In this document: positions 1 through 64,000 of the stretch, one piece after another
Layout: every line of letters begins with the position of its first letter
How positions within the stretch are numbered: position 1 is the stretch's first letter
NCBI GenBank assembly: GCA_040753795.1
Contig: JBFMDX010000005.1
Location: 62,001 to 126,000 of the forward strand
DNA: 64,000 nucleotides
Source of the DNA: Thermodesulfobacteriota bacterium
GTDB lineage: Bacteria > Desulfobacterota > Desulfobacteria > Desulfobacterales > Desulfosudaceae
Reading direction: 5' to 3'
The notes under the pieces: generated by a model
Database searches by the model: none
Told to the model about the DNA's origin: nothing
What the model saw: only the letters and a program-made list of their open reading frames with translations
Position numbers and translations under genes: made by a program

Positions 1-546
1 GCAATCCCGGGCAAGTTTAATAATTGCCTCCAGGTCGGAAAGATTGCCGCGATGAAGGCAGGTAATGATCTGGACCTGGAGGCCACGTTCGGCCAGCAGC
101 TTCAGGCCTGATATTGTCCGTTGAAAAGCGCCCCGCACGCCCCGGAAATCGTCATGGATATCCGGCCTTGACCCGTCCAGGCTGACGGAAATCGAAATAT
201 CCTTCGGGTATTTTAAAAGGTCGGCCATGGCCTCGTCGATCAGGGTAGCGTTGGTTTCCATCGTAATCGAAAGCCTATGATCCGCCGCAGCCTTTAAATA
301 TTCCGGGAAACCGGGATGAAGCAGCGGTTCACCGCCGGTAAATTTCACCCACCTCATCCCCAGCGATCCGGCCTCATCCAGCAGGCGGGAAAACACGTCC
401 GGCGTAATCCCCTGCCCCGGTCCGGAGTTATTATCCGCATGCGAGCCTGAATCCGCCCGCTGCCAGCAATGCCGGCATTTTAAATTGCAGGCCCGGGTCA
501 CATGAAAAATAAGCGTCTCAAGCGCCGGTATGTCAGAGTTGATCAA
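1..546 (-). CDS. Radical SAM protein, PqqE/anSME-like, N-terminal part only
   Basis: This gene runs off the left edge; 182 codons are visible and the C-terminus, including any SPASM cluster domain, is missing. I translated it from the reverse strand. It carries the radical SAM cluster motif CNLKCRHC with cysteines at residues 20, 24 and 27, followed by the SAM-contacting segment FTGGEPLLHP. The first in-frame start after a TAA stop is TTG at 546, with a TAAGG ribosome site seven bases upstream. The N-terminal block (ETLIFHVTRACNLKC) resembles peptide-modifying enzymes such as PqqE and anaerobic sulfatase maturases. It lies 65 bases downstream of a PqqD-like gene, which fits peptide or protein modification. 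The substrate is not visible. Family call is firm; function is inference. Confidence 0.85.
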   Translation of the reverse strand, partial: MINSDIPALETLIFHVTRACNLKCRHCWQRADSGSHADNNSGPGQGITPDVFSRLLDEAGSLGMRWVKFTGGEPLLHPGFPEYLKAAADHRLSITMETNATLIDEAMADLLKYPKDISISVSLDGSRPDIHDDFRGVRGAFQRTISGLKLLAERGLQVQIITCLHRGNLSDLEAIIKLARDC

Positions 547-611
547 CGTTCGGCCTTACGGTATGCCCGTTATCAATCACCGGAATAATATATGTCAGAA
601 ACAAGCGGGTT

Positions 612-911
612 TTATTGGCTCGACTCGTCAGCCCGGGACCCGGCGTATCCCATATTGATCAGTTCCTGAAGAAACGATTGGACCTGCTGCTGAATATTCG
701 AAGATGGAATATCAGGGTAGCGATCACTGATCATCGATATAATCGCCCCGGGTGAATGAGAACCGTCCAGAAGTTTCCAGATCACAGCGCCCATAAGGTT
801 GAGGCATTTTAATTCACCGCTATCCGGATCGAAAAGAAACGAGCCCTCGTCTTCCTCCCGGAACACAATATCAGGATTAGCCAGCAACGGCCTGTCGTCA
901 TTGATCGCCAT
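612..911 (-). CDS. PqqD-like peptide chaperone
   Basis: This 99-residue protein matches the PqqD family: an N-terminal stretch ending FLFDPDSGELKCLNLMGAVI, where the family has its conserved segment about a residue and cofactor-free display of a peptide, then helices around ILQ-type QQQVQSFLQELINMGY. PqqD proteins bind a precursor peptide and present it to a partner radical SAM enzyme, and such a gene follows directly. The frame stays open upstream into the O-antigen ligase gene, but ATG at 911 lies five bases after the ligase stop and follows a GGAAAGAG ribosome site, so I start it there. It is probably the sixth gene of the operon that begins near 8690. No precursor peptide gene was recognised nearby. 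Confidence 0.8.
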   Translation of the reverse strand: MAINDDRPLLANPDIVFREEDEGSFLFDPDSGELKCLNLMGAVIWKLLDGSHSPGAIISMISDRYPDIPSSNIQQQVQSFLQELINMGYAGSRADESSQ

Positions 912-916
912 ATTAT

Positions 917-2278
917 TTACTCTCTTTCCCACCCGAAGCCAGCCGCCGTTTTCAGCGTCGGCGCCAGGAATACAATGCCGGTAAAAAACCAGAATGGTTC
1001 CATGATCCGGACAATGATAAAGGTATTGGCCCCCAGCGCGTGAACCAGCAGTCCGGCGGTGCCGGCAATATAGCCGGCACACAATCCCCGGTAAAAAGAA
1101 CTGTCCGTCAATCGAAGACTATTGAATGCCATTTTGAATATCGAATAAATCAGAAAAATAAAAAAAGACAATCCCACCACCCCGGATTCAACCAGCACGC
1201 GGGGGAACTGTGAATCGATAAACCGATGCCCGGTGATGCCGTACCCCAGTATCGGGCGCTTTGTCCAGTCGGCTATCGCCTGTTTGGCGGAAAGAATCCG
1301 GGCGGAAGTCGAAGGGTCCAGCCGTATTTTTCCCAGTGAAACCTGGGCCTCACTCTGGGGAGTCTGTCGAAAGGTATAAGCAACTCTTTGTTTAACCACG
1401 GCCGGCAGAAAAAAAGGACTCATCGCCATCATGACCAGGACAAACGCCAGCAAAAATCCTTTTTTTCTTGTAAAAAGAGAAACGACGATCAGCATGACCG
1501 GCAGGGCCAGATAAGAAACCCTGGATTGGGTGAAAAGAAACGGCGGGATGATCACCGCGGCCAGCAACACCACCATTCTTTTAAGATTGTAATTATCGCT
1601 CAGAAGAAACAGGCCGGCCGTTATGGCCAGCATAAACATCAGGTATCCGCCAAAGGTATTGGGCTCGCCGCTTTCCCCTTCAAAGGGGGCGGTGACCCGG
1701 CCGCCGCCGGGTATCTGGAAAAGACCGACAAGGGCCACAATAAAACAGGTTACCAGCAGAAAATAAACCATTCGCCTGGCCTGGTCATCGGTATGGACAT
1801 AATTGACCACCATGAAAAAAACGATGAAATATTCAAAATATTTTAAAACGAAAAACATGCCTGTTTTGGGGTCGACATTTCCTGCCATGATGCCCAGGCC
1901 CGTCGACAACACACACACGAACAAATAGATGAACAAAGGTTTGTTCAGCGGCGTTTTCAGAAAAAGGCCGATATCTTTGTAAACCGCGTTGCGGGCGAAC
2001 CAGCCGGCGCCGATAATAATCAGTAAAAAATCTTCAAACCGGAGGGTAACCCCCCGCCCGAGAGAGCTGCCGCCAGTGGATCCGGCCACAAACTCGGGCG
2101 ACAACAGCATGGAAAAAATCAACAGGTAAAGGCTGAATTCAACATTCAGAAAAGAAATAAAAAAAATGAACAGCGCCACTATTCCCAGGAAAAGATGCCA
2201 GGCGGAGAACTGGGTAACAGCGTATCCGGCGAAAAGCGCCAGAGCCAGAAACCCTATGGCCGATAATAATGTCCTCAA
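917..2278 (-). CDS. O-antigen ligase / Wzy-type polymerase family membrane protein
   Basis: A 453-residue integral membrane protein with about eleven hydrophobic segments and one large extracytoplasmic loop near residues 290-360. The loop contains the family landmark RPILGYGITGHRFIDSQFP followed by VLVESGVVGL, typical of the Wzy_C (O-antigen ligase) superfamily. These proteins either polymerise lipid-linked repeat units or transfer a glycan to an acceptor in the periplasm; sequence alone does not separate the two. It starts with TTG that overlaps the stop of the upstream kinase gene (TTGA), indicating translational coupling. Given the export lipoprotein and chain-length kinase directly upstream, a polymerase role in exopolysaccharide synthesis is the better guess. 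Confidence 0.85.
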   Translation of the reverse strand: MRTLLSAIGFLALALFAGYAVTQFSAWHLFLGIVALFIFFISFLNVEFSLYLLIFSMLLSPEFVAGSTGGSSLGRGVTLRFEDFLLIIIGAGWFARNAVYKDIGLFLKTPLNKPLFIYLFVCVLSTGLGIMAGNVDPKTGMFFVLKYFEYFIVFFMVVNYVHTDDQARRMVYFLLVTCFIVALVGLFQIPGGGRVTAPFEGESGEPNTFGGYLMFMLAITAGLFLLSDNYNLKRMVVLLAAVIIPPFLFTQSRVSYLALPVMLIVVSLFTRKKGFLLAFVLVMMAMSPFFLPAVVKQRVAYTFRQTPQSEAQVSLGKIRLDPSTSARILSAKQAIADWTKRPILGYGITGHRFIDSQFPRVLVESGVVGLSFFIFLIYSIFKMAFNSLRLTDSSFYRGLCAGYIAGTAGLLVHALGANTFIIVRIMEPFWFFTGIVFLAPTLKTAAGFGWERE

Positions 2279-4548
2279 GACATGTTCCAGAACAGGCTGA
2301 TCAGCAGCAGCAGGATCACCAGCGTAATCGCGGCCACGGCCGCTTTGTTCTGGGAGACCAGACTGATCAGGGAACCGATCTGCCCCATCCCGGTCGCCGT
2401 CTGATGATTTCTATCATTCGGCTCCTGGTTCTCGCTGTAATAATATTTGGAATGATATTTCAGGTATTCAGGGCCGATTTCAGGCCTGACGCTGTTTAAA
2501 ATAACGCCCACCACATTGGCACGCACCGCCACCAGCGTATCCTTGGCGCGTTTGAGAACGTTCCGGGCGATCCTTCCGGCGGTATATACGATAATGACCC
2601 CGTCCACCAGGGTGGCTACCTGGCTGGCATCGGCCACGGGAAGCGTCGGGGGAACGTCGACAATAATAAAATCATAGTAGGGATAAACCGTCTGGATAAA
2701 CGTTTTAAACTGCTCTGAATTCAGTATTTCGCCGGGATTATCCACCTTAGTGCCGGCGGTGACCACATGGAGATTATCCAGTCCCGGCGTTTTTAAAACA
2801 TCATCAATCTCCAGCTCACCCACCATCATATCCGAGATGGTGCTGGTTATCTCTTCAATCCGGCAATTGCCCAGCACATAATCGGTCAGTCCGGGTTCAC
2901 GGTTAAGGCCGAAAACCTTATGAAGGGACGACCTCCTGAGATCGGCTTCGACCAGCAGCACCTTCTGGCCGTTTTGAGACAGCGATACGGCCAGGTTCAC
3001 GCAGTTTAATGTTTTTCCTTCCTGCAGGTAGGAACTGGTGACGATAAAAGATTTGATTTTCTTCTCAATGTTCAGAAACTGCAGATTGGTTCGCAGGGTT
3101 CGGAACGCTTCGGCAGCCAGGGATTTGGGGTCATAATGGGTAATCAGATCGGCATTTTCTTCCTCGCCTGTGTCCGTATCCGGGCGGGCCTCTTTTCTTT
3201 CCAGAAACATGGAAGGGATAACACCCAGAACGGGAACTTTCAGCAGGCTCTCCAGATCCTCAATGGTGCCCATGGACGTATCAAACGCTTCCAGGCCGAA
3301 CGCGCCCACGAATCCGACAATCAACCCCAGGAGAAGCCCGGTGAAAACGATCATTAGCTTGGAGGGGATGTTAAAAGGCCCGGAAGGAATTAAAGCGGGC
3401 TTGACGATACTGACATCCGCCATGGTTCCCGACTCCTGGATCAGCAGGTTCTGCTGTTTTTCCTGAAGCTGGGAGTATAATTTATCGGCTAAATCGACAC
3501 TCCGTTGAAGTTTAGCCAGTGTCTGGGCGTTTTCCGGCAGGCGGTTGCTTTGCGCCAGCAGATCCTGTTCTCTTTCAGCCAGCTTTTCTTCCTGTTTGAT
3601 CAGATAGTCCTTTCGGGTCTGGAGCTGATTGCCGGCCTCATCGATAACGGTGCGGATTTTGCCCTCCACCGCCTTTACCTGAGGGTGCTCCGGCGTGAAC
3701 TGCAGCAGCAGCTCTCTCCTTTCCAGCCGCAAGGCTTCAAACCGCTGCTGCAGGGTCGGAAACATGGCATCTTCCCTGCCGCCGGGAAAAACAATCTCGG
3801 CAATGGTTTCATAGGATTCAAACGTATCCGCGCCAAAAAGCGACTGCGTTTTTTCAATCCACTTTCTTTCCTCCCGGACCGCGTCAAGATCTTTCCTGGC
3901 CTCGGAATAAAGCCGCAGAAGCTCCTGGGTCTGGGTGTCAATGGAAAAAATGGAATTTTCTTCCTTGAATCGCTGCAGGTCAGTCTCCGCCTGCTTCATT
4001 TTGGATTCCGTCAACGCCATCTGCTGTTCAATAAAGGTGCGGGTCTCGTTGAGCTTCTTGTTCCCTTGGGCAATATCATACTCCTGATAGGCGGCAGCCA
4101 GGGCATTGGCTATGGCTGCAGCCTCTTCCGCGTCCCTGTCGATAACGGTAATATTGATGATATTGGTGCCGGGTTCCTGCTCGGCGCTGACCTTGGATTT
4201 CATGCCCTGGATCGTGGAAAAATGTGCCTTGCTGGCACGAACGTCGTTCATGGTGAGATCCCGCGGCAGCACCCCCATCTTCTGTACGGCCACGAGGATA
4301 ACCGGGAAACTGGTAATCGTATAGGCGTGAGTGGTGATGTCTTCCTGGGGAATCCAGAAGCCGCCGCTCATTTTGGAGCGGTTCTCGATTTTGATGGCCG
4401 AACCGGCCTTGTATAGAGGCTGAGGCTCTTTGAACCGGGCAAAACCGTAGCTGAAGACAACGATAGCCGCTGTTATAACAGCGATCACCGACTTCCGTTT
4501 TCTGATAATTCTCCAGTAATCCCGGAGATTCAGATCATATTGTGTCAT
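2275..4548 (-). CDS. Wzz/GumC chain-length protein fused to BY-type tyrosine kinase
   Basis: This 757-residue protein controls polysaccharide chain length and export. Residues 1-40 hold the first membrane segment, 45-140 the Wzz domain, 165-370 long coiled coils, and 397-419 the second membrane segment. The cytoplasmic kinase follows: Walker A near 505-513 (SSYLQEGKT), Walker A-prime at 530-538 (KVLLVEADL), Walker B at 627-633 (FIIVDVPP). The tyrosine cluster EYLKYHSKYYYSE is at 694-706. Two oddities: the first acidic residue of Walker A-prime is Glu instead of the usual Asp, and a further hydrophobic segment at 735-754 follows the tyrosine cluster, which normally ends such kinases. The gene is 55 bases behind the export lipoprotein and overlaps the ligase start. 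Family is secure; kinase activity is inferred. Confidence 0.9.
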   Translation of the reverse strand: MTQYDLNLRDYWRIIRKRKSVIAVITAAIVVFSYGFARFKEPQPLYKAGSAIKIENRSKMSGGFWIPQEDITTHAYTITSFPVILVAVQKMGVLPRDLTMNDVRASKAHFSTIQGMKSKVSAEQEPGTNIINITVIDRDAEEAAAIANALAAAYQEYDIAQGNKKLNETRTFIEQQMALTESKMKQAETDLQRFKEENSIFSIDTQTQELLRLYSEARKDLDAVREERKWIEKTQSLFGADTFESYETIAEIVFPGGREDAMFPTLQQRFEALRLERRELLLQFTPEHPQVKAVEGKIRTVIDEAGNQLQTRKDYLIKQEEKLAEREQDLLAQSNRLPENAQTLAKLQRSVDLADKLYSQLQEKQQNLLIQESGTMADVSIVKPALIPSGPFNIPSKLMIVFTGLLLGLIVGFVGAFGLEAFDTSMGTIEDLESLLKVPVLGVIPSMFLERKEARPDTDTGEEENADLITHYDPKSLAAEAFRTLRTNLQFLNIEKKIKSFIVTSSYLQEGKTLNCVNLAVSLSQNGQKVLLVEADLRRSSLHKVFGLNREPGLTDYVLGNCRIEEITSTISDMMVGELEIDDVLKTPGLDNLHVVTAGTKVDNPGEILNSEQFKTFIQTVYPYYDFIIVDVPPTLPVADASQVATLVDGVIIVYTAGRIARNVLKRAKDTLVAVRANVVGVILNSVRPEIGPEYLKYHSKYYYSENQEPNDRNHQTATGMGQIGSLISLVSQNKAAVAAITLVILLLLISLFWNMS

Positions 4549-4603
4549 TGAAATTTATCACCTGTATATATTGATTAATATGAAAGAATCTTTTACACGT
4601 TTT

Positions 4604-6760
4604 TTAATCGTTGAGGTCATCGATCTCTTCATAGGATCGGGTCGGCATCGAAATCAGATTGAAAATCGGCCGGATCTGATCCACAAACAGCTTGACGCTG
4701 CCGATGGAACTTCTGGGGATATAGACCAGATCGCCGTTGACCAGGTCCAGATTCTGTGCCTGACTCCCCTGTTCGACCAGAGACCGGACATTGGCGGCAA
4801 TCACCTCCGGAGAAGTGATATCTCCCCGGACGATGCGGGTTTCTTCCGGGCGGCCGAAGATGGTGGGTCCGCCGGCCTGGGCGATGGCATCAAACAGCTT
4901 CATGCTGGAACCGCTGAAGGAATACCTGCCGGGTTTGTTGACCTCGCCAAATACATATACCCGGGATGAACCTTCTGCCATACGGGGGACAAATATCAGG
5001 TCTTCGTTATCCAGAACCGGATCCTGGGATCGGTCTCCCTGGGTAATCGCTTTGAAGATATCCGCCTTGACCACTATGCTGCCGTTTTTGCGACGGATCT
5101 GGATATTGTTCAGGTCCGCGGTCTCTGCCAGCAAACCGCCGCCGGCCAGAACTTCCAGCAGTTTGGTTTTTCCAGTTAAGTATTTGATGCCGCCGCCGAC
5201 CTGACGATCCAGGGCGGTATCGCTGCCCGGCCCCATTACCGTCACGAATTTGCTTTTGTACTGTTCCACGGTCACATCGATCTGGGGATCGATGATGTAC
5301 CGGGACAGTTGCCGCTTGAGTTCTTCCTCCACCATGGACGGCGTCATGCCGACCACATACAGATTATTGACGAAATTAAATGAAATTTTACCGTTGGGTT
5401 TGACAACAACCTTATCGCTGCGCACACCTTCGGGCACCCAGATATCAATAGCCAGAAGGTCCATGACGCCGATTTTATATTCAGGTATTCCGTTAACAGT
5501 GGTAAACACTTCGTTTTCGAACACATCACTGGCGTCCGGCAATTCCTTGCGCAGCGAACCTCCAGCGGCGTTTTCATCGGCTACATCAACAGAAGTTTCC
5601 GGATTAACGGGAAAGGGACGGATCCCCTCTCCATCGGAAGACGCCAAAATAATGGGCGTCCCCCCTTCGACCAGCGACATCTCGGCCAGATCGAAGTAGG
5701 AACCTTCGGTCGGAAACCGGTCGTCAAGACGACCCCAGGACCCCGCTCCCTTATTCCGCCAGCAGCTGATCCCGCCGTTTTCGATGGAAGTGGCCAGCAG
5801 ATCCACCCGGTCATCGCCGTCCACTTTTACCGGGAAAGCCTTCCAGAAGCTACCTTCCATCACCGGGCCGTCCATTTTGCTGAATTCGCCACGGCCGTTT
5901 CCGGCATAAACCGCCACTCCGGACCGGTAGGTGCCGGACATCAAATCAAGAAAGCCATCTCCATTGATGTCCCCCGGCGTGATGGTGTAAAATTCGCCCT
6001 GGCCCACGGTGGATGCCGGCGACCATTTTCCCTTGCCGTCACCGAACCAGACCTTGACTGAACCGTAAGTTCCCCAGCCCGCGGCGGCAATATCCAGCAG
6101 GCCGTCGCCATTAAAATCGGCGGTACATACATCCATAAACTTGCCGTTAATAGTCGGTCCGCACTCGACTTCCCAGCCGCCTTTACCGTTTCCCAGCCAG
6201 ACCTGAACGCCGCCGTGGCTGTCGGCAGTGGCGTTGGCGGCGACAATATCGTAAAACCCGTCATTGTTCACATCCGCCAGTTCGATCCCCTCATAATTAT
6301 TGATATGAACGGGGCTTTGACCTTTTTCCCAGGCGCCTTCCGGACCGTTCAGCCAGACCATCAGGCCGGATGATTGCCGTTGAACGGAACAGACAATATC
6401 TTTGAGTCCATCGCCGTTGATGTCCGCGGCATCAATGGACCGGATGTCTCCCTTGATCGGAAGAGCCAGGGGTTTTAAAAAATTGGCGTCTTTCTGCTTG
6501 TACCAGACAGAAACGCCTCCCGGCTCCGAAGAGCCGCCGGCAAAGTCCGGGAATCCGTCATTGTTCAAATCCGCTACGACGACGCAACGGTAGCTTCCCG
6601 ACGTGATCGGGGTGCCGGCGTTAAACATGACCATCGGCTGAACGGCGGAATGGTTGGCGGCGCATCCGGCCAGCAAAGCGACGGCGCACAGAATGACGAT
6701 CATGACTCCGGCAAAAAATCGCCAGCCGGTTTTTCCGGCGGTTCTGGTACTTTTATTCAT
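4604..6760 (-). CDS. Outer-membrane polysaccharide export lipoprotein with N-terminal FG-GAP/VCBS propeller
   Basis: A 718-residue lipoprotein (signal peptide ending LLAGC, lipid Cys33). Residues about 55-375 contain five perfect DxNxDGxxD calcium-loop repeats (64, 113, 163, 215 and 264) and a degenerate sixth near 313, spaced 49-52 residues, the pattern of FG-GAP/VCBS beta-propellers. Residues about 425-505 are a Poly_export domain (YKIGVMDLLAIDIW), and 508-690 hold SLBB-type segments (VYVFGEVNKPGRYSF at 601). Poly_export proteins such as Wza form the outer-membrane channel for polysaccharide; they normally have no propeller. I start at ATG 6760, eleven bases after AGGGAG, rather than the GTG at 6772 next to it. 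It sits between the ATPase and kinase genes, so it is the exit pore of this system. Domain calls are firm; the propeller role is unknown. Confidence 0.9.
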   Translation of the reverse strand: MNKSTRTAGKTGWRFFAGVMIVILCAVALLAGCAANHSAVQPMVMFNAGTPITSGSYRCVVVADLNNDGFPDFAGGSSEPGGVSVWYKQKDANFLKPLALPIKGDIRSIDAADINGDGLKDIVCSVQRQSSGLMVWLNGPEGAWEKGQSPVHINNYEGIELADVNNDGFYDIVAANATADSHGGVQVWLGNGKGGWEVECGPTINGKFMDVCTADFNGDGLLDIAAAGWGTYGSVKVWFGDGKGKWSPASTVGQGEFYTITPGDINGDGFLDLMSGTYRSGVAVYAGNGRGEFSKMDGPVMEGSFWKAFPVKVDGDDRVDLLATSIENGGISCWRNKGAGSWGRLDDRFPTEGSYFDLAEMSLVEGGTPIILASSDGEGIRPFPVNPETSVDVADENAAGGSLRKELPDASDVFENEVFTTVNGIPEYKIGVMDLLAIDIWVPEGVRSDKVVVKPNGKISFNFVNNLYVVGMTPSMVEEELKRQLSRYIIDPQIDVTVEQYKSKFVTVMGPGSDTALDRQVGGGIKYLTGKTKLLEVLAGGGLLAETADLNNIQIRRKNGSIVVKADIFKAITQGDRSQDPVLDNEDLIFVPRMAEGSSRVYVFGEVNKPGRYSFSGSSMKLFDAIAQAGGPTIFGRPEETRIVRGDITSPEVIAANVRSLVEQGSQAQNLDLVNGDLVYIPRSSIGSVKLFVDQIRPIFNLISMPTRSYEEIDDLND

Positions 6761-6775
6761 ATGATAAAACACTCC

Positions 6776-7573
6776 CTATTCCAGATCGGCCACAGCCTGT
6801 TTAACTGTTTCCGCGTCAACGGATTGCTTTTTATTCATCATCCCTATCAGAAAACAGCGGTCACAGAGATTATTGATGCGCAGCGGAACGCCATGGGAAT
6901 ACTCATAAACCAAAGGGATGGATTCCCCGGAGAAAATCGCCCGTTCGGATCCGGCCTGTTTGAGACGGTATTGAATATACTGGTTCGTATCCTCCTCATT
7001 CAGCGGCGGCAGATGATACTTCATGCTGATCCGTTCTTTCAATGCCTGCAATATCTCAACCTTTTTTAACAACAGCGGCTGGCCAACCATGATCAGCGTC
7101 AGCAGAAAGCGGTTATCGGCCTGGAGATTCAGCAGCATCCGCAATTCATCCAGAGTACTCTTGCTGTTGATTACATGGGCTTCATCAACCACCAGCACCG
7201 CGCCGCCGTTGTGAGCGGCATAAGTTTCCAATTTTCTGCGCAGTTCCTCCAGCAGCACGGATTTGGAAGTACTCTTGACCGGGATACCGAACTGGATGAG
7301 AATCCCGCGGATCAGGTCAACGGCCGAAACCGCCGGATTGGAAAGCATCCTGATTTCAAATCTGCCGGAAGGAAGATAGGAAGACAGGTTTCTGATCACG
7401 GTGGTCTTGCCGCAGCCGACCTCTCCGGTCAGCATGGCCACGCCTTTGCGATGATTGATGACGTAAAGCAGACGGTTGATCGCTTCCTGATGTTGCGGAG
7501 ATTCAAAAAATATTTCGTGACTGGGAACATTCAGAAAGGGCGGCTCGCGAAGTTCCCAATAATCAAGATACAT
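6776..7573 (-). CDS. ExeA/GspA-type AAA ATPase of an exopolysaccharide locus
   Basis: A 265-residue soluble P-loop ATPase. Walker A is GEVGCGKT at residues 50-57 and Walker B VLVVDEAH at 126-133, with the sensor region LTLIMVGQPLL after it. Its beginning (YWELREPPFLNVPS) is the typical opening of the ExeA/GspA family, here without the C-terminal peptidoglycan-binding domain. A subfamily of these ATPases is known from exosortase-linked exopolysaccharide loci, where it accompanies a chain-length protein and an export lipoprotein, as here; no exosortase is visible in the window. The ATG has GAGGG seven bases upstream. It lies 58 bases after the HD-GYP gene and 15 before the lipoprotein. Exact role in assembly or secretion is not established. 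Confidence 0.85.
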   Translation of the reverse strand: MYLDYWELREPPFLNVPSHEIFFESPQHQEAINRLLYVINHRKGVAMLTGEVGCGKTTVIRNLSSYLPSGRFEIRMLSNPAVSAVDLIRGILIQFGIPVKSTSKSVLLEELRRKLETYAAHNGGAVLVVDEAHVINSKSTLDELRMLLNLQADNRFLLTLIMVGQPLLLKKVEILQALKERISMKYHLPPLNEEDTNQYIQYRLKQAGSERAIFSGESIPLVYEYSHGVPLRINNLCDRCFLIGMMNKKQSVDAETVKQAVADLE

Positions 7574-7631
7574 TCCGTTTCCCTCGTCGCTTTATCATCA
7601 TCCCGGTCAAAGCGGATATTTTCCGCCCTGA

Positions 7632-8690
7632 TCAGATCGAACCCGTGCCGGCGACATCTTCCGCCATCCCGTCGGTGATAAACAAGAGTGTGTTCTCCTT
7701 CAGGTCGACAATCCGCTCCGTTGTCATCGGCCGATGCTGAGCGTCAAAAATAATTTTCACCCGGGGACGCGTCGGATATCGCGCGTCGGTTTCCAGAACT
7801 TTGCCGATGGTGCCGGAGTTCAGACGGACAAAACTGAATACCGGAAAAAGGGACACGACACTCATCAGCGCTTTGAGATGCTTCCGGTCAAAGGAATTCT
7901 TGCCCGTGCGGAGAACTTCCTTCATGGCCGGGAAGTGGAGAAACCGGTTACGGTGAGGACGGGAATGAATCAGCGCTTCATAAAAATCCGCCAACCCGAT
8001 GACCCGGGCATACTCATGGATATCAGCGGCTTTAAGGCCCGACGGATACCCCGACCCGTCCTGACGTTCGTATACCTGGACAGCGATTTCGGCCAGGTAA
8101 TCGTAATCTTTATCCAGTTGTGACAGAATCTGACGGCTGAAAACCGGCCGCTGCCGGATCTGTTTCATCTCATCTGAATTCAACGCCGACGTTTTGTAAA
8201 AAATCTCGTCCGGTACCAGAACCGTCCCGATATCATGGAACATGGCCGCGGTTCCCAGTTTCACCAGGCCGGCGGCGGGGATTCCCAGATGACTTCCGAT
8301 CATAACGGCCAGGATGGCGACGTTAACGGAGTGATGAACAACCGTATCCTCCCGATAATCTCGGTGAATTGCGGCCAGAAAAAGCGCGTCCATCTCCTGC
8401 CGGCCGACGTCCGTCACTTTCTTCATCAAGGTAATGGACGGATCAGGTGAAAACGCCCGGTTTCGTCGAACGGCATCATAAACCTCTGCCAGACACTTGA
8501 GTGCCTCCGTATACAAACGGCTTTCTTCAGGGGTTCCGGGCATCCGCATGCGGGCATCTCCGGCAGCTCCTTCCAGTTGGCTTAATCGCAACGATTCTGA
8601 GTCGCTATTTTTTTGCGCGGAGGTTGAACGGACGGTCGAATGTCCGCTCTCGGCAGCCAGCTTGGACATGTTTAATTTTGATTCGTTCAT
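7632..8690 (-). CDS. HD-GYP domain protein with degenerate metal site
   Basis: A 352-residue protein, probably first gene of the export operon. An unannotated 60-residue N-terminus is followed by an HD-GYP domain (about 105-250) and a C-terminal domain of about 100 residues. HD-GYP enzymes hydrolyse cyclic di-GMP. Conserved here are FHDIG (H152, D153) and DGSGYP at 211-216. Missing are the His of the KxHP element (RQRP, Arg181) and the paired His of the HHE element (VYE at 206-208). Loss of several metal ligands suggests a c-di-GMP or protein binding role instead of catalysis; this is inference. The ATG has GGAG six bases upstream. A promoter-like pair and a 17-base palindrome lie in its leader. 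Confidence 0.85.
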   Translation of the reverse strand: MNESKLNMSKLAAESGHSTVRSTSAQKNSDSESLRLSQLEGAAGDARMRMPGTPEESRLYTEALKCLAEVYDAVRRNRAFSPDPSITLMKKVTDVGRQEMDALFLAAIHRDYREDTVVHHSVNVAILAVMIGSHLGIPAAGLVKLGTAAMFHDIGTVLVPDEIFYKTSALNSDEMKQIRQRPVFSRQILSQLDKDYDYLAEIAVQVYERQDGSGYPSGLKAADIHEYARVIGLADFYEALIHSRPHRNRFLHFPAMKEVLRTGKNSFDRKHLKALMSVVSLFPVFSFVRLNSGTIGKVLETDARYPTRPRVKIIFDAQHRPMTTERIVDLKENTLLFITDGMAEDVAGTGSI

Positions 8691-8704
8691 ATATCTCCAT
8701 AAAA

Positions 8705-8721
8705 TTTCACCCGGGGTGAAA
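8705..8721. promoter_or_regulatory. Operator-like palindrome in the leader of the HD-GYP gene
   Basis: The sequence TTTCACCCGGGGTGAAA is a perfect inverted repeat: seven-base arms around a three-base centre. It ends 14 bases before the HD-GYP start codon and about 40 bases after the predicted transcription start. It could be a repressor site or an RNA hairpin over the ribosome site. Presence of the palindrome is direct observation; its role is a guess. Confidence 0.4.
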
Positions 8722-8768
8722 ATCAGACCGGGCCGATGGGTTTATCCGGATTATAAGTTATTAAAAAA

Positions 8769-8797
8769 ATTATAATTATATTTTTAATGATAATCAA
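8769..8797 (-). promoter_or_regulatory. Sigma-70-like promoter for the exopolysaccharide export operon
   Basis: On the minus strand TTGATT (8797-8792) and TATAAT (8774-8769) are separated by 17 bases, close to the sigma-70 consensus. The start of transcription would be near 8762, leaving a leader of about 70 bases before the HD-GYP gene. The surrounding sequence is very AT-rich, so a chance match cannot be excluded. Confidence 0.45.
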
Positions 8798-8872
8798 ATT
8801 TTTTTTACGGCCGGGTAACATTGGTCCTCTTGAAACGCACGGGCATATCTGCCTGGAAATAAATTAAATTAT

Positions 8873-8894
8873 ATATAACTACAAATAGTTATAT
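8873..8894. repeat. AT-rich inverted repeat downstream of the sugar-phosphate transferase gene
   Basis: Nine-base perfect arms (ATATAACTA and TAGTTATAT) flank a four-base loop. It lies 50 bases beyond the stop of the transferase gene ending at 8944. With no GC pairs to speak of and no clear T run it is a poor terminator, and may be a protein site. Confidence 0.3.
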
Positions 8895-8943
8895 GGTCAT
8901 AGACGAGGGTTTAATCAGTTAAATTCTGAATATTTTTAGTATA

Positions 8944-10134
8944 TTATTTTTTTGTTAAGGGCGGGTCGGGATGCCCGGACGTGGACTTTTTTCGTAACCG
9001 GCCGGATTTTTCCAGCACGCTGATCAGCAGCACCAGCAGCACGGCCTGAAGGAGCAGAAGCGCCGCTTCCAGGATACCGGCGTGACGTATGACAACGGCG
9101 CTGATACCGAGACAACTGTTTAAAGCAAAAATAAATACCACGCTTCTTCTGTTGCCGCCCAGGACAATGGCCAGTCGATGGTGAAGGTGATCACGACCGA
9201 CATATTCCAGCCATTGCCGCACGGTGGCCACCTTGCCGGTAGCGATCCGATCGACGGTGATATAAATCATGTCGAAAATCAACACCCAGAAAATCAGCAG
9301 CGGAGAAACCAGTGCCACCACCGGATTGGTGTCCGACCAGACGCCGTAAACAGCCAGACAGGCCAGTATAAATCCGATAAAGGTGCTGCCGGCATCTCCC
9401 AGAAAAATAGCGGCCTTGCCCCTGGCCCTGAAATTGTAGGGCAGAAAACCCAGGCAACCGCCCATTACGGCGATGGCCAGCCAGCCGACAAGCGGTTGCC
9501 CGGTCTGATAGGCAACCAGGCTCAAAAAAAAAGCGATAATGGCGCCCAGACCGGCGGCCAGGCCGTTCATGCCGTCAAAAAAGTTCAGGGCATTGGTAAT
9601 GCCGATGATCCACAAAAAAGTCAGGACCAGGTTAAAGGCAAGACCGGCGGTTCCCAGGTGAGTCGGGACAACCTTAAGGACAACCCCGTGACTGACGACG
9701 ATGATGACCGCGACGATCTGGGCCAGCAGCTTGATGACGGCGGGCACCTCACTGATGTCATCCATCAGCCCCACGGCAAAAAGAAGCAGTGAAGCCGATA
9801 GAATCGCCACGACACCCGGGTCATAAATGCCATTTAAGAGAATGGAAGCAAGAGAAGCCATAAAAACAGCCATCCCGCCCAGCAGCGGTGTGGCCTGATC
9901 GTGACGTTTGCGTCCGTCCGGCAGGTCGAGGATGTTGAACCGGCGGGCCACCCGCATACAAACCGGCGTCAGGCAGAAGGAGATCCCGGCGGAAAGAATC
10001 AGGATATAGGCCCAGCGAGCGCCATGCAAAGCGAATGTTATGGAGGCAGACGGCAGCAGCAACGCTCCCGTCAGAAGAACGGCCGTTCCATAAAGCAACC
10101 CTTTCCACTTGCTGTTTCCCGACCTTTCCGTCAT
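8944..10134 (-). CDS. Undecaprenyl-phosphate sugar-1-phosphate transferase (MraY/WecA family)
   Basis: A 396-residue polytopic membrane protein with roughly eleven hydrophobic segments. It has the family signatures DDISEVPAVIKLL, NFFDGMNGLAAG, the catalytic GDAGST segment and a cytoplasmic RDHLHHRL loop. Enzymes of this family move a sugar-1-phosphate from a UDP-sugar to undecaprenyl phosphate and so start lipid-linked glycan synthesis. I start at ATG 10134, which overlaps the aminotransferase stop (ATGA) and has GGAGG ten bases upstream; a start at 10155 would contain the ribosome site inside the gene. As the last gene of the 8.9-17.4 kb operon it is the likely initiating enzyme for the glycan built by the four GT4 enzymes. 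Sugar specificity cannot be read. Confidence 0.88.
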   Translation of the reverse strand: MTERSGNSKWKGLLYGTAVLLTGALLLPSASITFALHGARWAYILILSAGISFCLTPVCMRVARRFNILDLPDGRKRHDQATPLLGGMAVFMASLASILLNGIYDPGVVAILSASLLLFAVGLMDDISEVPAVIKLLAQIVAVIIVVSHGVVLKVVPTHLGTAGLAFNLVLTFLWIIGITNALNFFDGMNGLAAGLGAIIAFFLSLVAYQTGQPLVGWLAIAVMGGCLGFLPYNFRARGKAAIFLGDAGSTFIGFILACLAVYGVWSDTNPVVALVSPLLIFWVLIFDMIYITVDRIATGKVATVRQWLEYVGRDHLHHRLAIVLGGNRRSVVFIFALNSCLGISAVVIRHAGILEAALLLLQAVLLVLLISVLEKSGRLRKKSTSGHPDPPLTKK

Positions 10135-11183
10135 GACTCCATTTCCTCCAGACATTCTTTCAGGGCGGCGATGACGGTATCTGCTTCCTGATCCGTCAAT
10201 GAGGGATAGATCGGGATGGACAGCGCCGTGCGCCAGGCCGCGTCCGATTGCTCATATCCCGTCAGGTTCAAATAGTGATGAAGCGGCCGGAACACGGGCC
10301 GGGCACAGGTGATACCGCGCCGGGCAAGGCGGTCGATCCACGGGCCGGCGTCATCCGGTACCCGGACAACATAGCGGAAGTAAATCCGGCCGGGCGTGTC
10401 CGGCGGCAGGATGACGCGGAAATGACACAGGGCCTCATTATAGCGGCCTGCTATCTCCTGCCTTCTGATGATAAACGTTTCCAGCTTCCCCAATTGGGAC
10501 AGGCCCATGGCGGCCTGAAGGTCGGTCATCTTGTAATTGAAACGAACGCGGTAATCCGTCCGGTTGTCATAATTTCGCAAATCCACAATCCGCTCGATAA
10601 TTTTCTGATCCCGGGACGCGACCAGACCGCCCTCACCGGTTGTCATCATCTTGGTGGCGTAAAAGGAAAAAACAGCCGCGCCGCCAAACGCGCCCAGGGG
10701 TCGGCCATGATAGAGGGCGCCCACAGCCTGGGCACAATCCTCGATCAGGGGAATGCCGATGGCCAGCAGTCCGTCCAGGTCAGCCGGCGCACCGAACATA
10801 TGAGGAACGATTATCGCCCGGGTCCGAGATGTTACCCTGCCGGCAGCATCGCGAGAATCCATGTTGAACGTGTCCGGATCGATGTCTGCCAGAACCGGTT
10901 CCGCGCCGGCATGATAAACCGCGTTCAACACTGCCGTGCAGACATAAGAGGGAATGATCACCTGGTCGCCCGGACCGATCCCTAGGGCCAGCAGGGCCAG
11001 ATGCAGTCCCGCTGTTCCCGAGTTCACGGCCGCGGCATGGCCCAGCCTGAATGCCTCCGCAAAATCTCTTTCCAGACGCTCTACCATCCGGCCCTGGGCA
11101 ATCTGACCGGACAGCACCACCCGGTGGACAGCCGCGGCTTCCGCCTCTCCCAGGGTGGGACGTGAATGAGGGATGACATTCAT
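10131..11183 (-). CDS. DegT/DnrJ/EryC1/StrS aminotransferase
   Basis: A 350-residue PLP-dependent sugar aminotransferase of normal family length. The PLP lysine is K178 in FSFYATKMMTTGEGG, the pyridine-binding acid is in EDCAQA (D149), and the phosphate-binding stretch NSGTAGLHLAL begins at 54. Such enzymes add an amino group to a keto-sugar nucleotide for glycan synthesis, usually with glutamate as donor. The ATG at 11183 lies 26 bases after the deacetylase gene. With the PIG-L enzyme and WbqC next door it suggests that the glycan contains an amino sugar. No matching dehydratase for making the keto sugar is present in the window. Confidence 0.9.
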   Translation of the reverse strand: MNVIPHSRPTLGEAEAAAVHRVVLSGQIAQGRMVERLERDFAEAFRLGHAAAVNSGTAGLHLALLALGIGPGDQVIIPSYVCTAVLNAVYHAGAEPVLADIDPDTFNMDSRDAAGRVTSRTRAIIVPHMFGAPADLDGLLAIGIPLIEDCAQAVGALYHGRPLGAFGGAAVFSFYATKMMTTGEGGLVASRDQKIIERIVDLRNYDNRTDYRVRFNYKMTDLQAAMGLSQLGKLETFIIRRQEIAGRYNEALCHFRVILPPDTPGRIYFRYVVRVPDDAGPWIDRLARRGITCARPVFRPLHHYLNLTGYEQSDAAWRTALSIPIYPSLTDQEADTVIAALKECLEEMES

Positions 11184-11209
11184 GATGTCGGCCGATAATC
11201 CTGAACACC

Positions 11210-11836
11210 TTAAATGTTGATAAACAGCCGTAACGGGCTGAAGGCTTCGGCGTATTTCACCCGGCCCTGGATCCCCCGGAAAACCGCTCCGGCGTTGGCG
11301 ATATCCAGAATGGACAGACCTTCGATATTGGTCCTGGCCACCTGGGATTGGTGGGCCTTGAGCAGGTCTCTCTTTTTGTCGATAGTCTCGCTGATATCAA
11401 CAAAAACCGAAGGGTCAAACCGCTGAGTAGTCGGCCCCTCGTAAAACATGACATTCCGGACATAACGGGTGGCTGAAATAACGATCTGGGCCAGGTGGCG
11501 GTGATCCTGATGGGTGTCGTCATGGTAGTGGCAGAAAATAAAATCCGGTTTCACCACGGACATGATGCCCTCGATATACTGGATCGTATCCAGGTCGACC
11601 GCCAGGCGCGTATCTTCGGCGTTGCCCCAGAACAGGCCGCTGGCATTCATGATTTGCGCCGACGCCGTCTGTTCGGCCATGCGGACGTCCATGTCTCCGC
11701 CCCTGTCACCCTTGGACATGATCAGCAGATATATCTTGTGCCCCCGGATACCGTATTTTAGCAGGGTTCCCCCGCAGCCGAACTCGATGTCATCGGGATG
11801 AGCGCCGATGGCCAGGATATTCATTCGTTTATCCAT
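11210..11836 (-). CDS. PIG-L family deacetylase
   Basis: A 208-residue zinc-dependent deacetylase of the LmbE/PIG-L family. Metal-binding AHPDDIE lies at residues 12-18, and the second site HDDTHQDH near 103-110 supplies the remaining His. Family members remove acetyl groups from N-acetylglucosamine-type sugars or related conjugates. The ATG at 11836 shares its A with the upstream TAA stop and has AAGGAG four bases before it, so the start is well supported. In this operon it would tailor an N-acetyl sugar on a precursor or nucleotide sugar; the exact substrate is not visible. Confidence 0.9.
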   Translation of the reverse strand: MDKRMNILAIGAHPDDIEFGCGGTLLKYGIRGHKIYLLIMSKGDRGGDMDVRMAEQTASAQIMNASGLFWGNAEDTRLAVDLDTIQYIEGIMSVVKPDFIFCHYHDDTHQDHRHLAQIVISATRYVRNVMFYEGPTTQRFDPSVFVDISETIDKKRDLLKAHQSQVARTNIEGLSILDIANAGAVFRGIQGRVKYAEAFSPLRLFINI

Positions 11837-12522
11837 TATTCTCCTTCCCCTCTGATCACCGCCAGACTGTCCGGACCGCGGTTGAAGAGCAGGTCGACCG
11901 CCGACAGGTTGGCCACAAAATCGCCGTACAATTGAGGATAGACCGGATGATCAAATGCCTGAAACACCACCCGGATACCGCTGTCGTTAAACCGGGACAG
12001 ATCCATGTAATTGGCGCCTCCCCGGCCGGCCAGATAAGTGTCCGCTCCAAGTTCCCGGCAGATATCGATCAGCCGGTCGGTGGGCTCTTCCCTCAGGGGC
12101 GCCAATTCCGAAGCGATCACCGTTTTCGTTTCGATCCCCAGTGCCCGGCGCAGCGCTTCGGCCAGAGCGATATTCAATTCGGAAAGGCGTTCCGGGTCAG
12201 ATCGCAATATGGGTTCAAAAAGGCTCATATACTCATCAAAAAACGGTGCACGCCGGTAGCAGGTCGTCAGGGCCTGAATATGTTTTTTTCCCCACGGCGT
12301 TTTCCGGTCGATTTTAACCTGGTTGATTCTCTGGGGAAACCGGTAAGTCACGGGAACGGTCAGCCACTGCCACCCGCCAACGGACTTAATCCGGTTCCGG
12401 TTCTGCCACTCGTTCTTTTTGTATTGAACGTTATCAAGATAGCAGAAAACATCGGCTTTGGCCATCTTATCGTAATAGCCGAGCCAGGGAAAATATTGCG
12501 GCTGATGAACGGCGGCGATCAT
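11836..12522 (-). CDS. WbqC-like family protein
   Basis: A 228-residue protein that opens with AAVHQPQYFPWLGYYDKM, the hallmark of the WbqC family, followed by FCYLDNVQYKKNEWQNRNRI. WbqC-like proteins are common in O-antigen and capsule loci; their biochemical role is poorly known, with acyl- or amino-acid-transfer to amino sugars sometimes proposed. Its ATG overlaps the glycosyltransferase stop upstream (ATGA) and its stop overlaps the deacetylase start. This tight packing with a deacetylase and an aminotransferase supports joint work on one amino sugar. Family call is confident, function is not. Confidence 0.85.
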   Translation of the reverse strand: MIAAVHQPQYFPWLGYYDKMAKADVFCYLDNVQYKKNEWQNRNRIKSVGGWQWLTVPVTYRFPQRINQVKIDRKTPWGKKHIQALTTCYRRAPFFDEYMSLFEPILRSDPERLSELNIALAEALRRALGIETKTVIASELAPLREEPTDRLIDICRELGADTYLAGRGGANYMDLSRFNDSGIRVVFQAFDHPVYPQLYGDFVANLSAVDLLFNRGPDSLAVIRGEGE

Positions 12523-13712
12523 GGCCGGTCCCTCATGGCGGATTCATAAAGGGCGTTAATCTTGGATATCATGACGGCAAGCGAGAAGCGAAGCGCTGTC
12601 TCCCGCCCCTTCTCCCCAAGGGCGACGCGCAGGGCGTGACTGTCAAGCAATTTTACGATGGCGGCGCGCAGGGCGCCGGGATCCCGGGGATCGACCAGAA
12701 AACCGTTGTCTCCATTACGGACCATGTCCGGTATGCCGCCGACGTTTGAGGCCACTACCGGCCTGCCGGATGCCATGGCTTCCACCACCACCCTGCCCAT
12801 ACCCTCGTTCAGGGACGGCAGGACAAACACGTCAAACGCCCGCATCACTGCGGGGATATCCCGACGCCAGCCGGCCAGCACCACCTTCACGTCAACGCCC
12901 GCTTCAGCGGCTTTTTGCTTCAGGTCCGATTCCAGGTCGCCCTTGCCCACAAACACCAGATACAGGTCCGGCCGGGATCTCAGCAGCGGTATCATGGCCT
13001 CAAGCAGGCCCGCGGGGTTCTTGACGGACTGCAGCCAGCCCACGGTGCCGACCACGGCCGCCCTTTCCGGGATCCCCAGTTCCCGGCGAATTCCGGGGTC
13101 ATCGCCTGGCGCCGCAAGGAAGGCGTCAATATCCACCCCGCTGTGAATGATACGCATGCGGTCATCGGCAAAAAGGCGCAAGGATAAATAGTCGTCCCTT
13201 TCTCCCCGGGTCAGGGCCACCAGATGATGCGTTATAGGGGCGGTAAGTCTTTCCGTCAACAAAAACAGCTTTGAAAAAAGAGCGGCGAAATGACCGTAAA
13301 ACACATGGCCATGAGGCGTATGGACAATCACCGGTGTCCGCGCCAGCCAGGCGGCCCATCGGCCCAGGATGCCGGCCTTGGAAGTATGGGTGTGAACGAT
13401 GTCCGGTTTCTCCCGCCGGATGATCCGCCATAATTGTAGCATGGCGTCGACATCATATAGGGGATGGACGCTTCGAACCAGCGCGGGCAGGCGGATGATT
13501 TCCACGCCCTGCCGCCGGGCTTTCTCCAGACCGGATTCTACCGATTCCGTCTCCGCCGGCGTCATCCGTGACTCCCGGGACAGGCCGGTGACCAGGATCA
13601 CCCGATATCTCTTCCGGTCCAGACCCAGGCAGGTCAGCAGCGTGTTCTGCGCCGAACCGCCCATGTCCATCCGGGTGATGATGTGCATGACCGAAACCCG
13701 ATCCGTCATCAT
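12519..13712 (-). CDS. Glycosyltransferase family 4
   Basis: A 397-residue GT-B fold enzyme. The acceptor side opens with VMHIITRMDMGGSAQNTL and includes the HTHTSKAG segment. The nucleotide-sugar domain includes VGTVGWLQSVKNP, FVGKGDL and the E-x7-E motif EGMGRVVVEAMASG. It would add one sugar to the lipid-linked glycan on the cytoplasmic face. The frame is open further upstream, but ATG at 13712 follows GGGAGG by seven bases and lies one base after the previous stop, so this is the start. Donor and acceptor are unknown. Confidence 0.9.
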   Translation of the reverse strand: MMTDRVSVMHIITRMDMGGSAQNTLLTCLGLDRKRYRVILVTGLSRESRMTPAETESVESGLEKARRQGVEIIRLPALVRSVHPLYDVDAMLQLWRIIRREKPDIVHTHTSKAGILGRWAAWLARTPVIVHTPHGHVFYGHFAALFSKLFLLTERLTAPITHHLVALTRGERDDYLSLRLFADDRMRIIHSGVDIDAFLAAPGDDPGIRRELGIPERAAVVGTVGWLQSVKNPAGLLEAMIPLLRSRPDLYLVFVGKGDLESDLKQKAAEAGVDVKVVLAGWRRDIPAVMRAFDVFVLPSLNEGMGRVVVEAMASGRPVVASNVGGIPDMVRNGDNGFLVDPRDPGALRAAIVKLLDSHALRVALGEKGRETALRFSLAVMISKINALYESAMRDRP

Positions 13713-13713
13713 T

Positions 13714-14922
13714 TCAATCCCTCCCGATTGCCAGGGCCAGCATGGCGTCGATATTTTTTTCCCAGGAATAATTGTCCTCGACAAAGGCACGGGTTTTGAG
13801 CCGGAGTACTTCGTAAGCGCCGGGCGTTTTTCTGACACAACCGGTTTTTTCAATGATCAGCCGGGCCATGGCTTCTTCGGAAATATCGTCGAACAGCAAA
13901 TCACGATCAAACGATTCGAGAATCTCCAGGGTACCGCCGACGGGCGTTCCCAAAACGGGCGTACCGGACGCCATGGCTTCCAGGGTAACCAGGCCGAACC
14001 CTTCCAGGTCTTGGGTCGGAAGGATAAAAAGGTCCGCCATGCGGTAATAGTCGGGCAGATCCTCTTCTTGGATAAAACCGGTGAAGAGAACGTGCGGCGT
14101 CAGTCCGGTTTCTTCCGCCTGCCGTACCAGTGCCCGCTTCAAAGGCCCCTCGCCGCCGATCACCAGATGCACATCCTTCGACCGTCGCAGAACAATTTCC
14201 ATGGCGCGCAGCAACACGGAGAGTCCCATGCGGGGCTCCAGGTTCCGCAAAGTAAACAGGATGACCCGGTTTTCGGGCAGACCCAGCCTACCCCTGATGG
14301 CTGCTTTGTCATCAGCCGGCCGGAAACGAGTACAATCTACACCACCGGGAATAACCGATATTTTTTCGTCCGGGACCCCATGACTGTGCCGCAATTTTTT
14401 ACCGGTATAAGCACTTAAGGTCACGATCCGATCAGCACCGTCCAGAGCCGTCTTCTCCAACCGTTTCCTGACCCGAGCCATTACCTGAATGGCCAGACGC
14501 CCGAACATGCCGGGTGGCGCGGCGTTCCTGGAAAGATATTCCTCATGCCACAGGGAATGACAGGTGTAGATTTTTCTTATGCCGGTCCTTCCGGTAAACA
14601 GAACGGCCATGGCGGATAAGGGTTGATGCAAAAAGATACAATCAAAACCGATGTCCTGATGCAACGACCGGAACAGGCGTCCGCCGTTTTTGATGGTGTC
14701 GGCGAAAAAGCCCAAGGGATGTTTCGGATCCGCCCGGTATCGCCATTCGGTGACGCCGGATATGGTCTGGTGCTCCGACCCATGGATTTCCGGGATCCAT
14801 CGGGTCATCAGATGGACGGAATGGCTCCTGGCCGCCATACGTGTGGCCTGTTCGAAAAGGACACGCTCCGTACCGCTGCCGGCATTGCTGATGGACGCAT
14901 CCGCCACAAAGAGAAGATTCAA
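13714..14922 (-). CDS. Glycosyltransferase family 4
   Basis: A 402-residue GT-B retaining glycosyltransferase. The N-terminal domain starts NLLFVADASISNAGSGTERV; the C-terminal domain carries GGEGPLKRALVRQAEE and the donor-binding E-x7-E motif EGFGLVTLEAMASG. It starts with TTG at 14922 after a GGGGAACCGGAG stretch; I see no in-frame ATG that would keep the N-terminal fold. It follows a gap of 89 bases after the previous gene, the longest in this operon. Exact linkage is not predictable. Confidence 0.88.
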   Translation of the reverse strand: MNLLFVADASISNAGSGTERVLFEQATRMAARSHSVHLMTRWIPEIHGSEHQTISGVTEWRYRADPKHPLGFFADTIKNGGRLFRSLHQDIGFDCIFLHQPLSAMAVLFTGRTGIRKIYTCHSLWHEEYLSRNAAPPGMFGRLAIQVMARVRKRLEKTALDGADRIVTLSAYTGKKLRHSHGVPDEKISVIPGGVDCTRFRPADDKAAIRGRLGLPENRVILFTLRNLEPRMGLSVLLRAMEIVLRRSKDVHLVIGGEGPLKRALVRQAEETGLTPHVLFTGFIQEEDLPDYYRMADLFILPTQDLEGFGLVTLEAMASGTPVLGTPVGGTLEILESFDRDLLFDDISEEAMARLIIEKTGCVRKTPGAYEVLRLKTRAFVEDNYSWEKNIDAMLALAIGRD

Positions 14923-15011
14923 CTCCGGTTCCCCGCCTGAAGCAACTATATTTCAAAAGAATCCTTTGAGGGAGTATAGCATAATACGGACGGACTCGTC
15001 ATTACCGCGTG

Positions 15012-16178
15012 TCAGCAGACGCCAGCCAGGCCGGATCGTCCCGGGGCCAGTCCTTTAAGGGAATCATACACCGTCTCTGTTGACGCGACCGTAGTCCTGA
15101 TGTCAAAACGTTCGAGAACCGTCCGGTGCCCCTGCCCGGCTATCTTCTTCCGCGAATCGGAGGCGGACAGGATACGTCCGGCCGCCTCCGCCATTGCCGA
15201 CGGGTCTTCGGGAGGCACCAGCAGGCCGTTGATTCCGGGGCGGATATATTCCGCCGGTCCTCCGGAATTCGTGGCCAGAACCGCGACGCCTGAGGCCATG
15301 GCCTCCAGGGCCGACAGGCCAAAAGGCTCTCTCACCGACGGCAGGACAAAAAGGTCCAGGACGGCATAGATCTCTTCAATTTCATCGACCGAACCAGTAA
15401 ACCGGCAAATGTCCGCCACGCCCGCGGTCATTGCCTCCCGTTTCAGATCTTCCAGCAACGGCCCCTCTCCGGCGAACAGGCAGACCAGATCCGGGAATGC
15501 GGGTTTGAGAAGAGGCAGTGCCCGGATCAGATGCACCTGCCCCTTTTCCGGGACCAGACGGCCCACCGTACCGATCACCGGAGAGCGGCCAGTTATACCC
15601 AGCTTCATTTTTATCGCTTCGACATCAAAAGCGCGGGAGAAACGCACCGGGTCGATGCCGTTATAAATGACAATGATTTTGTCCGGACTGATGCCTAGCT
15701 TCCGGGTGTCCGCGGCCATAGCTTCGGAAACGCAGATAAAGCGCCGGGTTATGCGGGATGACCATGATTCAATAATCCGGTAGAACCGCCGGAGGGCAGG
15801 CGGCGTATCCCGGTAATCAAAAAGAGAAACATGAATGGTGACCACATGAGGCCGTCGGGTCAGCAGCGCTGCCAGGCGGCCGTAAAAATTAGCCCGAAAC
15901 CCGTGGGAGTGGATCACATCCGCCCCGGCCTCCCGGCAGAGGCGGCAGAGGTGGATGAGGGCCGCCGGAGACGGCTGCCGCGGCATAGGGATGATTTGAT
16001 ACCGATGGCCGGCGGCTTCCATCTCCCGGTTCAGGTATCCGGCATAAGGGATTACCGTAACATGACGGTAAGCCCGCGAGGAATAACGGATCAGGTCGAG
16101 CAGGTGCCGCTCGCCACCGCCCGGGCCGCCGGAACCGATCACGTGAAGCACGGTTGTCATCGGAGCTGTCAATGTCAT
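15012..16178 (-). CDS. Glycosyltransferase family 4
   Basis: A 388-residue GT-B enzyme. Landmarks are VLHVIGSGGPGGGERHLLDL at the start, IHSHGFRANFYGRLAA, FAGEGPLLEDLKREA and the E-x7-E motif EPFGLSALEAMASG. I start at ATG 16178, which overlaps the stop of the upstream gene (ATGA); the frame stays open upstream inside that gene. A second ATG 18 bases later would also keep the fold. Part of the four-GT assembly line of this operon. Confidence 0.9.
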   Translation of the reverse strand: MTLTAPMTTVLHVIGSGGPGGGERHLLDLIRYSSRAYRHVTVIPYAGYLNREMEAAGHRYQIIPMPRQPSPAALIHLCRLCREAGADVIHSHGFRANFYGRLAALLTRRPHVVTIHVSLFDYRDTPPALRRFYRIIESWSSRITRRFICVSEAMAADTRKLGISPDKIIVIYNGIDPVRFSRAFDVEAIKMKLGITGRSPVIGTVGRLVPEKGQVHLIRALPLLKPAFPDLVCLFAGEGPLLEDLKREAMTAGVADICRFTGSVDEIEEIYAVLDLFVLPSVREPFGLSALEAMASGVAVLATNSGGPAEYIRPGINGLLVPPEDPSAMAEAAGRILSASDSRKKIAGQGHRTVLERFDIRTTVASTETVYDSLKGLAPGRSGLAGVC

Positions 16179-17368
16179 TGGTTTGCGCACTGCCTTACCG
16201 CTTCGTCCGCCACCATCCTGGCCATCATCCGCCGGTCGAACCGGTCCCGGATCCACTGATGGGCTGCCATCCGTTGATCCATGTCCGGTTCGCCGGGCTG
16301 CGACAGGATGCGGATCACCGCCTCGGCCAATGCCGTAGGCGAATCCGGCTGCACCAGGGTCACCAGGGGCGCGTTCCGGAATATGCCGGTAATGCCGGGC
16401 ACGTCCGAAGCGACCACCGGTCTGCCGCAGGCCAGGTAGTCAAACATTTTGACAGGTGATCTCAAACCCGCGTCACGATGATACGGCGCCACGCAGACAT
16501 CCATGGCATTGATCCAGTGCGGGAGCGCTTCATACTCGATTTCTCCGGTAAAAATGAAATAACGTTCCAAGCCCATCGCTTCGACCATTTCCGCCCACAC
16601 CCGCCTCATGGGGCCGTCGCCGACAATCAGAAACCGTGCCGCCGGAACGGTCTCAACAATCTCCGACGCGGCTTCTATCAACCTTCCTACGCCCTGGTGA
16701 GCAAGCAGGGTCCCCACAAAACCGACGTAACGAAGGTTCTCCTCCAAACCAACGGTTCGGCAAGACGCATGCCTGTCCGCGGGTCGCATCAAATCGGTAT
16801 TGGCGCCGCTGGGCATGACGACCATCTTCCCCGGAGGCATGGCCGGCATCTGCTTTCCGATCTTTGTAATCACCGCTTCTGAGATTACAAAGCAACGGTC
16901 GGCGTGACGGATATTGATCCGGTCCAGAAATTCCGAAAGCAGAGACCGCAGGCGGGATCGGGCTTGCCCTCCCTCACCCCGGCGGCCGGCAAACGGGTCG
17001 TCATTTACTTCCAGGTAAAACCGGGCTTTCTTCATTTTCGCATACAACAGCGGGACTATCAGTGATGTTCTTCGCAGATAAACAACATCCGGCAGCGTCC
17101 TTCGTCGGTGGATCAGAGACAGAAGCAAAAAAAGGTTATAGGAAACTGAACGCAGGCCCGGCACATTCAACAGGGGGATCTCAATGACGGTAAAGGGCGG
17201 TTTCTTCTCGGCGAAACCATACTTCGGCAGAAAAAGCGTCACCTCGCTTCCCGTCTGGGCCAGGTTCCAGGCCAGATCCCAGATCTTGACGCTGGCGCCG
17301 ACGAAATGTTTCCAGAGGGGATCATGCCAGTAGGCGAAAAGGTGAAATGATAGTTTTGTATTATTCAT
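16175..17368 (-). CDS. Glycosyltransferase family 4, first gene of the 8.9-17.4 kb operon
   Basis: A 397-residue GT-B enzyme. The donor domain reads VGFVGTLLAHQGVGRLIEA, then RFLIVGDGPM, then SPVKMFDYLACGRPVVAS, the variant of the GT4 motif that lacks the first Glu. The N-terminus (LSFHLFAYWHDPLWKHF) opens onto an Asp-free acceptor domain. Its ATG at 17368 has only a weak ribosome site. It is the first gene after the AT-rich divergent spacer and so probably heads the operon that ends with the sugar-phosphate transferase. Confidence 0.85.
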   Translation of the reverse strand: MNNTKLSFHLFAYWHDPLWKHFVGASVKIWDLAWNLAQTGSEVTLFLPKYGFAEKKPPFTVIEIPLLNVPGLRSVSYNLFLLLSLIHRRRTLPDVVYLRRTSLIVPLLYAKMKKARFYLEVNDDPFAGRRGEGGQARSRLRSLLSEFLDRINIRHADRCFVISEAVITKIGKQMPAMPPGKMVVMPSGANTDLMRPADRHASCRTVGLEENLRYVGFVGTLLAHQGVGRLIEAASEIVETVPAARFLIVGDGPMRRVWAEMVEAMGLERYFIFTGEIEYEALPHWINAMDVCVAPYHRDAGLRSPVKMFDYLACGRPVVASDVPGITGIFRNAPLVTLVQPDSPTALAEAVIRILSQPGEPDMDQRMAAHQWIRDRFDRRMMARMVADEAVRQCANQ

Positions 17369-17674
17369 TAGGGCTTTTAATAGTTGTACAAGAAATCTTT
17401 TCCCTGCTATAGTTTTAAAAAAAGAAACTCTTTTGATCTATTAACATAACCATTTGATTTATATAAACATCAATTTTGTTTTTCCACTCTTTTATGATTC
17501 CCTTATAAAATATGCGGACCAAAGAAAACTTTTTCTCGTCATAACTAACTTAAATTTTGGTTATTTACAACCGATTCTTCCTATGAATCAGTAAAGTCGG
17601 TATACATAATCTTAACAAGATATCAGTCAGAATATTGGCAGAAAATAAAAACGGATGGGTGTGCTCCATTGAAA
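17369..17674. other. AT-rich divergent spacer, probable promoter region
   Basis: About 300 bases without a gene between a minus-strand glycosyltransferase and a plus-strand methyltransferase. I see no RNA gene or mobile element. A weak AT hairpin (AAAAGA, three bases, TCTTTT) is at 17420-17434. TATACA at 17601-17606 could be a -10 box for the plus-strand gene, but its -35 region matches poorly. Promoters for both directions must lie here. Confidence 0.5.
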
Positions 17675-18655
17675 ATGACAGTGAATATGCCCTGCCTAAT
17701 ATGCGGTTCGGAAGAAAACCATGAAAGGTTTCGAATTCGATATCCCGAGCATAACTATCCCGGAGACTTTTGTATTCGAGAATGCAAGGGTTGCGGTCTG
17801 TTGTTTAATTCGCCTAGAATTCCTGAAGAGCAACTCAAGCAATTATATGATAATAATTATTATTTCTTTAAGAGACCGGCAATCGATGAATTCAATCGTT
17901 CGGTACACATTTATAACCGAACTATCCGCAGGATTGAAAATAAAATATCCGAAAAACGAGTACTTGAGATTGGAAGCGCCAAGGGATATTTACTATCAAT
18001 CATGCAAAAAATGGGTTGGGAGGTCAAAGGTATTGAAATATCGGCCGAGGCTGCCAGGTATGCGGTTGAAAAACTTCATGTAGATACGTTCCATGGCACG
18101 ATAGACCAATATATTCAATCACCAGGTGCCTTTGAGCCCTATCCTCTGGTTCTTGCCATCGATATTATTGAACATGTTCCAGACCCGGTCTTATTTATCC
18201 GGCATTTACAGAAAATCGTAAAACCGGGCGGTATGCTGATCATCGATACTCCAAATGGCGGCTCGAAAAAAATTGGCATTGAAGGCAGCGCCTGGAAAGG
18301 CTTCAATCCTTATCACATATCTCTTTTCTCTGTAAGTAATTTATCTCAGCTACTGACTCAATCTGGCTTTCACCTGAAAGATATTTTTTTTTATGGTGGT
18401 AAAATAGATGATCAACAAAAAATCGGCTACAGGAAACGTATTAAAATTATGCTCCAATCGAGTTTCGCCTGGCCAATTTTTGAGCATACATACAATCTGA
18501 TAAAATCGGCGGCATCTCGAATAATACCAATCCCATATTATCTTCACTTGGCTGAATCAAAGATAAGTTCATTAAAAAGGCTTGAATCTTTATCTCAGAA
18601 TAAAAACGATGTAGACGATGGGGATAATTTTGTTCTATTTGCACAGAAAGAGTAA
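17675..18655 (+). CDS. Class I SAM-dependent methyltransferase with N-terminal zinc-ribbon-like motif
   Basis: A 326-residue protein. Residues 5-45 hold CLICGS and CKGCGLLF, a four-cysteine element often seen in glycan-locus methyltransferases. The methyltransferase core follows: VLEIGSAKGYLLSIM (SAM loop), VKGIEIS (ribose-binding acid), LAIDIIEHVPDP and KPGGMLIIDTPN. It likely methylates a sugar or a sugar nucleotide. ATG at 17675 is preferred; TTG at 17669 and a later ATG at 17687 are possible. It is the only plus-strand gene within the glycan region and faces a membrane enzyme gene. Base composition is AT-rich compared with the operon to its left, suggesting transfer. Confidence 0.85.
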   Translation: MTVNMPCLICGSEENHERFRIRYPEHNYPGDFCIRECKGCGLLFNSPRIPEEQLKQLYDNNYYFFKRPAIDEFNRSVHIYNRTIRRIENKISEKRVLEIGSAKGYLLSIMQKMGWEVKGIEISAEAARYAVEKLHVDTFHGTIDQYIQSPGAFEPYPLVLAIDIIEHVPDPVLFIRHLQKIVKPGGMLIIDTPNGGSKKIGIEGSAWKGFNPYHISLFSVSNLSQLLTQSGFHLKDIFFYGGKIDDQQKIGYRKRIKIMLQSSFAWPIFEHTYNLIKSAASRIIPIPYYLHLAESKISSLKRLESLSQNKNDVDDGDNFVLFAQKE

Positions 18656-18716
18656 AAGAATAACCTAAAATCATTTCCAATTTTTGAAAGGGCCCAGAAG
18701 TTTTTCTTACTATGCG

Positions 18717-20288
18717 CTATTCTGTTATTTCGAATCCCGTTTCCCACTCTTTTTTTACATATGGATTTACCTTCTTATTCAGACGATAAAAAATCGTGGC
18801 ATTCCCCACATTATTTTGAAAATACTCAACATGACTGTCCGCTAAATATCGGATAAATATTTTTTCCAGGTTATGCTCATAATCGGCAAAAATAAAAGCC
18901 GGTTCGGGACTAGATCGAACTTTCTCCGTAATATCAATTTTCCTGTCCCGCAACACGATCCCGTCGGGTATCAGATAGGGAGCGCCATTCAGAACGCCAC
19001 CCGATGCGAACATAATCGAATAAGTTGTATCGTATGACCCATAGAAATTCATCAGATGATTCGAGGATAAAAACTTGGCTGCCGGATACGGATCAAATAC
19101 GGATTTTCGGAATTCGGAATTCCACCCCATAACATTGGCAATGATGAACAACGGAATCAAAGACAACACAAGGCCTCGACCTTTTAAAATAATATCTTTA
19201 AAATAAAAAAGAATTACTGGCCAAACCAGCAACAAGGGCATGAAATGTCGGTCATGGTTCAATCCCACGCCCCAATGGAAAAAAAACAACAGCACCACTG
19301 AAAACGCAAACTGTCGAAAATAAAAACGCGGGATGTCGTTTCTTTTATCCCGTAACGCAACGATAATAAATAACAGAAGTGAGGCTATCAGGAATATTCC
19401 GACCATATTTGAAATAGGACTCGGTTTTTGAAAAGGATATAAAAAGGTGGAAAGGTTATAAGGCAGATGAAGTACCCACCACTTTAAGTAAGCGAGCTTT
19501 TGCTGAATGGCGCATAGGACGATCTCTGCGGTAGGCTTTATCATTGCATTACGGCCGACCCCCAGACTTCTCCCGCCGGCCCTTAAAAAAGTTTTGAGGG
19601 GGAATAAAAAATTATAAACGATCAATGGCGATAACCCGATAATAAAACCGGCGGTAAAAACAGATATCCCCTTCCAGCGAATATCCTCGAATCTTCGGTA
19701 TAACGAAGTAAAAATAAAAGCGATGATGACAGGAATGATCAAAAAAATTATTTGCAGAAAAAATCCGGCGGCAAATCCGGAAAAAAACAGGACTCGGCCA
19801 AACCCCTCACGGCCGACATGTTCGTTGATCCGCCAGCTCGAATAAATGACCAGCGCCATACCAAAAACCAATTCACCATACCCACCGTAAGCGCCCATGG
19901 TATGATGAAGAATGACATAGGGGCAAAATATATAGAAAAGAACGCAAAGGAAAGCATTCATCCGGCCAAACAGTTTTTCATAAATTCGTTCCATAAAAAT
20001 AATTGCCAAGATGCTAAAAATAAGCATGCCGCTTCTGATCTGGACGAATCCGATGCCGAACAGTTTGAAGATAACGGCGCCTATATAGGATACCAGCGCA
20101 CTGGCATAGTGAGCTTCCCAGCAGTAGATGGGGAATTCTTTTAAGTCCATGATGTTGATGGCCATGAGGCCGAATACCGCTTCATCATGAATCCCGATCC
20201 GGCCGGCCGGAGATAGCAGATAGATGACTCTGGTTATCAGAAAGGTCAACAACAAAACGATTAATATTATGCTCCGCTTAAAATTCAT
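18717..20288 (-). CDS. PMT/ArnT-like (GT-C) membrane glycosyltransferase
   Basis: A 523-residue polytopic protein with about eleven membrane segments and a C-terminal extracytoplasmic domain from roughly residue 385. The first extracytoplasmic loop contains GIHDEAVFGLMAINI, matching the acidic DE motif of GT-C enzymes that use polyprenyl-linked sugars. Such enzymes add sugars to glycans, lipids or proteins on the outer face of the inner membrane. It is the last gene of the ABC-transporter glycan locus, 102 bases after the acyltransferase. The acceptor is unknown, and a general dolichol-type membrane protein of another GT-C family is possible. Confidence 0.75.
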   Translation of the reverse strand: MNFKRSIILIVLLLTFLITRVIYLLSPAGRIGIHDEAVFGLMAINIMDLKEFPIYCWEAHYASALVSYIGAVIFKLFGIGFVQIRSGMLIFSILAIIFMERIYEKLFGRMNAFLCVLFYIFCPYVILHHTMGAYGGYGELVFGMALVIYSSWRINEHVGREGFGRVLFFSGFAAGFFLQIIFLIIPVIIAFIFTSLYRRFEDIRWKGISVFTAGFIIGLSPLIVYNFLFPLKTFLRAGGRSLGVGRNAMIKPTAEIVLCAIQQKLAYLKWWVLHLPYNLSTFLYPFQKPSPISNMVGIFLIASLLLFIIVALRDKRNDIPRFYFRQFAFSVVLLFFFHWGVGLNHDRHFMPLLLVWPVILFYFKDIILKGRGLVLSLIPLFIIANVMGWNSEFRKSVFDPYPAAKFLSSNHLMNFYGSYDTTYSIMFASGGVLNGAPYLIPDGIVLRDRKIDITEKVRSSPEPAFIFADYEHNLEKIFIRYLADSHVEYFQNNVGNATIFYRLNKKVNPYVKKEWETGFEITE

Positions 20289-20390
20289 TTCGATTCTCTG
20301 GCAAACGAATTCGTATTGTGATGTTTAAGTTATCTCCGGGAAAACCCCTTGGAAACATATTTGATACGTTCTGACTGATGATGAAATGAT

Positions 20391-20966
20391 TCAGGATCTG
20401 GAATAGAAAAATCGTTTAACCCGCTCAATAAAATCCGCTTTGACGGTTAAATAATCAGTTTCGGTTTTTTCGATTTCCCCCATCCAGTCAAAATCAGCGG
20501 TCAATGAGCTGCTTTGATGTTTGCGTTTTTCTAAAAGTTCCTCGACTGTGCACAGATATCGGGCCGGGACCCCAGCCCAAACCTGCCCTTCGGGTATATC
20601 CCTGTTAATCAAAGAACAAGCGCCTATAATCGCGCCCCTTCCGATACTGCTTCCTGGCAAAATAACGGTCCCAACACCAATATATGCTCTTTCACCGATA
20701 ATCACTCGACCGACACGATTAGGCCCCTTGCCCAGGGCATTGGGTATTGATGAATCGTGTAGTTCAATAACCGTCCTTGCGGACAGAACGGCACCTCGGC
20801 CAATATCTAGCAAAAAAGCAAAGTCGTAATCAATCAAAACGTCCTTGCCGATAAATACCTGCTCCCCTACCGTTCCTCCGTGCCGGCGAATTTTATCCTC
20901 AACGGTCTCCAGTCGCAGCAGGACTTCATTGTATAGCCGGTTGATAATTTTGTGTATTATTTTCAA
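20391..20966 (-). CDS. Left-handed beta-helix (hexapeptide) acyltransferase
   Basis: A 191-residue protein with hexapeptide repeats between about residues 30 and 135, for example VFIGKDVLIDYDFAF, RVIIGERAYIGVGTVI and SSIGRGAIIGACSLINRD, ending WAGVPARYLC as in many sugar O-acetyltransferases. The family uses acetyl-CoA to acetylate hydroxyl or amino groups on sugars. A coiled tail of about 40 residues follows the helix. The apparent start is TTG with AAGAG upstream. It lies 25 bases after the GT9 gene, so it most likely decorates the glycan of this locus. Confidence 0.85.
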   Translation of the reverse strand: MKIIHKIINRLYNEVLLRLETVEDKIRRHGGTVGEQVFIGKDVLIDYDFAFLLDIGRGAVLSARTVIELHDSSIPNALGKGPNRVGRVIIGERAYIGVGTVILPGSSIGRGAIIGACSLINRDIPEGQVWAGVPARYLCTVEELLEKRKHQSSSLTADFDWMGEIEKTETDYLTVKADFIERVKRFFYSRS

Positions 20967-20991
20967 TCCGTTATACTCTTATCATGAATAT

Positions 20992-22191
20992 TTATTGGTC
21001 ACTTAAAGTCTTTACAACCGCTTCCGCCACACGTTCTGGTGAAACCCGCGTCAAACAGGGCATACTGTTTCCACAAGCAAGAAACCAGCGGGTGTAATGA
21101 CAGGGGCGACACTGAACCACATCTTCGACAATAATCGCATCTGATGCGTTATCCGTGGCATTTTTAATCTCACTGGTGGGACCGAAAACAGTGATTGTCG
21201 GAAGGCCCTGCGCTGAGGCCAGGTGGCGCAAGCCACTGTCATTTGAAAGAAACAGGTCGCAACACCCGATTAAAGCCGCTGCTACCCTGATACCATTCAA
21301 GCAAGGGAAAACAGAAGTTCGTGCCAGCCGGGCAGATTCAATTGATTGCTTTAAATCCGTTTCATCCGGACCCAAAAAAAACACTGCGGCCATGTCGGTG
21401 CGATCCAGAACAATACGAACGGTGGCGATGAAACGATCAAGCCCCCACCGCTTCCATGACTGCTCCGAACTTGATCCGGCATGAACGCCCAGTATTTTTG
21501 CCGTTTTCCCTCCGGTCAGATCATGCATCAACCGCCGGGCGGAGTTCTTTTCCTCGTCCTTCAGCATCAGACAAGGCCGCCCAGGCCCTTCGCCGCCCCC
21601 CACCAAACCGGCCAGTCTTATATTTCGCCTCAGTTCCGATAGGTTGGGGTCAACCGGTGCCGCATGAGTATAAAACATCGCCCGTCCCCGCCAGTCTTCG
21701 CCCACCCGTATCGAGGCATGGGAGAGCATCGTCATAACGCTTCCTCTAACCGGGTCGGCTCCGGCGGCCACCAATACCGCTGACGGGTGTATGGCAGCCA
21801 GCATCCGACCGGCCTTCAGGCACAAACGGAAAGACCGTAACCACCCCGGATCCAGAACCGAACATTCGTCCACGTTGGGATCTTCAGCCATCAGGTCGGC
21901 ACAAATCTGTGATGCCGCGGCCAGATGCAAAAGCACATGCGGATGAGCATTTTTTATAGCTGATAAGGCCGGCAGCAGCAAAATATGATTACCAATGCCT
22001 CCGAAACCGACCACTACCAGGCGATCCATCTCCAATGGACGAACCGGCCCCAGGGCCAAGACCATTTTGTGGCCGATGCGGACAGCATTAAATACAGCGG
22101 TACCAATGGTCAGGCGGACCAGACGCCAGTATTCAACAAGCGACTGTCTGCCTGCCCGGTGTTTCCGATAATCAATCACCGGTAACGTCAT
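20992..22191 (-). CDS. GT9 heptosyltransferase-like glycosyltransferase
   Basis: A 399-residue GT-B inverting enzyme of family GT9. Landmarks: VVVGFGGIGNHILLLPAL near residue 60, LGVHAGSSSEQSWKRW in the donor domain, and LSNDSGLRHLASAQGLPTI followed by VFGPT, the ADP-sugar binding block. A C-terminal cysteine group (CRPCH, ACGNSMPC) is also typical of this family. It may transfer heptose or another sugar to LPS core or the locus glycan. Its ATG overlaps the upstream stop (ATGA). A stretch of about 50 residues before the Rossmann start is unusually long and basic, and might associate with the membrane. Confidence 0.88.
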   Translation of the reverse strand: MTLPVIDYRKHRAGRQSLVEYWRLVRLTIGTAVFNAVRIGHKMVLALGPVRPLEMDRLVVVGFGGIGNHILLLPALSAIKNAHPHVLLHLAAASQICADLMAEDPNVDECSVLDPGWLRSFRLCLKAGRMLAAIHPSAVLVAAGADPVRGSVMTMLSHASIRVGEDWRGRAMFYTHAAPVDPNLSELRRNIRLAGLVGGGEGPGRPCLMLKDEEKNSARRLMHDLTGGKTAKILGVHAGSSSEQSWKRWGLDRFIATVRIVLDRTDMAAVFFLGPDETDLKQSIESARLARTSVFPCLNGIRVAAALIGCCDLFLSNDSGLRHLASAQGLPTITVFGPTSEIKNATDNASDAIIVEDVVQCRPCHYTRWFLACGNSMPCLTRVSPERVAEAVVKTLSDQ

Positions 22192-23459
22192 TTCCGTGCC
22201 AATTGATCTAAATGATCAGCCAATGTCTTCACCAGACTTTTCAGGGTATACTGTTGAACAACTTCCGGATCAGTCTCTGTCAATACACGCCCGTCTTTGA
22301 GCCATTGATGAAAATAACGGCTGACAGCCGATTGAATGCCGGCCTGATCGTTAAAGTCCACTACTTCTCCGGCTCGGGTATCTCGGATCAGCCCTGCGGC
22401 CGCCCCCTCTGGAGGCACCAGCGCCAATATGGGTCGACCCGCTGCCAGGTAATCAAAAAGTTTGCTGGGGATCACCCCGCTGCCCCGTTCCCGACTGAGA
22501 AGCAGCAGGGCCATATCGGCCCGGGCCAATTGTTCAAGGGCTTTGACCCGGCTTAGAAAACCTGTAAATTCACATACCCTATAGTCATCGGGGACATCCA
22601 GATCAGCGATAGTATTAGCCCCCACAAAACAAATACGGATTTTTTCCCGTGGTATGTCGCCCTGGGAAATTAAACGGTTGACGGCTGCCAGCAAAGAATT
22701 GGGCCGGAAACTGTTGTAAAAAAGCCCGGTGAACACCAGACGGAAAACCGTTGACTGTTTGGAAGGCTGAGGCATGACAAACTCAGCCGCATCATAACCT
22801 GCCGGCAACCATAAAAACTTTTCGGTGTCGGTAACATGCTTTGCTAAAAAATCGCCGAAAGCCGGCGCCATCACCACCACCCTGTCGGCTTTACGGACAA
22901 TGCCCTGTTCCAGATGATAATGCATACGGTAATGATGCCGGGTCGGCAGATTCAGGGCCGGGTCTTCCAGCCATTCATCCCGAAACTCAGCCACCCAAGG
23001 CAGACCGGTCCGGGATTTGACAAATTGAGCGATCAAATGGTTGGTTAACGGCCCCGAGGTGGAGTAAATAGCTTTTATTGGATACCGTTTTACCAGTTTC
23101 AAGGCCGTCAGACAGGCCAACGGCAGCCAGCCGACCTGACTATCCGGATGCAACAGGAATCTTCTGATGAAACGATCCATGACACGGCTGCGCAAGGGAT
23201 TGAGCGCGGAATAAATCCAGGAGGATTTAAACATATGACTCCTGGTAATGACGACATCCTCCGGTAGCTCGCGGATCAGATCCGGGTCTCTGGCATAGTA
23301 CCAGTCGGGATTCTTAACCGTATGAACAACCGGTATCCAACCATAATCCGGCAGATATTTAGCCAGTTTCAAGGGACGAATGGCTCCGGATCCGCCCAAA
23401 GGCGGGAACAGATATGCGATCATCAAGATATAATGATGGCTCCGGTCAGACGGCGTCAT
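22188..23459 (-). CDS. Glycosyltransferase family 4-like
   Basis: A 423-residue protein with an N-terminal domain (YLFPPLGGSGAIRPLKLAK) and a donor domain with VFTGLFYNSFRPNSLL and GVIPSKLFDYLAAGRPILAL, the E-less GT4 variant. The segment AEFRDEWLEDP is typical of the group. Translation starts at ATG 23459, 14 bases inside the end of the GT2 gene, after GAGAG; the longer open frame overlaps that gene improbably. Donor unknown. Confidence 0.85.
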   Translation of the reverse strand: MTPSDRSHHYILMIAYLFPPLGGSGAIRPLKLAKYLPDYGWIPVVHTVKNPDWYYARDPDLIRELPEDVVITRSHMFKSSWIYSALNPLRSRVMDRFIRRFLLHPDSQVGWLPLACLTALKLVKRYPIKAIYSTSGPLTNHLIAQFVKSRTGLPWVAEFRDEWLEDPALNLPTRHHYRMHYHLEQGIVRKADRVVVMAPAFGDFLAKHVTDTEKFLWLPAGYDAAEFVMPQPSKQSTVFRLVFTGLFYNSFRPNSLLAAVNRLISQGDIPREKIRICFVGANTIADLDVPDDYRVCEFTGFLSRVKALEQLARADMALLLLSRERGSGVIPSKLFDYLAAGRPILALVPPEGAAAGLIRDTRAGEVVDFNDQAGIQSAVSRYFHQWLKDGRVLTETDPEVVQQYTLKSLVKTLADHLDQLARK

Positions 23460-24498
23460 GTTTCGTCTCTCTGATATCTGTCCCAAGGACCAGTTCTGCC
23501 ACACTCTTCTTCCGAAAAAACAATAAGCGCCGGGCCTGCCCCAGTATCTTCCGCTCACATAGAGCCGGTGGAAAGCGCCGGATCATCCTGGAAAAATCAA
23601 CCAGAGCCGCCAGTCGGCCATGATTGCGCCAATTATCAAACACGTTAATATAATCGATTTCCATCCGCAGGCGACGGGCGATACGCCGCTTATGCCCTTC
23701 GGAAATCCCGCAGGCGGTTGCGTGTTTATCAAGGATCGCCAGGGATTCCCTGTGGAAAGAGATCTCCCGGGTCATGCTTTTACTGGCGTTGTGCTCCCGG
23801 AACCGGGCCAGCACCTGAGAGATGAACATCGGCTTTATTCCAGCCAAACCCATTCTCAGAAAAAACTCTCTGTCAAAACAGCAGTGCAGCGTTTCATCAA
23901 AACCGCCCAGCTCCTGGAAAGCGGACCGGCTCCAGAATGAAGCCGGCTGGGCAAATGTGGAGCTATACGTCCGGGAGACATAATATGCCGGCTTGGCTGG
24001 CCACCATGGTTGAAAAATTCTTTTTACCCCCTGGTCGTTAAATACAACGCACTGACCAGCCAGCAAATGGATTCCCGTCTGACCGGAAAAACTTTCGGCT
24101 GCAACAAACAAAGCCCCCGGCTCATAGAGATCATCACTGTTGATATAGCCTAAAATATTACCCGTGGCGTGTTCAAACCCTTTATTAATAGCTTGGCTCT
24201 GTCCTTGGTCCGGCCCGCTGGTCCAAAACGTCAGCCAGGGCTCATATTTTTTGATGATGGCGACCGAGTCATCGGTGGATCCGCCGTCAATAATGATGTA
24301 TTCGAGATTGGGATATCCCTGCAGCAATACCGATCGTATGGTCTCTTCAATGTACTCGCCCTGATTAAAGCTTGGTGTTACAATAGTAATTTTTGGCCAA
24401 GGAGAACCATCAGGCAGAGGAACAGTCTCCTTTGTCCAAGGCCAACCAGACTTATCAGACATCGGTAATACTAATTCATCCGTTGAAGGAGAATGCAT
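23446..24498 (-). CDS. Glycosyltransferase family 2
   Basis: A 350-residue GT-A enzyme. The canonical opening ITIVTPSFNQGEYIEETI begins near residue 37, IIIDGGSTDDS binds nucleotide, and the metal-binding motif is LGYINSDDLY. A QGQSQAINKGF segment is also conserved. The first 36 residues carry no recognised motif. ATG at 24498 follows AAGGG and overlaps the upstream gene by 23 bases; a second ATG at residue 13 is possible. It probably adds an inner sugar of the glycan exported by Wzm/Wzt. Confidence 0.9.
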   Translation of the reverse strand: MHSPSTDELVLPMSDKSGWPWTKETVPLPDGSPWPKITIVTPSFNQGEYIEETIRSVLLQGYPNLEYIIIDGGSTDDSVAIIKKYEPWLTFWTSGPDQGQSQAINKGFEHATGNILGYINSDDLYEPGALFVAAESFSGQTGIHLLAGQCVVFNDQGVKRIFQPWWPAKPAYYVSRTYSSTFAQPASFWSRSAFQELGGFDETLHCCFDREFFLRMGLAGIKPMFISQVLARFREHNASKSMTREISFHRESLAILDKHATACGISEGHKRRIARRLRMEIDYINVFDNWRNHGRLAALVDFSRMIRRFPPALCERKILGQARRLLFFRKKSVAELVLGTDIRETKHDAV

Positions 24499-25783
24499 TC
24501 TTATCCCTTTGGGATTGTTTTAAATCAATCAGATGGCGATACAAAGCCATGTATTTGAGTGCTTGAACAGACTGGGAGTACTCTTCAACAACGACCTTAC
24601 GACAATTTACGGACATTACCGCTAATATATCCGGACAGGTTATCAAATGAACAATTGCATTCCTCAAGCTATCAACGTTTTCAGGTTCCGCCAACACCCC
24701 TGTCTCACCGTACCGTACCATATCGGGAAGCCCCCCGACCTTAAAACCTACCACAGGAGTTCCGCATGCCATAGATTCAAGTACAGTATTGGGGAGATTA
24801 TCCTGTAGGGAAGGGACAACAAACACATCGGCGGCGCTATAAACCATTGAAAGCATTCTGCTGTCAGCAATACGCCCAAGATAGCGATATGGAATTGTTG
24901 TATTTATCGTTTCGCCTTCCCTTCCGGAGATCATTAAAAATAAATTTTCTAGATGTTGCATCTCGGTCAAGGCCTTATTTAAATAAATAAATCCTTTTCG
25001 TTTATTTCCAACCACATCGGAAATAAACAGAATCACCTTGGCATCTGGTGGAAGACCAAGCGTTTTTCGTGATATTTTTTTATCACGAGGTGCAAATTCT
25101 TTTATATCTAAACCGTTTGGAATCACTTTCACGGGGAATTTTTGCAATAGACTGCTTGCTCGAGATTTTTCTGCCAACCATTGGCTTGGTGTCACAATCG
25201 TAAACAATTCCGGACATATCTTTTCGAATAAAGTATGTTTCCGCCTCCAAATTTTATATGATATATCGTTTGGATCATTCGACCCAAGTTGCGGACAGGC
25301 CCCACAATTTTCTTCATACTTTCCACAACCGATATCGTAATGACAGCCACCAGTAAACGGATTCATATCATGCAGTGTCCAGACAACCGGTATGGTGGTC
25401 AGTGCAACCGATGTAAAAAAACTCGAATAATCCAAAAAATTAGCAACCCAATGCAGGTTTATGATATCCGGCTTATTAATTTGTCCTAACAATTCGGTAC
25501 CGAACGACGTGCGGCAGTCACTAAAAGCCTCATATCCCGACAGCCTAGATCTGATATCCTTATTAAGACTTTGGGCAATCATCTTTCGACGAATATATCT
25601 ATAAAACCGTCTTGTCGGTTTCCTGGATGGAGAGAATTCATGAACGGTTGGATCAGAAGTCCGCTTAAGGGCCACCATCATGGAAGACTCTGCGGGTAAA
25701 TCACATAGTCCCCTATGCAACCGATATGCCGCATTAGCTGCTCCTCCTCCGTTATCAGAAAAATTAATATGTAATAACTTCAT
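24476..25783 (-). CDS. Glycosyltransferase family 4 with cysteine-rich insert
   Basis: A 435-residue GT-B enzyme beginning MKLLHINFSDNGGGAANAAYRLHRGL, characteristic of one GT4 subgroup. After LHDMNPFTGG comes the subgroup's cysteine insert (CHYDIGCGKYEENCGACPQL), a likely metal or structural site. The donor domain has FISDVVGNKRKGF and DNLPNTVLESMACGTPVVGF. I start at ATG 25783 by similarity to that opening; it overlaps the methyltransferase gene by 20 bases. Ribosome site GAGAAGA sits very close to the start. Composition is more AT-rich than the 9-17 kb operon. Confidence 0.87.
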   Translation of the reverse strand: MKLLHINFSDNGGGAANAAYRLHRGLCDLPAESSMMVALKRTSDPTVHEFSPSRKPTRRFYRYIRRKMIAQSLNKDIRSRLSGYEAFSDCRTSFGTELLGQINKPDIINLHWVANFLDYSSFFTSVALTTIPVVWTLHDMNPFTGGCHYDIGCGKYEENCGACPQLGSNDPNDISYKIWRRKHTLFEKICPELFTIVTPSQWLAEKSRASSLLQKFPVKVIPNGLDIKEFAPRDKKISRKTLGLPPDAKVILFISDVVGNKRKGFIYLNKALTEMQHLENLFLMISGREGETINTTIPYRYLGRIADSRMLSMVYSAADVFVVPSLQDNLPNTVLESMACGTPVVGFKVGGLPDMVRYGETGVLAEPENVDSLRNAIVHLITCPDILAVMSVNCRKVVVEEYSQSVQALKYMALYRHLIDLKQSQRDKNAFSFNG

Positions 25784-26678
25784 TCTTCTCATAGCATACA
25801 CAAATAGTATGCCCACTCAGGATTCTGTATATTTTTGAATGTTGAGCGATAGGAAGTCCTATCTTGCGAGTACCAATATAAATATACCGTTTCAAAACTT
25901 TAGGTAGTGGGAGTCGCGATAATTGTAAATTTATATACCATTCTAGATGATAAGACGCTAATGGTTCGTATAGAATTCTTTTTATTTTTACCGGATACTG
26001 TGTCTCTAAATATCTAAAAACAGATTTAGACCAACGAGTAACGTGATGAGGTGGCTGATTTAATAAATCATTATCTGCAAGTCTTATAAATCCGGCACTG
26101 TTCGGCACACAGATCCATAACCGCCCCGATGGTTTTAACAACCCAATACATGTCTCAATAAAGGCTTTGGGGTCATCACTATGCTCAAGTATTTGAAAAT
26201 TGCAAACAACATCAAACTTACAACTCATCCCTTTTGAAAAATCAATTAACTCCTCTAAAAATACCGGTAGCCCTAATTGCTTAGCCTCTTCCACAGCATT
26301 AGAATTTAATTCGATCCCTGTAGCATCGATCTTTTGGGATATAAGTTTTTTAATGAAATGGCCGGATCCGCAACCGATTTCCAGCACTCTATCACCCTGT
26401 TTGATCTCTCTGGAAACAACACGGTGCTCCCATTTATCCTTCATATAATACCAGTCGAAATCCTGTAGCTGCGAATAGAGAGATTCAGAGCCGGTTACCA
26501 AAGGAATATAAAACTTCAGGTTGCAACGTTGACAGAGATATAAGTTAATGCGGTCCGATTCGACAAAATCATCAGAAACATCTATATGATAACTGGATTC
26601 CCACCCTTCAATGATTCTTTGTACCGGTATCGTATCAACAACAACCGTATTCTCTGATCCACACAAGATACAATTCAT
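25764..26678 (-). CDS. Class I SAM-dependent methyltransferase with zinc-ribbon-like motif
   Basis: A 304-residue protein built like the one at 17675: a four-cysteine element (CILCGS and CQRCNLKF, within the first 60 residues), then a methyltransferase fold with VLEIGCGSGHFIKKL, ATGIELN, CNFQILEHSDDP and KPSGRLWICVPN. A C-terminal region with several aromatic residues may contact the acceptor. Likely sugar methylation in the locus. ATG at 26678 is preferred over a GTG at 26696 without ribosome site. The two genes are distant enough to be separate functions in the same pathway, not recent duplicates. Confidence 0.85.
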   Translation of the reverse strand: MNCILCGSENTVVVDTIPVQRIIEGWESSYHIDVSDDFVESDRINLYLCQRCNLKFYIPLVTGSESLYSQLQDFDWYYMKDKWEHRVVSREIKQGDRVLEIGCGSGHFIKKLISQKIDATGIELNSNAVEEAKQLGLPVFLEELIDFSKGMSCKFDVVCNFQILEHSDDPKAFIETCIGLLKPSGRLWICVPNSAGFIRLADNDLLNQPPHHVTRWSKSVFRYLETQYPVKIKRILYEPLASYHLEWYINLQLSRLPLPKVLKRYIYIGTRKIGLPIAQHSKIYRILSGHTICVCYEKNEVITY

Positions 26679-26834
26679 GCTTCGAGTATCGCTCACGGAT
26701 TAGAGGCCCTAATCGGCAGATGGACCAAGGCATACGGAAGTAACCGAATAGAACTTTCCTTCTGCAAGTAACGGTGAACTAATGCCTAACCGATTAAATT
26801 TTATCATATATATATAAGCCTTTCATAAAATACT

Positions 26835-27503
26835 TCACTTTATTATATAGCAAACACCTTCTGGTGAAGCGAATATTTTATTAGCTAAATTGTTCTTGGA
26901 AAGATAATCATGCACTGCTCTTGAGCAACCATCCCAAGTATAATAATCATCAATTATTATTACTCCTCCTTTTACAACTTTATCAAAAAGATTTTCTAAA
27001 CACTCTGTCGTTGATTCGTACCAATCACCGTCTAATCGTAGCACTGCAATTTTCTCATTAAACTTATATAACGTATCTTTGAACCAACCTTTTTGAATTT
27101 CATAATCTTTTGCTTTTGCTAACTTCATAGCGATTTCTGCATCATTTACACTTGCTTTACAATTATCAAAATACAATTTTGATTGTTTATTAATTTGCCA
27201 CTTGATTGCTGCTTTACCATCAATTTCCTTTGCTTTGGGAAGGCCTTCGAAACTATCAAATAAATAGTATTTATTATCTTTAATTATTTCTGAAATTGCG
27301 GCTATCATGCCTCCTTTCCACACACCGCATTCGACTATTACACCACTTAACTTTCTGTATCTATAGCATATCTTTAAATTTCCGATAAAAAAATTCAACG
27401 GTATCATTGTAAAATTTCTATATTTATAATGTAAATATAGATATTTAATAAACATTAAACTATACTTAAATTTATATATATATTTTTTTACTTTTTTTAT
27501 CAT
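26835..27503 (-). CDS. TylF/MycF-type O-methyltransferase, AT-rich
   Basis: A 222-residue protein with the TylF pattern: VECGVWKGGMIAAI (SAM loop), LFDSFEGLPKA, LRLDGDWYESTTECL (metal-binding acid and Asp) and GGVIIIDDYYTWDGC followed by SRAVHDYL. TylF enzymes are metal-dependent sugar O-methyltransferases. The DNA is far more AT-rich than neighbours: the row 27121-27180 counts to 27 percent GC, against over 50 percent in most of the window. Lysine and isoleucine enrichment follows. This signals recent transfer. The start at 27503 lacks a clear ribosome site; an ATG at 27533 is an alternative. Confidence 0.85.
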   Translation of the reverse strand: MIKKVKKYIYKFKYSLMFIKYLYLHYKYRNFTMIPLNFFIGNLKICYRYRKLSGVIVECGVWKGGMIAAISEIIKDNKYYLFDSFEGLPKAKEIDGKAAIKWQINKQSKLYFDNCKASVNDAEIAMKLAKAKDYEIQKGWFKDTLYKFNEKIAVLRLDGDWYESTTECLENLFDKVVKGGVIIIDDYYTWDGCSRAVHDYLSKNNLANKIFASPEGVCYIIK

Positions 27504-27616
27504 TTTACATTTAATGAGATCGGATAAACACATCCGCCATCGTTTTTCTGATTTACCAGATCGTCTTTTTTCTTAAATGATTCATCAAAATGGTCTGCCC
27601 CAATATTTTGAGCCTT

Positions 27617-28909
27617 TCATGGGATATCGGAATAATCTTCTTCTATTGTTATCAACTCACCATAAGTGAGGCCATGTTCCCGCTGGTTAATGGTCTGAGT
27701 TATATTGATCTTGTCGCTTTGTAAAACAGTAAATGGAGCAACATATTTAACGTAATCGAACTCTTCCAACCCTGAACGCCCAATCCAGATATTGAGATAA
27801 TACAATCCCGGCATTAACTGTACATTGGGGATGTTGGCCTGGAATGAAAAAATATTTTCATCAGTTGTTTGGAACTCTTTAAATTGATCATAAGCATATA
27901 TTACCGAAATTTCGGTTTGCGTGACAATTTGTAACCCCACTGTGAACGAAAGGTTTGGTTCTGCGGAATTTCCCGATATTTTAACCCTGACATTTTGTCC
28001 CATAAAAAAGGTTTTGCATTCATGGTTTTGATCATTTAACAGTTCAATAGAACGGATACGGACCCTCCCAGACCCACTTCTCACCCATCTTTCAGGTAAA
28101 TTGCTATCTTGATTGGACGCATCTCTTATATATTTTTCAATTACATCATTCGATTCACCAACAACAGACAAGCTGCCTGATTTAAAAAGAAAGCACCGTT
28201 TGCACAGTTGTTGTACCGCTCCCATATTATGACTGACAAAAAGTACGGTTCGTCCTTCCGTAGCCACAGCCCCCATTTTACCCAAACATTTTTTCTGGAA
28301 AGAGGCATCCCCCACGGCAAGAACTTCATCGATTAACAAAATTTCCGGTTCTAGGTGGGCTGCCACAGCAAACGCGAGACGAACCTTCATCCCTGAAGAG
28401 TAACGTTTAACAGGCGTATCAAGGAACGCCTCTACTTCGGAAAAGGCCACGATTTCGTCAAATTTCCGGTCGATCTCTTTTTTTGACATACCCAGGATAG
28501 TGCCATTCAGATAAACATTCTCCCTGCCGGTCAATTCCTGATGGAACCCCGTCCCCACCTCCAGCAGGCTAGACACACGGCCGTTAATAAGAGCCCGGCC
28601 TGAAGTCGGTTCTGTAATACGGGACAAAATTTTCAACAGGGTACTCTTTCCTGCCCCGTTTCGTCCGATAATTCCGATTACCTCACCTTGCTTGACCTTA
28701 AATGATACATCTTTTAATGCCCAGATAACATCAAGCGCCTCGGATGAACTGGTTTCGAACCTTATCAGATCTTTCAGCTTTTTCAGATTCGAGAAAGGCG
28801 TTTTCAACCATTTAGTCATAGCACCACCGAACGTATCGCTGCTTTTTTCCTTTGTACCGATACGGTAACGCTTAGAAAGTCCTTCTACTATAATGGCTGA
28901 ATCGGGCAT
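27617..28909 (-). CDS. wzt: Wzt-type ABC ATPase with C-terminal glycan-binding domain
   Basis: A 430-residue nucleotide-binding subunit of an O-antigen/capsule exporter. Walker A is GRNGAGKST at 82-90, the Q-loop area SSLLEVGTGFHQELTGREN, signature YSSGMKVRLAFA near 170, Walker B ILLIDEVLAVGD near 190, and the H-loop VSHN. From about 275 to the end is a beta-rich extension of the Wzt_C type that recognises the methylated or otherwise capped non-reducing end of the glycan in known systems. That fits three methyltransferase genes in the same locus. It is 16 bases after the permease gene. A transporter with such a tail implies that the finished glycan is exported, not assembled by Wzy. Confidence 0.93.
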   Translation of the reverse strand: MPDSAIIVEGLSKRYRIGTKEKSSDTFGGAMTKWLKTPFSNLKKLKDLIRFETSSSEALDVIWALKDVSFKVKQGEVIGIIGRNGAGKSTLLKILSRITEPTSGRALINGRVSSLLEVGTGFHQELTGRENVYLNGTILGMSKKEIDRKFDEIVAFSEVEAFLDTPVKRYSSGMKVRLAFAVAAHLEPEILLIDEVLAVGDASFQKKCLGKMGAVATEGRTVLFVSHNMGAVQQLCKRCFLFKSGSLSVVGESNDVIEKYIRDASNQDSNLPERWVRSGSGRVRIRSIELLNDQNHECKTFFMGQNVRVKISGNSAEPNLSFTVGLQIVTQTEISVIYAYDQFKEFQTTDENIFSFQANIPNVQLMPGLYYLNIWIGRSGLEEFDYVKYVAPFTVLQSDKINITQTINQREHGLTYGELITIEEDYSDIP

Positions 28910-28925
28910 TCGAATGAATCTCTAT

Positions 28926-29777
28926 TTATGCTACATCGGCAAAGATGCGTTCCATACGGCAAAAATAAAATGCACCGGACAACGCAATGCATGAAGCACT
29001 GACTGCCCCCACAGTAATGAGGTCCCACGGCATGGGCCTTGAGCCAAGCAGGGTCGAACGAAACCCTTCAATGACACCGACCATTGGATAGAGGCCATAA
29101 AGCAACCGGTACTTGTCTGGTATAAGGGATACTGGCCATACAACAGGAGCTGAATACATCAGCAACTGCACGAGAAAGGACATGGCATGGCGTACATCCC
29201 TGAACTGAATGGCCATGGCAGACAACCACATGCCAGTACCCGCCGCAGTCAACATCATTACAAAAATCAATGCAGGTAAAAACAGAACATATACCGAAGG
29301 CGCAATACCGTACCAAGCCATTAACACCGCAAGAATACCGAACGATATTACAAAATCCACCAGTCCGGCCAGCACAGGCGTCATCGGAACAACCAGTCGA
29401 GGGAAATAGACTTTGGTAATCATATTGGCGTTTGCCACCAAGCTTTGGGCGGAATTCGTAAACGACGTAGAAAAATAGGTCCAGGGGATCAAGGCCACAT
29501 AGGTGAAAACCGGATACGGCACCCCGTCGCTGGGGATTTTAGCCAACCGTCCAAAGACAACAGAAAAAATGATCATGGAAAAAACCGGCCGGATAATCGC
29601 CCACAAAAAGCCTAATACAGTTTGTTTGTACAGAACCTTAATATCACGCCAAACAAAAAACCAGAATAGATCACGGTACTGATACAATTCGTGGAGATCA
29701 ATAATGCGCCACCCTTTTCGCGCTTCGATAATATACTGATTTTTGATATTGTTCGGGCTTATTGGGGTGCTTTTCAT
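28926..29777 (-). CDS. wzm: Wzm-type ABC permease for polysaccharide export
   Basis: A 283-residue ABC-2 family permease with six predicted membrane helices; RDIKVLYKQTVLGFLWAIIRP near residue 45 is the conserved amphipathic block of the family, followed by the loop PYPVFTYVALIPWTYF. With the adjacent Wzt it moves undecaprenyl-linked polysaccharide across the inner membrane. It is the first gene of the 11-kb ABC locus. A TATAAT at 29816-29811 on the minus strand may be its -10 box; the five-base-arm hairpin CCGAT, GAGTT, ATCGG (29793-29807) then lies at the start of the transcript. The ribosome site is weak. Confidence 0.92.
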   Translation of the reverse strand: MKSTPISPNNIKNQYIIEARKGWRIIDLHELYQYRDLFWFFVWRDIKVLYKQTVLGFLWAIIRPVFSMIIFSVVFGRLAKIPSDGVPYPVFTYVALIPWTYFSTSFTNSAQSLVANANMITKVYFPRLVVPMTPVLAGLVDFVISFGILAVLMAWYGIAPSVYVLFLPALIFVMMLTAAGTGMWLSAMAIQFRDVRHAMSFLVQLLMYSAPVVWPVSLIPDKYRLLYGLYPMVGVIEGFRSTLLGSRPMPWDLITVGAVSASCIALSGAFYFCRMERIFADVA

Positions 29778-29904
29778 ATACCAGAGTCTCGTCCGATGAG
29801 TTATCGGTGCATTATATATTAACCCTGATCATTGCGGTAAAAGATGGGCATAAGAAAACCATAGCAAAAAATATCGGAAGGAAAAAGAAAAAGAGGATGG
29901 GAAA

Positions 29905-29946
29905 GAGTGTGATCCATCGCAACATAACAGGCGATGGATCACACTC
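29905..29946 (-). terminator. Strong hairpin terminator downstream of the crotonase gene
   Basis: Sixteen perfectly paired bases (GAGTGTGATCCATCGC at 29905-29920 and its complement at 29931-29946) enclose a ten-base loop. It lies 48 bases after the crotonase stop and is followed on that strand by TTTCCC and later T-rich sequence. The T run is imperfect, so termination may be partial. On the plus strand a run of eight T follows a dozen bases away. Confidence 0.6.
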
Positions 29947-29994
29947 AGCTACCTATGTTTTTTTTGGCAAAAGCCTCGCCAAGGTTATTCGAAT

Positions 29995-30765
29995 TTACTC
30001 CCCCTTAAATACCGGATCGCGTTTCTGCATGAAGGCCAGGAACCCTTCCATGGCGTCGGCGGATCGGGAGACCCGGTTGGTGCCTTCCAGTTCGGTCTGG
30101 AGGCCCTTGTCAAAGCCCCAGTCAATGCCGGTGGCAATGGCTTTGAGTACGCTGGCCACGCCCAGGGGCGGACGGTTGATCAGTTTTTCCGCCATGGCCC
30201 GGGCCTCTTCCATCAGCTTGTCGGCCGGGCAGACCTTGTCGACCAGGCCGATTTCCAGGGCTTCGGCGGCGCTTAAGCGCTTGCTGAACAGGATCAGGTC
30301 CAGGGCCTTGGATCGGCCCAGCAGAACGGTCATGCGCTGGGTGCCGCCCCAACCGGGGATAATACCCAGGTTCAGTTCGGTCAGGCCGATCTTGGCCTTG
30401 GGCGCGTCGGACATCAGCCGGAAATGGCAGGCCATGGCCAGTTCACAGCCGCCGCCGAAGGCGAACCCGTTGACGGCGGCGATGACCGGCTTGGTGTACC
30501 GGAAAATCTTGGTCCAGACCCGTTGGCCCTCTTCGCCGGCTTTGGCGGCATTGCCCGCGTCGCTGACGTCGAACCCGGCCGAAAAGGACTTGTCTCCGGC
30601 GCCGGTGAGAATGATCACCCGCACGTCTTTGCTGGCTTCGAGCTCATCAAACGCCTTTTCAATATCTTGAATGGTCGCCAGGTTAACGGAATTGACCGGC
30701 GGATGGTTGATCATCACGGTGGCTACGTAATTATTAATTTCAATGACTAAATTCTGATACGACAT
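29995..30765 (-). CDS. Enoyl-CoA hydratase/isomerase (crotonase family)
   Basis: A 256-residue crotonase. The oxyanion-hole segments are AGDKSFSAGFDVSD and NGFAFGGGCELAMAC. Both glutamates used by true hydratases are present, one in GGGCELAM and one in LTELNLGIIPGWGGT, so hydration of a 2-enoyl-CoA is more likely than isomerisation or dehalogenation. The substrate may be crotonyl-CoA or an intermediate of fatty or aromatic acid breakdown; neighbours give no clue. The ATG has a perfect AGGAGG six bases upstream. It is a single-gene unit with a structured upstream leader. Confidence 0.9.
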   Translation of the reverse strand: MSYQNLVIEINNYVATVMINHPPVNSVNLATIQDIEKAFDELEASKDVRVIILTGAGDKSFSAGFDVSDAGNAAKAGEEGQRVWTKIFRYTKPVIAAVNGFAFGGGCELAMACHFRLMSDAPKAKIGLTELNLGIIPGWGGTQRMTVLLGRSKALDLILFSKRLSAAEALEIGLVDKVCPADKLMEEARAMAEKLINRPPLGVASVLKAIATGIDWGFDKGLQTELEGTNRVSRSADAMEGFLAFMQKRDPVFKGE

Positions 30766-30933
30766 GTCGCTCCTCCTTATACAGTTCTGTTCCAGTTGAT
30801 AAACACCGACAAGGCGCAGACTATTACGAACTCCGGCCGCAAGTCAAGCACTTACCCGTACTTATCCGATATTTCCTTAACCGCCCAGGCAAGGGGCAGC
30901 CGACCTCCCGACCCGGGTTCGGTTGGCATAAAC

Positions 30934-31006
30934 AAAAAAGATCAACCGTCCGCACCGGCTGATCCACTTAATTCCCCCCGGGAATTGATTCGGTCTTGAC
31001 AACTTT
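30934..31006 (-). ncRNA. Candidate small RNA or attenuator leader with two hairpins and U-tail
   Basis: On the minus strand a TATAAT box (31018-31013) would start a transcript near 31006. It would fold a first hairpin (30986-30970, AATTCCC, GGG, GGGAATT), then a second (30964-30940, arms GATCA and TGATC extended by CCG/CGG with one mismatch), followed by six T, a textbook terminator. No gene in this direction precedes the terminator, so it ends either a short RNA of about 75 bases or an attenuated leader of the crotonase gene that starts at 30765. The hairpins are direct observation; the transcript is inference. Confidence 0.35.
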
Positions 31007-31022
31007 GCCCGGATTATATAGT
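30996..31022 (+). promoter_or_regulatory. Promoter-like element for the chemoreceptor gene
   Basis: TTGACA at 30996-31001 is followed by TATAGT at 31017-31022 with a 15-base gap, or TAGTTA with a 17-base gap. It lies 33 bases before the ATG at 31055. The overlap with the opposing TATAAT at 31013-31018 means the two directions would compete. Confidence 0.4.
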
Positions 31023-31054
31023 TAAGTAGAAAAAATAATGGGTTATCACAGCAG

Positions 31055-32908
31055 ATGAATTCAAAAAAATTTATGACCCGGGTGTTGACGGTTATCCTGG
31101 CCGCCGTTACCTTCCACATCCTGGGTATTGAATTTCTCATCTTTTTCGTCATGGCGCCTTCTGTCCGCGAATTTGCGGCCATGCTGCTCTATCCCCTGCC
31201 CCTGGCCGTCGCCCTGATTATCGCCTATATCGTCATCACCGGCTATTTTCTCAAACCCGTTCTGCTGCTGCTTCGGAAAATTGAAAACGGATCTTCACCG
31301 GAAGACGGACTCCTTGCCCTGGCCCAGGACCGCTGCATCAACCTGTCCTATTTTCTGTCCGGCCTCTCCTTCCCGGCATATATTATCGGCGGCGGCGGCG
31401 GCGTCTGGATCATCCGCCAGATTTACCCGCACTGGCCGCCGCATATTATGGTTTACGGTTTTCTGGCAGGCATCATCGCCGGGCTGCTCACCATTCCCAT
31501 GTCCCAGGCCGGCACCGACTGGGCCATCCAACCGGCCATGGAAACCATGAAGGACATTCCCGGTTTTGATCTGGCACGCTCGGCCGGCATCGGCGTACCC
31601 TTGCGGGTTAAATTCGTCATTATCGTCGTCGTGATGGTCATCGGCATCACCGGATACAGCGCCATCATCGGTTACAACCGGGTCACCACCGTTATCGACA
31701 ACATGCAGCAGATCGAAGCCCTTCTCCCGGTGGAAGCCGCTTCCCTGCTGACAGACAAGGCCCGGGGCTCGGAAGACACTCGCATCAAATCCTCGGCGTT
31801 CTTCCTGTCGCGGATGGGCAGTCTGAAACTGCTTTTTATCGGCATCATTCTGATCGGTTCCCTGCTGTCCCTGGTCGTGGCCTATGCCGCCGCCGACGCC
31901 ATGACCCGCCCGCTGAAAATGTTCGCGGGGGTCGCGGAGCGGATAAAGAACGGCCGTTTCAACGAAACCATTGCCATCATCAGTAATGATGAATTCGCCG
32001 AGCTGGGCGCCTCGTTCAACCGCATGACCGACACACTGCTGACCCATTTAAAGAAGAATGAACTGCTGATCAACAGCATCGGGGAAGCCGTGGATATTCT
32101 CAACCCTCTGTCGCAGGAACTGGTCTCTATCGCCGATCAGCACGCCCTGGGCAGCATTCAGCAGGCGGCCGCCACCGAGAACGCCGAGGAAAGCGGACGG
32201 AAAATCGCGGAAACCGCCCGGCAGATCGCCGAGAATGCGGCGGATGTGGCCCGAAGCAGCGCCCAGACCCGCGACAACACCCGTGAAGCGCGGCAGCGCC
32301 TGACCGAGACCGGCGTTCGGCTGGAGGAAATCGCCGGTAAAATGGAACATATCGCCAGAGCCGTAACGTTGCTGAAGCAGCAGTCCCAGGAAATCGACGG
32401 CATCGTTGAGGCCATCAAGAAAATCAGCGGAAAAACCAATATTCTTTCCCTGAACGCCGGAATCGAAGCCATTAAATCCGGGGAAGCGGGCAGGCGCTTC
32501 GGGATGGTCGCCGAAGAGATCAGGCAACTGGCCCAGGACACCGGCAAGTCCGCCAAGCGCATCCGCAAAAATATTGAGCGAATCCAGGAATCCGTGGCCA
32601 TGTCCATCACCTATGCCCGGGCGGGCGAACAATCCGTGGGAGACGGCAAAAACGCCATGAAGCAGATGACGGCTCAGTTTGAGGAAATTGCCAGGGCCAA
32701 CGAGGCCGCCGTCCGCGACCTGGAAACCATTGAAGCCATGACGGCCGAGCAGGCCCAGGCCAATGAAAAACTAAATGGAATCCTGTCCACCATCCGTTTG
32801 ACCGCTCACGACACCTCGGCCTCTTCCGAGCAGACTCACAGTTCGATCAAAGATCTGAAGCGGCTGATCAACCAGTTAAGATCCCATACCCGTCTGCATC
32901 AGCAGTAA
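31055..32908 (+). CDS. Methyl-accepting chemotaxis-like membrane protein
   Basis: A 617-residue protein. Residues 1-290 contain about six membrane segments with no obvious periplasmic sensor domain. A HAMP domain follows (AAADAMTRPLKMFAGVAERI, with DEFAELGASFNRMTD), then a long coiled coil and the receptor tip KTNILSLNAGIEAIKSGEAG. The usual tip reads close to QTNLLALNAAIEAARAGE, so this one diverges at several contact positions. No methyl-esterase pentapeptide is seen at the C-terminus and no che genes lie nearby. Members of the family signal to a CheA kinase; whether this one does is uncertain. The plus-strand gene converges on the ParB-like gene, eight bases apart. Confidence 0.85.
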   Translation: MNSKKFMTRVLTVILAAVTFHILGIEFLIFFVMAPSVREFAAMLLYPLPLAVALIIAYIVITGYFLKPVLLLLRKIENGSSPEDGLLALAQDRCINLSYFLSGLSFPAYIIGGGGGVWIIRQIYPHWPPHIMVYGFLAGIIAGLLTIPMSQAGTDWAIQPAMETMKDIPGFDLARSAGIGVPLRVKFVIIVVVMVIGITGYSAIIGYNRVTTVIDNMQQIEALLPVEAASLLTDKARGSEDTRIKSSAFFLSRMGSLKLLFIGIILIGSLLSLVVAYAAADAMTRPLKMFAGVAERIKNGRFNETIAIISNDEFAELGASFNRMTDTLLTHLKKNELLINSIGEAVDILNPLSQELVSIADQHALGSIQQAAATENAEESGRKIAETARQIAENAADVARSSAQTRDNTREARQRLTETGVRLEEIAGKMEHIARAVTLLKQQSQEIDGIVEAIKKISGKTNILSLNAGIEAIKSGEAGRRFGMVAEEIRQLAQDTGKSAKRIRKNIERIQESVAMSITYARAGEQSVGDGKNAMKQMTAQFEEIARANEAAVRDLETIEAMTAEQAQANEKLNGILSTIRLTAHDTSASSEQTHSSIKDLKRLINQLRSHTRLHQQ

Positions 32909-32916
32909 CAGGCCTT

Positions 32917-33879
32917 TCATTTTTCCCCGCTGATCAGATCGCCGTCTATGATCCGCCGCAGGAGGGCCAGATGAGCGTCTAAGTCTTTCCGGTTTCTGAA
33001 AGTCAGAGAAAGGGTATAATCCGGGCCTTCAAAATCGGCGGGAGGCGAAAGTTTTGCCCGGGGTCCGGGTTTTAGCGCCCTGACTTTTTCGGCGAATTCC
33101 TCTTCGGCCCGGGAAAGGTGAGGAAAGCGGCGCCGGTGAAGATAACGGAAAAGCTGATCGCAGCGCAGTCCGCGGTCGGCTCCCGGTTCGTTGACCACGG
33201 CCTGGCGTCGGATATCGACAAGCAGATCCAGGCATGAAATCCCTTCGACAGCCGTGATCTCCTGAATGAGCAGCAGCGCCTCCCGCTGCCGGTTTACGCC
33301 CAGTTTCAGATCGGTGAAAAGTCCGGCCAGTTCCAGAACCTCCGGTTCAGCCATGGCCGCCAGAGACAGGCCCGTGGAAAACGCCAGGCTGCCTGCGGCA
33401 ACAAGATTAAAGACAGCCTCAGGCAGGGCATGAATCGCCAGTAATTTATCAATGGCGTCGGGTGACGACGGCAGACCGAGCGAAGCCGCCACAGGGCGAA
33501 GGTCTTTAGGGTCGTCGATTAACCGGCGGAGTTTATAGACCGCCCGGGACTGTTCGCCGGTATTTAGCGAACGCTGCCAGGCGTTATCGGCAATGGCGAT
33601 CTTCAGGCAGGCCAGTGCGTCTGTTGCCGGATTCACCAGACGGCAGGGGGCTTTGGAAAAATTCAGGCGGCGGAGGACGGCCAGGCGCCGGAAGCCTGTC
33701 ACCACACGACAGACGCCCTCGCCCGCGGGTTGAAGAATCGGCGGGGACAGGAGACCGACCTGGGCGATGGACCGTTCCAGGCAGGTATCGTCCTTGTCTT
33801 TTTCCGTGGTAATCAGGTACGTCCGGTCATCGGGCAGAATATCGGCGAGGCTCACCACATCTTCTGAAAATGGGAACAT
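32917..33879 (-). CDS. ParB/Spo0J-like N-terminal domain protein
   Basis: A 320-residue protein. GLLSPPILQPAG and VVTGFRRLAVLRRL correspond to ParB boxes I and II; the usual GERR core, which contacts CTP in ParB, reads GFRR. After it, VAASLGLPSSPDAIDKLLAI and FSTGLSLAAMAEP resemble the ParB helix-turn-helix. No ParA gene is next to it. It is seven bases behind purC and may be co-transcribed with it and the signalling genes. A true chromosome-partition role is doubtful; a ParB-fold regulator is more likely. The family match is moderate. Confidence 0.7.
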   Translation of the reverse strand: MFPFSEDVVSLADILPDDRTYLITTEKDKDDTCLERSIAQVGLLSPPILQPAGEGVCRVVTGFRRLAVLRRLNFSKAPCRLVNPATDALACLKIAIADNAWQRSLNTGEQSRAVYKLRRLIDDPKDLRPVAASLGLPSSPDAIDKLLAIHALPEAVFNLVAAGSLAFSTGLSLAAMAEPEVLELAGLFTDLKLGVNRQREALLLIQEITAVEGISCLDLLVDIRRQAVVNEPGADRGLRCDQLFRYLHRRRFPHLSRAEEEFAEKVRALKPGPRAKLSPPADFEGPDYTLSLTFRNRKDLDAHLALLRRIIDGDLISGEK

Positions 33880-33886
33880 GGCCGTA

Positions 33887-34765
33887 TCAGCGGGTCAGCA
33901 GCCTCAAAGCCTCCTGGTACTTGCTTTGAGTAATCCTGATGACATCTTCCGGCAGGGACGGCGCCGGCGGGGTTTTATCCCAGTCCAGAGAGAGCAGGTA
34001 GTCCCGCACGAACTGCTTGTCGAAACTTTCCTGTGCCCCTCCCGGCCGGTATTTTTCCATGGGCCAGAATCGGGATGAATCCGGCGTCAGGATCTCGTCG
34101 ATCAGAATCAACTCGTCATTGACGTAGCCGAATTCGAATTTGGTGTCGGCAATGATGATACCGCGTTTTTCCGCGATGGATACGCCCCGGCGGTAAACCG
34201 CCAGGCTTAAGTCGCGGGCGGCTTCGGCGGCGTCTTTTCCGGCCAGGGCGACGGCCTCTTCAAAAGAGATGTTGACATCATGCTCGCCGGCATCGGCCTT
34301 GGTGGATGGCGTGAAAAGAGGCTCGGGCAGGCGGTCAGATTCGCGCAGGCCGGCAGGCAGGGCGATGCCGCAAACGCTTCCGTTTTTCCGGTAATCATTC
34401 CAGCCGGAACCGGAGATATAACCCCGAACGACGCATTCGATGGCCAGCGGACGGGCTTTTTTCACCAGCATGCTTCTTCCGGCCAGGACATCGGCGTAAG
34501 GCCGGCAGATCTCGGGATAGTCTTCGACCCGGCTGGAAATCAGGTGATTGCCGACCAGATCCTTCATCTGCTCAAACCAGAAAAGAGAAATCTGGGTAAG
34601 AATTTTGCCCTTTTCCGGGACCGGATCGGGCATGACCACGTCAAAGGCCGACAGCCGGTCGGTGGCGACGATCAGCAGTTTGTCGCCCAGGTCATAAACA
34701 TCGCGGACCTTGCCTCTTTTTAAAAGGGGCAGGCCGGGAAAATCGGTTTGGTATACCGCCTTCAT
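33887..34765 (-). CDS. purC: Phosphoribosylaminoimidazole-succinocarboxamide synthase
   Basis: A 292-residue SAICAR synthase, the eighth step of purine synthesis, joining CAIR and aspartate with ATP. Conserved segments: [20 protein letters not shown] (nucleotide loop), [38 protein letters not shown] and [14 protein letters not shown]. Length matches the longer ~290-residue class. I start at ATG 34765, seven bases after the PilZ stop and ten after GGAG; the frame is open much further upstream inside the PilZ gene. Its insertion between a c-di-GMP receptor gene and a ParB-like gene is the odd part. Confidence 0.95.
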
Positions 34766-34772
34766 TGATCTA

Positions 34773-35138
34773 CTACTCCGTCTTGTCAGAGGCCGTCTGA
34801 TGCCGGGTAAACGCCTCGATGTATTTTTTAATGATGCGCCGGGCGTCAGCGTCCGGGTTGAGGAACTCGATGCCGGACTGCCAGCGGTCGTTATCTCCTT
34901 TTTTGCTGTAAACGATTTTGCCCATGACATCCGTCACCTCTTCCTGGAAACCGATGGACAGACAAACCGCGTATTGCGGCTCGATCTGCACGTGGGTTTC
35001 CAGCAGGATTCCGCCTTCACTGACGTTAAGCGTTCGGCCCATACCCTGGGCGACCGTTTCCCGGGCGTCATTGAAGCAAGAATAGGACAATAAATTCAAA
35101 GAATTTACCCGCTCATGTTTTCGATGATGCAATGTCAT
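34773..35138 (-). CDS. PilZ domain protein
   Basis: A 121-residue single PilZ domain. The c-di-GMP motif is RKHERV near residue 6 followed by [11 protein letters not shown] (family D/NxSxxG). C-terminal residues [11 protein letters not shown] form the expected last helix. PilZ proteins bind cyclic di-GMP and pass the signal to motility or secretion partners. I start at ATG 35138 with CAGG nine bases upstream; TTG at 35147 is the alternative. It lies 24 bases after the DUF4388 gene and directly before purC. Confidence 0.88.
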
Positions 35139-35162
35139 GGCGAACAACCTGTGTATAATGTT

Positions 35163-36320
35163 TTATTTCTGATAAATATTCAGCGCGATGCCGGTGGTAG
35201 CCGCTATAAAATTGGCAAAATTGTCAATCATATTGGCCATGGTGCCGGACATCCTGCCGTGTTCTTCCATTATGGCTTCCATGCTCATTGGTTTCGTCTC
35301 AAGATCATCCGTTCCGTAAACCGCCGCAGAAGCCGGTTCGTGCCCGATATTCAGAAACGGCAGCGGTCCGAAGAAATCATCTTTTTTCAATTCGCAAAGC
35401 AACAGGTCTCCCTTGGTAAACTGTTTGACGATATAGGCGTTTCCCTGAACAATGGTAAGCAGCTTGTCCTGCTTCCCGCCTTCCTTGACGATCAGCTTCT
35501 TGTCCTTGGAGACCTGCTTCATTTCCATCATCTTAACTTTGCTGGTGGAGGCCAGTTCGGTAACCTGCTTCAACCGGTTATCCATGCTGGTGATAATTTT
35601 TCTGAAATCCAAAGACAGCGCCGAATATTCATGATTCAACCGCTGGCGGTCCAGAACCCCGAGAATGACACGATCCGCGGCCACCGCGGTAGCGCTCCGG
35701 ACATATCCCTCAGCCCCCAGGGAGGACAGATTGCCGATAAACGATCCGGCGCCCAGTTTCAATAATGGAACCAGCTCGCCACCGGTCTCTTTACAGATTT
35801 TTATTTTCCCCTCCAGGATAACCCACATCCAGGCGCCGTGTTTCCCCTCGTGCACAATCGGCTGCCCGTCCTGGTATTCCTCTTCGGCGACCACATCCAT
35901 GTAGTCGATCATCGGGCCCTTGATTACGGGCAGGTAATCCTTTTCGGCGCTTTTCCCGTCTGTGTCAATGCTGACCGCGCCCTTGACCTCAATGTTCCCG
36001 TCGTCCAGAAGCCGCAGCCCGTCCAGGATGATTTCCATCCGGCTCTTCTTAATGGAACCTTTGCCCGGAACCGGCTCCTTGACAAATTCAAATTCGCCTT
36101 CCATCCATCCGAACAGGGAATAAAGCGCGTCTACTCCGGTTTTCTCCATGGCTTTGGCTTCGATAGGGTTGCCGTCCTTGAAATGGATCAACCCGGGGGT
36201 TTCGACATACTTGCTGATAATACGAAGCGTACCGGTGCTGCCGTTGGATCCGATGAGTTGAATCAACTCACCCAGATTAAGATATCCCAAATCGCCGGAA
36301 AAAACGACACTGCTTTTCAT
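35163..36320 (-). CDS. DUF4388 protein with cyclic-nucleotide-binding-like domains
   Basis: A 385-residue cytoplasmic protein. Residues 1-105 form a DUF4388 (PATAN-like) domain with GYLNLGELIQLIGSNGSTGTL and a predicted GXI-type start. Residues about 145-260 form a cyclic-nucleotide-binding-like barrel (ILEGKIKICKE, LLKLGAGSFIGNLSSLG), and a second such domain follows (VKEGGKQDKLLTIVQGNAYIV). The barrels lack a clear Arg for the nucleotide phosphate, so ligand binding is uncertain. DUF4388 proteins often neighbour MglA-like GTPases, which is the case here 12 bases upstream. It is likely an effector or scaffold of that GTPase. Confidence 0.8.
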   Translation of the reverse strand: MKSSVVFSGDLGYLNLGELIQLIGSNGSTGTLRIISKYVETPGLIHFKDGNPIEAKAMEKTGVDALYSLFGWMEGEFEFVKEPVPGKGSIKKSRMEIILDGLRLLDDGNIEVKGAVSIDTDGKSAEKDYLPVIKGPMIDYMDVVAEEEYQDGQPIVHEGKHGAWMWVILEGKIKICKETGGELVPLLKLGAGSFIGNLSSLGAEGYVRSATAVAADRVILGVLDRQRLNHEYSALSLDFRKIITSMDNRLKQVTELASTSKVKMMEMKQVSKDKKLIVKEGGKQDKLLTIVQGNAYIVKQFTKGDLLLCELKKDDFFGPLPFLNIGHEPASAAVYGTDDLETKPMSMEAIMEEHGRMSGTMANMIDNFANFIAATTGIALNIYQK

Positions 36321-36332
36321 GATCCGGTCTCG

Positions 36333-36953
36333 TTATGCTTGATCCGCCCATTTTAACTGCTTTTGCAGATATTGCAGCGTTAGTCGCATGCAGGCCTGTA
36401 AAGTCTGCCCAACCCCGTCACCATTCAAAGCACTGGCTTCAAAAGTGGGAACTTTCAACTGGCGGTTGAGGTCTTTTTCCATCTGCTCAATCGACATAAT
36501 GGGAATATTGTCTTTGGCCAGATCGCGTTTATTATATTGAAGCACCAGCGGAAGTTTAAAAATGCTAAGGCCGTATTCTTTTAAATTGTTCTGCAGGTCC
36601 TTTAATGAAAGCATGTTCTTTTCCCGACGGATTTCCATGGAATCGGCGACAAAAACAACACCGTCGGCGCCTTTTAAAACAAGTTTTCGAGTGGAGCTGT
36701 ACTGGACCTGGCCGGGAACGGTGAACAGCTGCACCCGCACATCACAGCCTTTTATCTTGCCCAGCTCCATGGGAAGGAAATCGAAAAACAGTGTCCGGTC
36801 GCCTTCGGTATCGATGGACACCATTTCGCCCTTGACCTGCTTTTTGTACGCCTTGAAAATATATTCAAGATTGGTGGTTTTCCCTCCCCGACCCGGACCG
36901 TAATAAACAATTTTACATTCGATTTCCCGTTTATTTATATTAAAAACAGCCAT
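36333..36953 (-). CDS. MglA-like small Ras-family GTPase
   Basis: A 206-residue GTPase. P-loop YYGPGRGGKTTNL lies near residue 17, the switch region reads TEGDRTLFFDFLPMELG, the PGQVQY motif (VPGQVQYSSTRKLVLKG) replaces DxxGQ, and QYNKRD supplies base recognition. MglA proteins set cell polarity and control motility, for example in Myxococcus gliding and type IV pili. Their partner MglB (roadblock) was not seen. It is controlled by a promoter with an operator-like palindrome just upstream. The operon continues with DUF4388, PilZ, purC and ParB-like genes. Confidence 0.92.
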   Translation of the reverse strand: MAVFNINKREIECKIVYYGPGRGGKTTNLEYIFKAYKKQVKGEMVSIDTEGDRTLFFDFLPMELGKIKGCDVRVQLFTVPGQVQYSSTRKLVLKGADGVVFVADSMEIRREKNMLSLKDLQNNLKEYGLSIFKLPLVLQYNKRDLAKDNIPIMSIEQMEKDLNRQLKVPTFEASALNGDGVGQTLQACMRLTLQYLQKQLKWADQA

Positions 36954-37024
36954 AGCAGTATCAGCGACCTTTGCCAGAGAAAACCGTTGTCAGCGATAAA
37001 TAATCACCATATCAGTCCATCGGG

Positions 37025-37056
37025 TGTAAATATAACATATTTACAACGGTCTGCAA
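37025..37056 (-). promoter_or_regulatory. Promoter with overlapping 21-base operator palindrome upstream of the MglA-like gene
   Basis: The minus strand has TTGCAG (37056-37051) and TATATT (37034-37029) with a 16-base spacer. Over the -10 box lies a perfect inverted repeat, TGTAAATAT, three bases, ATATTTACA, at 37025-37045. A symmetric protein binding there would block RNA polymerase. The start codon is about 70 bases away. The symmetry is plain; the promoter call is moderate. Confidence 0.5.
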
Positions 37057-37101
37057 AAAAATAAAATGTTTTTTTTATTAATTTTGATAGTAATAAAGAG
37101 A

Positions 37102-37986
37102 TTACAGGCTGTCAATCTTTATATCCATGCTGTAATCCCCTTCTTTGGGGCCGGAGGAAATCCTGGTTTTGGAAGCAACCGTACCGGATCCCCGGAAGAT
37201 AGCGATGGGAGAATAAAAATGGACATCGTCCAGCCGGGTACCCTCTTCCAGATCCTTGATGCGCTCCTCCTCGGACTTGTCGATAATCAGGCTGACGACA
37301 TTACCGGATTGAAAGCTCACGTCAAGTTCCAGCTGGTCTCCGTTGGCGAGTGTTATGGCAACTGCGCTGATATCCAGAAAATCGTTTTCATCCACGCCGC
37401 CGCCGCCGGTTAGTGCCTCGGAACGCGCGGCGCCCTTTTCATCCCATTTCTTGTCAAGAATATCCTCAAAAAACGCCTTTACTTTTTTTAGTTCATCTTC
37501 CGAAAAAAGATTATCATTCTTCCATTCGGTAAGTTGTGAAAAGGCTTCGTCGGAAGATTTATAGGCGATGAGGCATCGCAGAATATTCTTGGCGGCCTGA
37601 ACCCGCTGGGTGTCTACCTCCAGCAACCGGCGGAATTCGGCGATGGCGTCGTTATACTGACCGAATTTGGCCAGGGCAACGGCCCCCTCCAGGGCGGCGG
37701 CATGCTCATCATTTTCGGCTGACTGCGAAAAAAGTTTTCGAATCAGCTGATTGACTTCGGCCGACATCTGGGGGTTGTCGGAAACACCTTCCACCCTGAC
37801 GATACTGCTTTGGACTTTCTCTATTTTTTTGGAAATATTCTTAAGCAGTTTCTCCCGGTTGGGAAGCTGTTTGCTTTTCTGAATGATTTTCTTGACACGG
37901 TCATACGTCGCCCGGGATTCATTATACAGACCCTGGGAGCGGTACAGTTCAGCCTGCTGCAAGAGTGATTTGATTTTATCCCGCAT
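37102..37986 (-). CDS. Tetratricopeptide-like signalling protein of unknown function
   Basis: A 294-residue cytoplasmic protein. Residues 1-75 are basic helical (LLQQAELYRSQGLYNESR), then TPR-like helices (LAKFGQYNDAIAEFRRLLEVD near 105-125), an acidic segment around 165-180, and a C-terminal beta-rich domain from about 200 (VAITLANGDQLELDVSFQSG, SPIAIFRGSGTVA) that resembles a degenerate PilZ-like barrel. I cannot name it. Its position next to the MglA/PilZ operon and its own strong promoter suggest a part in the same signalling network. The C-terminal resemblance is weak. Confidence 0.6.
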   Translation of the reverse strand: MRDKIKSLLQQAELYRSQGLYNESRATYDRVKKIIQKSKQLPNREKLLKNISKKIEKVQSSIVRVEGVSDNPQMSAEVNQLIRKLFSQSAENDEHAAALEGAVALAKFGQYNDAIAEFRRLLEVDTQRVQAAKNILRCLIAYKSSDEAFSQLTEWKNDNLFSEDELKKVKAFFEDILDKKWDEKGAARSEALTGGGGVDENDFLDISAVAITLANGDQLELDVSFQSGNVVSLIIDKSEEERIKDLEEGTRLDDVHFYSPIAIFRGSGTVASKTRISSGPKEGDYSMDIKIDSL

Positions 37987-38066
37987 CTTTACGCAGAATC
38001 CTCTAAATCATCAGTATTACATAAAGTTCGGTCCCCGGCACATCCCCTTTGCCACAAACGAAAGGT

Positions 38067-38096
38067 ATATTACCAACGATGAATATTTATTGTCAA
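38067..38096 (-). promoter_or_regulatory. Strong sigma-70-like promoter for the TPR-like gene
   Basis: TTGACA (38096-38091) and TAATAT (38072-38067) are separated by 18 bases on the minus strand. Transcription would begin near 38060 and the ATG is at 37986. An AGAGGA ribosome site is twelve bases before it. Confidence 0.55.
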
Positions 38097-38135
38097 TATA
38101 TAGATATCGCCGACCGAAAATGGACAGGTAAAAAA

Positions 38136-39719
38136 CTAATTTCCGGTCCCTTTCGCGGCCAGCGCGTCGGCAGCCTTGACAAAATCGCCGGCCATATTGG
38201 AAGCCATGGTCACAAAGGCCAGCCGGCTCTTGTCGACGCCGGTTTCATCCAGCATCCGGAACGCCTCATTCACCCGCCACTTGGCGTAATTGCTGCCATA
38301 TTCAGACTTACAGTTGCCGTTATGGCAGGCGGCGACAAGCACCCCTCCAGCTCCTTCGGCAAAGGCGGACAGAATATAATGAAGATCGACCTTCCCGGCG
38401 CAGGGAACTTTGATGATGGAAAGTTTTTCCGGCAGCGATAGGCCGAAGCGGCCGGCCGCTTCGGCTGCTTCCGCGGCCGAATTTTCGCAGCAGAAGGCAA
38501 TAATGGCGCCGCTGGTTTTTCGCGCCGCCTGCCGGATCGCCGTGTTCATCTCGTCATCCGTAAAAGACAACAGTTGAATGGCGTCATTGGGACATTCACT
38601 GGCACAGATGCCGCAGCCCTGGCAGGCCACCGGCGACACAACCGCCTTGTCTTCCCAGTAAATGGCGCCGTGAGGACAGCACCGGTAGCAGGTCAGGCAG
38701 ATGGCGCATTTTTCCCGGTCGACGACGGCTATCCGGTCCGAAGGCAGTGCCGCGTTAAACAGCGTCTTCAGTTCCTGAACGACCGCGGACACATCGGTGA
38801 CGCAACCGGTCAGCGTCTGCGTCAGGCGGGCACCGCCGACCACATAAATCCCCTTGCGGTTGGAACGGGCGGGAAAGCGATGGACGTTATCCTTCTGCAG
38901 ATAACCCGAAGGCGTCATGTGCAGACCGAGGACATCCGATAATGAATCGTTTTCCGCGTCGGTATGATTTTTTTCATCCACCACCAGCAGGTCATGGGTG
39001 GCCACGACCGGCCGTCCCAGAACCACGTCATCGAATGAAACGCTGGTGCCATTGATCGCGGGAGCCTGCTTCATCTTGAAATAAACAGCGCCCTTATCCC
39101 GGCCCTCCTTGTACATCCGGTCCAGGCCGTTATCCGTCAACTTGATGTCATTCACGTAGACGGAAGCGCTGCCCCCGCCTTCCATGACCGACAGGACGGC
39201 CCGGAAAATACGTTTCATGGTGATGGGATCACTGTTGTGCTTGAGTCCGACCAGAAAACCGACGCTCTGGTCCTTGACTTTTCCTTCCCCGATACGGGTT
39301 TCCATCTGGGAAAGCGAAAGAACATTGCCGGAAAGTTCCAGCCCGTATTCCTGATGCATGGAATCGGCTTTTAAATCCGTAGCCACAACAATGGCGCCGA
39401 TTTTCCTGTCGGTACAGACGCCGTTATCGCCGGCCAGCTGGACGGTAAAATCACCGCACACGCCGGCGGCCCGGGTCAGCCGGACGTTATCAAGAATTTC
39501 GACATGTTTGCTGGACGCGGCCCGGCCGGCGAGCTTCTGCCATTCAGCCCGGGCTTCATCACTGACGCCCAGCAACGCGGCCGGCTGGTTATCGGCTTTG
39601 CCGCTCTGTTTGGCCAGCAGGACCCGGTACCCTGCGGCAGCAAGGGTGACGGCCGTACCGTCCCCGGTTAAATTCCCGCCGATGACCAGGACGTCGGTAT
39701 TCATGCTGATTTTTTCCAT
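38136..39719 (-). CDS. QmoB-like protein: HdrA-type flavoprotein with two [4Fe-4S] ferredoxin clusters and MvhD domain
   Basis: A 527-residue protein. Residues 8-35 (VLVIGGNLTGDGTAVTL) form an FAD Rossmann fold, 280-315 the second FAD segment (YVVGGARLTQTL). Two ferredoxin motifs follow: Cys 338, 341, 344, 348 and Cys 366, 369, 372, 376. Residues 405-527 match MvhD/FrhD, with CC at 410-411, PCAGKVD at 439 and ACHNGNCK at 464-471, a [2Fe-2S] site. This order is that of QmoB of sulfate reducers. The HdrA-like part lacks the central cysteine cluster that QmoA-like proteins keep. It follows QmoA-like by four bases after GGGAG. Likely electron entry or exit for the MetFV enzyme; coupling is inferred. 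Confidence 0.85.
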   Translation of the reverse strand: MEKISMNTDVLVIGGNLTGDGTAVTLAAAGYRVLLAKQSGKADNQPAALLGVSDEARAEWQKLAGRAASSKHVEILDNVRLTRAAGVCGDFTVQLAGDNGVCTDRKIGAIVVATDLKADSMHQEYGLELSGNVLSLSQMETRIGEGKVKDQSVGFLVGLKHNSDPITMKRIFRAVLSVMEGGGSASVYVNDIKLTDNGLDRMYKEGRDKGAVYFKMKQAPAINGTSVSFDDVVLGRPVVATHDLLVVDEKNHTDAENDSLSDVLGLHMTPSGYLQKDNVHRFPARSNRKGIYVVGGARLTQTLTGCVTDVSAVVQELKTLFNAALPSDRIAVVDREKCAICLTCYRCCPHGAIYWEDKAVVSPVACQGCGICASECPNDAIQLLSFTDDEMNTAIRQAARKTSGAIIAFCCENSAAEAAEAAGRFGLSLPEKLSIIKVPCAGKVDLHYILSAFAEGAGGVLVAACHNGNCKSEYGSNYAKWRVNEAFRMLDETGVDKSRLAFVTMASNMAGDFVKAADALAAKGTGN

Positions 39720-39723
39720 AATA

Positions 39724-41019
39724 CTATTCTCCCAGATATTTCATGGCTTCCCCTGCCGCCTTGATCGCCTGGGCAATGGAAGCTTCGATTGTTTTCGGCT
39801 GATGCGCGGTTCCGGCCACAAAAACGCCCTTTTTCTTCGTCCGGGTCGCGTCGATCTCCCCTGACAATTTAAAAAATCCGTCCTGATCCACGGCCAGGCC
39901 GAACAAATCCGCGAGAACCAGGTTGTCCGGATTGGGCGTAATGCCAATGGACAGCACCAGGAGATCAAACATATTATACGCGGCCTTGCCCGCCGCGGCT
40001 TGCGGGGTTGCACCCTCTGCGGCCGCCGGTTCGCTCATCTCCAATGGTTTCGCGGCCGTGCCATCCTCATCATAAAAACGGATGGACAAGTTGTCGTTGT
40101 CTCCGGGGAAAACATCCACCGGTATGCTTCGGACAAACCGGAAGTTATTGTGACAGGCTTCATAAAAAACCGGGAATTCCTTGCCGATGTTCTGGATATC
40201 CATATAAAAGACGGTAACGTCCGTATCGGGAAAACGATGTTTCACGGAACGGGCCGACCGCAGGGCATACGAACAGCAGACCCGGGAGCACCAGAGATTG
40301 CCGAGCCGCTCGTCCCGGCTGCCGACGCATTGAATAAAAGCGATCTTTTTCGCCGGAAGCCCGTCCGAAGGACGGACCAGAGCGCCTTTTTCCCGCTTGA
40401 TCCGCTCCATATCCAGCCCGCTGATGACGTTGGGAAATTTCCCGTAGCCATAGGTCCCTTTTTTGGACGCATCAAAGGGGGCGAAACCCGTCGCCACGAT
40501 GACCGCGTCCGCTTTTACGGTTTTGGTGGACGCTTTGGCATCAAGGTGGATGGCCTTTTTCGGGCAAAGCTTCACCAGCGGTTTGCATTCGCCAATCATG
40601 TCCGGATTCAGGGCGTACAGGGGATTATTGTTTTTGGAATATCCCCGCAGCACCGCCCCCTTTACCGGGGATTTTTCATAACAGACGCCGCAGTTATTGC
40701 ATTTTTCCGGATCAATATACTGCGGGCCTTTTTTCAACGTGATCGCAAAATTCTCTTTGTAATTGACTTTTTCGATCTCGGAGAAAAGGTGCACCGATGC
40801 TTTTTTGTCGCTGCCGACATCCTTGAGCAGTTGCTCCACGCTGCATGCGCCGCACTGCATGCATTCATCCGTCGCCTTGCAGGTATAACCGATGGCGTGC
40901 CCACCCAGAAAATTCGTCTTCTCGATTATATGGACGCCCACACCGGATCCTGACAGTGCCCTGGCCGCCGCCAGCCCCGCGGTCCCGCCACCGATAATTG
41001 CCACATTTTTTCCTGCCAT
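39724..41019 (-). CDS. QmoA/HdrA-like FAD and iron-sulfur protein
   Basis: A 431-residue flavoprotein. FAD loop VAIIGGGTAGLAAARAL at residues 6-22; cysteines 47, 53, 56 and 59 near the start; a ferredoxin-like group 107, 110, 113 with a late fourth C152 before Pro; and the HdrA/QmoA landmark CVGSRDER followed by WCSRVCC (231, 244, 248, 249). The last FAD segment is GVFVAGTAHQPKTI. QmoA and HdrA pass electrons between quinone or disulfide partners and iron-sulfur proteins. I start at ATG 41019, with AAGGAG 13 bases upstream; the longer open frame overlaps metF. No QmoC or HdrBC membrane or heterodisulfide subunit follows. Confidence 0.87.
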   Translation of the reverse strand: MAGKNVAIIGGGTAGLAAARALSGSGVGVHIIEKTNFLGGHAIGYTCKATDECMQCGACSVEQLLKDVGSDKKASVHLFSEIEKVNYKENFAITLKKGPQYIDPEKCNNCGVCYEKSPVKGAVLRGYSKNNNPLYALNPDMIGECKPLVKLCPKKAIHLDAKASTKTVKADAVIVATGFAPFDASKKGTYGYGKFPNVISGLDMERIKREKGALVRPSDGLPAKKIAFIQCVGSRDERLGNLWCSRVCCSYALRSARSVKHRFPDTDVTVFYMDIQNIGKEFPVFYEACHNNFRFVRSIPVDVFPGDNDNLSIRFYDEDGTAAKPLEMSEPAAAEGATPQAAAGKAAYNMFDLLVLSIGITPNPDNLVLADLFGLAVDQDGFFKLSGEIDATRTKKKGVFVAGTAHQPKTIEASIAQAIKAAGEAMKYLGE

Positions 41020-41077
41020 ATCCGTTCTCAAGCTCCTTGTATTCAAATTATCCGAAGATACAATTCTTAAGCTAACA

Positions 41078-42001
41078 TTAAACTTCCGGCCTCGGAAGGA
41101 CGCCGGCCCTTTCCGCAATTTCAGGAACCTTGTGCTCCCATTCAATCGCCATCAGATGAACGCCGGCGACGCCTTTCATCTCCCTGAATTCCGCGATCTG
41201 CTCGCAGGCGATCTTGATCCCCTCGTTGGCCTGTTCGTTTTTGGGCACGCCCTTGAGCCGGTTGATAATTTCATCCGGGACATCCATGCCCGGCACGTTC
41301 AGCTTCATGTACCTGGCCATACCGAGGCTTTTCATGGGGGTAACGCCGGCCAGAATAAACACCTTTTCGGTCAGCCCCATGTCATTGGCCTGCTTGACCC
41401 ATTCCCGCATCCGCTTCATGTTGAACACACACTGGGTCTGAATAAAATCGGCTCCGGCGGCGACTTTTTTCGCCAGACGATGCACCCGCCATTCGTGAGG
41501 TCTGGCAAAGGGATTGGCGGCAGCGCCGATAAACATGCGGGGCGGCACGTCGATTTCCTGACCGCTCAAGAACTTGCCTTCATCCCGCATCATTCTAATG
41601 GTGTTAACCAGTTGCATGGAATCAATGTCAAAAACGCCCTTGGCCTGGGGGTGGTCGCCGAACTGCATGTGGTCGCCGGACAGGCATAGAATATTGTGAA
41701 TTCCATGGGCATAGGCGCCGAGGATATCCGCCTGCATGGCCAGCCGGTTACGATCCCGGCAGACCATCTGGAAGTTGGGCTCCAGCCCTTCCGTAATGGC
41801 GATCAGCGAGGCGGCAAAACTCGACATCCGGACGACCGCCGTCTGGTTGTCGGTGACATTGACCATGTCCACCATGCCTTTCAGGTGCGAGGCTTTCTTT
41901 CGCAACGCTTCTACATTAGCGCCCCGGGGAGGACCGAGTTCACCGGTAAACGCGAAATGGCCCGCACGAAGTATTTTCTCCAGTCTGCTATCAGATTTCA
42001 T
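41078..42001 (-). CDS. metF: Methylenetetrahydrofolate reductase
   Basis: A 307-residue TIM-barrel flavoenzyme that reduces 5,10-methylene-THF to 5-methyl-THF. Active-site Glu is in FTGELGPPRG (E21), DNQ of VTDNQTAVVR and the LSGDH segment (CLSGDHMQFGDHP) contact folate and flavin. ATG 42001 follows AAGGAC. In acetogens and sulfate reducers it acts in the methyl branch of the Wood-Ljungdahl pathway. Its operon order metV-metF followed by HdrA/Qmo-like genes suggests electrons other than NADH alone. The enzyme class is firm. Confidence 0.93.
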   Translation of the reverse strand: MKSDSRLEKILRAGHFAFTGELGPPRGANVEALRKKASHLKGMVDMVNVTDNQTAVVRMSSFAASLIAITEGLEPNFQMVCRDRNRLAMQADILGAYAHGIHNILCLSGDHMQFGDHPQAKGVFDIDSMQLVNTIRMMRDEGKFLSGQEIDVPPRMFIGAAANPFARPHEWRVHRLAKKVAAGADFIQTQCVFNMKRMREWVKQANDMGLTEKVFILAGVTPMKSLGMARYMKLNVPGMDVPDEIINRLKGVPKNEQANEGIKIACEQIAEFREMKGVAGVHLMAIEWEHKVPEIAERAGVLPRPEV

Positions 42002-42024
42002 AATGTCCTTCTTTCCCGGGAAAA

Positions 42025-42708
42025 TTACCTTTCTTCAAAAAAAACCTTACGCTCTCTGTATCCCGACTGAATGAGCGTCTGCGGTTTGGTGTTTCTCCAG
42101 TCATTTACCGGATTCAACTTCAGAATATTTTCCAGACGATTTTGTGCGTTAAGGCGCTGATAAATCATGAACCAGGCGCATGGCTGATCCTTGCTGATTT
42201 CACAGCTCTCATTGTTGGTGCCGCCGCAGGGGCCGTTGAAAAGGGATTTGGCGCACATGGTCACCGGGCAGATTCCGCCCGTCAGGCCCAGCTGGCAATT
42301 ACCGCAGGCGCGGCATTTTTCCTCGTACCAGCCGGCATCCCGGTTGACGCCGATGAAATTGGTGTTGACGGCCGGGAACACGGGGATCCCGGGATATCTT
42401 TCGGCAAGGAATTGAATGCCGGCGCCGCAGGCCATGGAGAGCAGGGCGTCGTGTTGCGGTACCAGGTCATCCAGCTCGGCAAGAAATTCCATATCGCACT
42501 GCCGCTGCACGGTGGCCGCGCCGAATTCCGCGGAGCGACCCTGTTGCCGGGCGCTGATGGCCAATTCCGCGTTCAATATTCCGACCTCTTTTTCGCCACC
42601 CGTCAGGCAGACCGTTACGCAGGTGGCGCATCCCACGGTCAGCACCTTCCGGTAATTTTTGATAAACGCTTCGATTTCTTCAAACGGTTTTCGTTCAGCT
42701 ACTATCAT
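42025..42708 (-). CDS. metV: MetV-type zinc-binding partner of methylenetetrahydrofolate reductase
   Basis: A 227-residue protein of the methylene-THF reductase C-terminal family. Cysteine groups: CATCVTVC near residue 27, CRACGNCQLGLTGG and CPVTMCAKSLFNGPCGG near 145-175, and a final CEISKDQPC. In acetogens MetV binds MetF and carries zinc and iron-sulfur clusters. The ATG at 42708 follows AGGAGG by eight bases, a much better site than the earlier ATG at 42756. metF begins 24 bases after its stop. It is the promoter-proximal gene of the operon. Confidence 0.92.
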   Translation of the reverse strand: MIVAERKPFEEIEAFIKNYRKVLTVGCATCVTVCLTGGEKEVGILNAELAISARQQGRSAEFGAATVQRQCDMEFLAELDDLVPQHDALLSMACGAGIQFLAERYPGIPVFPAVNTNFIGVNRDAGWYEEKCRACGNCQLGLTGGICPVTMCAKSLFNGPCGGTNNESCEISKDQPCAWFMIYQRLNAQNRLENILKLNPVNDWRNTKPQTLIQSGYRERKVFFEER

Positions 42709-42885
42709 CTGGACATCCTCCTCATTGAGACGACCCTCATCATTGCTGATGGACAAAAAAGGTTACATGCCATAAAATCGGAAAAAATGTCAACGAATTT
42801 TATCGAAAACAAAAAACATTTTTTAACGTTTTCAGGTAACTATCTTTTTATACAATAAAAACGATCTGACTTGATAAGGTTTTGA

Positions 42886-42913
42886 TTGACATCAGGAATC
42901 TGCCGCCTAAAAT
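42886..42913 (+). promoter_or_regulatory. Sigma-70-like promoter for mdh
   Basis: TTGACA at 42886-42891 and TAAAAT at 42908-42913 are 16 bases apart. Transcription should begin about 50 bases before the mdh ATG at 42973, whose AAGGA ribosome site is at 42954-42958. The spacer also separates the divergent metV operon. Confidence 0.55.
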
Positions 42914-42948
42914 ACGGATAATTCAAAACTGTTTTTAAACCTCATTAA

Positions 42949-43905
<957 letters not shown>

Positions 43906-43923
43906 GGGCGCCCCCGCCCCGAT

Positions 43924-43983
43924 CCATCCGTCACCCGGGCAAGCGTACCGGCGGCACGGCATGCCTGCCCGGGAAACGGATGG
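43924..43983. terminator. Large imperfect hairpin between convergent mdh and a lipoprotein gene
   Basis: CCATCCGT (43924-43931), two bases, CCCGGGCA (43934-43941) pair with TGCCCGGG (43966-43973), two bases, ACGGATGG (43976-43983). The two-base bulges are symmetric, the inner loop is 24 bases and partly self-complementary. Lying 19 bases after mdh and 100 bases before the opposing stop, it probably terminates transcription, but there is no T run. Confidence 0.5.
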
Positions 43984-44084
43984 CGTCTCCCGTCGTTCGT
44001 CGTCATCGGCACGGTGAACGGCTTGATCAGGACAATTCTTCCGGCGCAACCGACGCGGGTCAACTTGATACCGGGCCGACAAAA

Positions 44085-45557
44085 TCACAAATCCCGAACC
44101 GCACGGACATTGCTGCCCATTCCCTTGGGCGTGCCGCCCCCGACGCCGGAATAAAAACCAATCACCCAAACCCGCGTCCGCTCAACGTGATAAGTCGTAG
44201 ACGACCAGTAGGCTGATCCTATGGTTTCTGGAAAAAAATCCAGGTCAATGGACGGGAGTTCGACGGTATAATCGACAATCGATCTCAGCTCCTTGATATT
44301 CGGCAGCCGCCAGTCCGAATACCCCGCCAGCGTCAGATTTTCGCAGTAGGCCAACCCCTCCTGCCAGGACATGGTATCCGTCGGAAATTTCGTCCACATC
44401 AGTCCGGTAACGTTATCGGTGACGGTGTTGTTGCCGTTGTCCCGGAAGGACGGGGCGTCGGTCCGTCCGCGGACCGCGCGTACATAACAAAGTTCCTCTT
44501 TTGCTGAAACGACCGGCCCACCGTCATAAAAATCAATGCGCCAGGCCAGGGTATCATCGGTCGCGTATGGTATGGCGGTCCAGTACTGGCCATTGATGGT
44601 GTTGGGGAAATAAGACCGGTCAATGGCCGGGCCATAGGCGCCGTAATTCACGATATAAGCCAGTTCATTGACGGTCGGCAACCGCCAGTCCGAATACCCG
44701 CCGAAATTATTGCGATTAAGATCAAGGATAAACTCCTGAGCGTCATTCCAGGTATAGGTAAAATCTTTGTCCTGAAGGTTCCCGTTGTCGGTCTTGAGTT
44801 CCCAAATCAGTCCGGTCACATTGTCTTTGACCATGGCCCAGACCGGAGTGTCATCGGGCAGTTCGCCAGCGCTGTCGTCCAGTTTGGTATAGGCGGAGCC
44901 ATCAAAACGATAGCAGGCATCCTGCCCGTAAAAAGCCTCTCCCGCGACGGGACAGGGGAAGATTCTTTCATTATATCCGTAGCAGACGCTCTGGCCGGTA
45001 TCAGGAACCGAAGAATCTCCGGCAACGCACTCCTCGTCAATGAACTGGTCGCCGTCATTATCAATTCCGTCACCACAGATTTCAGGCGGGCAACCGGGAT
45101 CGATCAAGCCGTCACAATCGTTATCCACATCGTCGGCGCAGATATCACCGCCTCCCGGATGGACGGCCGCGTCCATGTCATCACAGTCCACGGGAGTGAC
45201 GCAGCCCGCTCCGGCGTAATAACCGTCTTTATCGATATCGGTGCATCCGGGCGCGCAGCCCTCATCGATGTAATCGTCGAAGTCGTTATCAATGCCATCC
45301 GCGCATACTTCCGGGGCGCCGGGATAAATGGTCGCGTCGTTGTCGTTCGGGTCAATGGTGGTGCCGCAGCCGGCCTGACCATAGTAGCCGTCCGAATCCG
45401 CGTCCGTGCAGGTATAATCAATCTCATTTTCTCTGGAGACGCCGCCGCCGCCTGTATCGCAACCGATAACGCCGGTCAGCATCGCCAGCGCAAAAACCGC
45501 AACGGTCAGCATTGTGGCAAAATGAATCGTATGAAAAATTTCTGATAAGCGCCTCAT
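44085..45557 (-). CDS. Lipoprotein with MopE-type metal-binding repeats and two DUF1566 (Lcl) domains
   Basis: A 490-residue secreted lipoprotein (lipobox LTGVIGC). Residues about 40-185 contain three Cys/Asp-rich repeats of the putative metal-binding (MopE-like) type, each near DADSDGYYGQAGC and ICADDVDNDCDGLIDPGC. Two DUF1566 domains follow, each with the marker GYSDWRLP (near 300 and 410) and a YWSS or YWTA segment. DUF1566 domains resemble C-type lectin folds and occur in surface proteins. Start ATG 45557 has AAGGAG six bases upstream, and supersedes the longer open frame. Function is unknown; surface binding is a guess. Confidence 0.85.
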   Translation of the reverse strand: MRRLSEIFHTIHFATMLTVAVFALAMLTGVIGCDTGGGGVSRENEIDYTCTDADSDGYYGQAGCGTTIDPNDNDATIYPGAPEVCADGIDNDFDDYIDEGCAPGCTDIDKDGYYAGAGCVTPVDCDDMDAAVHPGGGDICADDVDNDCDGLIDPGCPPEICGDGIDNDGDQFIDEECVAGDSSVPDTGQSVCYGYNERIFPCPVAGEAFYGQDACYRFDGSAYTKLDDSAGELPDDTPVWAMVKDNVTGLIWELKTDNGNLQDKDFTYTWNDAQEFILDLNRNNFGGYSDWRLPTVNELAYIVNYGAYGPAIDRSYFPNTINGQYWTAIPYATDDTLAWRIDFYDGGPVVSAKEELCYVRAVRGRTDAPSFRDNGNNTVTDNVTGLMWTKFPTDTMSWQEGLAYCENLTLAGYSDWRLPNIKELRSIVDYTVELPSIDLDFFPETIGSAYWSSTTYHVERTRVWVIGFYSGVGGGTPKGMGSNVRAVRDL

Positions 45558-45642
45558 GACGTTCTCCTTTTTGTCCTGCCATATCATGGAATCAACCATA
45601 CGGTGACTTCCTTGCCATCGACAGGGCGAATTGAATGTATTC

Positions 45643-45671
45643 ATCCTATTTAAACATAACTAAAATTTCAA
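45643..45671 (-). promoter_or_regulatory. Promoter-like element upstream of the first MopE/DUF1566 lipoprotein
   Basis: TTGAAA (45671-45666) and TAGGAT (45648-45643) are separated by 17 bases on the minus strand, about 85 bases before the ATG at 45557. It is moderately close to consensus and lies after the nested hairpin, so the second lipoprotein gene may have its own transcript. Confidence 0.35.
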
Positions 45672-45710
45672 CGATCTTTTCTCCGGCTTATTCTCCGGAT
45701 TCGTCTTAAC

Positions 45711-45763
45711 AGCCGGTTTCATCCTGAGCCACGATGAGCAGATAGCCTCAGCGGGGACCGGCT
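45711..45763. terminator. Nested stem-loop between the two lipoprotein genes
   Basis: Outer arms AGCCGGT (45711-45717) and ACCGGCT (45757-45763) enclose an inner helix of CTGAG with CTCAG. It follows the stop of the 45800-47128 gene by about 40 bases. There is no T run; it may be a processing or termination element. Confidence 0.35.
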
Positions 45764-45799
45764 CTCATGACGCCTGTTACCGAAATGATTGGAGGCAAG

Positions 45800-47128
45800 C
45801 TATTCCAGCCCGCCGCGAACCGCACGCACTTTAGACGCATCCCGGTTCTTGTCTTCACCGCCATTGCTGCCGCCGCTGTAAAAACCAACGACCCAGGCAT
45901 CTCCAGGAGACTCGGTATAAGTTGTGGAAGACCAGTAAGGATCTAACGTCGTATCGGGAAAATAATTCAGGTCGATAGCGGGCCCATGGCGTTCGTAATC
46001 AACGAGCGATCTCAGCTCTTTGATATCGGGCAACCGCCAGTCTGAATAACCGGCCAGGATCAGATTTTCACAATAGGCCAAGGCGTCTTCCCAGGACGAC
46101 GCCTCGACGAATGAATCCCGGGCCCACATCAGGCTCACGCCATTATCAGTGGCGGTGACCGTTCCGTCTCCGTTGTCCGTGTATGTTCTCATCAACTGAC
46201 CGCCGCGAACCCCGCGCACATGGCATCCGTCCTCTTTGCTGCCAATGAAGATACTGCCGTCGTTGAATCCCAGACTCCACGCCAGCGTCTCGTCTGACGC
46301 GAAAGTCGTTGAGGACCAGAAGCACTCGGGTAAGGTGTTAGGAAAATAACGCCGGTTAATCGCTGGATTAGAAACCCCAAATCGTACAATGGAATCCAGT
46401 TCATCTATGGCGGGAAATCGCCAGTCCGAATATCCGCCGAACCGGTCGGCATTGAGTTGAGCGATAAACACGCCGGCGGCATCCTCCCAGTCATACAGAT
46501 TATCCCGGTCCCGTAGGCCGCCGTCATCGGTCTTGACCTCCCATACCAGTCCGGTAACATTGTCTTTTACCATGGACCATTCAGTCGCGTCGTCCGGCAG
46601 CTCATTCCCGTTGGCGTCCAGTTTGGTAAACGGCGTACTGTTCATGGAATAACAGGCATCCTGGCCAAAGAACGGCTGTCCCTGTGACGGGCAGGGATAC
46701 ATTGCCCCCAGACTGTCATAGCACCGCGCCTGGCCGGTGTCGGAAACAAAAGACGTCCCGGTAGCGCACTCTTCGTCGGCGACGCCGTCACCGTCATTAT
46801 CGACGCCGTCGCCGCAAACCTCCGGCGTACAGCCTTCATCGATCAAACCGTCGCAGTCATTGTCGATATCCACGCAATGTTCCCTCGCGCCGGGATGGAT
46901 GGTCGCGTCCAGGTCATTGCAGTCGAGGCTCGTTCCACATCCCTCCTCGGCGTAATAGTCGTCCTTGTCCGCGTCCGTGCAGCCGGGAGGATCTGCCTTG
47001 TCCTGTCCGGATTTACCGTTTCCGGTGGTGCAGCCGGCCAGGCCGGACATGATCATCATGCCGGCCACTGCCACTGTCAGCAGCATGACCATACGAATCA
47101 GCCACGAAACTTCCGGTGTGCGTCTCAT
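45800..47128 (-). CDS. Lipoprotein with MopE-type metal-binding repeats and two DUF1566 domains, paralogue
   Basis: A 442-residue lipoprotein (lipobox LAGC near residue 33 of the chosen start) with two or three Cys/Asp repeats (DADKDDYYAEEGC, CVDIDNDCDGLIDEGC, CGDGVDNDGDGVADEEC) and two DUF1566 domains marked by FGGYSDWRFP and AGYSDWRLP. It is the tandem paralogue of the next gene downstream, with one metal-binding unit fewer. ATG at 47128 follows AAGGAG by five bases, 26 bases after the uvrC stop, so it may be co-transcribed with uvrC. Function unknown. Confidence 0.85.
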   Translation of the reverse strand: MRRTPEVSWLIRMVMLLTVAVAGMMIMSGLAGCTTGNGKSGQDKADPPGCTDADKDDYYAEEGCGTSLDCNDLDATIHPGAREHCVDIDNDCDGLIDEGCTPEVCGDGVDNDGDGVADEECATGTSFVSDTGQARCYDSLGAMYPCPSQGQPFFGQDACYSMNSTPFTKLDANGNELPDDATEWSMVKDNVTGLVWEVKTDDGGLRDRDNLYDWEDAAGVFIAQLNADRFGGYSDWRFPAIDELDSIVRFGVSNPAINRRYFPNTLPECFWSSTTFASDETLAWSLGFNDGSIFIGSKEDGCHVRGVRGGQLMRTYTDNGDGTVTATDNGVSLMWARDSFVEASSWEDALAYCENLILAGYSDWRLPDIKELRSLVDYERHGPAIDLNYFPDTTLDPYWSSTTYTESPGDAWVVGFYSGGSNGGEDKNRDASKVRAVRGGLE

Positions 47129-47154
47129 GCGATCTCCTTGTCTTTGGCGATATG

Positions 47155-48996
47155 TCATTTTCCAGGTATCTGCCTGTCGGACTGTGTTTGCAGCGCCTGT
47201 CGGATTTCGGCGGCGATTTTTCCGGAAATCCCCGACACCGCGACCAGTTCGTTCATATCCGCTCCGCGGATTTTCTCTATGGTGCCGAAATGATCCAGCA
47301 GCGCTTTCTTTTTCTTCGGGCCGAGCCCGGTCACGCCATCCAGGGCCGATCGAAAGGCAACGGCGCCCCGGCGGGCCTTCTGATATGAAATCGCGAACCG
47401 GTGGGCCTCATCCCTGATCTGCTGCAATAAAAACAGGGCCGGATCGTCCGTTTTGAAATTCACGGGGTTGACCCGGCCGGGCAGATAAATCTTGTCCTCG
47501 GTCTCGCCCTTTTCCTTTTTCTTCTTGGCAATGGCCGCCACGGCAAAACGCCCGGCCAGCCCCAGGGATTCGAACACCGACAGGGCGATGCTCAACTGTC
47601 CCCTGCCCCCGTCCACCAGAACCAGATCCGGCCATTCGGTGATTTCCGCATCGGGCGTGAACCGGCGGATCAACACCTCGGCCATGGAGGCGTAATCGTC
47701 GCCGCTGCCGGCCGAGCGCAGGCGATAGCGCCGGTACTTATTTCTGTCCGGCCGCCCGGCAGTAAACACCGCCATGGCGGCTACCGTTTCCGTTCCGGCC
47801 AGGTGAGAATTGTCAAAACACTCGATCACCTCGGGCAGATCGGATAGATGCAACTTTTTTTGCAGCCGTTCCAGCACCTGCCGACCGGATTCCAGCTGGG
47901 CCATGCGATCGGTCAGCTCTTTTCCGGCGTTTTCCGCGGCCATCTCAACGAGCCGTTTTTTCTCGCCCCGTTTGGGATATATCAACTCAACCTTTTTACC
48001 CCTGAATTCACTCAGGGAGGCGGCCACCAGATCCGGATCGGCCGGCGAGACGGCCGTCAGGATCTCTTCCGGGACAACGCTGTTTTTTTCATAATACTGC
48101 AATACAAAGGAACTGACGGTCTCCGGTTCCGGCGTCATGGGCCGGTCGAAAACAAAAGAACCGGTACCGACCAGAAAGCCGCCCCGGACATGCAGCAGGG
48201 CAAAAACTGAAAACCGCTCGTTTTCCGCAAAACCGATCACGTCCCTGTCGGCAAAATCCGTGGTAACGGCCACCTGTTTTTCCAGCGTTTTTTCCACCGC
48301 GAACATCTTGTCCCGCAACCGGGCCGCCTGCTCGAAATCCTGGCATCGGGCCGCCTGCAGCATCTCCCCCCTGATCTTCGCCACCAGGTCGGCCCGGCGT
48401 CCCTTTAAAAACAGCACCACTTCCTGGACGATTCCCCGGTATTCGTCTTCGGCAACGTTTCGGCAGCAGGGCGCCAGACAGACACCCATCTGGTAATTCA
48501 GGCATGGCCGCTCCCGTTTCCGGAATCGAATGTCCCGGCACTGCCTGAGCCGAAAGGTCCGGTCGATCATGCGGACGGTTTCACGGACCGACCGGGAGGA
48601 TGTGTAAGGTCCGAAATAGAGGGCGCCGTCGTTGACGATCTTCCTCACGATCTCCAGCACCGGGTACGTCTGACCGGCAACGTCAAGGCGCAGCACGGGA
48701 TAGCGTTTGTCATCCTTTAGAATGACGTTATAGCGGGGCTTGTGCCGTTTGATCAGGGTCGATTCAAGGATCAGCGCCTCTTTTTCCGTGGCGGTCACCA
48801 CCGTGTCAAAAGAGGCCATGCGTTCCACCAGCACGCCCGTCTTCGGCGTCAGCCGGCTCCGGTCAACAAAATAAGATGATAGCCGCTTTTTCAGGTTAGC
48901 GGCCTTGCCGACATAGATGACCCGGCCGGCGGCGTCTTTGAACAGGTACACGCCCGGACCGGATGGTGTATGGGACAATTTTTCGTTAGGGGTCAT
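47155..48996 (-). CDS. uvrC: UvrC, excinuclease ABC subunit C
   Basis: A 613-residue nucleotide-excision repair nuclease. The GIY-YIG domain starts [20 protein letters not shown], a UVR motif is near residue 205, and the UvrC RNase-H-like domain contains [15 protein letters not shown] and [11 protein letters not shown]. The tail carries helix-hairpin-helix motifs ([19 protein letters not shown]). It cuts DNA on both sides of a lesion presented by UvrB. Its ATG overlaps the uvrB stop (ATGA), so translation is coupled. Confidence 0.95.
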
Positions 48997-51002
48997 TTGT
49001 CAAAATCAAACAGCATCAGTTTTTTCAGTTCATTGATCCGGTCCCGGATCTCAGCCGCTCTTTCAAACTCATAGACCTCGGCCGCCTGCTTCATCTCCCG
49101 TTCCAACCCGGACAGAATGCGGCTCAGATCTCCCGCGGCATCATACTTTACCAGCGTTTCGCCGACCTTGTCGTCCACTTCAGCCCGGGTCAGGTCGCAC
49201 ATGGCCTCGAAAGTGGTGGCGATCTCCTTGACAATGGTGCGGGGAATGATGTGGTGAGCCTGATTGTATTGAACCTGGATCTCCCGGCGGCGATTGGTTT
49301 CATTCATGGCGCGCATCATGGAGTCGGTCACCCTATCGGCGTAAAGGATGACGGTGCCGTTGATGTTCCGGGCGGCCCGGCCGAAGGTCTGGACCAGGGA
49401 TCGTTCCGACCGGAGGAACCCCTCCTTGTCCGCGTCCAGCACCGCCACCAGGGAGACTTCCGGGATATCCAGCCCTTCGCGCAGCAGGTTGATGCCGATC
49501 AGCACGTCGATCTCCCCCCGCCGCAATTGCTGGATCAGCTCCATGCGCTCGATGGTCTTGATTTCGGAATGAAGGTATTTGGTCTTGATCCCCAGATCGG
49601 CGTAATAATCGGTCAAATCTTCGGCCATCCGCTTGGTCAGGGTGGTGACCAGTACCCGTTCCTGACAGTCGGCCCGCTTCCGGATTTCATCAAAAAGGTC
49701 GTCCACCTGGCTGGTCGCGGAACGGACCTCAATGCGGGGATCGATCAGTCCGGTGGGCCGGACCACCTGTTCCACTACGGCGTCCCCGGCCCGGTTGAAC
49801 TCGTAGCCCGCCGGCGTGGCGGAAACATAGACCATCGCGGCCCGCTCCGCCTTGGCGTTGAATTCGTCAAAGGTCAGGGGCCGGTTATCCAGGGCCGACG
49901 GCAGTCGGAATCCATATCCTACCAGGGTCTCCTTGCGGGACCGGTCGCCCTTGTACATGGCCCCGATTTGCGGCACGGTAATATGACTCTCATCCAGAAA
50001 AATCAGAAAATCATCGGGAAAATAATCGATCAGGGTCGAAGGCGGCTCACCCTGTCCACGGCCGGTAATGTGCCGGGCGTAATTCTCGATGCCGTTGCAG
50101 TAACCGATCTCCTGGATCATCTCCATGTCAAAAAGGGTCCGTTCCTCGATCCGCTGAGCCTCGATCAGTTTATTGTTGTCCCGGAAATAATCGACGCGCG
50201 CCTTCATCTCGTCCAGAATCCGGTCGATGATGGCCTGGCGGTTCTGCTTTTTGGTGACATAATGGCTGGCCGGGTAAATCACCGCTCCGGTTAACCGGTT
50301 GACCACCTCTCCTTTAAGGGAATCGATTTCGGAAACGGCTTCAATTTCGTCTCCGAAAAATTCAACCCGCAGGGCCCGGTCTTCCTCGTACGCGGGAAAC
50401 ACGTCCACCCGGTCGCCGCGGACCCGGAAAACGCCCCGGAAGAAATCCAGATCATTCCGTTCGTACTGGATGGACACCAGACGTTTGAGAAAATCGTCCC
50501 GGTCCATGGCCATGCCGGGTTCCAGGTCGATGCGCAGGTCGAGATAATCCTCCGGCGCTCCCAGTCCAAAGATGCAGGAAACGCTGGCCACCACGATGAC
50601 ATCCCGTCGCGACAGCACCGACCGGGTGGCGGAATGGCGCATCTTGTCGATCATTTCGTTGATGGATGAATCCTTCTGGATGTATGTATCCGTGACAGGC
50701 AGGTAGGCTTCCGGCTGGTAATAATCATAGTAACTGACAAAATACTCCACGCTGTTTCCGGGGAAAAGCCCCTTGAACTCATTGTAAAGCTGGGCCGCCA
50801 GCGTCTTGTTGGGCGCGATGACCAGGGCCGGTTTTTCCAGCCGGGCAATGACATTGGCCATGGTGAACGTTTTGCCCGAACCGGTCACGCCCATGAAAAC
50901 CATGTGTTTCCGGCCGGATTGAATGTAACGGCAGAGCCCGTCAATGGCCCCGGGCTGATCGCCCCTGGGCGTGAAGTCGGTAACAAGAGAATACAGGGGC
51001 AT
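48993..51002 (-). CDS. uvrB: UvrB, excinuclease ABC subunit B
   Basis: A 669-residue repair helicase-like protein of normal length. Walker A is GVTGSGKT near residue 40, the beta-hairpin [12 protein letters not shown] near 95, DESH at about 335, motif VI region [17 protein letters not shown] near 540 and a C-terminal UVR domain ([18 protein letters not shown]). UvrB verifies damage and loads UvrC. It starts 10 bases after a TRL lipoprotein gene with GGGGAGAG about 13 bases before the ATG, so it belongs to that operon. Confidence 0.96.
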
Positions 51003-51012
51003 AGCGGTCGGC

Positions 51013-51357
51013 TTACTCTCCCCACACCCGGACGATCTGCTGTTTCCACAGCCCGCCCAGGACGCTGATGGTCTTCATGTCGGCGTAGTACAGTGACTCC
51101 ATACCCGCTTTGCGGGCGGCATCGCCGATGGCACGGCTGTCCCATTGAAGGCTCAGATCAAAGCCGGTGATCGGCTCTTCCAGGTGTTTGCTGTTAACGG
51201 TGCAGACTTTGTCCCCGCGGGGTGTCCGGTCCATATCGGTGGACAGAGGAAGCGTAACATGGGTATAAATGAACCCGGAAACGCAACCCGATAACAACAG
51301 GAACATGGCGGCCAATAAGGCGGCGGTAAAAATTCGGAAACGCAATTTATTCCCCAT
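51013..51357 (-). CDS. TRL-like family lipoprotein
   Basis: A 114-residue lipoprotein (MFLLLSGC, Cys25) whose body fits the TRL-like family: small secreted proteins of unknown role that are usually found near tRNA or stress genes. [15 protein letters not shown] and [19 protein letters not shown] correspond to the family core, ending [20 protein letters not shown] at 51357 overlaps the previous stop by eleven bases. It is 10 bases ahead of uvrB. Function unknown. Confidence 0.7.
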
Positions 51358-51661
51358 AGGCAATGGTCGTCTGACGGGCATACAGCCCGAACAGCACGAT
51401 AAAAAATTCGCCATCCAGATGGTTGATCGTCTGTAGATCCCCGTTTTTCGCGGCCGCGGCCACACCCGCATCTCCCCAGCTCACCAGCCAGGCGACGGAA
51501 TGGGCGCTGGAGGAACCGATTTTATCTCCCAGATGGGTCTGGGCGACGTCCTGATCAAGGGGATATCTAACCCTGCCGTATACGCAGCCGGAAAGAAATA
51601 GTGAACAGAATACCAGTGCCAGCGACAATACCGCCGCTTTTCTTGTGACTAATTGTTTCAT
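51347..51661 (-). CDS. TRL-like family lipoprotein, first gene of the uvrBC operon
   Basis: A 104-residue lipoprotein (LFLSGC, Cys23) with a clear TRL family core: HLGDKIGSSSAHSVAWLVSWG, DAGVAAAAKNGDLQTINHLD and TTIAYGE at the end. It is a divergent paralogue of the next gene. The ATG at 51661 has TAGGA about five bases upstream. A perfect eight-base-arm hairpin lies in the leader. Why such lipoproteins lead a repair operon is not known. Confidence 0.75.
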   Translation of the reverse strand: MKQLVTRKAAVLSLALVFCSLFLSGCVYGRVRYPLDQDVAQTHLGDKIGSSSAHSVAWLVSWGDAGVAAAAKNGDLQTINHLDGEFFIVLFGLYARQTTIAYGE

Positions 51662-51703
51662 AACGTCCTATCCTTCAAGATATTTAAGATAACCGGGGTG
51701 CCG

Positions 51704-51726
51704 GAACCCGGGACATGACCGGGTTC
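51704..51726. promoter_or_regulatory. Perfect hairpin in the leader of the TRL-uvrBC operon
   Basis: Arms GAACCCGG (51704-51711) and CCGGGTTC (51719-51726) enclose seven bases. On the minus strand it falls about 43 bases ahead of the first TRL gene. It could be an operator or an RNA structure; on the plus strand a short T run (GTTTTGG) follows, which might also end a plus transcript. Confidence 0.4.
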
Positions 51727-51786
51727 GTTTTGGAAAAAAGGATTTCCAGAGCCAACTATTGAATAATTATGATAGTCCGGATTATG

Positions 51787-51814
51787 AAAAAAGGCCAGTT
51801 TCTTTTATAAACTG
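51787..51814 (-). terminator. Intrinsic terminator of the kinase-fold gene
   Basis: The minus strand reads CAGTTT, seven bases, AAACTG, then GCC and six T. The stem spans the TAA stop of the gene ending at 51805. It separates that gene from the TRL operon. Confidence 0.6.
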
Positions 51815-52761
51815 TCCCACTCGTCCCGCAGGGTCTCCGCATTTTTAACCAGCAGGTTCATGTAAACCGCCTCCAGGTCGATCATCTCCCCATCCTTTTT
51901 CCGCAGCCACTCGGCCAGCCAGGCAAACCGCATGGCCGTCACCCACTCGGGCAAAAATCGCCAGCCGTGGTCACTGATGACCGCCGCTTGCTTGAGCGAA
52001 TGAATAAAAGCCGTTGCCAGACCGCCGGTCAGGCCCGAGGGATGCTCCATGCCGACGCAGCCCACCAGGTTGGCGGCGTCGTAGATATCCGGTTTGAAAC
52101 CGCAGAATTCCCAGTCGATCACCGCCGTGATATCGCTGTTTTGCCAGATGACGTTCAAAGGATGAAAGTCTCCGTGGCAGAAGGTCGTCGGCAGCGCGTC
52201 ATGAGCGTCAAAAAAAGACCGGCGGAGAAAGTCGAAAACAGGAGCAAACCATTCCGCTGCCGCCGGATCATATCGTTTCATGTCCTGCTCAAGCTTCAGG
52301 ACGTAGCGTTTTAATGAGAAAACGGGCAGATCTGGGGCCGGGAGAAGTTCCCGGCCGCAACGGTAAAGGTCTTCGAGAACCCGGGCCAGGGATGTTCCCC
52401 TTTCCGAGTCATGGATATAGCCGGGCCGGGCCAGGGGAATGCCGGTGACATAGGGCGTTACCTGCCACCAGAAGCCGTCGTAAAATCCCAGAGGCGCGCC
52501 GGTCAATATTTTCAGGGAGGGGACAACGACCGTGAATCCGCACCGGTAAAGCCCGTCCAGGGTTCGGCTGATGCGTTCCTTGTTTTTCTTAAGGGAAGGG
52601 ACGATCTGTTCCAGAACGAACAATCCGCCGGCTTCGTCCTCAAAAGCCGCCCGCCATAGAGATCGTTCCGGGCTGCCTTCAAGAGGGAGATCGGGCCGTA
52701 TCTTTTTACAGGAAAGGCCCCATTGCCGGACGATGGTCTTGATGATGGGAAACGGAATCAT
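51805..52761 (-). CDS. Aminoglycoside-phosphotransferase-fold (CotS/HomoserineK-like) kinase
   Basis: A 318-residue protein with the APH fold: a nucleotide-binding N-lobe (GLFVLEQIVPSLKKN), then the catalytic loop CHGDFHPLNVIW, and the metal-binding AVIDWEFCG. Its Brenner-like loop and DxE pair are intact, so an active small-molecule kinase is likely. Members phosphorylate sugars, choline, homoserine or spore-coat components; substrate unknown. ATG at 52761 is used; TTG at 52779, overlapping the previous gene, is possible. It forms a two-gene unit with the methyltransferase 11 bases upstream. Confidence 0.82.
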   Translation of the reverse strand: MIPFPIIKTIVRQWGLSCKKIRPDLPLEGSPERSLWRAAFEDEAGGLFVLEQIVPSLKKNKERISRTLDGLYRCGFTVVVPSLKILTGAPLGFYDGFWWQVTPYVTGIPLARPGYIHDSERGTSLARVLEDLYRCGRELLPAPDLPVFSLKRYVLKLEQDMKRYDPAAAEWFAPVFDFLRRSFFDAHDALPTTFCHGDFHPLNVIWQNSDITAVIDWEFCGFKPDIYDAANLVGCVGMEHPSGLTGGLATAFIHSLKQAAVISDHGWRFLPEWVTAMRFAWLAEWLRKKDGEMIDLEAVYMNLLVKNAETLRDEWDSL

Positions 52762-52772
52762 GAAGGACCGTG

Positions 52773-53444
52773 TTAGCAACCCTCTTTTCGCGCGATCAGA
52801 CTGGCCCAGCCATGGTGATGAGGCCGTCCATGAGAGAGGTCTTCCTCCACGCCTTCATAATAATAAATTTCGGACATCCCGGAAAAGCAGTCCTTCAGTT
52901 CACCCGGGGCAAAATAGTGGGCCATGCCGAAGGAGGTATCGCTGATGCCGGGTTCCGTGGTCCGGTCGATGGCGGCGCTGCATCCTGGATCCGCTGTGGT
53001 AAACACGTTGACGTATAAAATCCCTTCCGGTTTCAGGGAGTCCCTGATCCCCCGGATGGCGCGATTCCGGTCGCGGTCGCCCAGATGATCCAGGATAGTG
53101 GCCGCGATCACCAGGTCAAAGCCCCCGGTCCGGAACGAATAGGACGCCAGATCGCAAAGTTCGGTGACCACCGCCAGTCGTTCCCGACCGGCGATATCGC
53201 GGAGCTTGTCCAGGCCGGAAGCGGAAAAATCAACGGCCGTAACCGTGCAGCCCCTTCTGGCCGCGTAAATGGAATACCGGCCCTCCCCCGCTCCCAGGTC
53301 AAGCGCCCGCCACCCCACCATATTCCGGCGGCCGAAGAAGTCCTCAAACTCGGGCCGGACTTCCCAGCCGTAATACATTTCCGATCCCTGATAGGCTTTA
53401 TCAAACGCCCGCGCCTTGTCGCTTGTCCTGACAGGATTATCCAT
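52773..53444 (-). CDS. Class I SAM-dependent methyltransferase (TehB-like)
   Basis: A 223-residue methyltransferase. SAM loop ALDLGAGEGRYSIYAARRG, ribose-binding VTAVDFS and LVIAATILDHLGD followed by KPEGILYVNVF. Similar to the TehB/tellurite-resistance group, which methylates small compounds. ATG 53444 follows GGGCGG; an ATG at 53468 is possible. Paired with the kinase-fold gene 11 bases downstream. The substrate is not evident. Confidence 0.85.
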   Translation of the reverse strand: MDNPVRTSDKARAFDKAYQGSEMYYGWEVRPEFEDFFGRRNMVGWRALDLGAGEGRYSIYAARRGCTVTAVDFSASGLDKLRDIAGRERLAVVTELCDLASYSFRTGGFDLVIAATILDHLGDRDRNRAIRGIRDSLKPEGILYVNVFTTADPGCSAAIDRTTEPGISDTSFGMAHYFAPGELKDCFSGMSEIYYYEGVEEDLSHGRPHHHGWASLIARKEGC

Positions 53445-53552
53445 GAGCCGCCCGCGCCGAAGTATCATCCGGCATAATAAAATGAATCGTTTCGTTTGGA
53501 TTTTTTTGTTATGGCACGTTACCGGTCTTCCGTCAACCGGCTGGCATACCCT

Positions 53553-54167
53553 CTATGGGGCGGCCGGACGCGGGAGCGCCGCCTTTTTAATGACGATCGG
53601 TTTTACGGGTACATTCTGCCAGGAGTCAACGGTATGGGTGGGTTGTGCGGCGATGGCGTCGACCACCTCCATGCCTTTAATGACCCGGCCGAACACGCAG
53701 TAACCCCATTCTACCGGATTTTTGCCGCGATGATTTAAACGCGGATTGTCCTTGTGATTGATGAAAAACTGGCAGGTGGCGGAGTCGGGTTCGGCAGTTC
53801 TGGCCATGGCGATGGTACCCCGAAGATTGGTCAGGCCGTTGTCGGCCTCGTTGAGAATCGGCGGGCGGGGCTGTTTGGCCTGCATGTCGGCGGTGAGTCC
53901 ACCGCCCTGAATCATGAAGTCAGGGATGACCCGATGGAATATGGTGCCGTTATAATAACCGTCCTGAACATACTGAATGAAATTGTCTACCGTACGCGGC
54001 GCTTTGTCGCGATCCAGTTCAAGGGTGATGGCGCCGAGATCGGTTTCAAGAATAACCTGCGCGGCCGGTTCCGCCGCCGGAGCCGATATCGGCAGCGATG
54101 AAATGATTATAAACAGGAAGACCGCGGAAATCATCGACAGAGCGATCCGGATAGTATGGTGATGCAT
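53553..54167 (-). CDS. Periplasmic cyclophilin-type peptidyl-prolyl isomerase
   Basis: A 204-residue secreted cyclophilin. Residues 1-35 form a signal peptide (cleavage near SAPAAEP). Catalytic Arg and neighbours are in FHRVIPDFMIQGGG, and SATCQFFINHKDNP and YCVFGRVIKGMEVVD complete the fold. It speeds cis-trans proline isomerisation of exported proteins. Start ATG 54167 with AGGAGG eleven bases upstream; the longer frame would destroy the signal peptide. It is divergent to the DUF362 gene. Confidence 0.92.
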   Translation of the reverse strand: MHHHTIRIALSMISAVFLFIIISSLPISAPAAEPAAQVILETDLGAITLELDRDKAPRTVDNFIQYVQDGYYNGTIFHRVIPDFMIQGGGLTADMQAKQPRPPILNEADNGLTNLRGTIAMARTAEPDSATCQFFINHKDNPRLNHRGKNPVEWGYCVFGRVIKGMEVVDAIAAQPTHTVDSWQNVPVKPIVIKKAALPRPAAP

Positions 54168-54347
54168 GGGCGTTTCGTCCTCCTTATGCTTATCTGACAA
54201 TGACAACCTGAAAAACCGGTTTATGAATATTCCGCTATAACAAGGCCGAAGGGATGAAGTCAATCCTTTCATTTTCATTTAATTTTCGACATAATGCCTC
54301 GTCAAAAACAGGGCATACAATTAAATCGTTTGGAGTGAGCGCTATCC

Positions 54348-55676
54348 ATGATTTCAATACTGACCTACAGGGACCACCTGACAATCCAGAAAGCCATTGA
54401 ACTGGTCAACGGTTTTGAGAAACTTCGTTCCGGCGACAAGATCATGATCAAGCCAAACGCCGTCGGGGCCGATCCCAACATGCCCTACTACGGCATGATG
54501 ACCACCGCTACGGTGGTGGAGGGGGTTGTTCGCGCCTTGCTGGCCTTCGGCTGCCGGCCTGAAAACATCACCATCGGCGACGGCGGCGCCTCCCGCCGGG
54601 AGCTGGGTCTGAACACGCGCATTATCCTTACGGCCATGGGCATGCGGCATATATCAAAAAAGTACGGCGTTCACCTGATGGATTTTAATGAAGCACCCAT
54701 GACCCCGGTTGAATGCGGAAATCTGAAACTGGATATCGCCCGGCCGGTGCTGGAAACCGACTTCCTTATTAATGTGCCTGTCCCCAAATATCATGACCAG
54801 ACCCTGATCACCCTGAGCCTGAAAAACCTGAAAGGCTGCCTGGCTCCGGCGTCAAAACGCCGCTGTCACACAGCCCGGCTGGAGGACCATATCGCCGCCT
54901 TTAACACGAAAATCCCCTGCCATCTGACCGTAATGGACGGGATCTATTTCCTGAGAGGCGGCGGTCCCATGATCGACTCGGGCGAGCCCTGCCGCAAAAA
55001 TATGATCATGGCCGGCACCGACCGCGTGGAAATGGATTCAGCCGCGGCCTGGATCCTGGGGGTAGACCCGAAAAAGGTCCGGCATTTGACTACCTATGCC
55101 CGGCTGACGGGCCGGGAGAATGCCGTCGGCCGGGTGGAGTGGACCGGAGAAAATGCGGAATCCTTTCGGGAGCCGCCTTTTAGCGGCGACATGGAGGTGT
55201 TCGGCCATAATTTCCAGCGGGCCGGGATTACCGGCATCCATCTGCAGCCGCCGGGACAGACCTGGTGCACCGGCTGCAATATCAGCCTGCGGGCGGCCCT
55301 CTACATGCTCTGCAAGGACAATCCCGGCCATGATTTCGGCGGCGTGGAAATCCTGTGCGGCAAGCAGACCCGCGCCCGGGGAGACTGCGACCGCACCATC
55401 CTGTTCGGCGACTGCCCGACCAGGACCAACGCCAGGAATAAGGCCATAAAAAATTGCCTGGAAATCACCGGCTGCCCGCCGTCGTTTGTCAAGGCCTATC
55501 CGGCCATGGCCCGTTTTCTGCTGCCCGCCCCCCGGGCAATGTATCAGGTGGTCAAAAACCTGGCCCTGGGCGGACTGACTCACACGGGCCTGTACCGGAT
55601 GCGATTTCCTTTTTTTGACCGGTTGACGGCCTCCCCGGAATTCGATCCGCGGGATTTTCACCGGAAGTCACCTTAG
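54348..55676 (+). CDS. DUF362 protein
   Basis: A 442-residue protein beginning like the DUF362 family (MIKPNAVGADPNMPYYG, NLKGCLAPASKRRCH), a group that often carries iron-sulfur clusters and appears in archaea and anaerobes. A cysteine-rich C-terminal half contains CTGCNISLRAALYMLC, CGKQTRARGDC, FGDCPTRTNARNK and CLEITGCPP, a possible cluster site. The reaction is unknown. ATG 54348 follows GGAG. The next gene, an acyltransferase, is 64 bases on and not clearly linked. Confidence 0.8.
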   Translation: MISILTYRDHLTIQKAIELVNGFEKLRSGDKIMIKPNAVGADPNMPYYGMMTTATVVEGVVRALLAFGCRPENITIGDGGASRRELGLNTRIILTAMGMRHISKKYGVHLMDFNEAPMTPVECGNLKLDIARPVLETDFLINVPVPKYHDQTLITLSLKNLKGCLAPASKRRCHTARLEDHIAAFNTKIPCHLTVMDGIYFLRGGGPMIDSGEPCRKNMIMAGTDRVEMDSAAAWILGVDPKKVRHLTTYARLTGRENAVGRVEWTGENAESFREPPFSGDMEVFGHNFQRAGITGIHLQPPGQTWCTGCNISLRAALYMLCKDNPGHDFGGVEILCGKQTRARGDCDRTILFGDCPTRTNARNKAIKNCLEITGCPPSFVKAYPAMARFLLPAPRAMYQVVKNLALGGLTHTGLYRMRFPFFDRLTASPEFDPRDFHRKSP

Positions 55677-55740
55677 CCCGGATATTTCATGAAAATTTTC
55701 GACACGGATAAATGTCATTTTAAAGTGGGACTGAAATCGG

Positions 55741-56805
55741 ATGCCAAGGCTTACCTTTATTGATTCCCTGAGGGGACTGTCCATCGTCTGGGTCGTCCTC
55801 TTTCATATGCTGTATATTCCCGTACCGAATCCGGAAATCCCCGCCTGGGCACGCCCCTGGGTCGCCCGGGGGGATATGGGCGTCACGCTGTTTTTTATCA
55901 TCAGCGCCTTTTCGTTATGTTATACAATGGGGCACTACCGGGGTCATGACAGATCACTCCTGTCCTTCTATCTGCGCCGCTTTATCCGTATTGCCCCGCT
56001 GTACTATGTCCTTCTCCTGGTCCACATTTATCGTGGCTGGCGCTATTATACTCACGGCAAGAACCGCCTGGATATTTCCGACTGGTCGGCCAATCTTCTT
56101 TTTGTATTTAATCTCTTTGCGGACAACCAGGTGGGTATCGTCTGGGCCTGCTGGGCCATCGGCGTGCTGGCGATCTTCTATCTGATTTTTCCCCTGCTCT
56201 ATCAATTTTTCGACAACATTTGGAAATGCCTCGTCCTGGTTGTCCTGACGCTGCTGCTGGCGCACGCCCTGGAGCCGATTCTGGGTCGCCAGTATTTCCA
56301 GTGGTCCTTCCTGCGACACCTGCCGATGTTCGCCATCGGCATGCTGGTCTTTTATGCACTGAACCGGATCGCTGAAATCAGAGGGAAACGAATCATCGGC
56401 GCAGCACTGATGTGTTTATCCCTGCTGTTCTTTGTTCTGCTGTTACGCCGGGATCTGATTTCCTATTACTGGCAGGGGCTCGTCTTTTCCTCCCTTATAC
56501 TGGGTCTCGCTTTCAGTCCATTTACGCTTATCGTCAACCGGAGTACCCTCTTCCTCGGCAAAATCAGTTATTCGATGTATTTATGGCACCCTTTGCTGGT
56601 CTTCTGGCTGATCCCGTATTATCGTGCTGTGTCCGGCCTGACCATTCCGCTATCCGTCAAGTATGCGATCGTTGTAACGTCGACCCTGGCATTGCTTCTG
56701 GTCATCTCATATCTTTCGAATCGTTTTATTGAAGAGCCCGGAGCAAAAGCCGGAAAAAAGTTCCAACATCGATTATTGGCGGGCAGTAATTCAGGGGACG
56801 GGTAA
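55741..56805 (+). CDS. Membrane acyltransferase (acyltransferase family 3)
   Basis: A 354-residue protein with about ten membrane helices. It opens with FIDSLRGLSIVWVVLFHMLY (catalytic His motif) and has LRRFIRIAPLYYVLLL, both usual for acyltransferase 3. Such enzymes transfer acetyl or succinyl groups to surface polysaccharides or lipids. ATG 55741. It lies 12 bases upstream of an unknown gene and possibly forms a unit with it. It could decorate either of the window's glycans. Confidence 0.88.
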   Translation: MPRLTFIDSLRGLSIVWVVLFHMLYIPVPNPEIPAWARPWVARGDMGVTLFFIISAFSLCYTMGHYRGHDRSLLSFYLRRFIRIAPLYYVLLLVHIYRGWRYYTHGKNRLDISDWSANLLFVFNLFADNQVGIVWACWAIGVLAIFYLIFPLLYQFFDNIWKCLVLVVLTLLLAHALEPILGRQYFQWSFLRHLPMFAIGMLVFYALNRIAEIRGKRIIGAALMCLSLLFFVLLLRRDLISYYWQGLVFSSLILGLAFSPFTLIVNRSTLFLGKISYSMYLWHPLLVFWLIPYYRAVSGLTIPLSVKYAIVVTSTLALLLVISYLSNRFIEEPGAKAGKKFQHRLLAGSNSGDG

Positions 56806-56817
56806 CCTGTTCAACAA

Positions 56818-57375
56818 ATGATCATTTCCCGGCGCCATGGGATAGACGCCAGAATCCCTCCCGGGGCGGGAAAGTTATGTCCGGCGGCGGTGGCCATCAA
56901 ACCCGTCATCGATTTTCTGGGTCAACGGGTTTCCTTCGAAAATGTCCATCTGACCTGTTATCTCAACGACATGAAAATGGAATCCGATGTCCCCCTGCAA
57001 AGGGCCACCCGATCGCTGATCGGGCTCCTGCTGACGTTCTCCGACTGTCCCATCATGATGAAGCTGCGGCTCATGGCCTATTTTCATGTGCCCTTGGCGA
57101 ATAAGGAACATACCGGATTCCGATTCATCGGAATGTATCTCATCGCCCAGTATTTGCGCCGCTCGATGAATCTGCCGCCGGACTGGGATCTGGATCAACT
57201 CCCCGACACGTTCAGGAAAATCCACCAGGCCAATCGCATACGCGCGGTGGCGGAATCTGACGCCGCCGTCAACGGCCTGATTCTGCTTGATGCCTTCGCG
57301 GAATCGGTGGAGTTACAGGTTGAAAAGTTCCTGGAAGGAATGAAACCTTTTTTCTCGACATATTTGTCGGAATAA
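56818..57375 (+). CDS. Conserved-looking hypothetical protein
   Basis: A 185-residue soluble protein that I do not recognise. It has a proline-rich start, then VDFLGQRVSFENVHLTCYL-like strands (residues about 30-50) and a helical C-terminal half (TFRKIHQANRIRAVAESDAA, ESVELQVEKFLEGMKPF). A long hydrophobic helix is missing. ATG at 56818 is 12 bases after the acyltransferase stop, with GGGGACGGG further upstream, so coupling is likely. A later start is possible. Nothing in the sequence defines a function. Confidence 0.55.
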   Translation: MIISRRHGIDARIPPGAGKLCPAAVAIKPVIDFLGQRVSFENVHLTCYLNDMKMESDVPLQRATRSLIGLLLTFSDCPIMMKLRLMAYFHVPLANKEHTGFRFIGMYLIAQYLRRSMNLPPDWDLDQLPDTFRKIHQANRIRAVAESDAAVNGLILLDAFAESVELQVEKFLEGMKPFFSTYLSE

Positions 57376-57379
57376 ATCC

Positions 57380-57417
57380 GTTTCCCGGACCTTGCTGAAG
57401 CGGCAGGTCCGGAAAAC
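57380..57417. terminator. Bidirectional-type hairpin between convergent genes
   Basis: GTTT, one base, CCGGACCT (57380-57392) pairs with AGGTCCGG, one base, AAAC (57405-57417). It lies five bases after the hypothetical gene and 27 before the actin stop. AT-rich flanks support termination in either direction, though T runs are short. Confidence 0.5.
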
Positions 57418-57444
57418 GAATGCGAAAATTCAGAAAAAATCGGG

Positions 57445-58464
57445 CTAGAGTTGTTCCCAGTATTTTTCGGGCATATCCTGGGCCAGCTTCAAAGCGCCGT
57501 CGGACCCGGCAAACAACGGGTCCTCCACGCATTTCACGTTGCAGGGGCCGTATTCCTTGAGGGCATCCTGGACGTATTCCTTGATCCCCCGGATCAGGCT
57601 TCCGCCCCCGGCCAGAACAATATTATTCTTGATCTTGACCTGGAACTCGGGATCAAATCGCGCGATCATCTCGGTGGTGGTCTCCATCAGGGCCGGCATA
57701 ATGCTTTCACAGGCCCGTCTGACCTCATTCTTGATGTCATGCATCACCGGTTTTCCGTCCACGGGCAGTTCCACCCGGATCTCCTCCGGGATCTCCCGCA
57801 CGAAGCTGAACTGCTCCTTGAATTCCCTGACCATGTTCTTGTTGAACTTCGAGTTGGAAAATTTTTCATTCAGGTAACTGAACAGCTGATCGTCGATGTA
57901 GTCGCCGGCGGTCAGAATTGTTTTCTGATCCTCTTCAGAAGGGATGGTCCCGTGCATGATGCAGAAATCCGTAGTGCCGGCTCCGATATCAATGACCATG
58001 GCGTTATTCAGCAGCCCCATTCCATAGGCGACGGCAAACGGCTCGGACACCACCATCATCGAATGGGCGAAATCCGCCACCGCTTTGCGGATGGCGAGCT
58101 TGTTGACTTTCAGTGTATCGGCGGGCACGCCGACCACCGCGAAGATCTTCCGGCCGGTCTCGGGTCCCGCCAGGCTGATCAGATGCTTGATGATCTCCTT
58201 GACCGCCTCTTCGCTCCGCTCGATGCCTTCCTTGATGACGCCGTGCTGCAGCGGCCGGAACAGATCAAGGGAAAGGCGGTGCTGGAGCGCTTCCGCGCCG
58301 AACATGACCGGCTTGCCCACGACCTGCTGGGCGATAAAATCCTTGGGCCAGCCGACAAAGCTCTGAACCCATTCCCGCGTACCATTGCTGGCGGAGATGG
58401 AACTGCGCGATGTTCCGAGGTCGATACCCACAAACAGGATCTGCTCATTGTCTTTTGGCTTCAT
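57445..58464 (-). CDS. MamK-like bacterial actin
   Basis: A 339-residue actin-family ATPase that is closest to MamK, the filament that lines up magnetosomes. Visible motifs: phosphate 1 FVGIDLGTSR (DLGTS 15-19), EPFAVAYG with E141, phosphate 2 VIDIGAGTTDFC (159-166), and adenosine NIVLAGGGSLIRG (281-293). Its end ECVEDPLFAGSDGALKLAQ...YWEQL matches MamK as I recall it. E141 and D159 correspond by alignment to catalytic E143 and D161 of MamK. ATG 58464 follows AAAGGAG inside the end of the amidase gene, overlapping it by 20 bases. No mam or mms genes are seen. Family is firm; filament function is inferred. Confidence 0.9.
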   Translation of the reverse strand: MKPKDNEQILFVGIDLGTSRSSISASNGTREWVQSFVGWPKDFIAQQVVGKPVMFGAEALQHRLSLDLFRPLQHGVIKEGIERSEEAVKEIIKHLISLAGPETGRKIFAVVGVPADTLKVNKLAIRKAVADFAHSMMVVSEPFAVAYGMGLLNNAMVIDIGAGTTDFCIMHGTIPSEEDQKTILTAGDYIDDQLFSYLNEKFSNSKFNKNMVREFKEQFSFVREIPEEIRVELPVDGKPVMHDIKNEVRRACESIMPALMETTTEMIARFDPEFQVKIKNNIVLAGGGSLIRGIKEYVQDALKEYGPCNVKCVEDPLFAGSDGALKLAQDMPEKYWEQL

Positions 58465-59653
58465 AAATGAAATCTCCTTTATCCAAATAATCAAGTATTC
58501 CCTTTTCAAGATAACTGGCGATATTTTCCCGGTGAGCTTCGGTGTTCAGCTGCACCTCTTCCTCCCGGTTGCTCATGCAGGAAACTTCGGTGAGGACCGA
58601 AGGGACGTCGACCCCCAGAAGCACCACAAACGGCGCCCTTTTCACGCCATAATTATAAATGTGACTGTTCTGCCGGCGGCTGGATACAAACAACTCCTTC
58701 TGAATGGAGGTGGCCAGGTTTCTGGATTCCTGGAGTTTTAACGTATCGCCGATTTTCTCGATCATCTGTTTGAAGTCGCTCAAGGCATATTCCGATCCGA
58801 CATTTTCCTTTTCCGCCAGCCGCATGATTTTCGGATCGGAAGACGGGCCGAAATAGTAAGTCTCGATAATATTGATCGGTTTTTTCGGCAGATAATTGAT
58901 GTGAATCGATACAAACAGATCGGCCCTGCTCTCCCGGGCCGTATACACTCGCCGCTGAAGGGGCAGGGTCGCGTCATCCTCACGGGTCATTAAAATGTTA
59001 TATCCCTCGTGTTTCTCCAGCCGCTCCTTCAGTCTTCTGGCGATGTCAAGGGTAATGTCCTTTTCTTTTGTACCGAGGCTTCCGATCGTTCCGGGATCGT
59101 CACCGCCGTGCCCGGGATCGATCATGATGGTTTTAACTCCCAGGCCGAACATTCGGCTTAACGGGATATTGCCCCTTTCCAGAAGGCCGTTGAAATCCGA
59201 CGGCTTGACCAGACTCTCCGACGGAAAGGGCGAATCCGGCATGACCGTCTGAACGAGCAGCGGCGCGATGCTTTCGGACGAATTGCCTTCCCTGGCGGCC
59301 GGCGCAACAAGCCCACCTCTATCGGGAGGAGTCCCGTTAAAATCCGTTTCAGGCGGATTTTCCGTCACATGGCCCATCCCGGTCGAGGTCGGCTGAAGTT
59401 TCTTCGGCGAAGCGGCGATACTTTCGGCAGGGTATCGTGCCGGAGCGACCGCCAGATGCGAAAAGCTCCCCTGAACGACATAGGCGGTCAGCAGAAGGAG
59501 CAGAAGAATCAGCATTTTCCGATAGGGGTAGTCGGATGGTTTCCTTCTCCGGTAAGAACCCTTGCCGATGATCCGGAGATTATCCTCATACACCCCTTTA
59601 AGGATGCCTTCTTTCAGCCTTGATTCCCTGTTTCTTAATAATGACGACATCAT
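58445..59653 (-). CDS. N-acetylmuramoyl-L-alanine amidase, membrane-anchored
   Basis: A 402-residue protein. A 46-residue cytoplasmic head and one membrane segment (about 47-61, MLILLLLLLTAYVVQ) precede a 130-residue linker, then an Amidase_3 domain (about 185-395). Zinc ligands are in MIDPGHGGDDPG, the Glu in GTKEKDIT, and His in FVSIHIN; the catalytic Glu is in SVLTEVSCMSN. It cleaves the bond between muramic acid and the stem peptide, often in cell separation. The -10 box TATAAT at 59667-59662 is only eight bases from ATG, suggesting a leaderless message. The MamK-like gene overlaps its end. Confidence 0.9.
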   Translation of the reverse strand: MMSSLLRNRESRLKEGILKGVYEDNLRIIGKGSYRRRKPSDYPYRKMLILLLLLLTAYVVQGSFSHLAVAPARYPAESIAASPKKLQPTSTGMGHVTENPPETDFNGTPPDRGGLVAPAAREGNSSESIAPLLVQTVMPDSPFPSESLVKPSDFNGLLERGNIPLSRMFGLGVKTIMIDPGHGGDDPGTIGSLGTKEKDITLDIARRLKERLEKHEGYNILMTREDDATLPLQRRVYTARESRADLFVSIHINYLPKKPINIIETYYFGPSSDPKIMRLAEKENVGSEYALSDFKQMIEKIGDTLKLQESRNLATSIQKELFVSSRRQNSHIYNYGVKRAPFVVLLGVDVPSVLTEVSCMSNREEEVQLNTEAHRENIASYLEKGILDYLDKGDFIYEAKRQ

Positions 59654-59769
59654 GGTTATGGATTATAACAAAAAAGATAAAAAACACAATTATTTTATAT
59701 AGTTTATGGCCAAACCGTTTTCCCTGTCAAAAGTCCCCGGGAAATGACCGGACTGCACACAGAATTCAT

Positions 59770-59783
59770 CCCGTCACGACGGG
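59770..59783. promoter_or_regulatory. Perfect short palindrome upstream of the amidase gene
   Basis: CCCGTC (59770-59775), two bases, GACGGG (59778-59783). It lies 117 bases before the amidase start and 86 bases after the previous lipoprotein stop. It may serve as an operator for the amidase-actin unit or a weak terminator. Confidence 0.35.
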
Positions 59784-59868
59784 TTGGCTAACGCCAGATT
59801 GTAATACGGTCGCCCTTGGCTATCAACTATCACGGTCAAGCGACATCGTACCGGTCCGGGCATGAAAT

Positions 59869-61566
59869 CTAATTGACATAACTCACCCGGAACGGGCCGA
59901 CGATGGAATTAAAGACCAGATCACCGTTTTTCAGGTACTGTAAAATGGCATAGGCGCCGTTACCAAAATTCTGACGACCGAAAATCGTCTGATGCACCGT
60001 GGCGCCGCTGTCCCAGTCAAGACCGGTGACTTCCCACCCTCTTTCCGGGGTATATCCGTTCACGACGGCCAGGTGCTGCGACCGGCTATGGACGGGAATC
60101 ATGCTGGTGGAAGACACGTCAGGCCGGGACCAGACTGAAACCCACCGGTCTTCATCCGTGTCCCAGCGAAACCGCTCTACTCCGTAACAGGTGTCATAAG
60201 CCGGTCCCATCAGGGACACCGCCAGCAGTTTATTGGTACCGGCGATTTCCGAATCCTCCGCATTTTCCGGAATGTTGTTGACCACAAAGGCGCCGTAGCC
60301 ATCAACCACGACCGACTGTTCCGACTGGATCCAGTCCGGAGCAGCGGCGAATCCGCAGGTCACCTCCATTTGCCCGGCGATTCTCCGTGAAGCGGTATCC
60401 GGCCGCTGGACAAAATCCGCCGGGATGGCGTCGCGCCAGAAGGCCACCAGTTTCATCCGCCTGGATCCGTCGGTAATGACGACCAGTTTATCGGAATCGC
60501 TTCCGAATCCCATGAGGGTCGGGGTGGAGCCGGTGCCCGTACCGAATTTGACGATGGGCGGCACGGCATCTTCAGGTGCGTCATAGGGACTCGACCAGGC
60601 GCCGTCGGCTTCCAGGTCGGAAATCCTGTCGCCGGTCCAGACCAGCTTCCGCATTATTTTATTGGAGGCGACGTAAATACCGTTATCCTCATCCACGGCA
60701 ATGGAATTGGTAGTGCTTTCGTCCAGTCCGAAGGGATAAAAGCGGGCGGTCGAAAGGTCGAAGTCGCGATCGATTACGGCAATTCCGTTGTTGAAATTAA
60801 CAATCAGATAACCGTCATAAGTCAGGGTCAGCCCGAACAGGCGGATGGAATCCGGCGGCATGAACCCGGCCGCTTCCTGGATGTCGGCGGCATTGTCGAT
60901 CTGCCTCAACACTTCAATCCCCCGGGATGGATCCCGAAAATCACGCAGGCCGAAGGCGTAGATACCGAAGCCGAAATTGGCGTACAGCACGTTGTCACGG
61001 TCCACCACGGAATATGCGCCGTTAAAAAGACGGAATAAATAATTGGTACCGAAGTTCTCGACAAGGTAGACGTCCATTTCATCGATGGTCATGCCGGCCG
61101 GATCCATCTGGCCGAAATCCCGCTGCGTTTCCTCTGAAACCGGGCCAAGCGTCGGATCCATGTACGCGGGCGCGTCCAGAAACGCGACCGTGTTCCAGCG
61201 TTCATCATCCATACGCACATAGGCCACGTGATCCGTTCCGACCCCCCACATGTAGTCGGGATCAACGGCTGCCAGGGTAATGATATTCACCGGGCCGCCC
61301 CAGGAAATGGGCTGCTGTTCAGGATCCACGGTAAAAGTTCCGGCCGGAGGGCCATAGGGGGTGGAATCACTCTGGGATGAGTCAAAATGGGTGATGCCGT
61401 ACAGGGAGGATGAAAGAAAGGGATTGGGTGCCGCCCGCATGGTTCTTTTGTCGCTATCGCTGTCATCCCAATCGCAGGCGGACAGGGTTATCAGCAGGGC
61501 AGCGGTCAGAACATAATATCCGGCAGACTTCAACAGACGTTTTCGTTCCGTTTTTTTTGGGCGCAT
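59869..61566 (-). CDS. Large secreted lipoprotein with beta-propeller-like pattern, unknown
   Basis: A 565-residue lipoprotein (MRPKKTERK start, lipobox LITLSAC, Cys31 followed by Asp, a retention signal for the inner membrane in enteric bacteria). The body repeats strand-like units such as LTYDGYLIVNFNNGIAVIDRD and NSIAVDEDNGIYVASN, suggestive of an NHL/SMP-30-type propeller. I recognise no family. ATG 61566 has AGGAG eight bases upstream; a TTG at 61584 is unlikely. It follows the Clp gene's terminator and precedes the amidase by 215 bases. Function unknown. Confidence 0.65.
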   Translation of the reverse strand: MRPKKTERKRLLKSAGYYVLTAALLITLSACDWDDSDSDKRTMRAAPNPFLSSSLYGITHFDSSQSDSTPYGPPAGTFTVDPEQQPISWGGPVNIITLAAVDPDYMWGVGTDHVAYVRMDDERWNTVAFLDAPAYMDPTLGPVSEETQRDFGQMDPAGMTIDEMDVYLVENFGTNYLFRLFNGAYSVVDRDNVLYANFGFGIYAFGLRDFRDPSRGIEVLRQIDNAADIQEAAGFMPPDSIRLFGLTLTYDGYLIVNFNNGIAVIDRDFDLSTARFYPFGLDESTTNSIAVDEDNGIYVASNKIMRKLVWTGDRISDLEADGAWSSPYDAPEDAVPPIVKFGTGTGSTPTLMGFGSDSDKLVVITDGSRRMKLVAFWRDAIPADFVQRPDTASRRIAGQMEVTCGFAAAPDWIQSEQSVVVDGYGAFVVNNIPENAEDSEIAGTNKLLAVSLMGPAYDTCYGVERFRWDTDEDRWVSVWSRPDVSSTSMIPVHSRSQHLAVVNGYTPERGWEVTGLDWDSGATVHQTIFGRQNFGNGAYAILQYLKNGDLVFNSIVGPFRVSYVN

Positions 61567-61655
61567 GAGACTTTCTCCTAACAAAAAATATATTTTAAAA
61601 AAAATTATAGCACCTTTTTCTTACACTGGCTATCCGGGATTTCCTCTCCCGAAAG

Positions 61656-61684
61656 TAAAAAGAATCCGGGCACTGTCCACCCGG
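61656..61684 (-). terminator. Intrinsic terminator of the Clp gene
   Basis: The minus strand has CCGGG, nine bases, CCCGG (61684-61666) followed by ATTCTTTTT. It lies about 40 bases after the Clp stop at 61725. Stem is short but GC-only and the T tract is clear. Confidence 0.55.
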
Positions 61685-61724
61685 GCGATCGGCTAACAGC
61701 TTTTGTTATCTTGGATGAAAAAAA

Positions 61725-64000
61725 TTAACGGACCGGCACGATCGCTATGCGGTCAGCTTCAACACGGGCCCTCCAGACTTTCCGCTCCGCGAACTTTCCA
61801 TCCAGGGCCATGGCGGCAAGAGGCGCCTGAAGCATCTGATCGATGGTTCGTTTGAGCTCCCGCGCCCCGAATTCCGGGCTGAACCCCCGGTTGACCATCT
61901 GGCCGAAGGCCTCTTTTGAAATCTTCAGGGTAACGCCGTATTTTTCCCTCAGGCCGGACAGGATATCCAGGCAGATCATCTGGGCGATTTTGCCGACGGC
62001 GGCCTCGTCCAGGGGATTGAAGAGAATGATCTCGTCAATGCGGTTGACGAATTCCTTGCGAAAAAATCCCGACAGGGATTCCATCAGGTCGGCGGTCGAG
62101 GGGGCCGCCGTGTCCGCCACCCGAGAAACGAAGCCCACCGCGTTGTCCCCGCCGGTGGTGACGGCCAGGTTGGAGGTCATGATAAAAATGGCGTTTTTTG
62201 CGTCCACGGTCCGTCCCTTTGAATCGGTGATGCGGCCGTCGTCAAATACCTGGAGGAACAAGTCAAAGATCCGGGGATGGGCCTTTTCCACCTCGTCAAT
62301 CAGAACAATGGAGAACGGTCGGGTCCGCAGCCGGCCGGTGAGCTGCCCCTCCTCTTCATAGCCGATATATCCCGGGGGAGACCCGATCAGTTTGGCCGCC
62401 GAATGCTCTTCCATGAACTCCGACATGTCCAGGCGGATCATTGCGTCCGGCCGGCCGAACAGGAATTCAGCCAGGGCTCTGGCGGTCTCGGTTTTGCCCA
62501 CGCCGGTGGGACCAAGGAAAAGGAAAACAGCCACCGATCCCTTCCGGCGGGTAATACCGGAATAGGCGATCTTGAGTTTTTCGCAAATCCGGCGGACGGC
62601 ATCTTTCTGCCCGATGATTCGTCGTCCGAGGTGCTTTTTCAGGTCCAGTATCCTGGCACCGCCGGACCGGCCCTCATGGCCGGCGATGATCTCCAGGGGG
62701 ATGCCGGTCTTGTCGGACAAGACCTGCGCCACGGCCGTCTTGTCGACGACGCCTCCCGAAGTCTCGTCGGGCAGGCCTCTCGCGGCGCCCGGGATCATGC
62801 TCAAAACCGGGATCTTCGCCCTGGCGCCGGCCTTGTCGACCAGGTCGATGGCCTTGTCCGGCAGGCGGTGATCCGGGTCAAACCGGATGGCCAGGTCCAC
62901 GGCGGCATCTATCGCCCGGTCGCTGACGGTGACGCCGTAATGCTTTTCCCAGCGGGGCCGGATACCTTTTAGGATGGCAACGGTCTCATTCCGGTCCGGT
63001 TCCTCGATCAGGACCATTTCAAATCTTCTGGCCAGGGCCGGATCCTGTTCAATATGCCGACGGTATTCGTCAATGGTCGTGGCGCCGATGCAGGAAAATT
63101 CGCCCCGGGCCAGTACCGGCTTTAACATATTGGCCGCGTCCATGCTCCCTTCGGCCCGGCCGGCGCCGATCATGTTGTGGATTTCGTCGATAAAGACAAT
63201 CGTGCCGGGCTGGCTTCTGACCTCGGCGATGATCTTCGTCAGCCGTTCTTCAAATTCTCCCCGGTACTTTGTCCCGGCCTGGAGCGCGCCCAGGTTGAGT
63301 TCGATGATCCGCTTGCCGGACAATACAGCCGGGTCCTTGCCCTCCACGATCCTCATTGCCAGGGCTTCGACGATGGCGGTCTTCCCTACCCCGGCTTCTC
63401 CGACAATCACCGGGTTGTTCTTTTTTGACCGGGCCAGGGTCTGGATGATATGAAGCAGTTCCTTCCTGCGACCGATAAAAGGCCCGAGCCGGCCGGCCGC
63501 GGCTTCTTCGTTCAGATTCCGGCCATACAGCGCCAGGGTCGGGGTGACAGCGGGATTTACCGGACCGCCGGGGACCTCCGGCATGGCGGCGCCGGCGGGG
63601 GCAGGACCTGCCGCGGCGGCGTTGATCAGGGATTGGAATTGCGCCGGTGATACCCCCAGGCTTTCGATGGCCGCGGTAATGACGGACCCCGGTGAATCCA
63701 GGATGGAGGCCAGCAGATCGACAGCGGTGATTTCTCCGGACCGGGAATGCGATTCGGCGGACTGGAAAACGCCTTTGCATTCCGCGCTCCGGTGGACCAC
63801 GGCGCCGGGAGGATGAACGTATTTTCCACGGCCCTGAAGCGATCGCGTCCGGCGGCGGATATCGGCCATGGACCGGCCGAGGCCGGACAGCGCGCCTGCA
63901 AGGATCTGGTACTCGCCCTTGAGTCGCGCGTAATCGACATCGGAGATATTCAGATCCCGGGGAGAGGCGGCGACCACTTTGTCCAGGCTGAAAACCGCCA
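61725..64000 (-). CDS. ClpA/ClpC-like AAA+ unfoldase, C-terminal part (start outside the window)
   Basis: An HSP100 ATPase whose frame remains open to the window edge; over 750 residues are visible. A Clp N-type helical domain is followed by a first AAA domain (GEAGVGKT, VFIDEIHN) and a second (GPTGVGKT, IVLIDEVEKAHP). There is no long coiled-coil middle domain, so it is not a ClpB disaggregase. A NAVGFVSR loop sits where ClpA, ClpC and ClpX carry the hydrophobic tripeptide that docks to ClpP, so it probably feeds a protease. No clpP or clpS is in view. Confidence 0.88.
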   Translation of the reverse strand, partial: AVFSLDKVVAASPRDLNISDVDYARLKGEYQILAGALSGLGRSMADIRRRTRSLQGRGKYVHPPGAVVHRSAECKGVFQSAESHSRSGEITAVDLLASILDSPGSVITAAIESLGVSPAQFQSLINAAAAGPAPAGAAMPEVPGGPVNPAVTPTLALYGRNLNEEAAAGRLGPFIGRRKELLHIIQTLARSKKNNPVIVGEAGVGKTAIVEALAMRIVEGKDPAVLSGKRIIELNLGALQAGTKYRGEFEERLTKIIAEVRSQPGTIVFIDEIHNMIGAGRAEGSMDAANMLKPVLARGEFSCIGATTIDEYRRHIEQDPALARRFEMVLIEEPDRNETVAILKGIRPRWEKHYGVTVSDRAIDAAVDLAIRFDPDHRLPDKAIDLVDKAGARAKIPVLSMIPGAARGLPDETSGGVVDKTAVAQVLSDKTGIPLEIIAGHEGRSGGARILDLKKHLGRRIIGQKDAVRRICEKLKIAYSGITRRKGSVAVFLFLGPTGVGKTETARALAEFLFGRPDAMIRLDMSEFMEEHSAAKLIGSPPGYIGYEEEGQLTGRLRTRPFSIVLIDEVEKAHPRIFDLFLQVFDDGRITDSKGRTVDAKNAIFIMTSNLAVTTGGDNAVGFVSRVADTAAPSTADLMESLSGFFRKEFVNRIDEIILFNPLDEAAVGKIAQMICLDILSGLREKYGVTLKISKEAFGQMVNRGFSPEFGARELKRTIDQMLQAPLAAMALDGKFAERKVWRARVEADRIAIVPVR

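Follow-up and report, generated by a model that had tools for sequence, protein, structure and literature searches.

The window, the whole 64-kb stretch of DNA that was analysed, carries two overlapping genes on its minus strand. The upstream gene (58445-59653) encodes a membrane-anchored N-acetylmuramoyl-L-alanine amidase (Amidase_3) of 402 amino acids, and the downstream gene (57445-58464) encodes a MamK-family actin-like protein of 339 amino acids. The two coding regions share 20 nt (58445-58464), so that the actin gene starts within the amidase coding region, as the first-pass annotation had stated. Its ATG (58464-58462) is preceded 5' by a Shine-Dalgarno sequence, AAGGAG (58474-58479), which also lies within the amidase gene. 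We observed a strong hairpin 3' of the actin gene (about 57376-57421, minus strand; MFE −28.9 kcal/mol, z −5.1). This hairpin probably terminates transcription of the two genes and also of the convergent gene; it was missing from a simple terminator scan, either because its loop was over the limit of the scan or because it failed the T-tract rule. The amidase gene is separated from the next gene upstream by 215 nt, and two promoter-like matches found ahead of the pair, on the correct strand, were no more than expected by chance. The hairpin and the upstream gap suggest that the pair is a complete two-gene unit.

We assigned the upstream protein to the Amidase_3 family (Pfam PF01520, E = 2.8e-44). 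Its catalytic domain (about residues 174-394; 58472-59134, minus strand) aligned to residues 175-396 of AmiC and 22-244 of AmiA, the E. coli enzymes that are also its nearest solved structures. Both alignments covered an AmiA/AmiC-like regulatory insertion (about residues 271-330), which in AmiA and AmiC holds an autoinhibitory helix. The ligand and catalytic positions H182, E197, H251 and E356 were invariant wherever aligned (81-82 of 82 rows). The protein is not an AmiA/B/C equivalog (AmiC, 120 bits against a cut-off of 700; AmiA, 119 against 400; membrane helix and cytosolic tail present), and Pfam showed no AMIN domain in it. In the AF2 model, a short N-terminal region leads into a membrane helix, after which a disordered linker extends to the catalytic domain. 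AF2 and charge bias placed a single transmembrane helix at about residues 42-62 (59468-59530, minus strand) with the N-terminus inside, and the cytosolic side was the more positive one, as the inside-positive rule predicts, in 79/79 homologues. The family match and the helix agree with the earlier description of a membrane-anchored amidase overlapping the actin. The window's genome and almost all relatives also encoded ordinary AmiC-type amidases, which matched the paired enzyme only from about residue 160; relatives outside the module had this ordinary type alone. The paired amidase is thus an addition and not the housekeeping amidase.

The downstream protein is a MamK-family actin. It scored 421.8 bits against the NCBIfam MamK model NF040964 (cut-off 400) and was 41-42% identical to AMB-1 MamK. 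The same model was passed by six of eight further amidase-paired actins drawn from different subclades, and the remaining two fell just below it (399 and 392.6). A PDB search ranked MamK first (5jyg/5ljv, E = 2e-88), BeeR next (1.3e-41) and MreB third (2.5e-16). The AF2 model, built with 38 homologues (pLDDT 90.6), had the MamK filament 5ljv as its best PDB match (TM 0.93/0.96, rmsd 1.4 Å over 324 columns). All of the MamK blocks quoted in the first pass were found in the sequence, namely DLGTS (phosphate 1), EPF, DIGAGTTD, AGGGSLIRG and YWEQL. The ATP-site residues D15, G17, E141, D159 and G161 were invariant.

Membership in other actin families was rejected by scores and tree position for FtsA, MreB, ParM and BeeR. 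The protein was far below the cut-offs for BeeR (NF053558, 221.3 bits vs 530) and MreB (NF010539, 95.7 vs 293; TIGR00904, 81.6 vs 365.75). It passed the Pfam MreB_Mbl model at 101, a model that is broad, and a canonical MreB is encoded separately in the window's genome (G000:C1:72926). No ParM or StbA family match was found in Pfam or NCBIfam at E values up to 0.001, which leaves the protein without a match to a plasmid-segregation actin family, and scores for FtsA and PilM in the same two collections were below cut-off. The proposed affinity to MamK is thus upheld by the NF040964 score, the PDB ranking and the tree position inside the MamK family; the recommended comparison with the MamK, MreB and ParM families, together with a tree, placed the protein within the first and in neither of the others.

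An alignment of nine actins served as the query for a scan of GTDB species genomes, from which we retained the 80 most similar loci. A relative of the Amidase_3 gene lay directly upstream on the same strand in 79/80 of these loci, which were picked by similarity to the window protein and beyond which any deeper reach of the pairing lies. The sole exception was an actin without an amidase (L153), and three related genomes (G192, G411, G436) had the same amidase neighbour. The coding regions overlapped by 4-56 nt, most commonly 32 nt, in 68 of the 79 paired loci, which supports the earlier suggestion that the two proteins are made together. At 60 of the 79 homologous loci the actin gene had a Shine-Dalgarno sequence of at least 5 bases. 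By NCBI name, the carriers belonged to Nitrospirota (28), Thermodesulfobacteriota (18), Pseudomonadota (15) and Rhodothermota (7), together with one or a few MAGs each under the names Acidobacteriota, Rokubacteriota, Bacteroidota and Aminicenantes; five carriers labelled "Myxococcota" bear old "Deltaproteobacteria" names and are not countable as Myxococcota. Roseithermus sacchariphilus (L158) is cultured and has a complete genome, and four more carriers are complete or chromosome-level MAG records. Misbinning therefore cannot account for the overall pattern.

Flanks of 6 kb were compared on both sides of the loci, and only the actin and the amidase were common to nearly all. The next commonest true neighbour was a downstream gene at 22 loci, nearly all in Nitrospirota, and a third conserved module gene was rejected on these grounds, this gene being clade-specific. 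It encodes ~406 amino acids, lies ~1 kb past the actin start (L084-L109, L134), and its first residues resemble a response-regulator receiver domain (DTILLVDAVPEIEEKI...). Opposite-strand "families" near the loci proved to be frames running antisense to the two genes and were left out. Overall, the pairing of actin and amidase is a conserved module.

The amidases of the module share a cytosolic tail. In the window protein this tail covers residues 9-32 (RESRLKEGILKGVYEDNLRIIGKG; 59558-59629, minus strand), and we propose from its conservation that it is an actin-docking motif. The motif has the form IL(R/K)GVYE(D/E)NL and lies 15-36 residues ahead of the membrane helix. It was present in 80/80 amidases with an intact N-terminus, counting LLKALYDEN in L109, and the two amidases without it (L086, L155) were both cut short at the N-terminus. 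Mean conservation reached 0.64 in residues 16-30, compared to 0.25 and 0.23 in the neighbouring blocks, 0.01-0.07 in most of the linker and 0.5-0.75 in the catalytic domain. L18 and N25 were invariant in a 42-row alignment in which the linker was unconserved. The tail motif is thus conserved like the active site, whereas the linker is not. AF2 predicted the tail as a basic, possibly amphipathic helix. A tail profile gave nothing above noise in four carrier genomes except the paired amidase, so that no other tail-bearing clients emerged there, and it gave noise only in two magnetotactic genomes. Generic amidases were rejected as tail carriers, as 1/29 fitted a loose form of the pattern, and this one did so without the flanking features. 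In the R. sacchariphilus amidase (L158, upstream of 10001) the motif is repeated in tandem (EILRAVYEENRRI, VLRGVYETNRAM), and the two copies might be separate docking sites.

We used trees to place both proteins. In a maximum-likelihood tree, the amidase-paired actins formed one clade (100/100), a monophyly that is partly built into the sample through the selection of loci by similarity to the window protein. This clade was sister (94/91) to the mad-cluster MamKs of magnetotactic Desulfobacterota, with AMB-1 MamK outside both. What remains informative is that the nearest unpaired relatives of the paired actins are magnetosome MamKs and that the pairing spans phyla. The tree does not fix the root of the MamK family, and hence the ancestral state, because the MreB/BeeR outgroup branches are very long. 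The paired amidases formed one lineage against 29 generic amidases of related genomes (SH-aLRT 100). Pairwise divergences of actin and amidase were correlated (r = 0.94; none of 2000 permutations reached this value). Such a correlation is expected for genes inherited together as a single unit, and vertical descent shared by both genes would by itself also be expected to give a Mantel value this high. The window actin grouped among Nitrospirota (100/98). UvrB, encoded 6.5 kb from the module, was closest to two genomes of the same family as the host (73%), both without the module, and the contig itself is thus native to the host, a member of Desulfobacterota. The two affinities are most simply read as horizontal transfer of the pair. 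The assignment to phylum depends on G192 corresponding to the record of Syntrophaceae UBA1163, with which it shares an identical contig (L101). A viral origin was rejected, a single-protein query having returned no relative in viral contigs.

We searched for magnetosome genes with three proteins from a related genome (L054) that has a clear mad-type magnetosome cluster. The queries, run against six genomes, were a MamM/MamB-like CDF protein, a MamN-like transporter and a coiled-coil protein. Two magnetotactic genomes among the six gave orthologues of the queries. In the window's genome (4.75 Mb, 99.8% complete), the CDF and MamN-like matches were generic (26% and 30% identity), compared to 52-55% between two true mad clusters. 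Three other pair-bearing genomes had generic CDF matches (26-30%) and generic transporters or PDZ fragments only. The coiled-coil protein had zero matches in these four genomes. Comparison with the mad-cluster genes, together with a scan of ten larger window genes, showed mam genes neither in the 64-kb window nor in the 20 kb of contig flanking it to the left and right. The first-pass statement that none is visible over 64 kb therefore held, and the three queries found no mad/MamB cluster genome-wide either. The window actin is thus encoded neither beside mam or mad genes nor in a genome where these three queries detect them. It also does not cluster with the magnetosome MamKs; its clade is separate and sister to those of mad clusters, with the root unsure.

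These data are best explained by a module of two genes that acts on the cell wall. Its first gene encodes a single-pass inner-membrane amidase with its zinc catalytic domain in the periplasm, joined through the disordered linker to the membrane helix and the short, helical cytosolic tail. The translationally coupled downstream gene encodes the MamK-family actin of the cytoplasm, where it is predicted to assemble into filaments, and the tail motif would dock on these filaments. Through the tail, the filament may gather or position the amidase, or relieve its inhibition, across the membrane. Cleavage of septum or side-wall peptidoglycan would thereby be restricted in space and time. Actin-directed wall cleavage is, in our view, the best explanation for a periplasmic hydrolase that has a cytosolic tail and is co-translated with an actin. 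We hold with moderate confidence that docking of the tail on an actin filament concentrates, positions or gates the amidase. The first-pass annotation had tied the filament to a wall hydrolase and listed division, septal positioning and organelle placement as roles; a role of the actin in wall hydrolysis stands as the best inference, with both the pairing and the tail conserved, and the narrower roles, like the choice between an ancestral and a repurposed one, stay conjectural. The first-pass reading is thus partly supported: it was correct on the sequence and, broadly, on the idea, while the conserved pairing and the cytosolic tail lay beyond what it could see.

We weighed other explanations for the locus. 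Short overlaps are common between adjacent bacterial genes, and the adjacency might be due to chance or to a housekeeping operon without functional meaning. However, the same order and strand recur in 79/80 loci from several phyla, 68 of them overlapping, while the flanks have turned over. The 79/80 pairing refutes this explanation for practical purposes, and its probability is negligible. The module might instead be the relic of a lost magnetosome cluster, since the paired actins are sister to mad-cluster MamKs and the order of the host has magnetotactic members. This is very improbable. The window actin is nested in the amidase-paired clade nearest Nitrospirota (100/98) and not beside the mad MamKs of its own order, orthologues of MamB, MamN and the mad coiled-coil protein were not found in the genome, and the actin gene is intact with its motifs conserved.

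Two further explanations accept the pairing and differ on what the tail binds or how the actin acts. The actin could be a monomeric or short-oligomer ATP-binding adaptor, in the manner of PilM with PilN or FtsA with FtsN, that binds the amidase tail and connects the enzyme to the divisome without long filaments. PilM, an actin fold that binds the short cytosolic portion of the single-pass protein PilN (PMC4471445), offers a parallel, and the amidase tail is likewise short, with one conserved block. The protein is, however, far closer to filament-forming MamK (41-42% identity, TM 0.93/0.96) than to PilM or FtsA, and we regard an adaptor as unlikely. A basic, possibly amphipathic tail helix would also fit binding to another partner (FtsZ, FtsA, MreB or the membrane surface), with the actin independent and the genes merely co-expressed. 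Yet the tail occurs on the actin-paired amidase only, whereas FtsZ and MreB occur in countless genomes without such tails. In addition, amphipathicity would not require a pair of invariant residues that includes a polar Asn, and the pairing persists over several phyla while all other neighbours change. We judge binding to another partner to be quite unlikely.

Actin-directed wall cleavage remains our preferred reading, and we compared the pair to known systems. The paired actin resembles MamK (5jyg, 5ljv; NF040964) in family score, fold, ATP-site motifs and length, but differs in lying outside a magnetosome cluster, in its amidase partner, in its own clade and in fixed differences such as W32, W39, F43 and G80. 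BeeR, three-stranded and of unknown function (8r2n; PMC11929497), is likewise a MamK relative in non-magnetotactic hosts, in its case Verrucomicrobiota; its identity to the paired actin is about 30%, and its N-terminal extension is absent from the latter. The paired amidase shares the catalytic domain, zinc ligands and matching regulatory insertion of E. coli AmiA/AmiB/AmiC, but it is membrane-anchored, has the conserved cytosolic tail, has no AMIN domain and forms a separate lineage. AmiA/B/C are soluble enzymes that are exported and depend on EnvC/NlpD for activation, and the known routes of amidase control involve activators that are ABC-transporter-like or lipoproteins. FtsA, an actin fold, recognises the short cytosolic tail of bitopic FtsN, and the actin homologue MreB directs cell-wall enzymes via its bitopic partner RodZ. 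The pair resembles MreB/RodZ in combining an actin homologue and a bitopic protein with cell-wall enzymes, but the paired actin is far below the MreB cut-off and the genome has its own MreB. Both amidase activation by FtsEX-EnvC and FtsN recruitment through FtsA have been described (PMC8998562). PilN-PilM resembles the pair in that an actin fold recognises the short cytosolic tail of a bitopic protein (PMC4471445). PilN-PilM and FtsN-FtsA differ from the pair in that their membrane partners are no hydrolases and their actins are not of the MamK family.

The components are of known kinds (a MamK-family actin and Amidase_3), and we did not find the conserved pairing and the tail described. Our literature search found no description of MamK or another bacterial actin with an amidase; it covered open-access papers and is hence no proof of novelty. 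A survey of Nitrospirota found no magnetosome-cluster genes in non-magnetotactic genomes (PMC9376291), which implies that MamK-family actins there were either overlooked or excluded by thresholds. MamK has been described as the magnetosome cytoskeleton; the MamK-family actins reported here are common in Nitrospirota and others and are tied to a wall hydrolase. A specific role other than that in magnetosomes can thus be proposed for MamK-type filaments, and an automatic "MamK" annotation is no evidence for magnetotaxis. The paired actins are a candidate sister group for the question of MamK origin, and the proposed coupling of an actin in the cytoplasm to an amidase in the periplasm would be direct and physical. 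As a tentative extension, the pair may represent a new cytoskeletal system of several phyla, in which a dedicated MamK-family filament in the cytoplasm takes hold of a transmembrane amidase by its tail and directs peptidoglycan cleavage, or turns it on and off, without involving FtsEX-EnvC or MreB. Such a system would share a common cytoskeletal ancestor with magnetosome MamK, which may itself have been recruited from a wall-linked actin of this kind.

We also observed other MamK-family loci. A second non-magnetosome type (434.8 bits) occurs at L070 (9245-10243), L071, L076 and L077 (genomes G055, G017, G120 and G148), where it follows conserved proteins of 117 and 663 amino acids without a Pfam match and has no amidase; the L077 gene (G148) is split in two frames. 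A further clade (L060, L062, L063, L064, L065, L079), 40-42% identical to the window actin, occurs in Desulfobacterota genomes, mostly of 6-8 Mb, in contexts that all differ and with no mad genes in the stretch read. One genome (G333) has both an actin of this clade and a mad-cluster MamK, and another (G145) has a second MamK gene beneath a longer antisense frame. At L066 (8777-10962), two divergent MamK genes stand in tandem, a MamB-like CDF gene follows at some distance, and this locus is probably a magnetosome cluster with two MamKs.

Three other minus-strand genes of the window were recorded. The gene at 61725-63977 encodes a ClpA/ClpB-like AAA+ protein of 750 amino acids that is far below the cut-offs for ClpB (694 of 1232) and ClpA (621 of 993). 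The gene at 59869-61584 encodes 571 amino acids with a lipoprotein-like N-terminus and zero Pfam or NCBIfam matches. At 4607-6772, within a large exopolysaccharide cluster, FG-GAP repeats are fused ahead of a polysaccharide-export (Poly_export/SLBB) protein.
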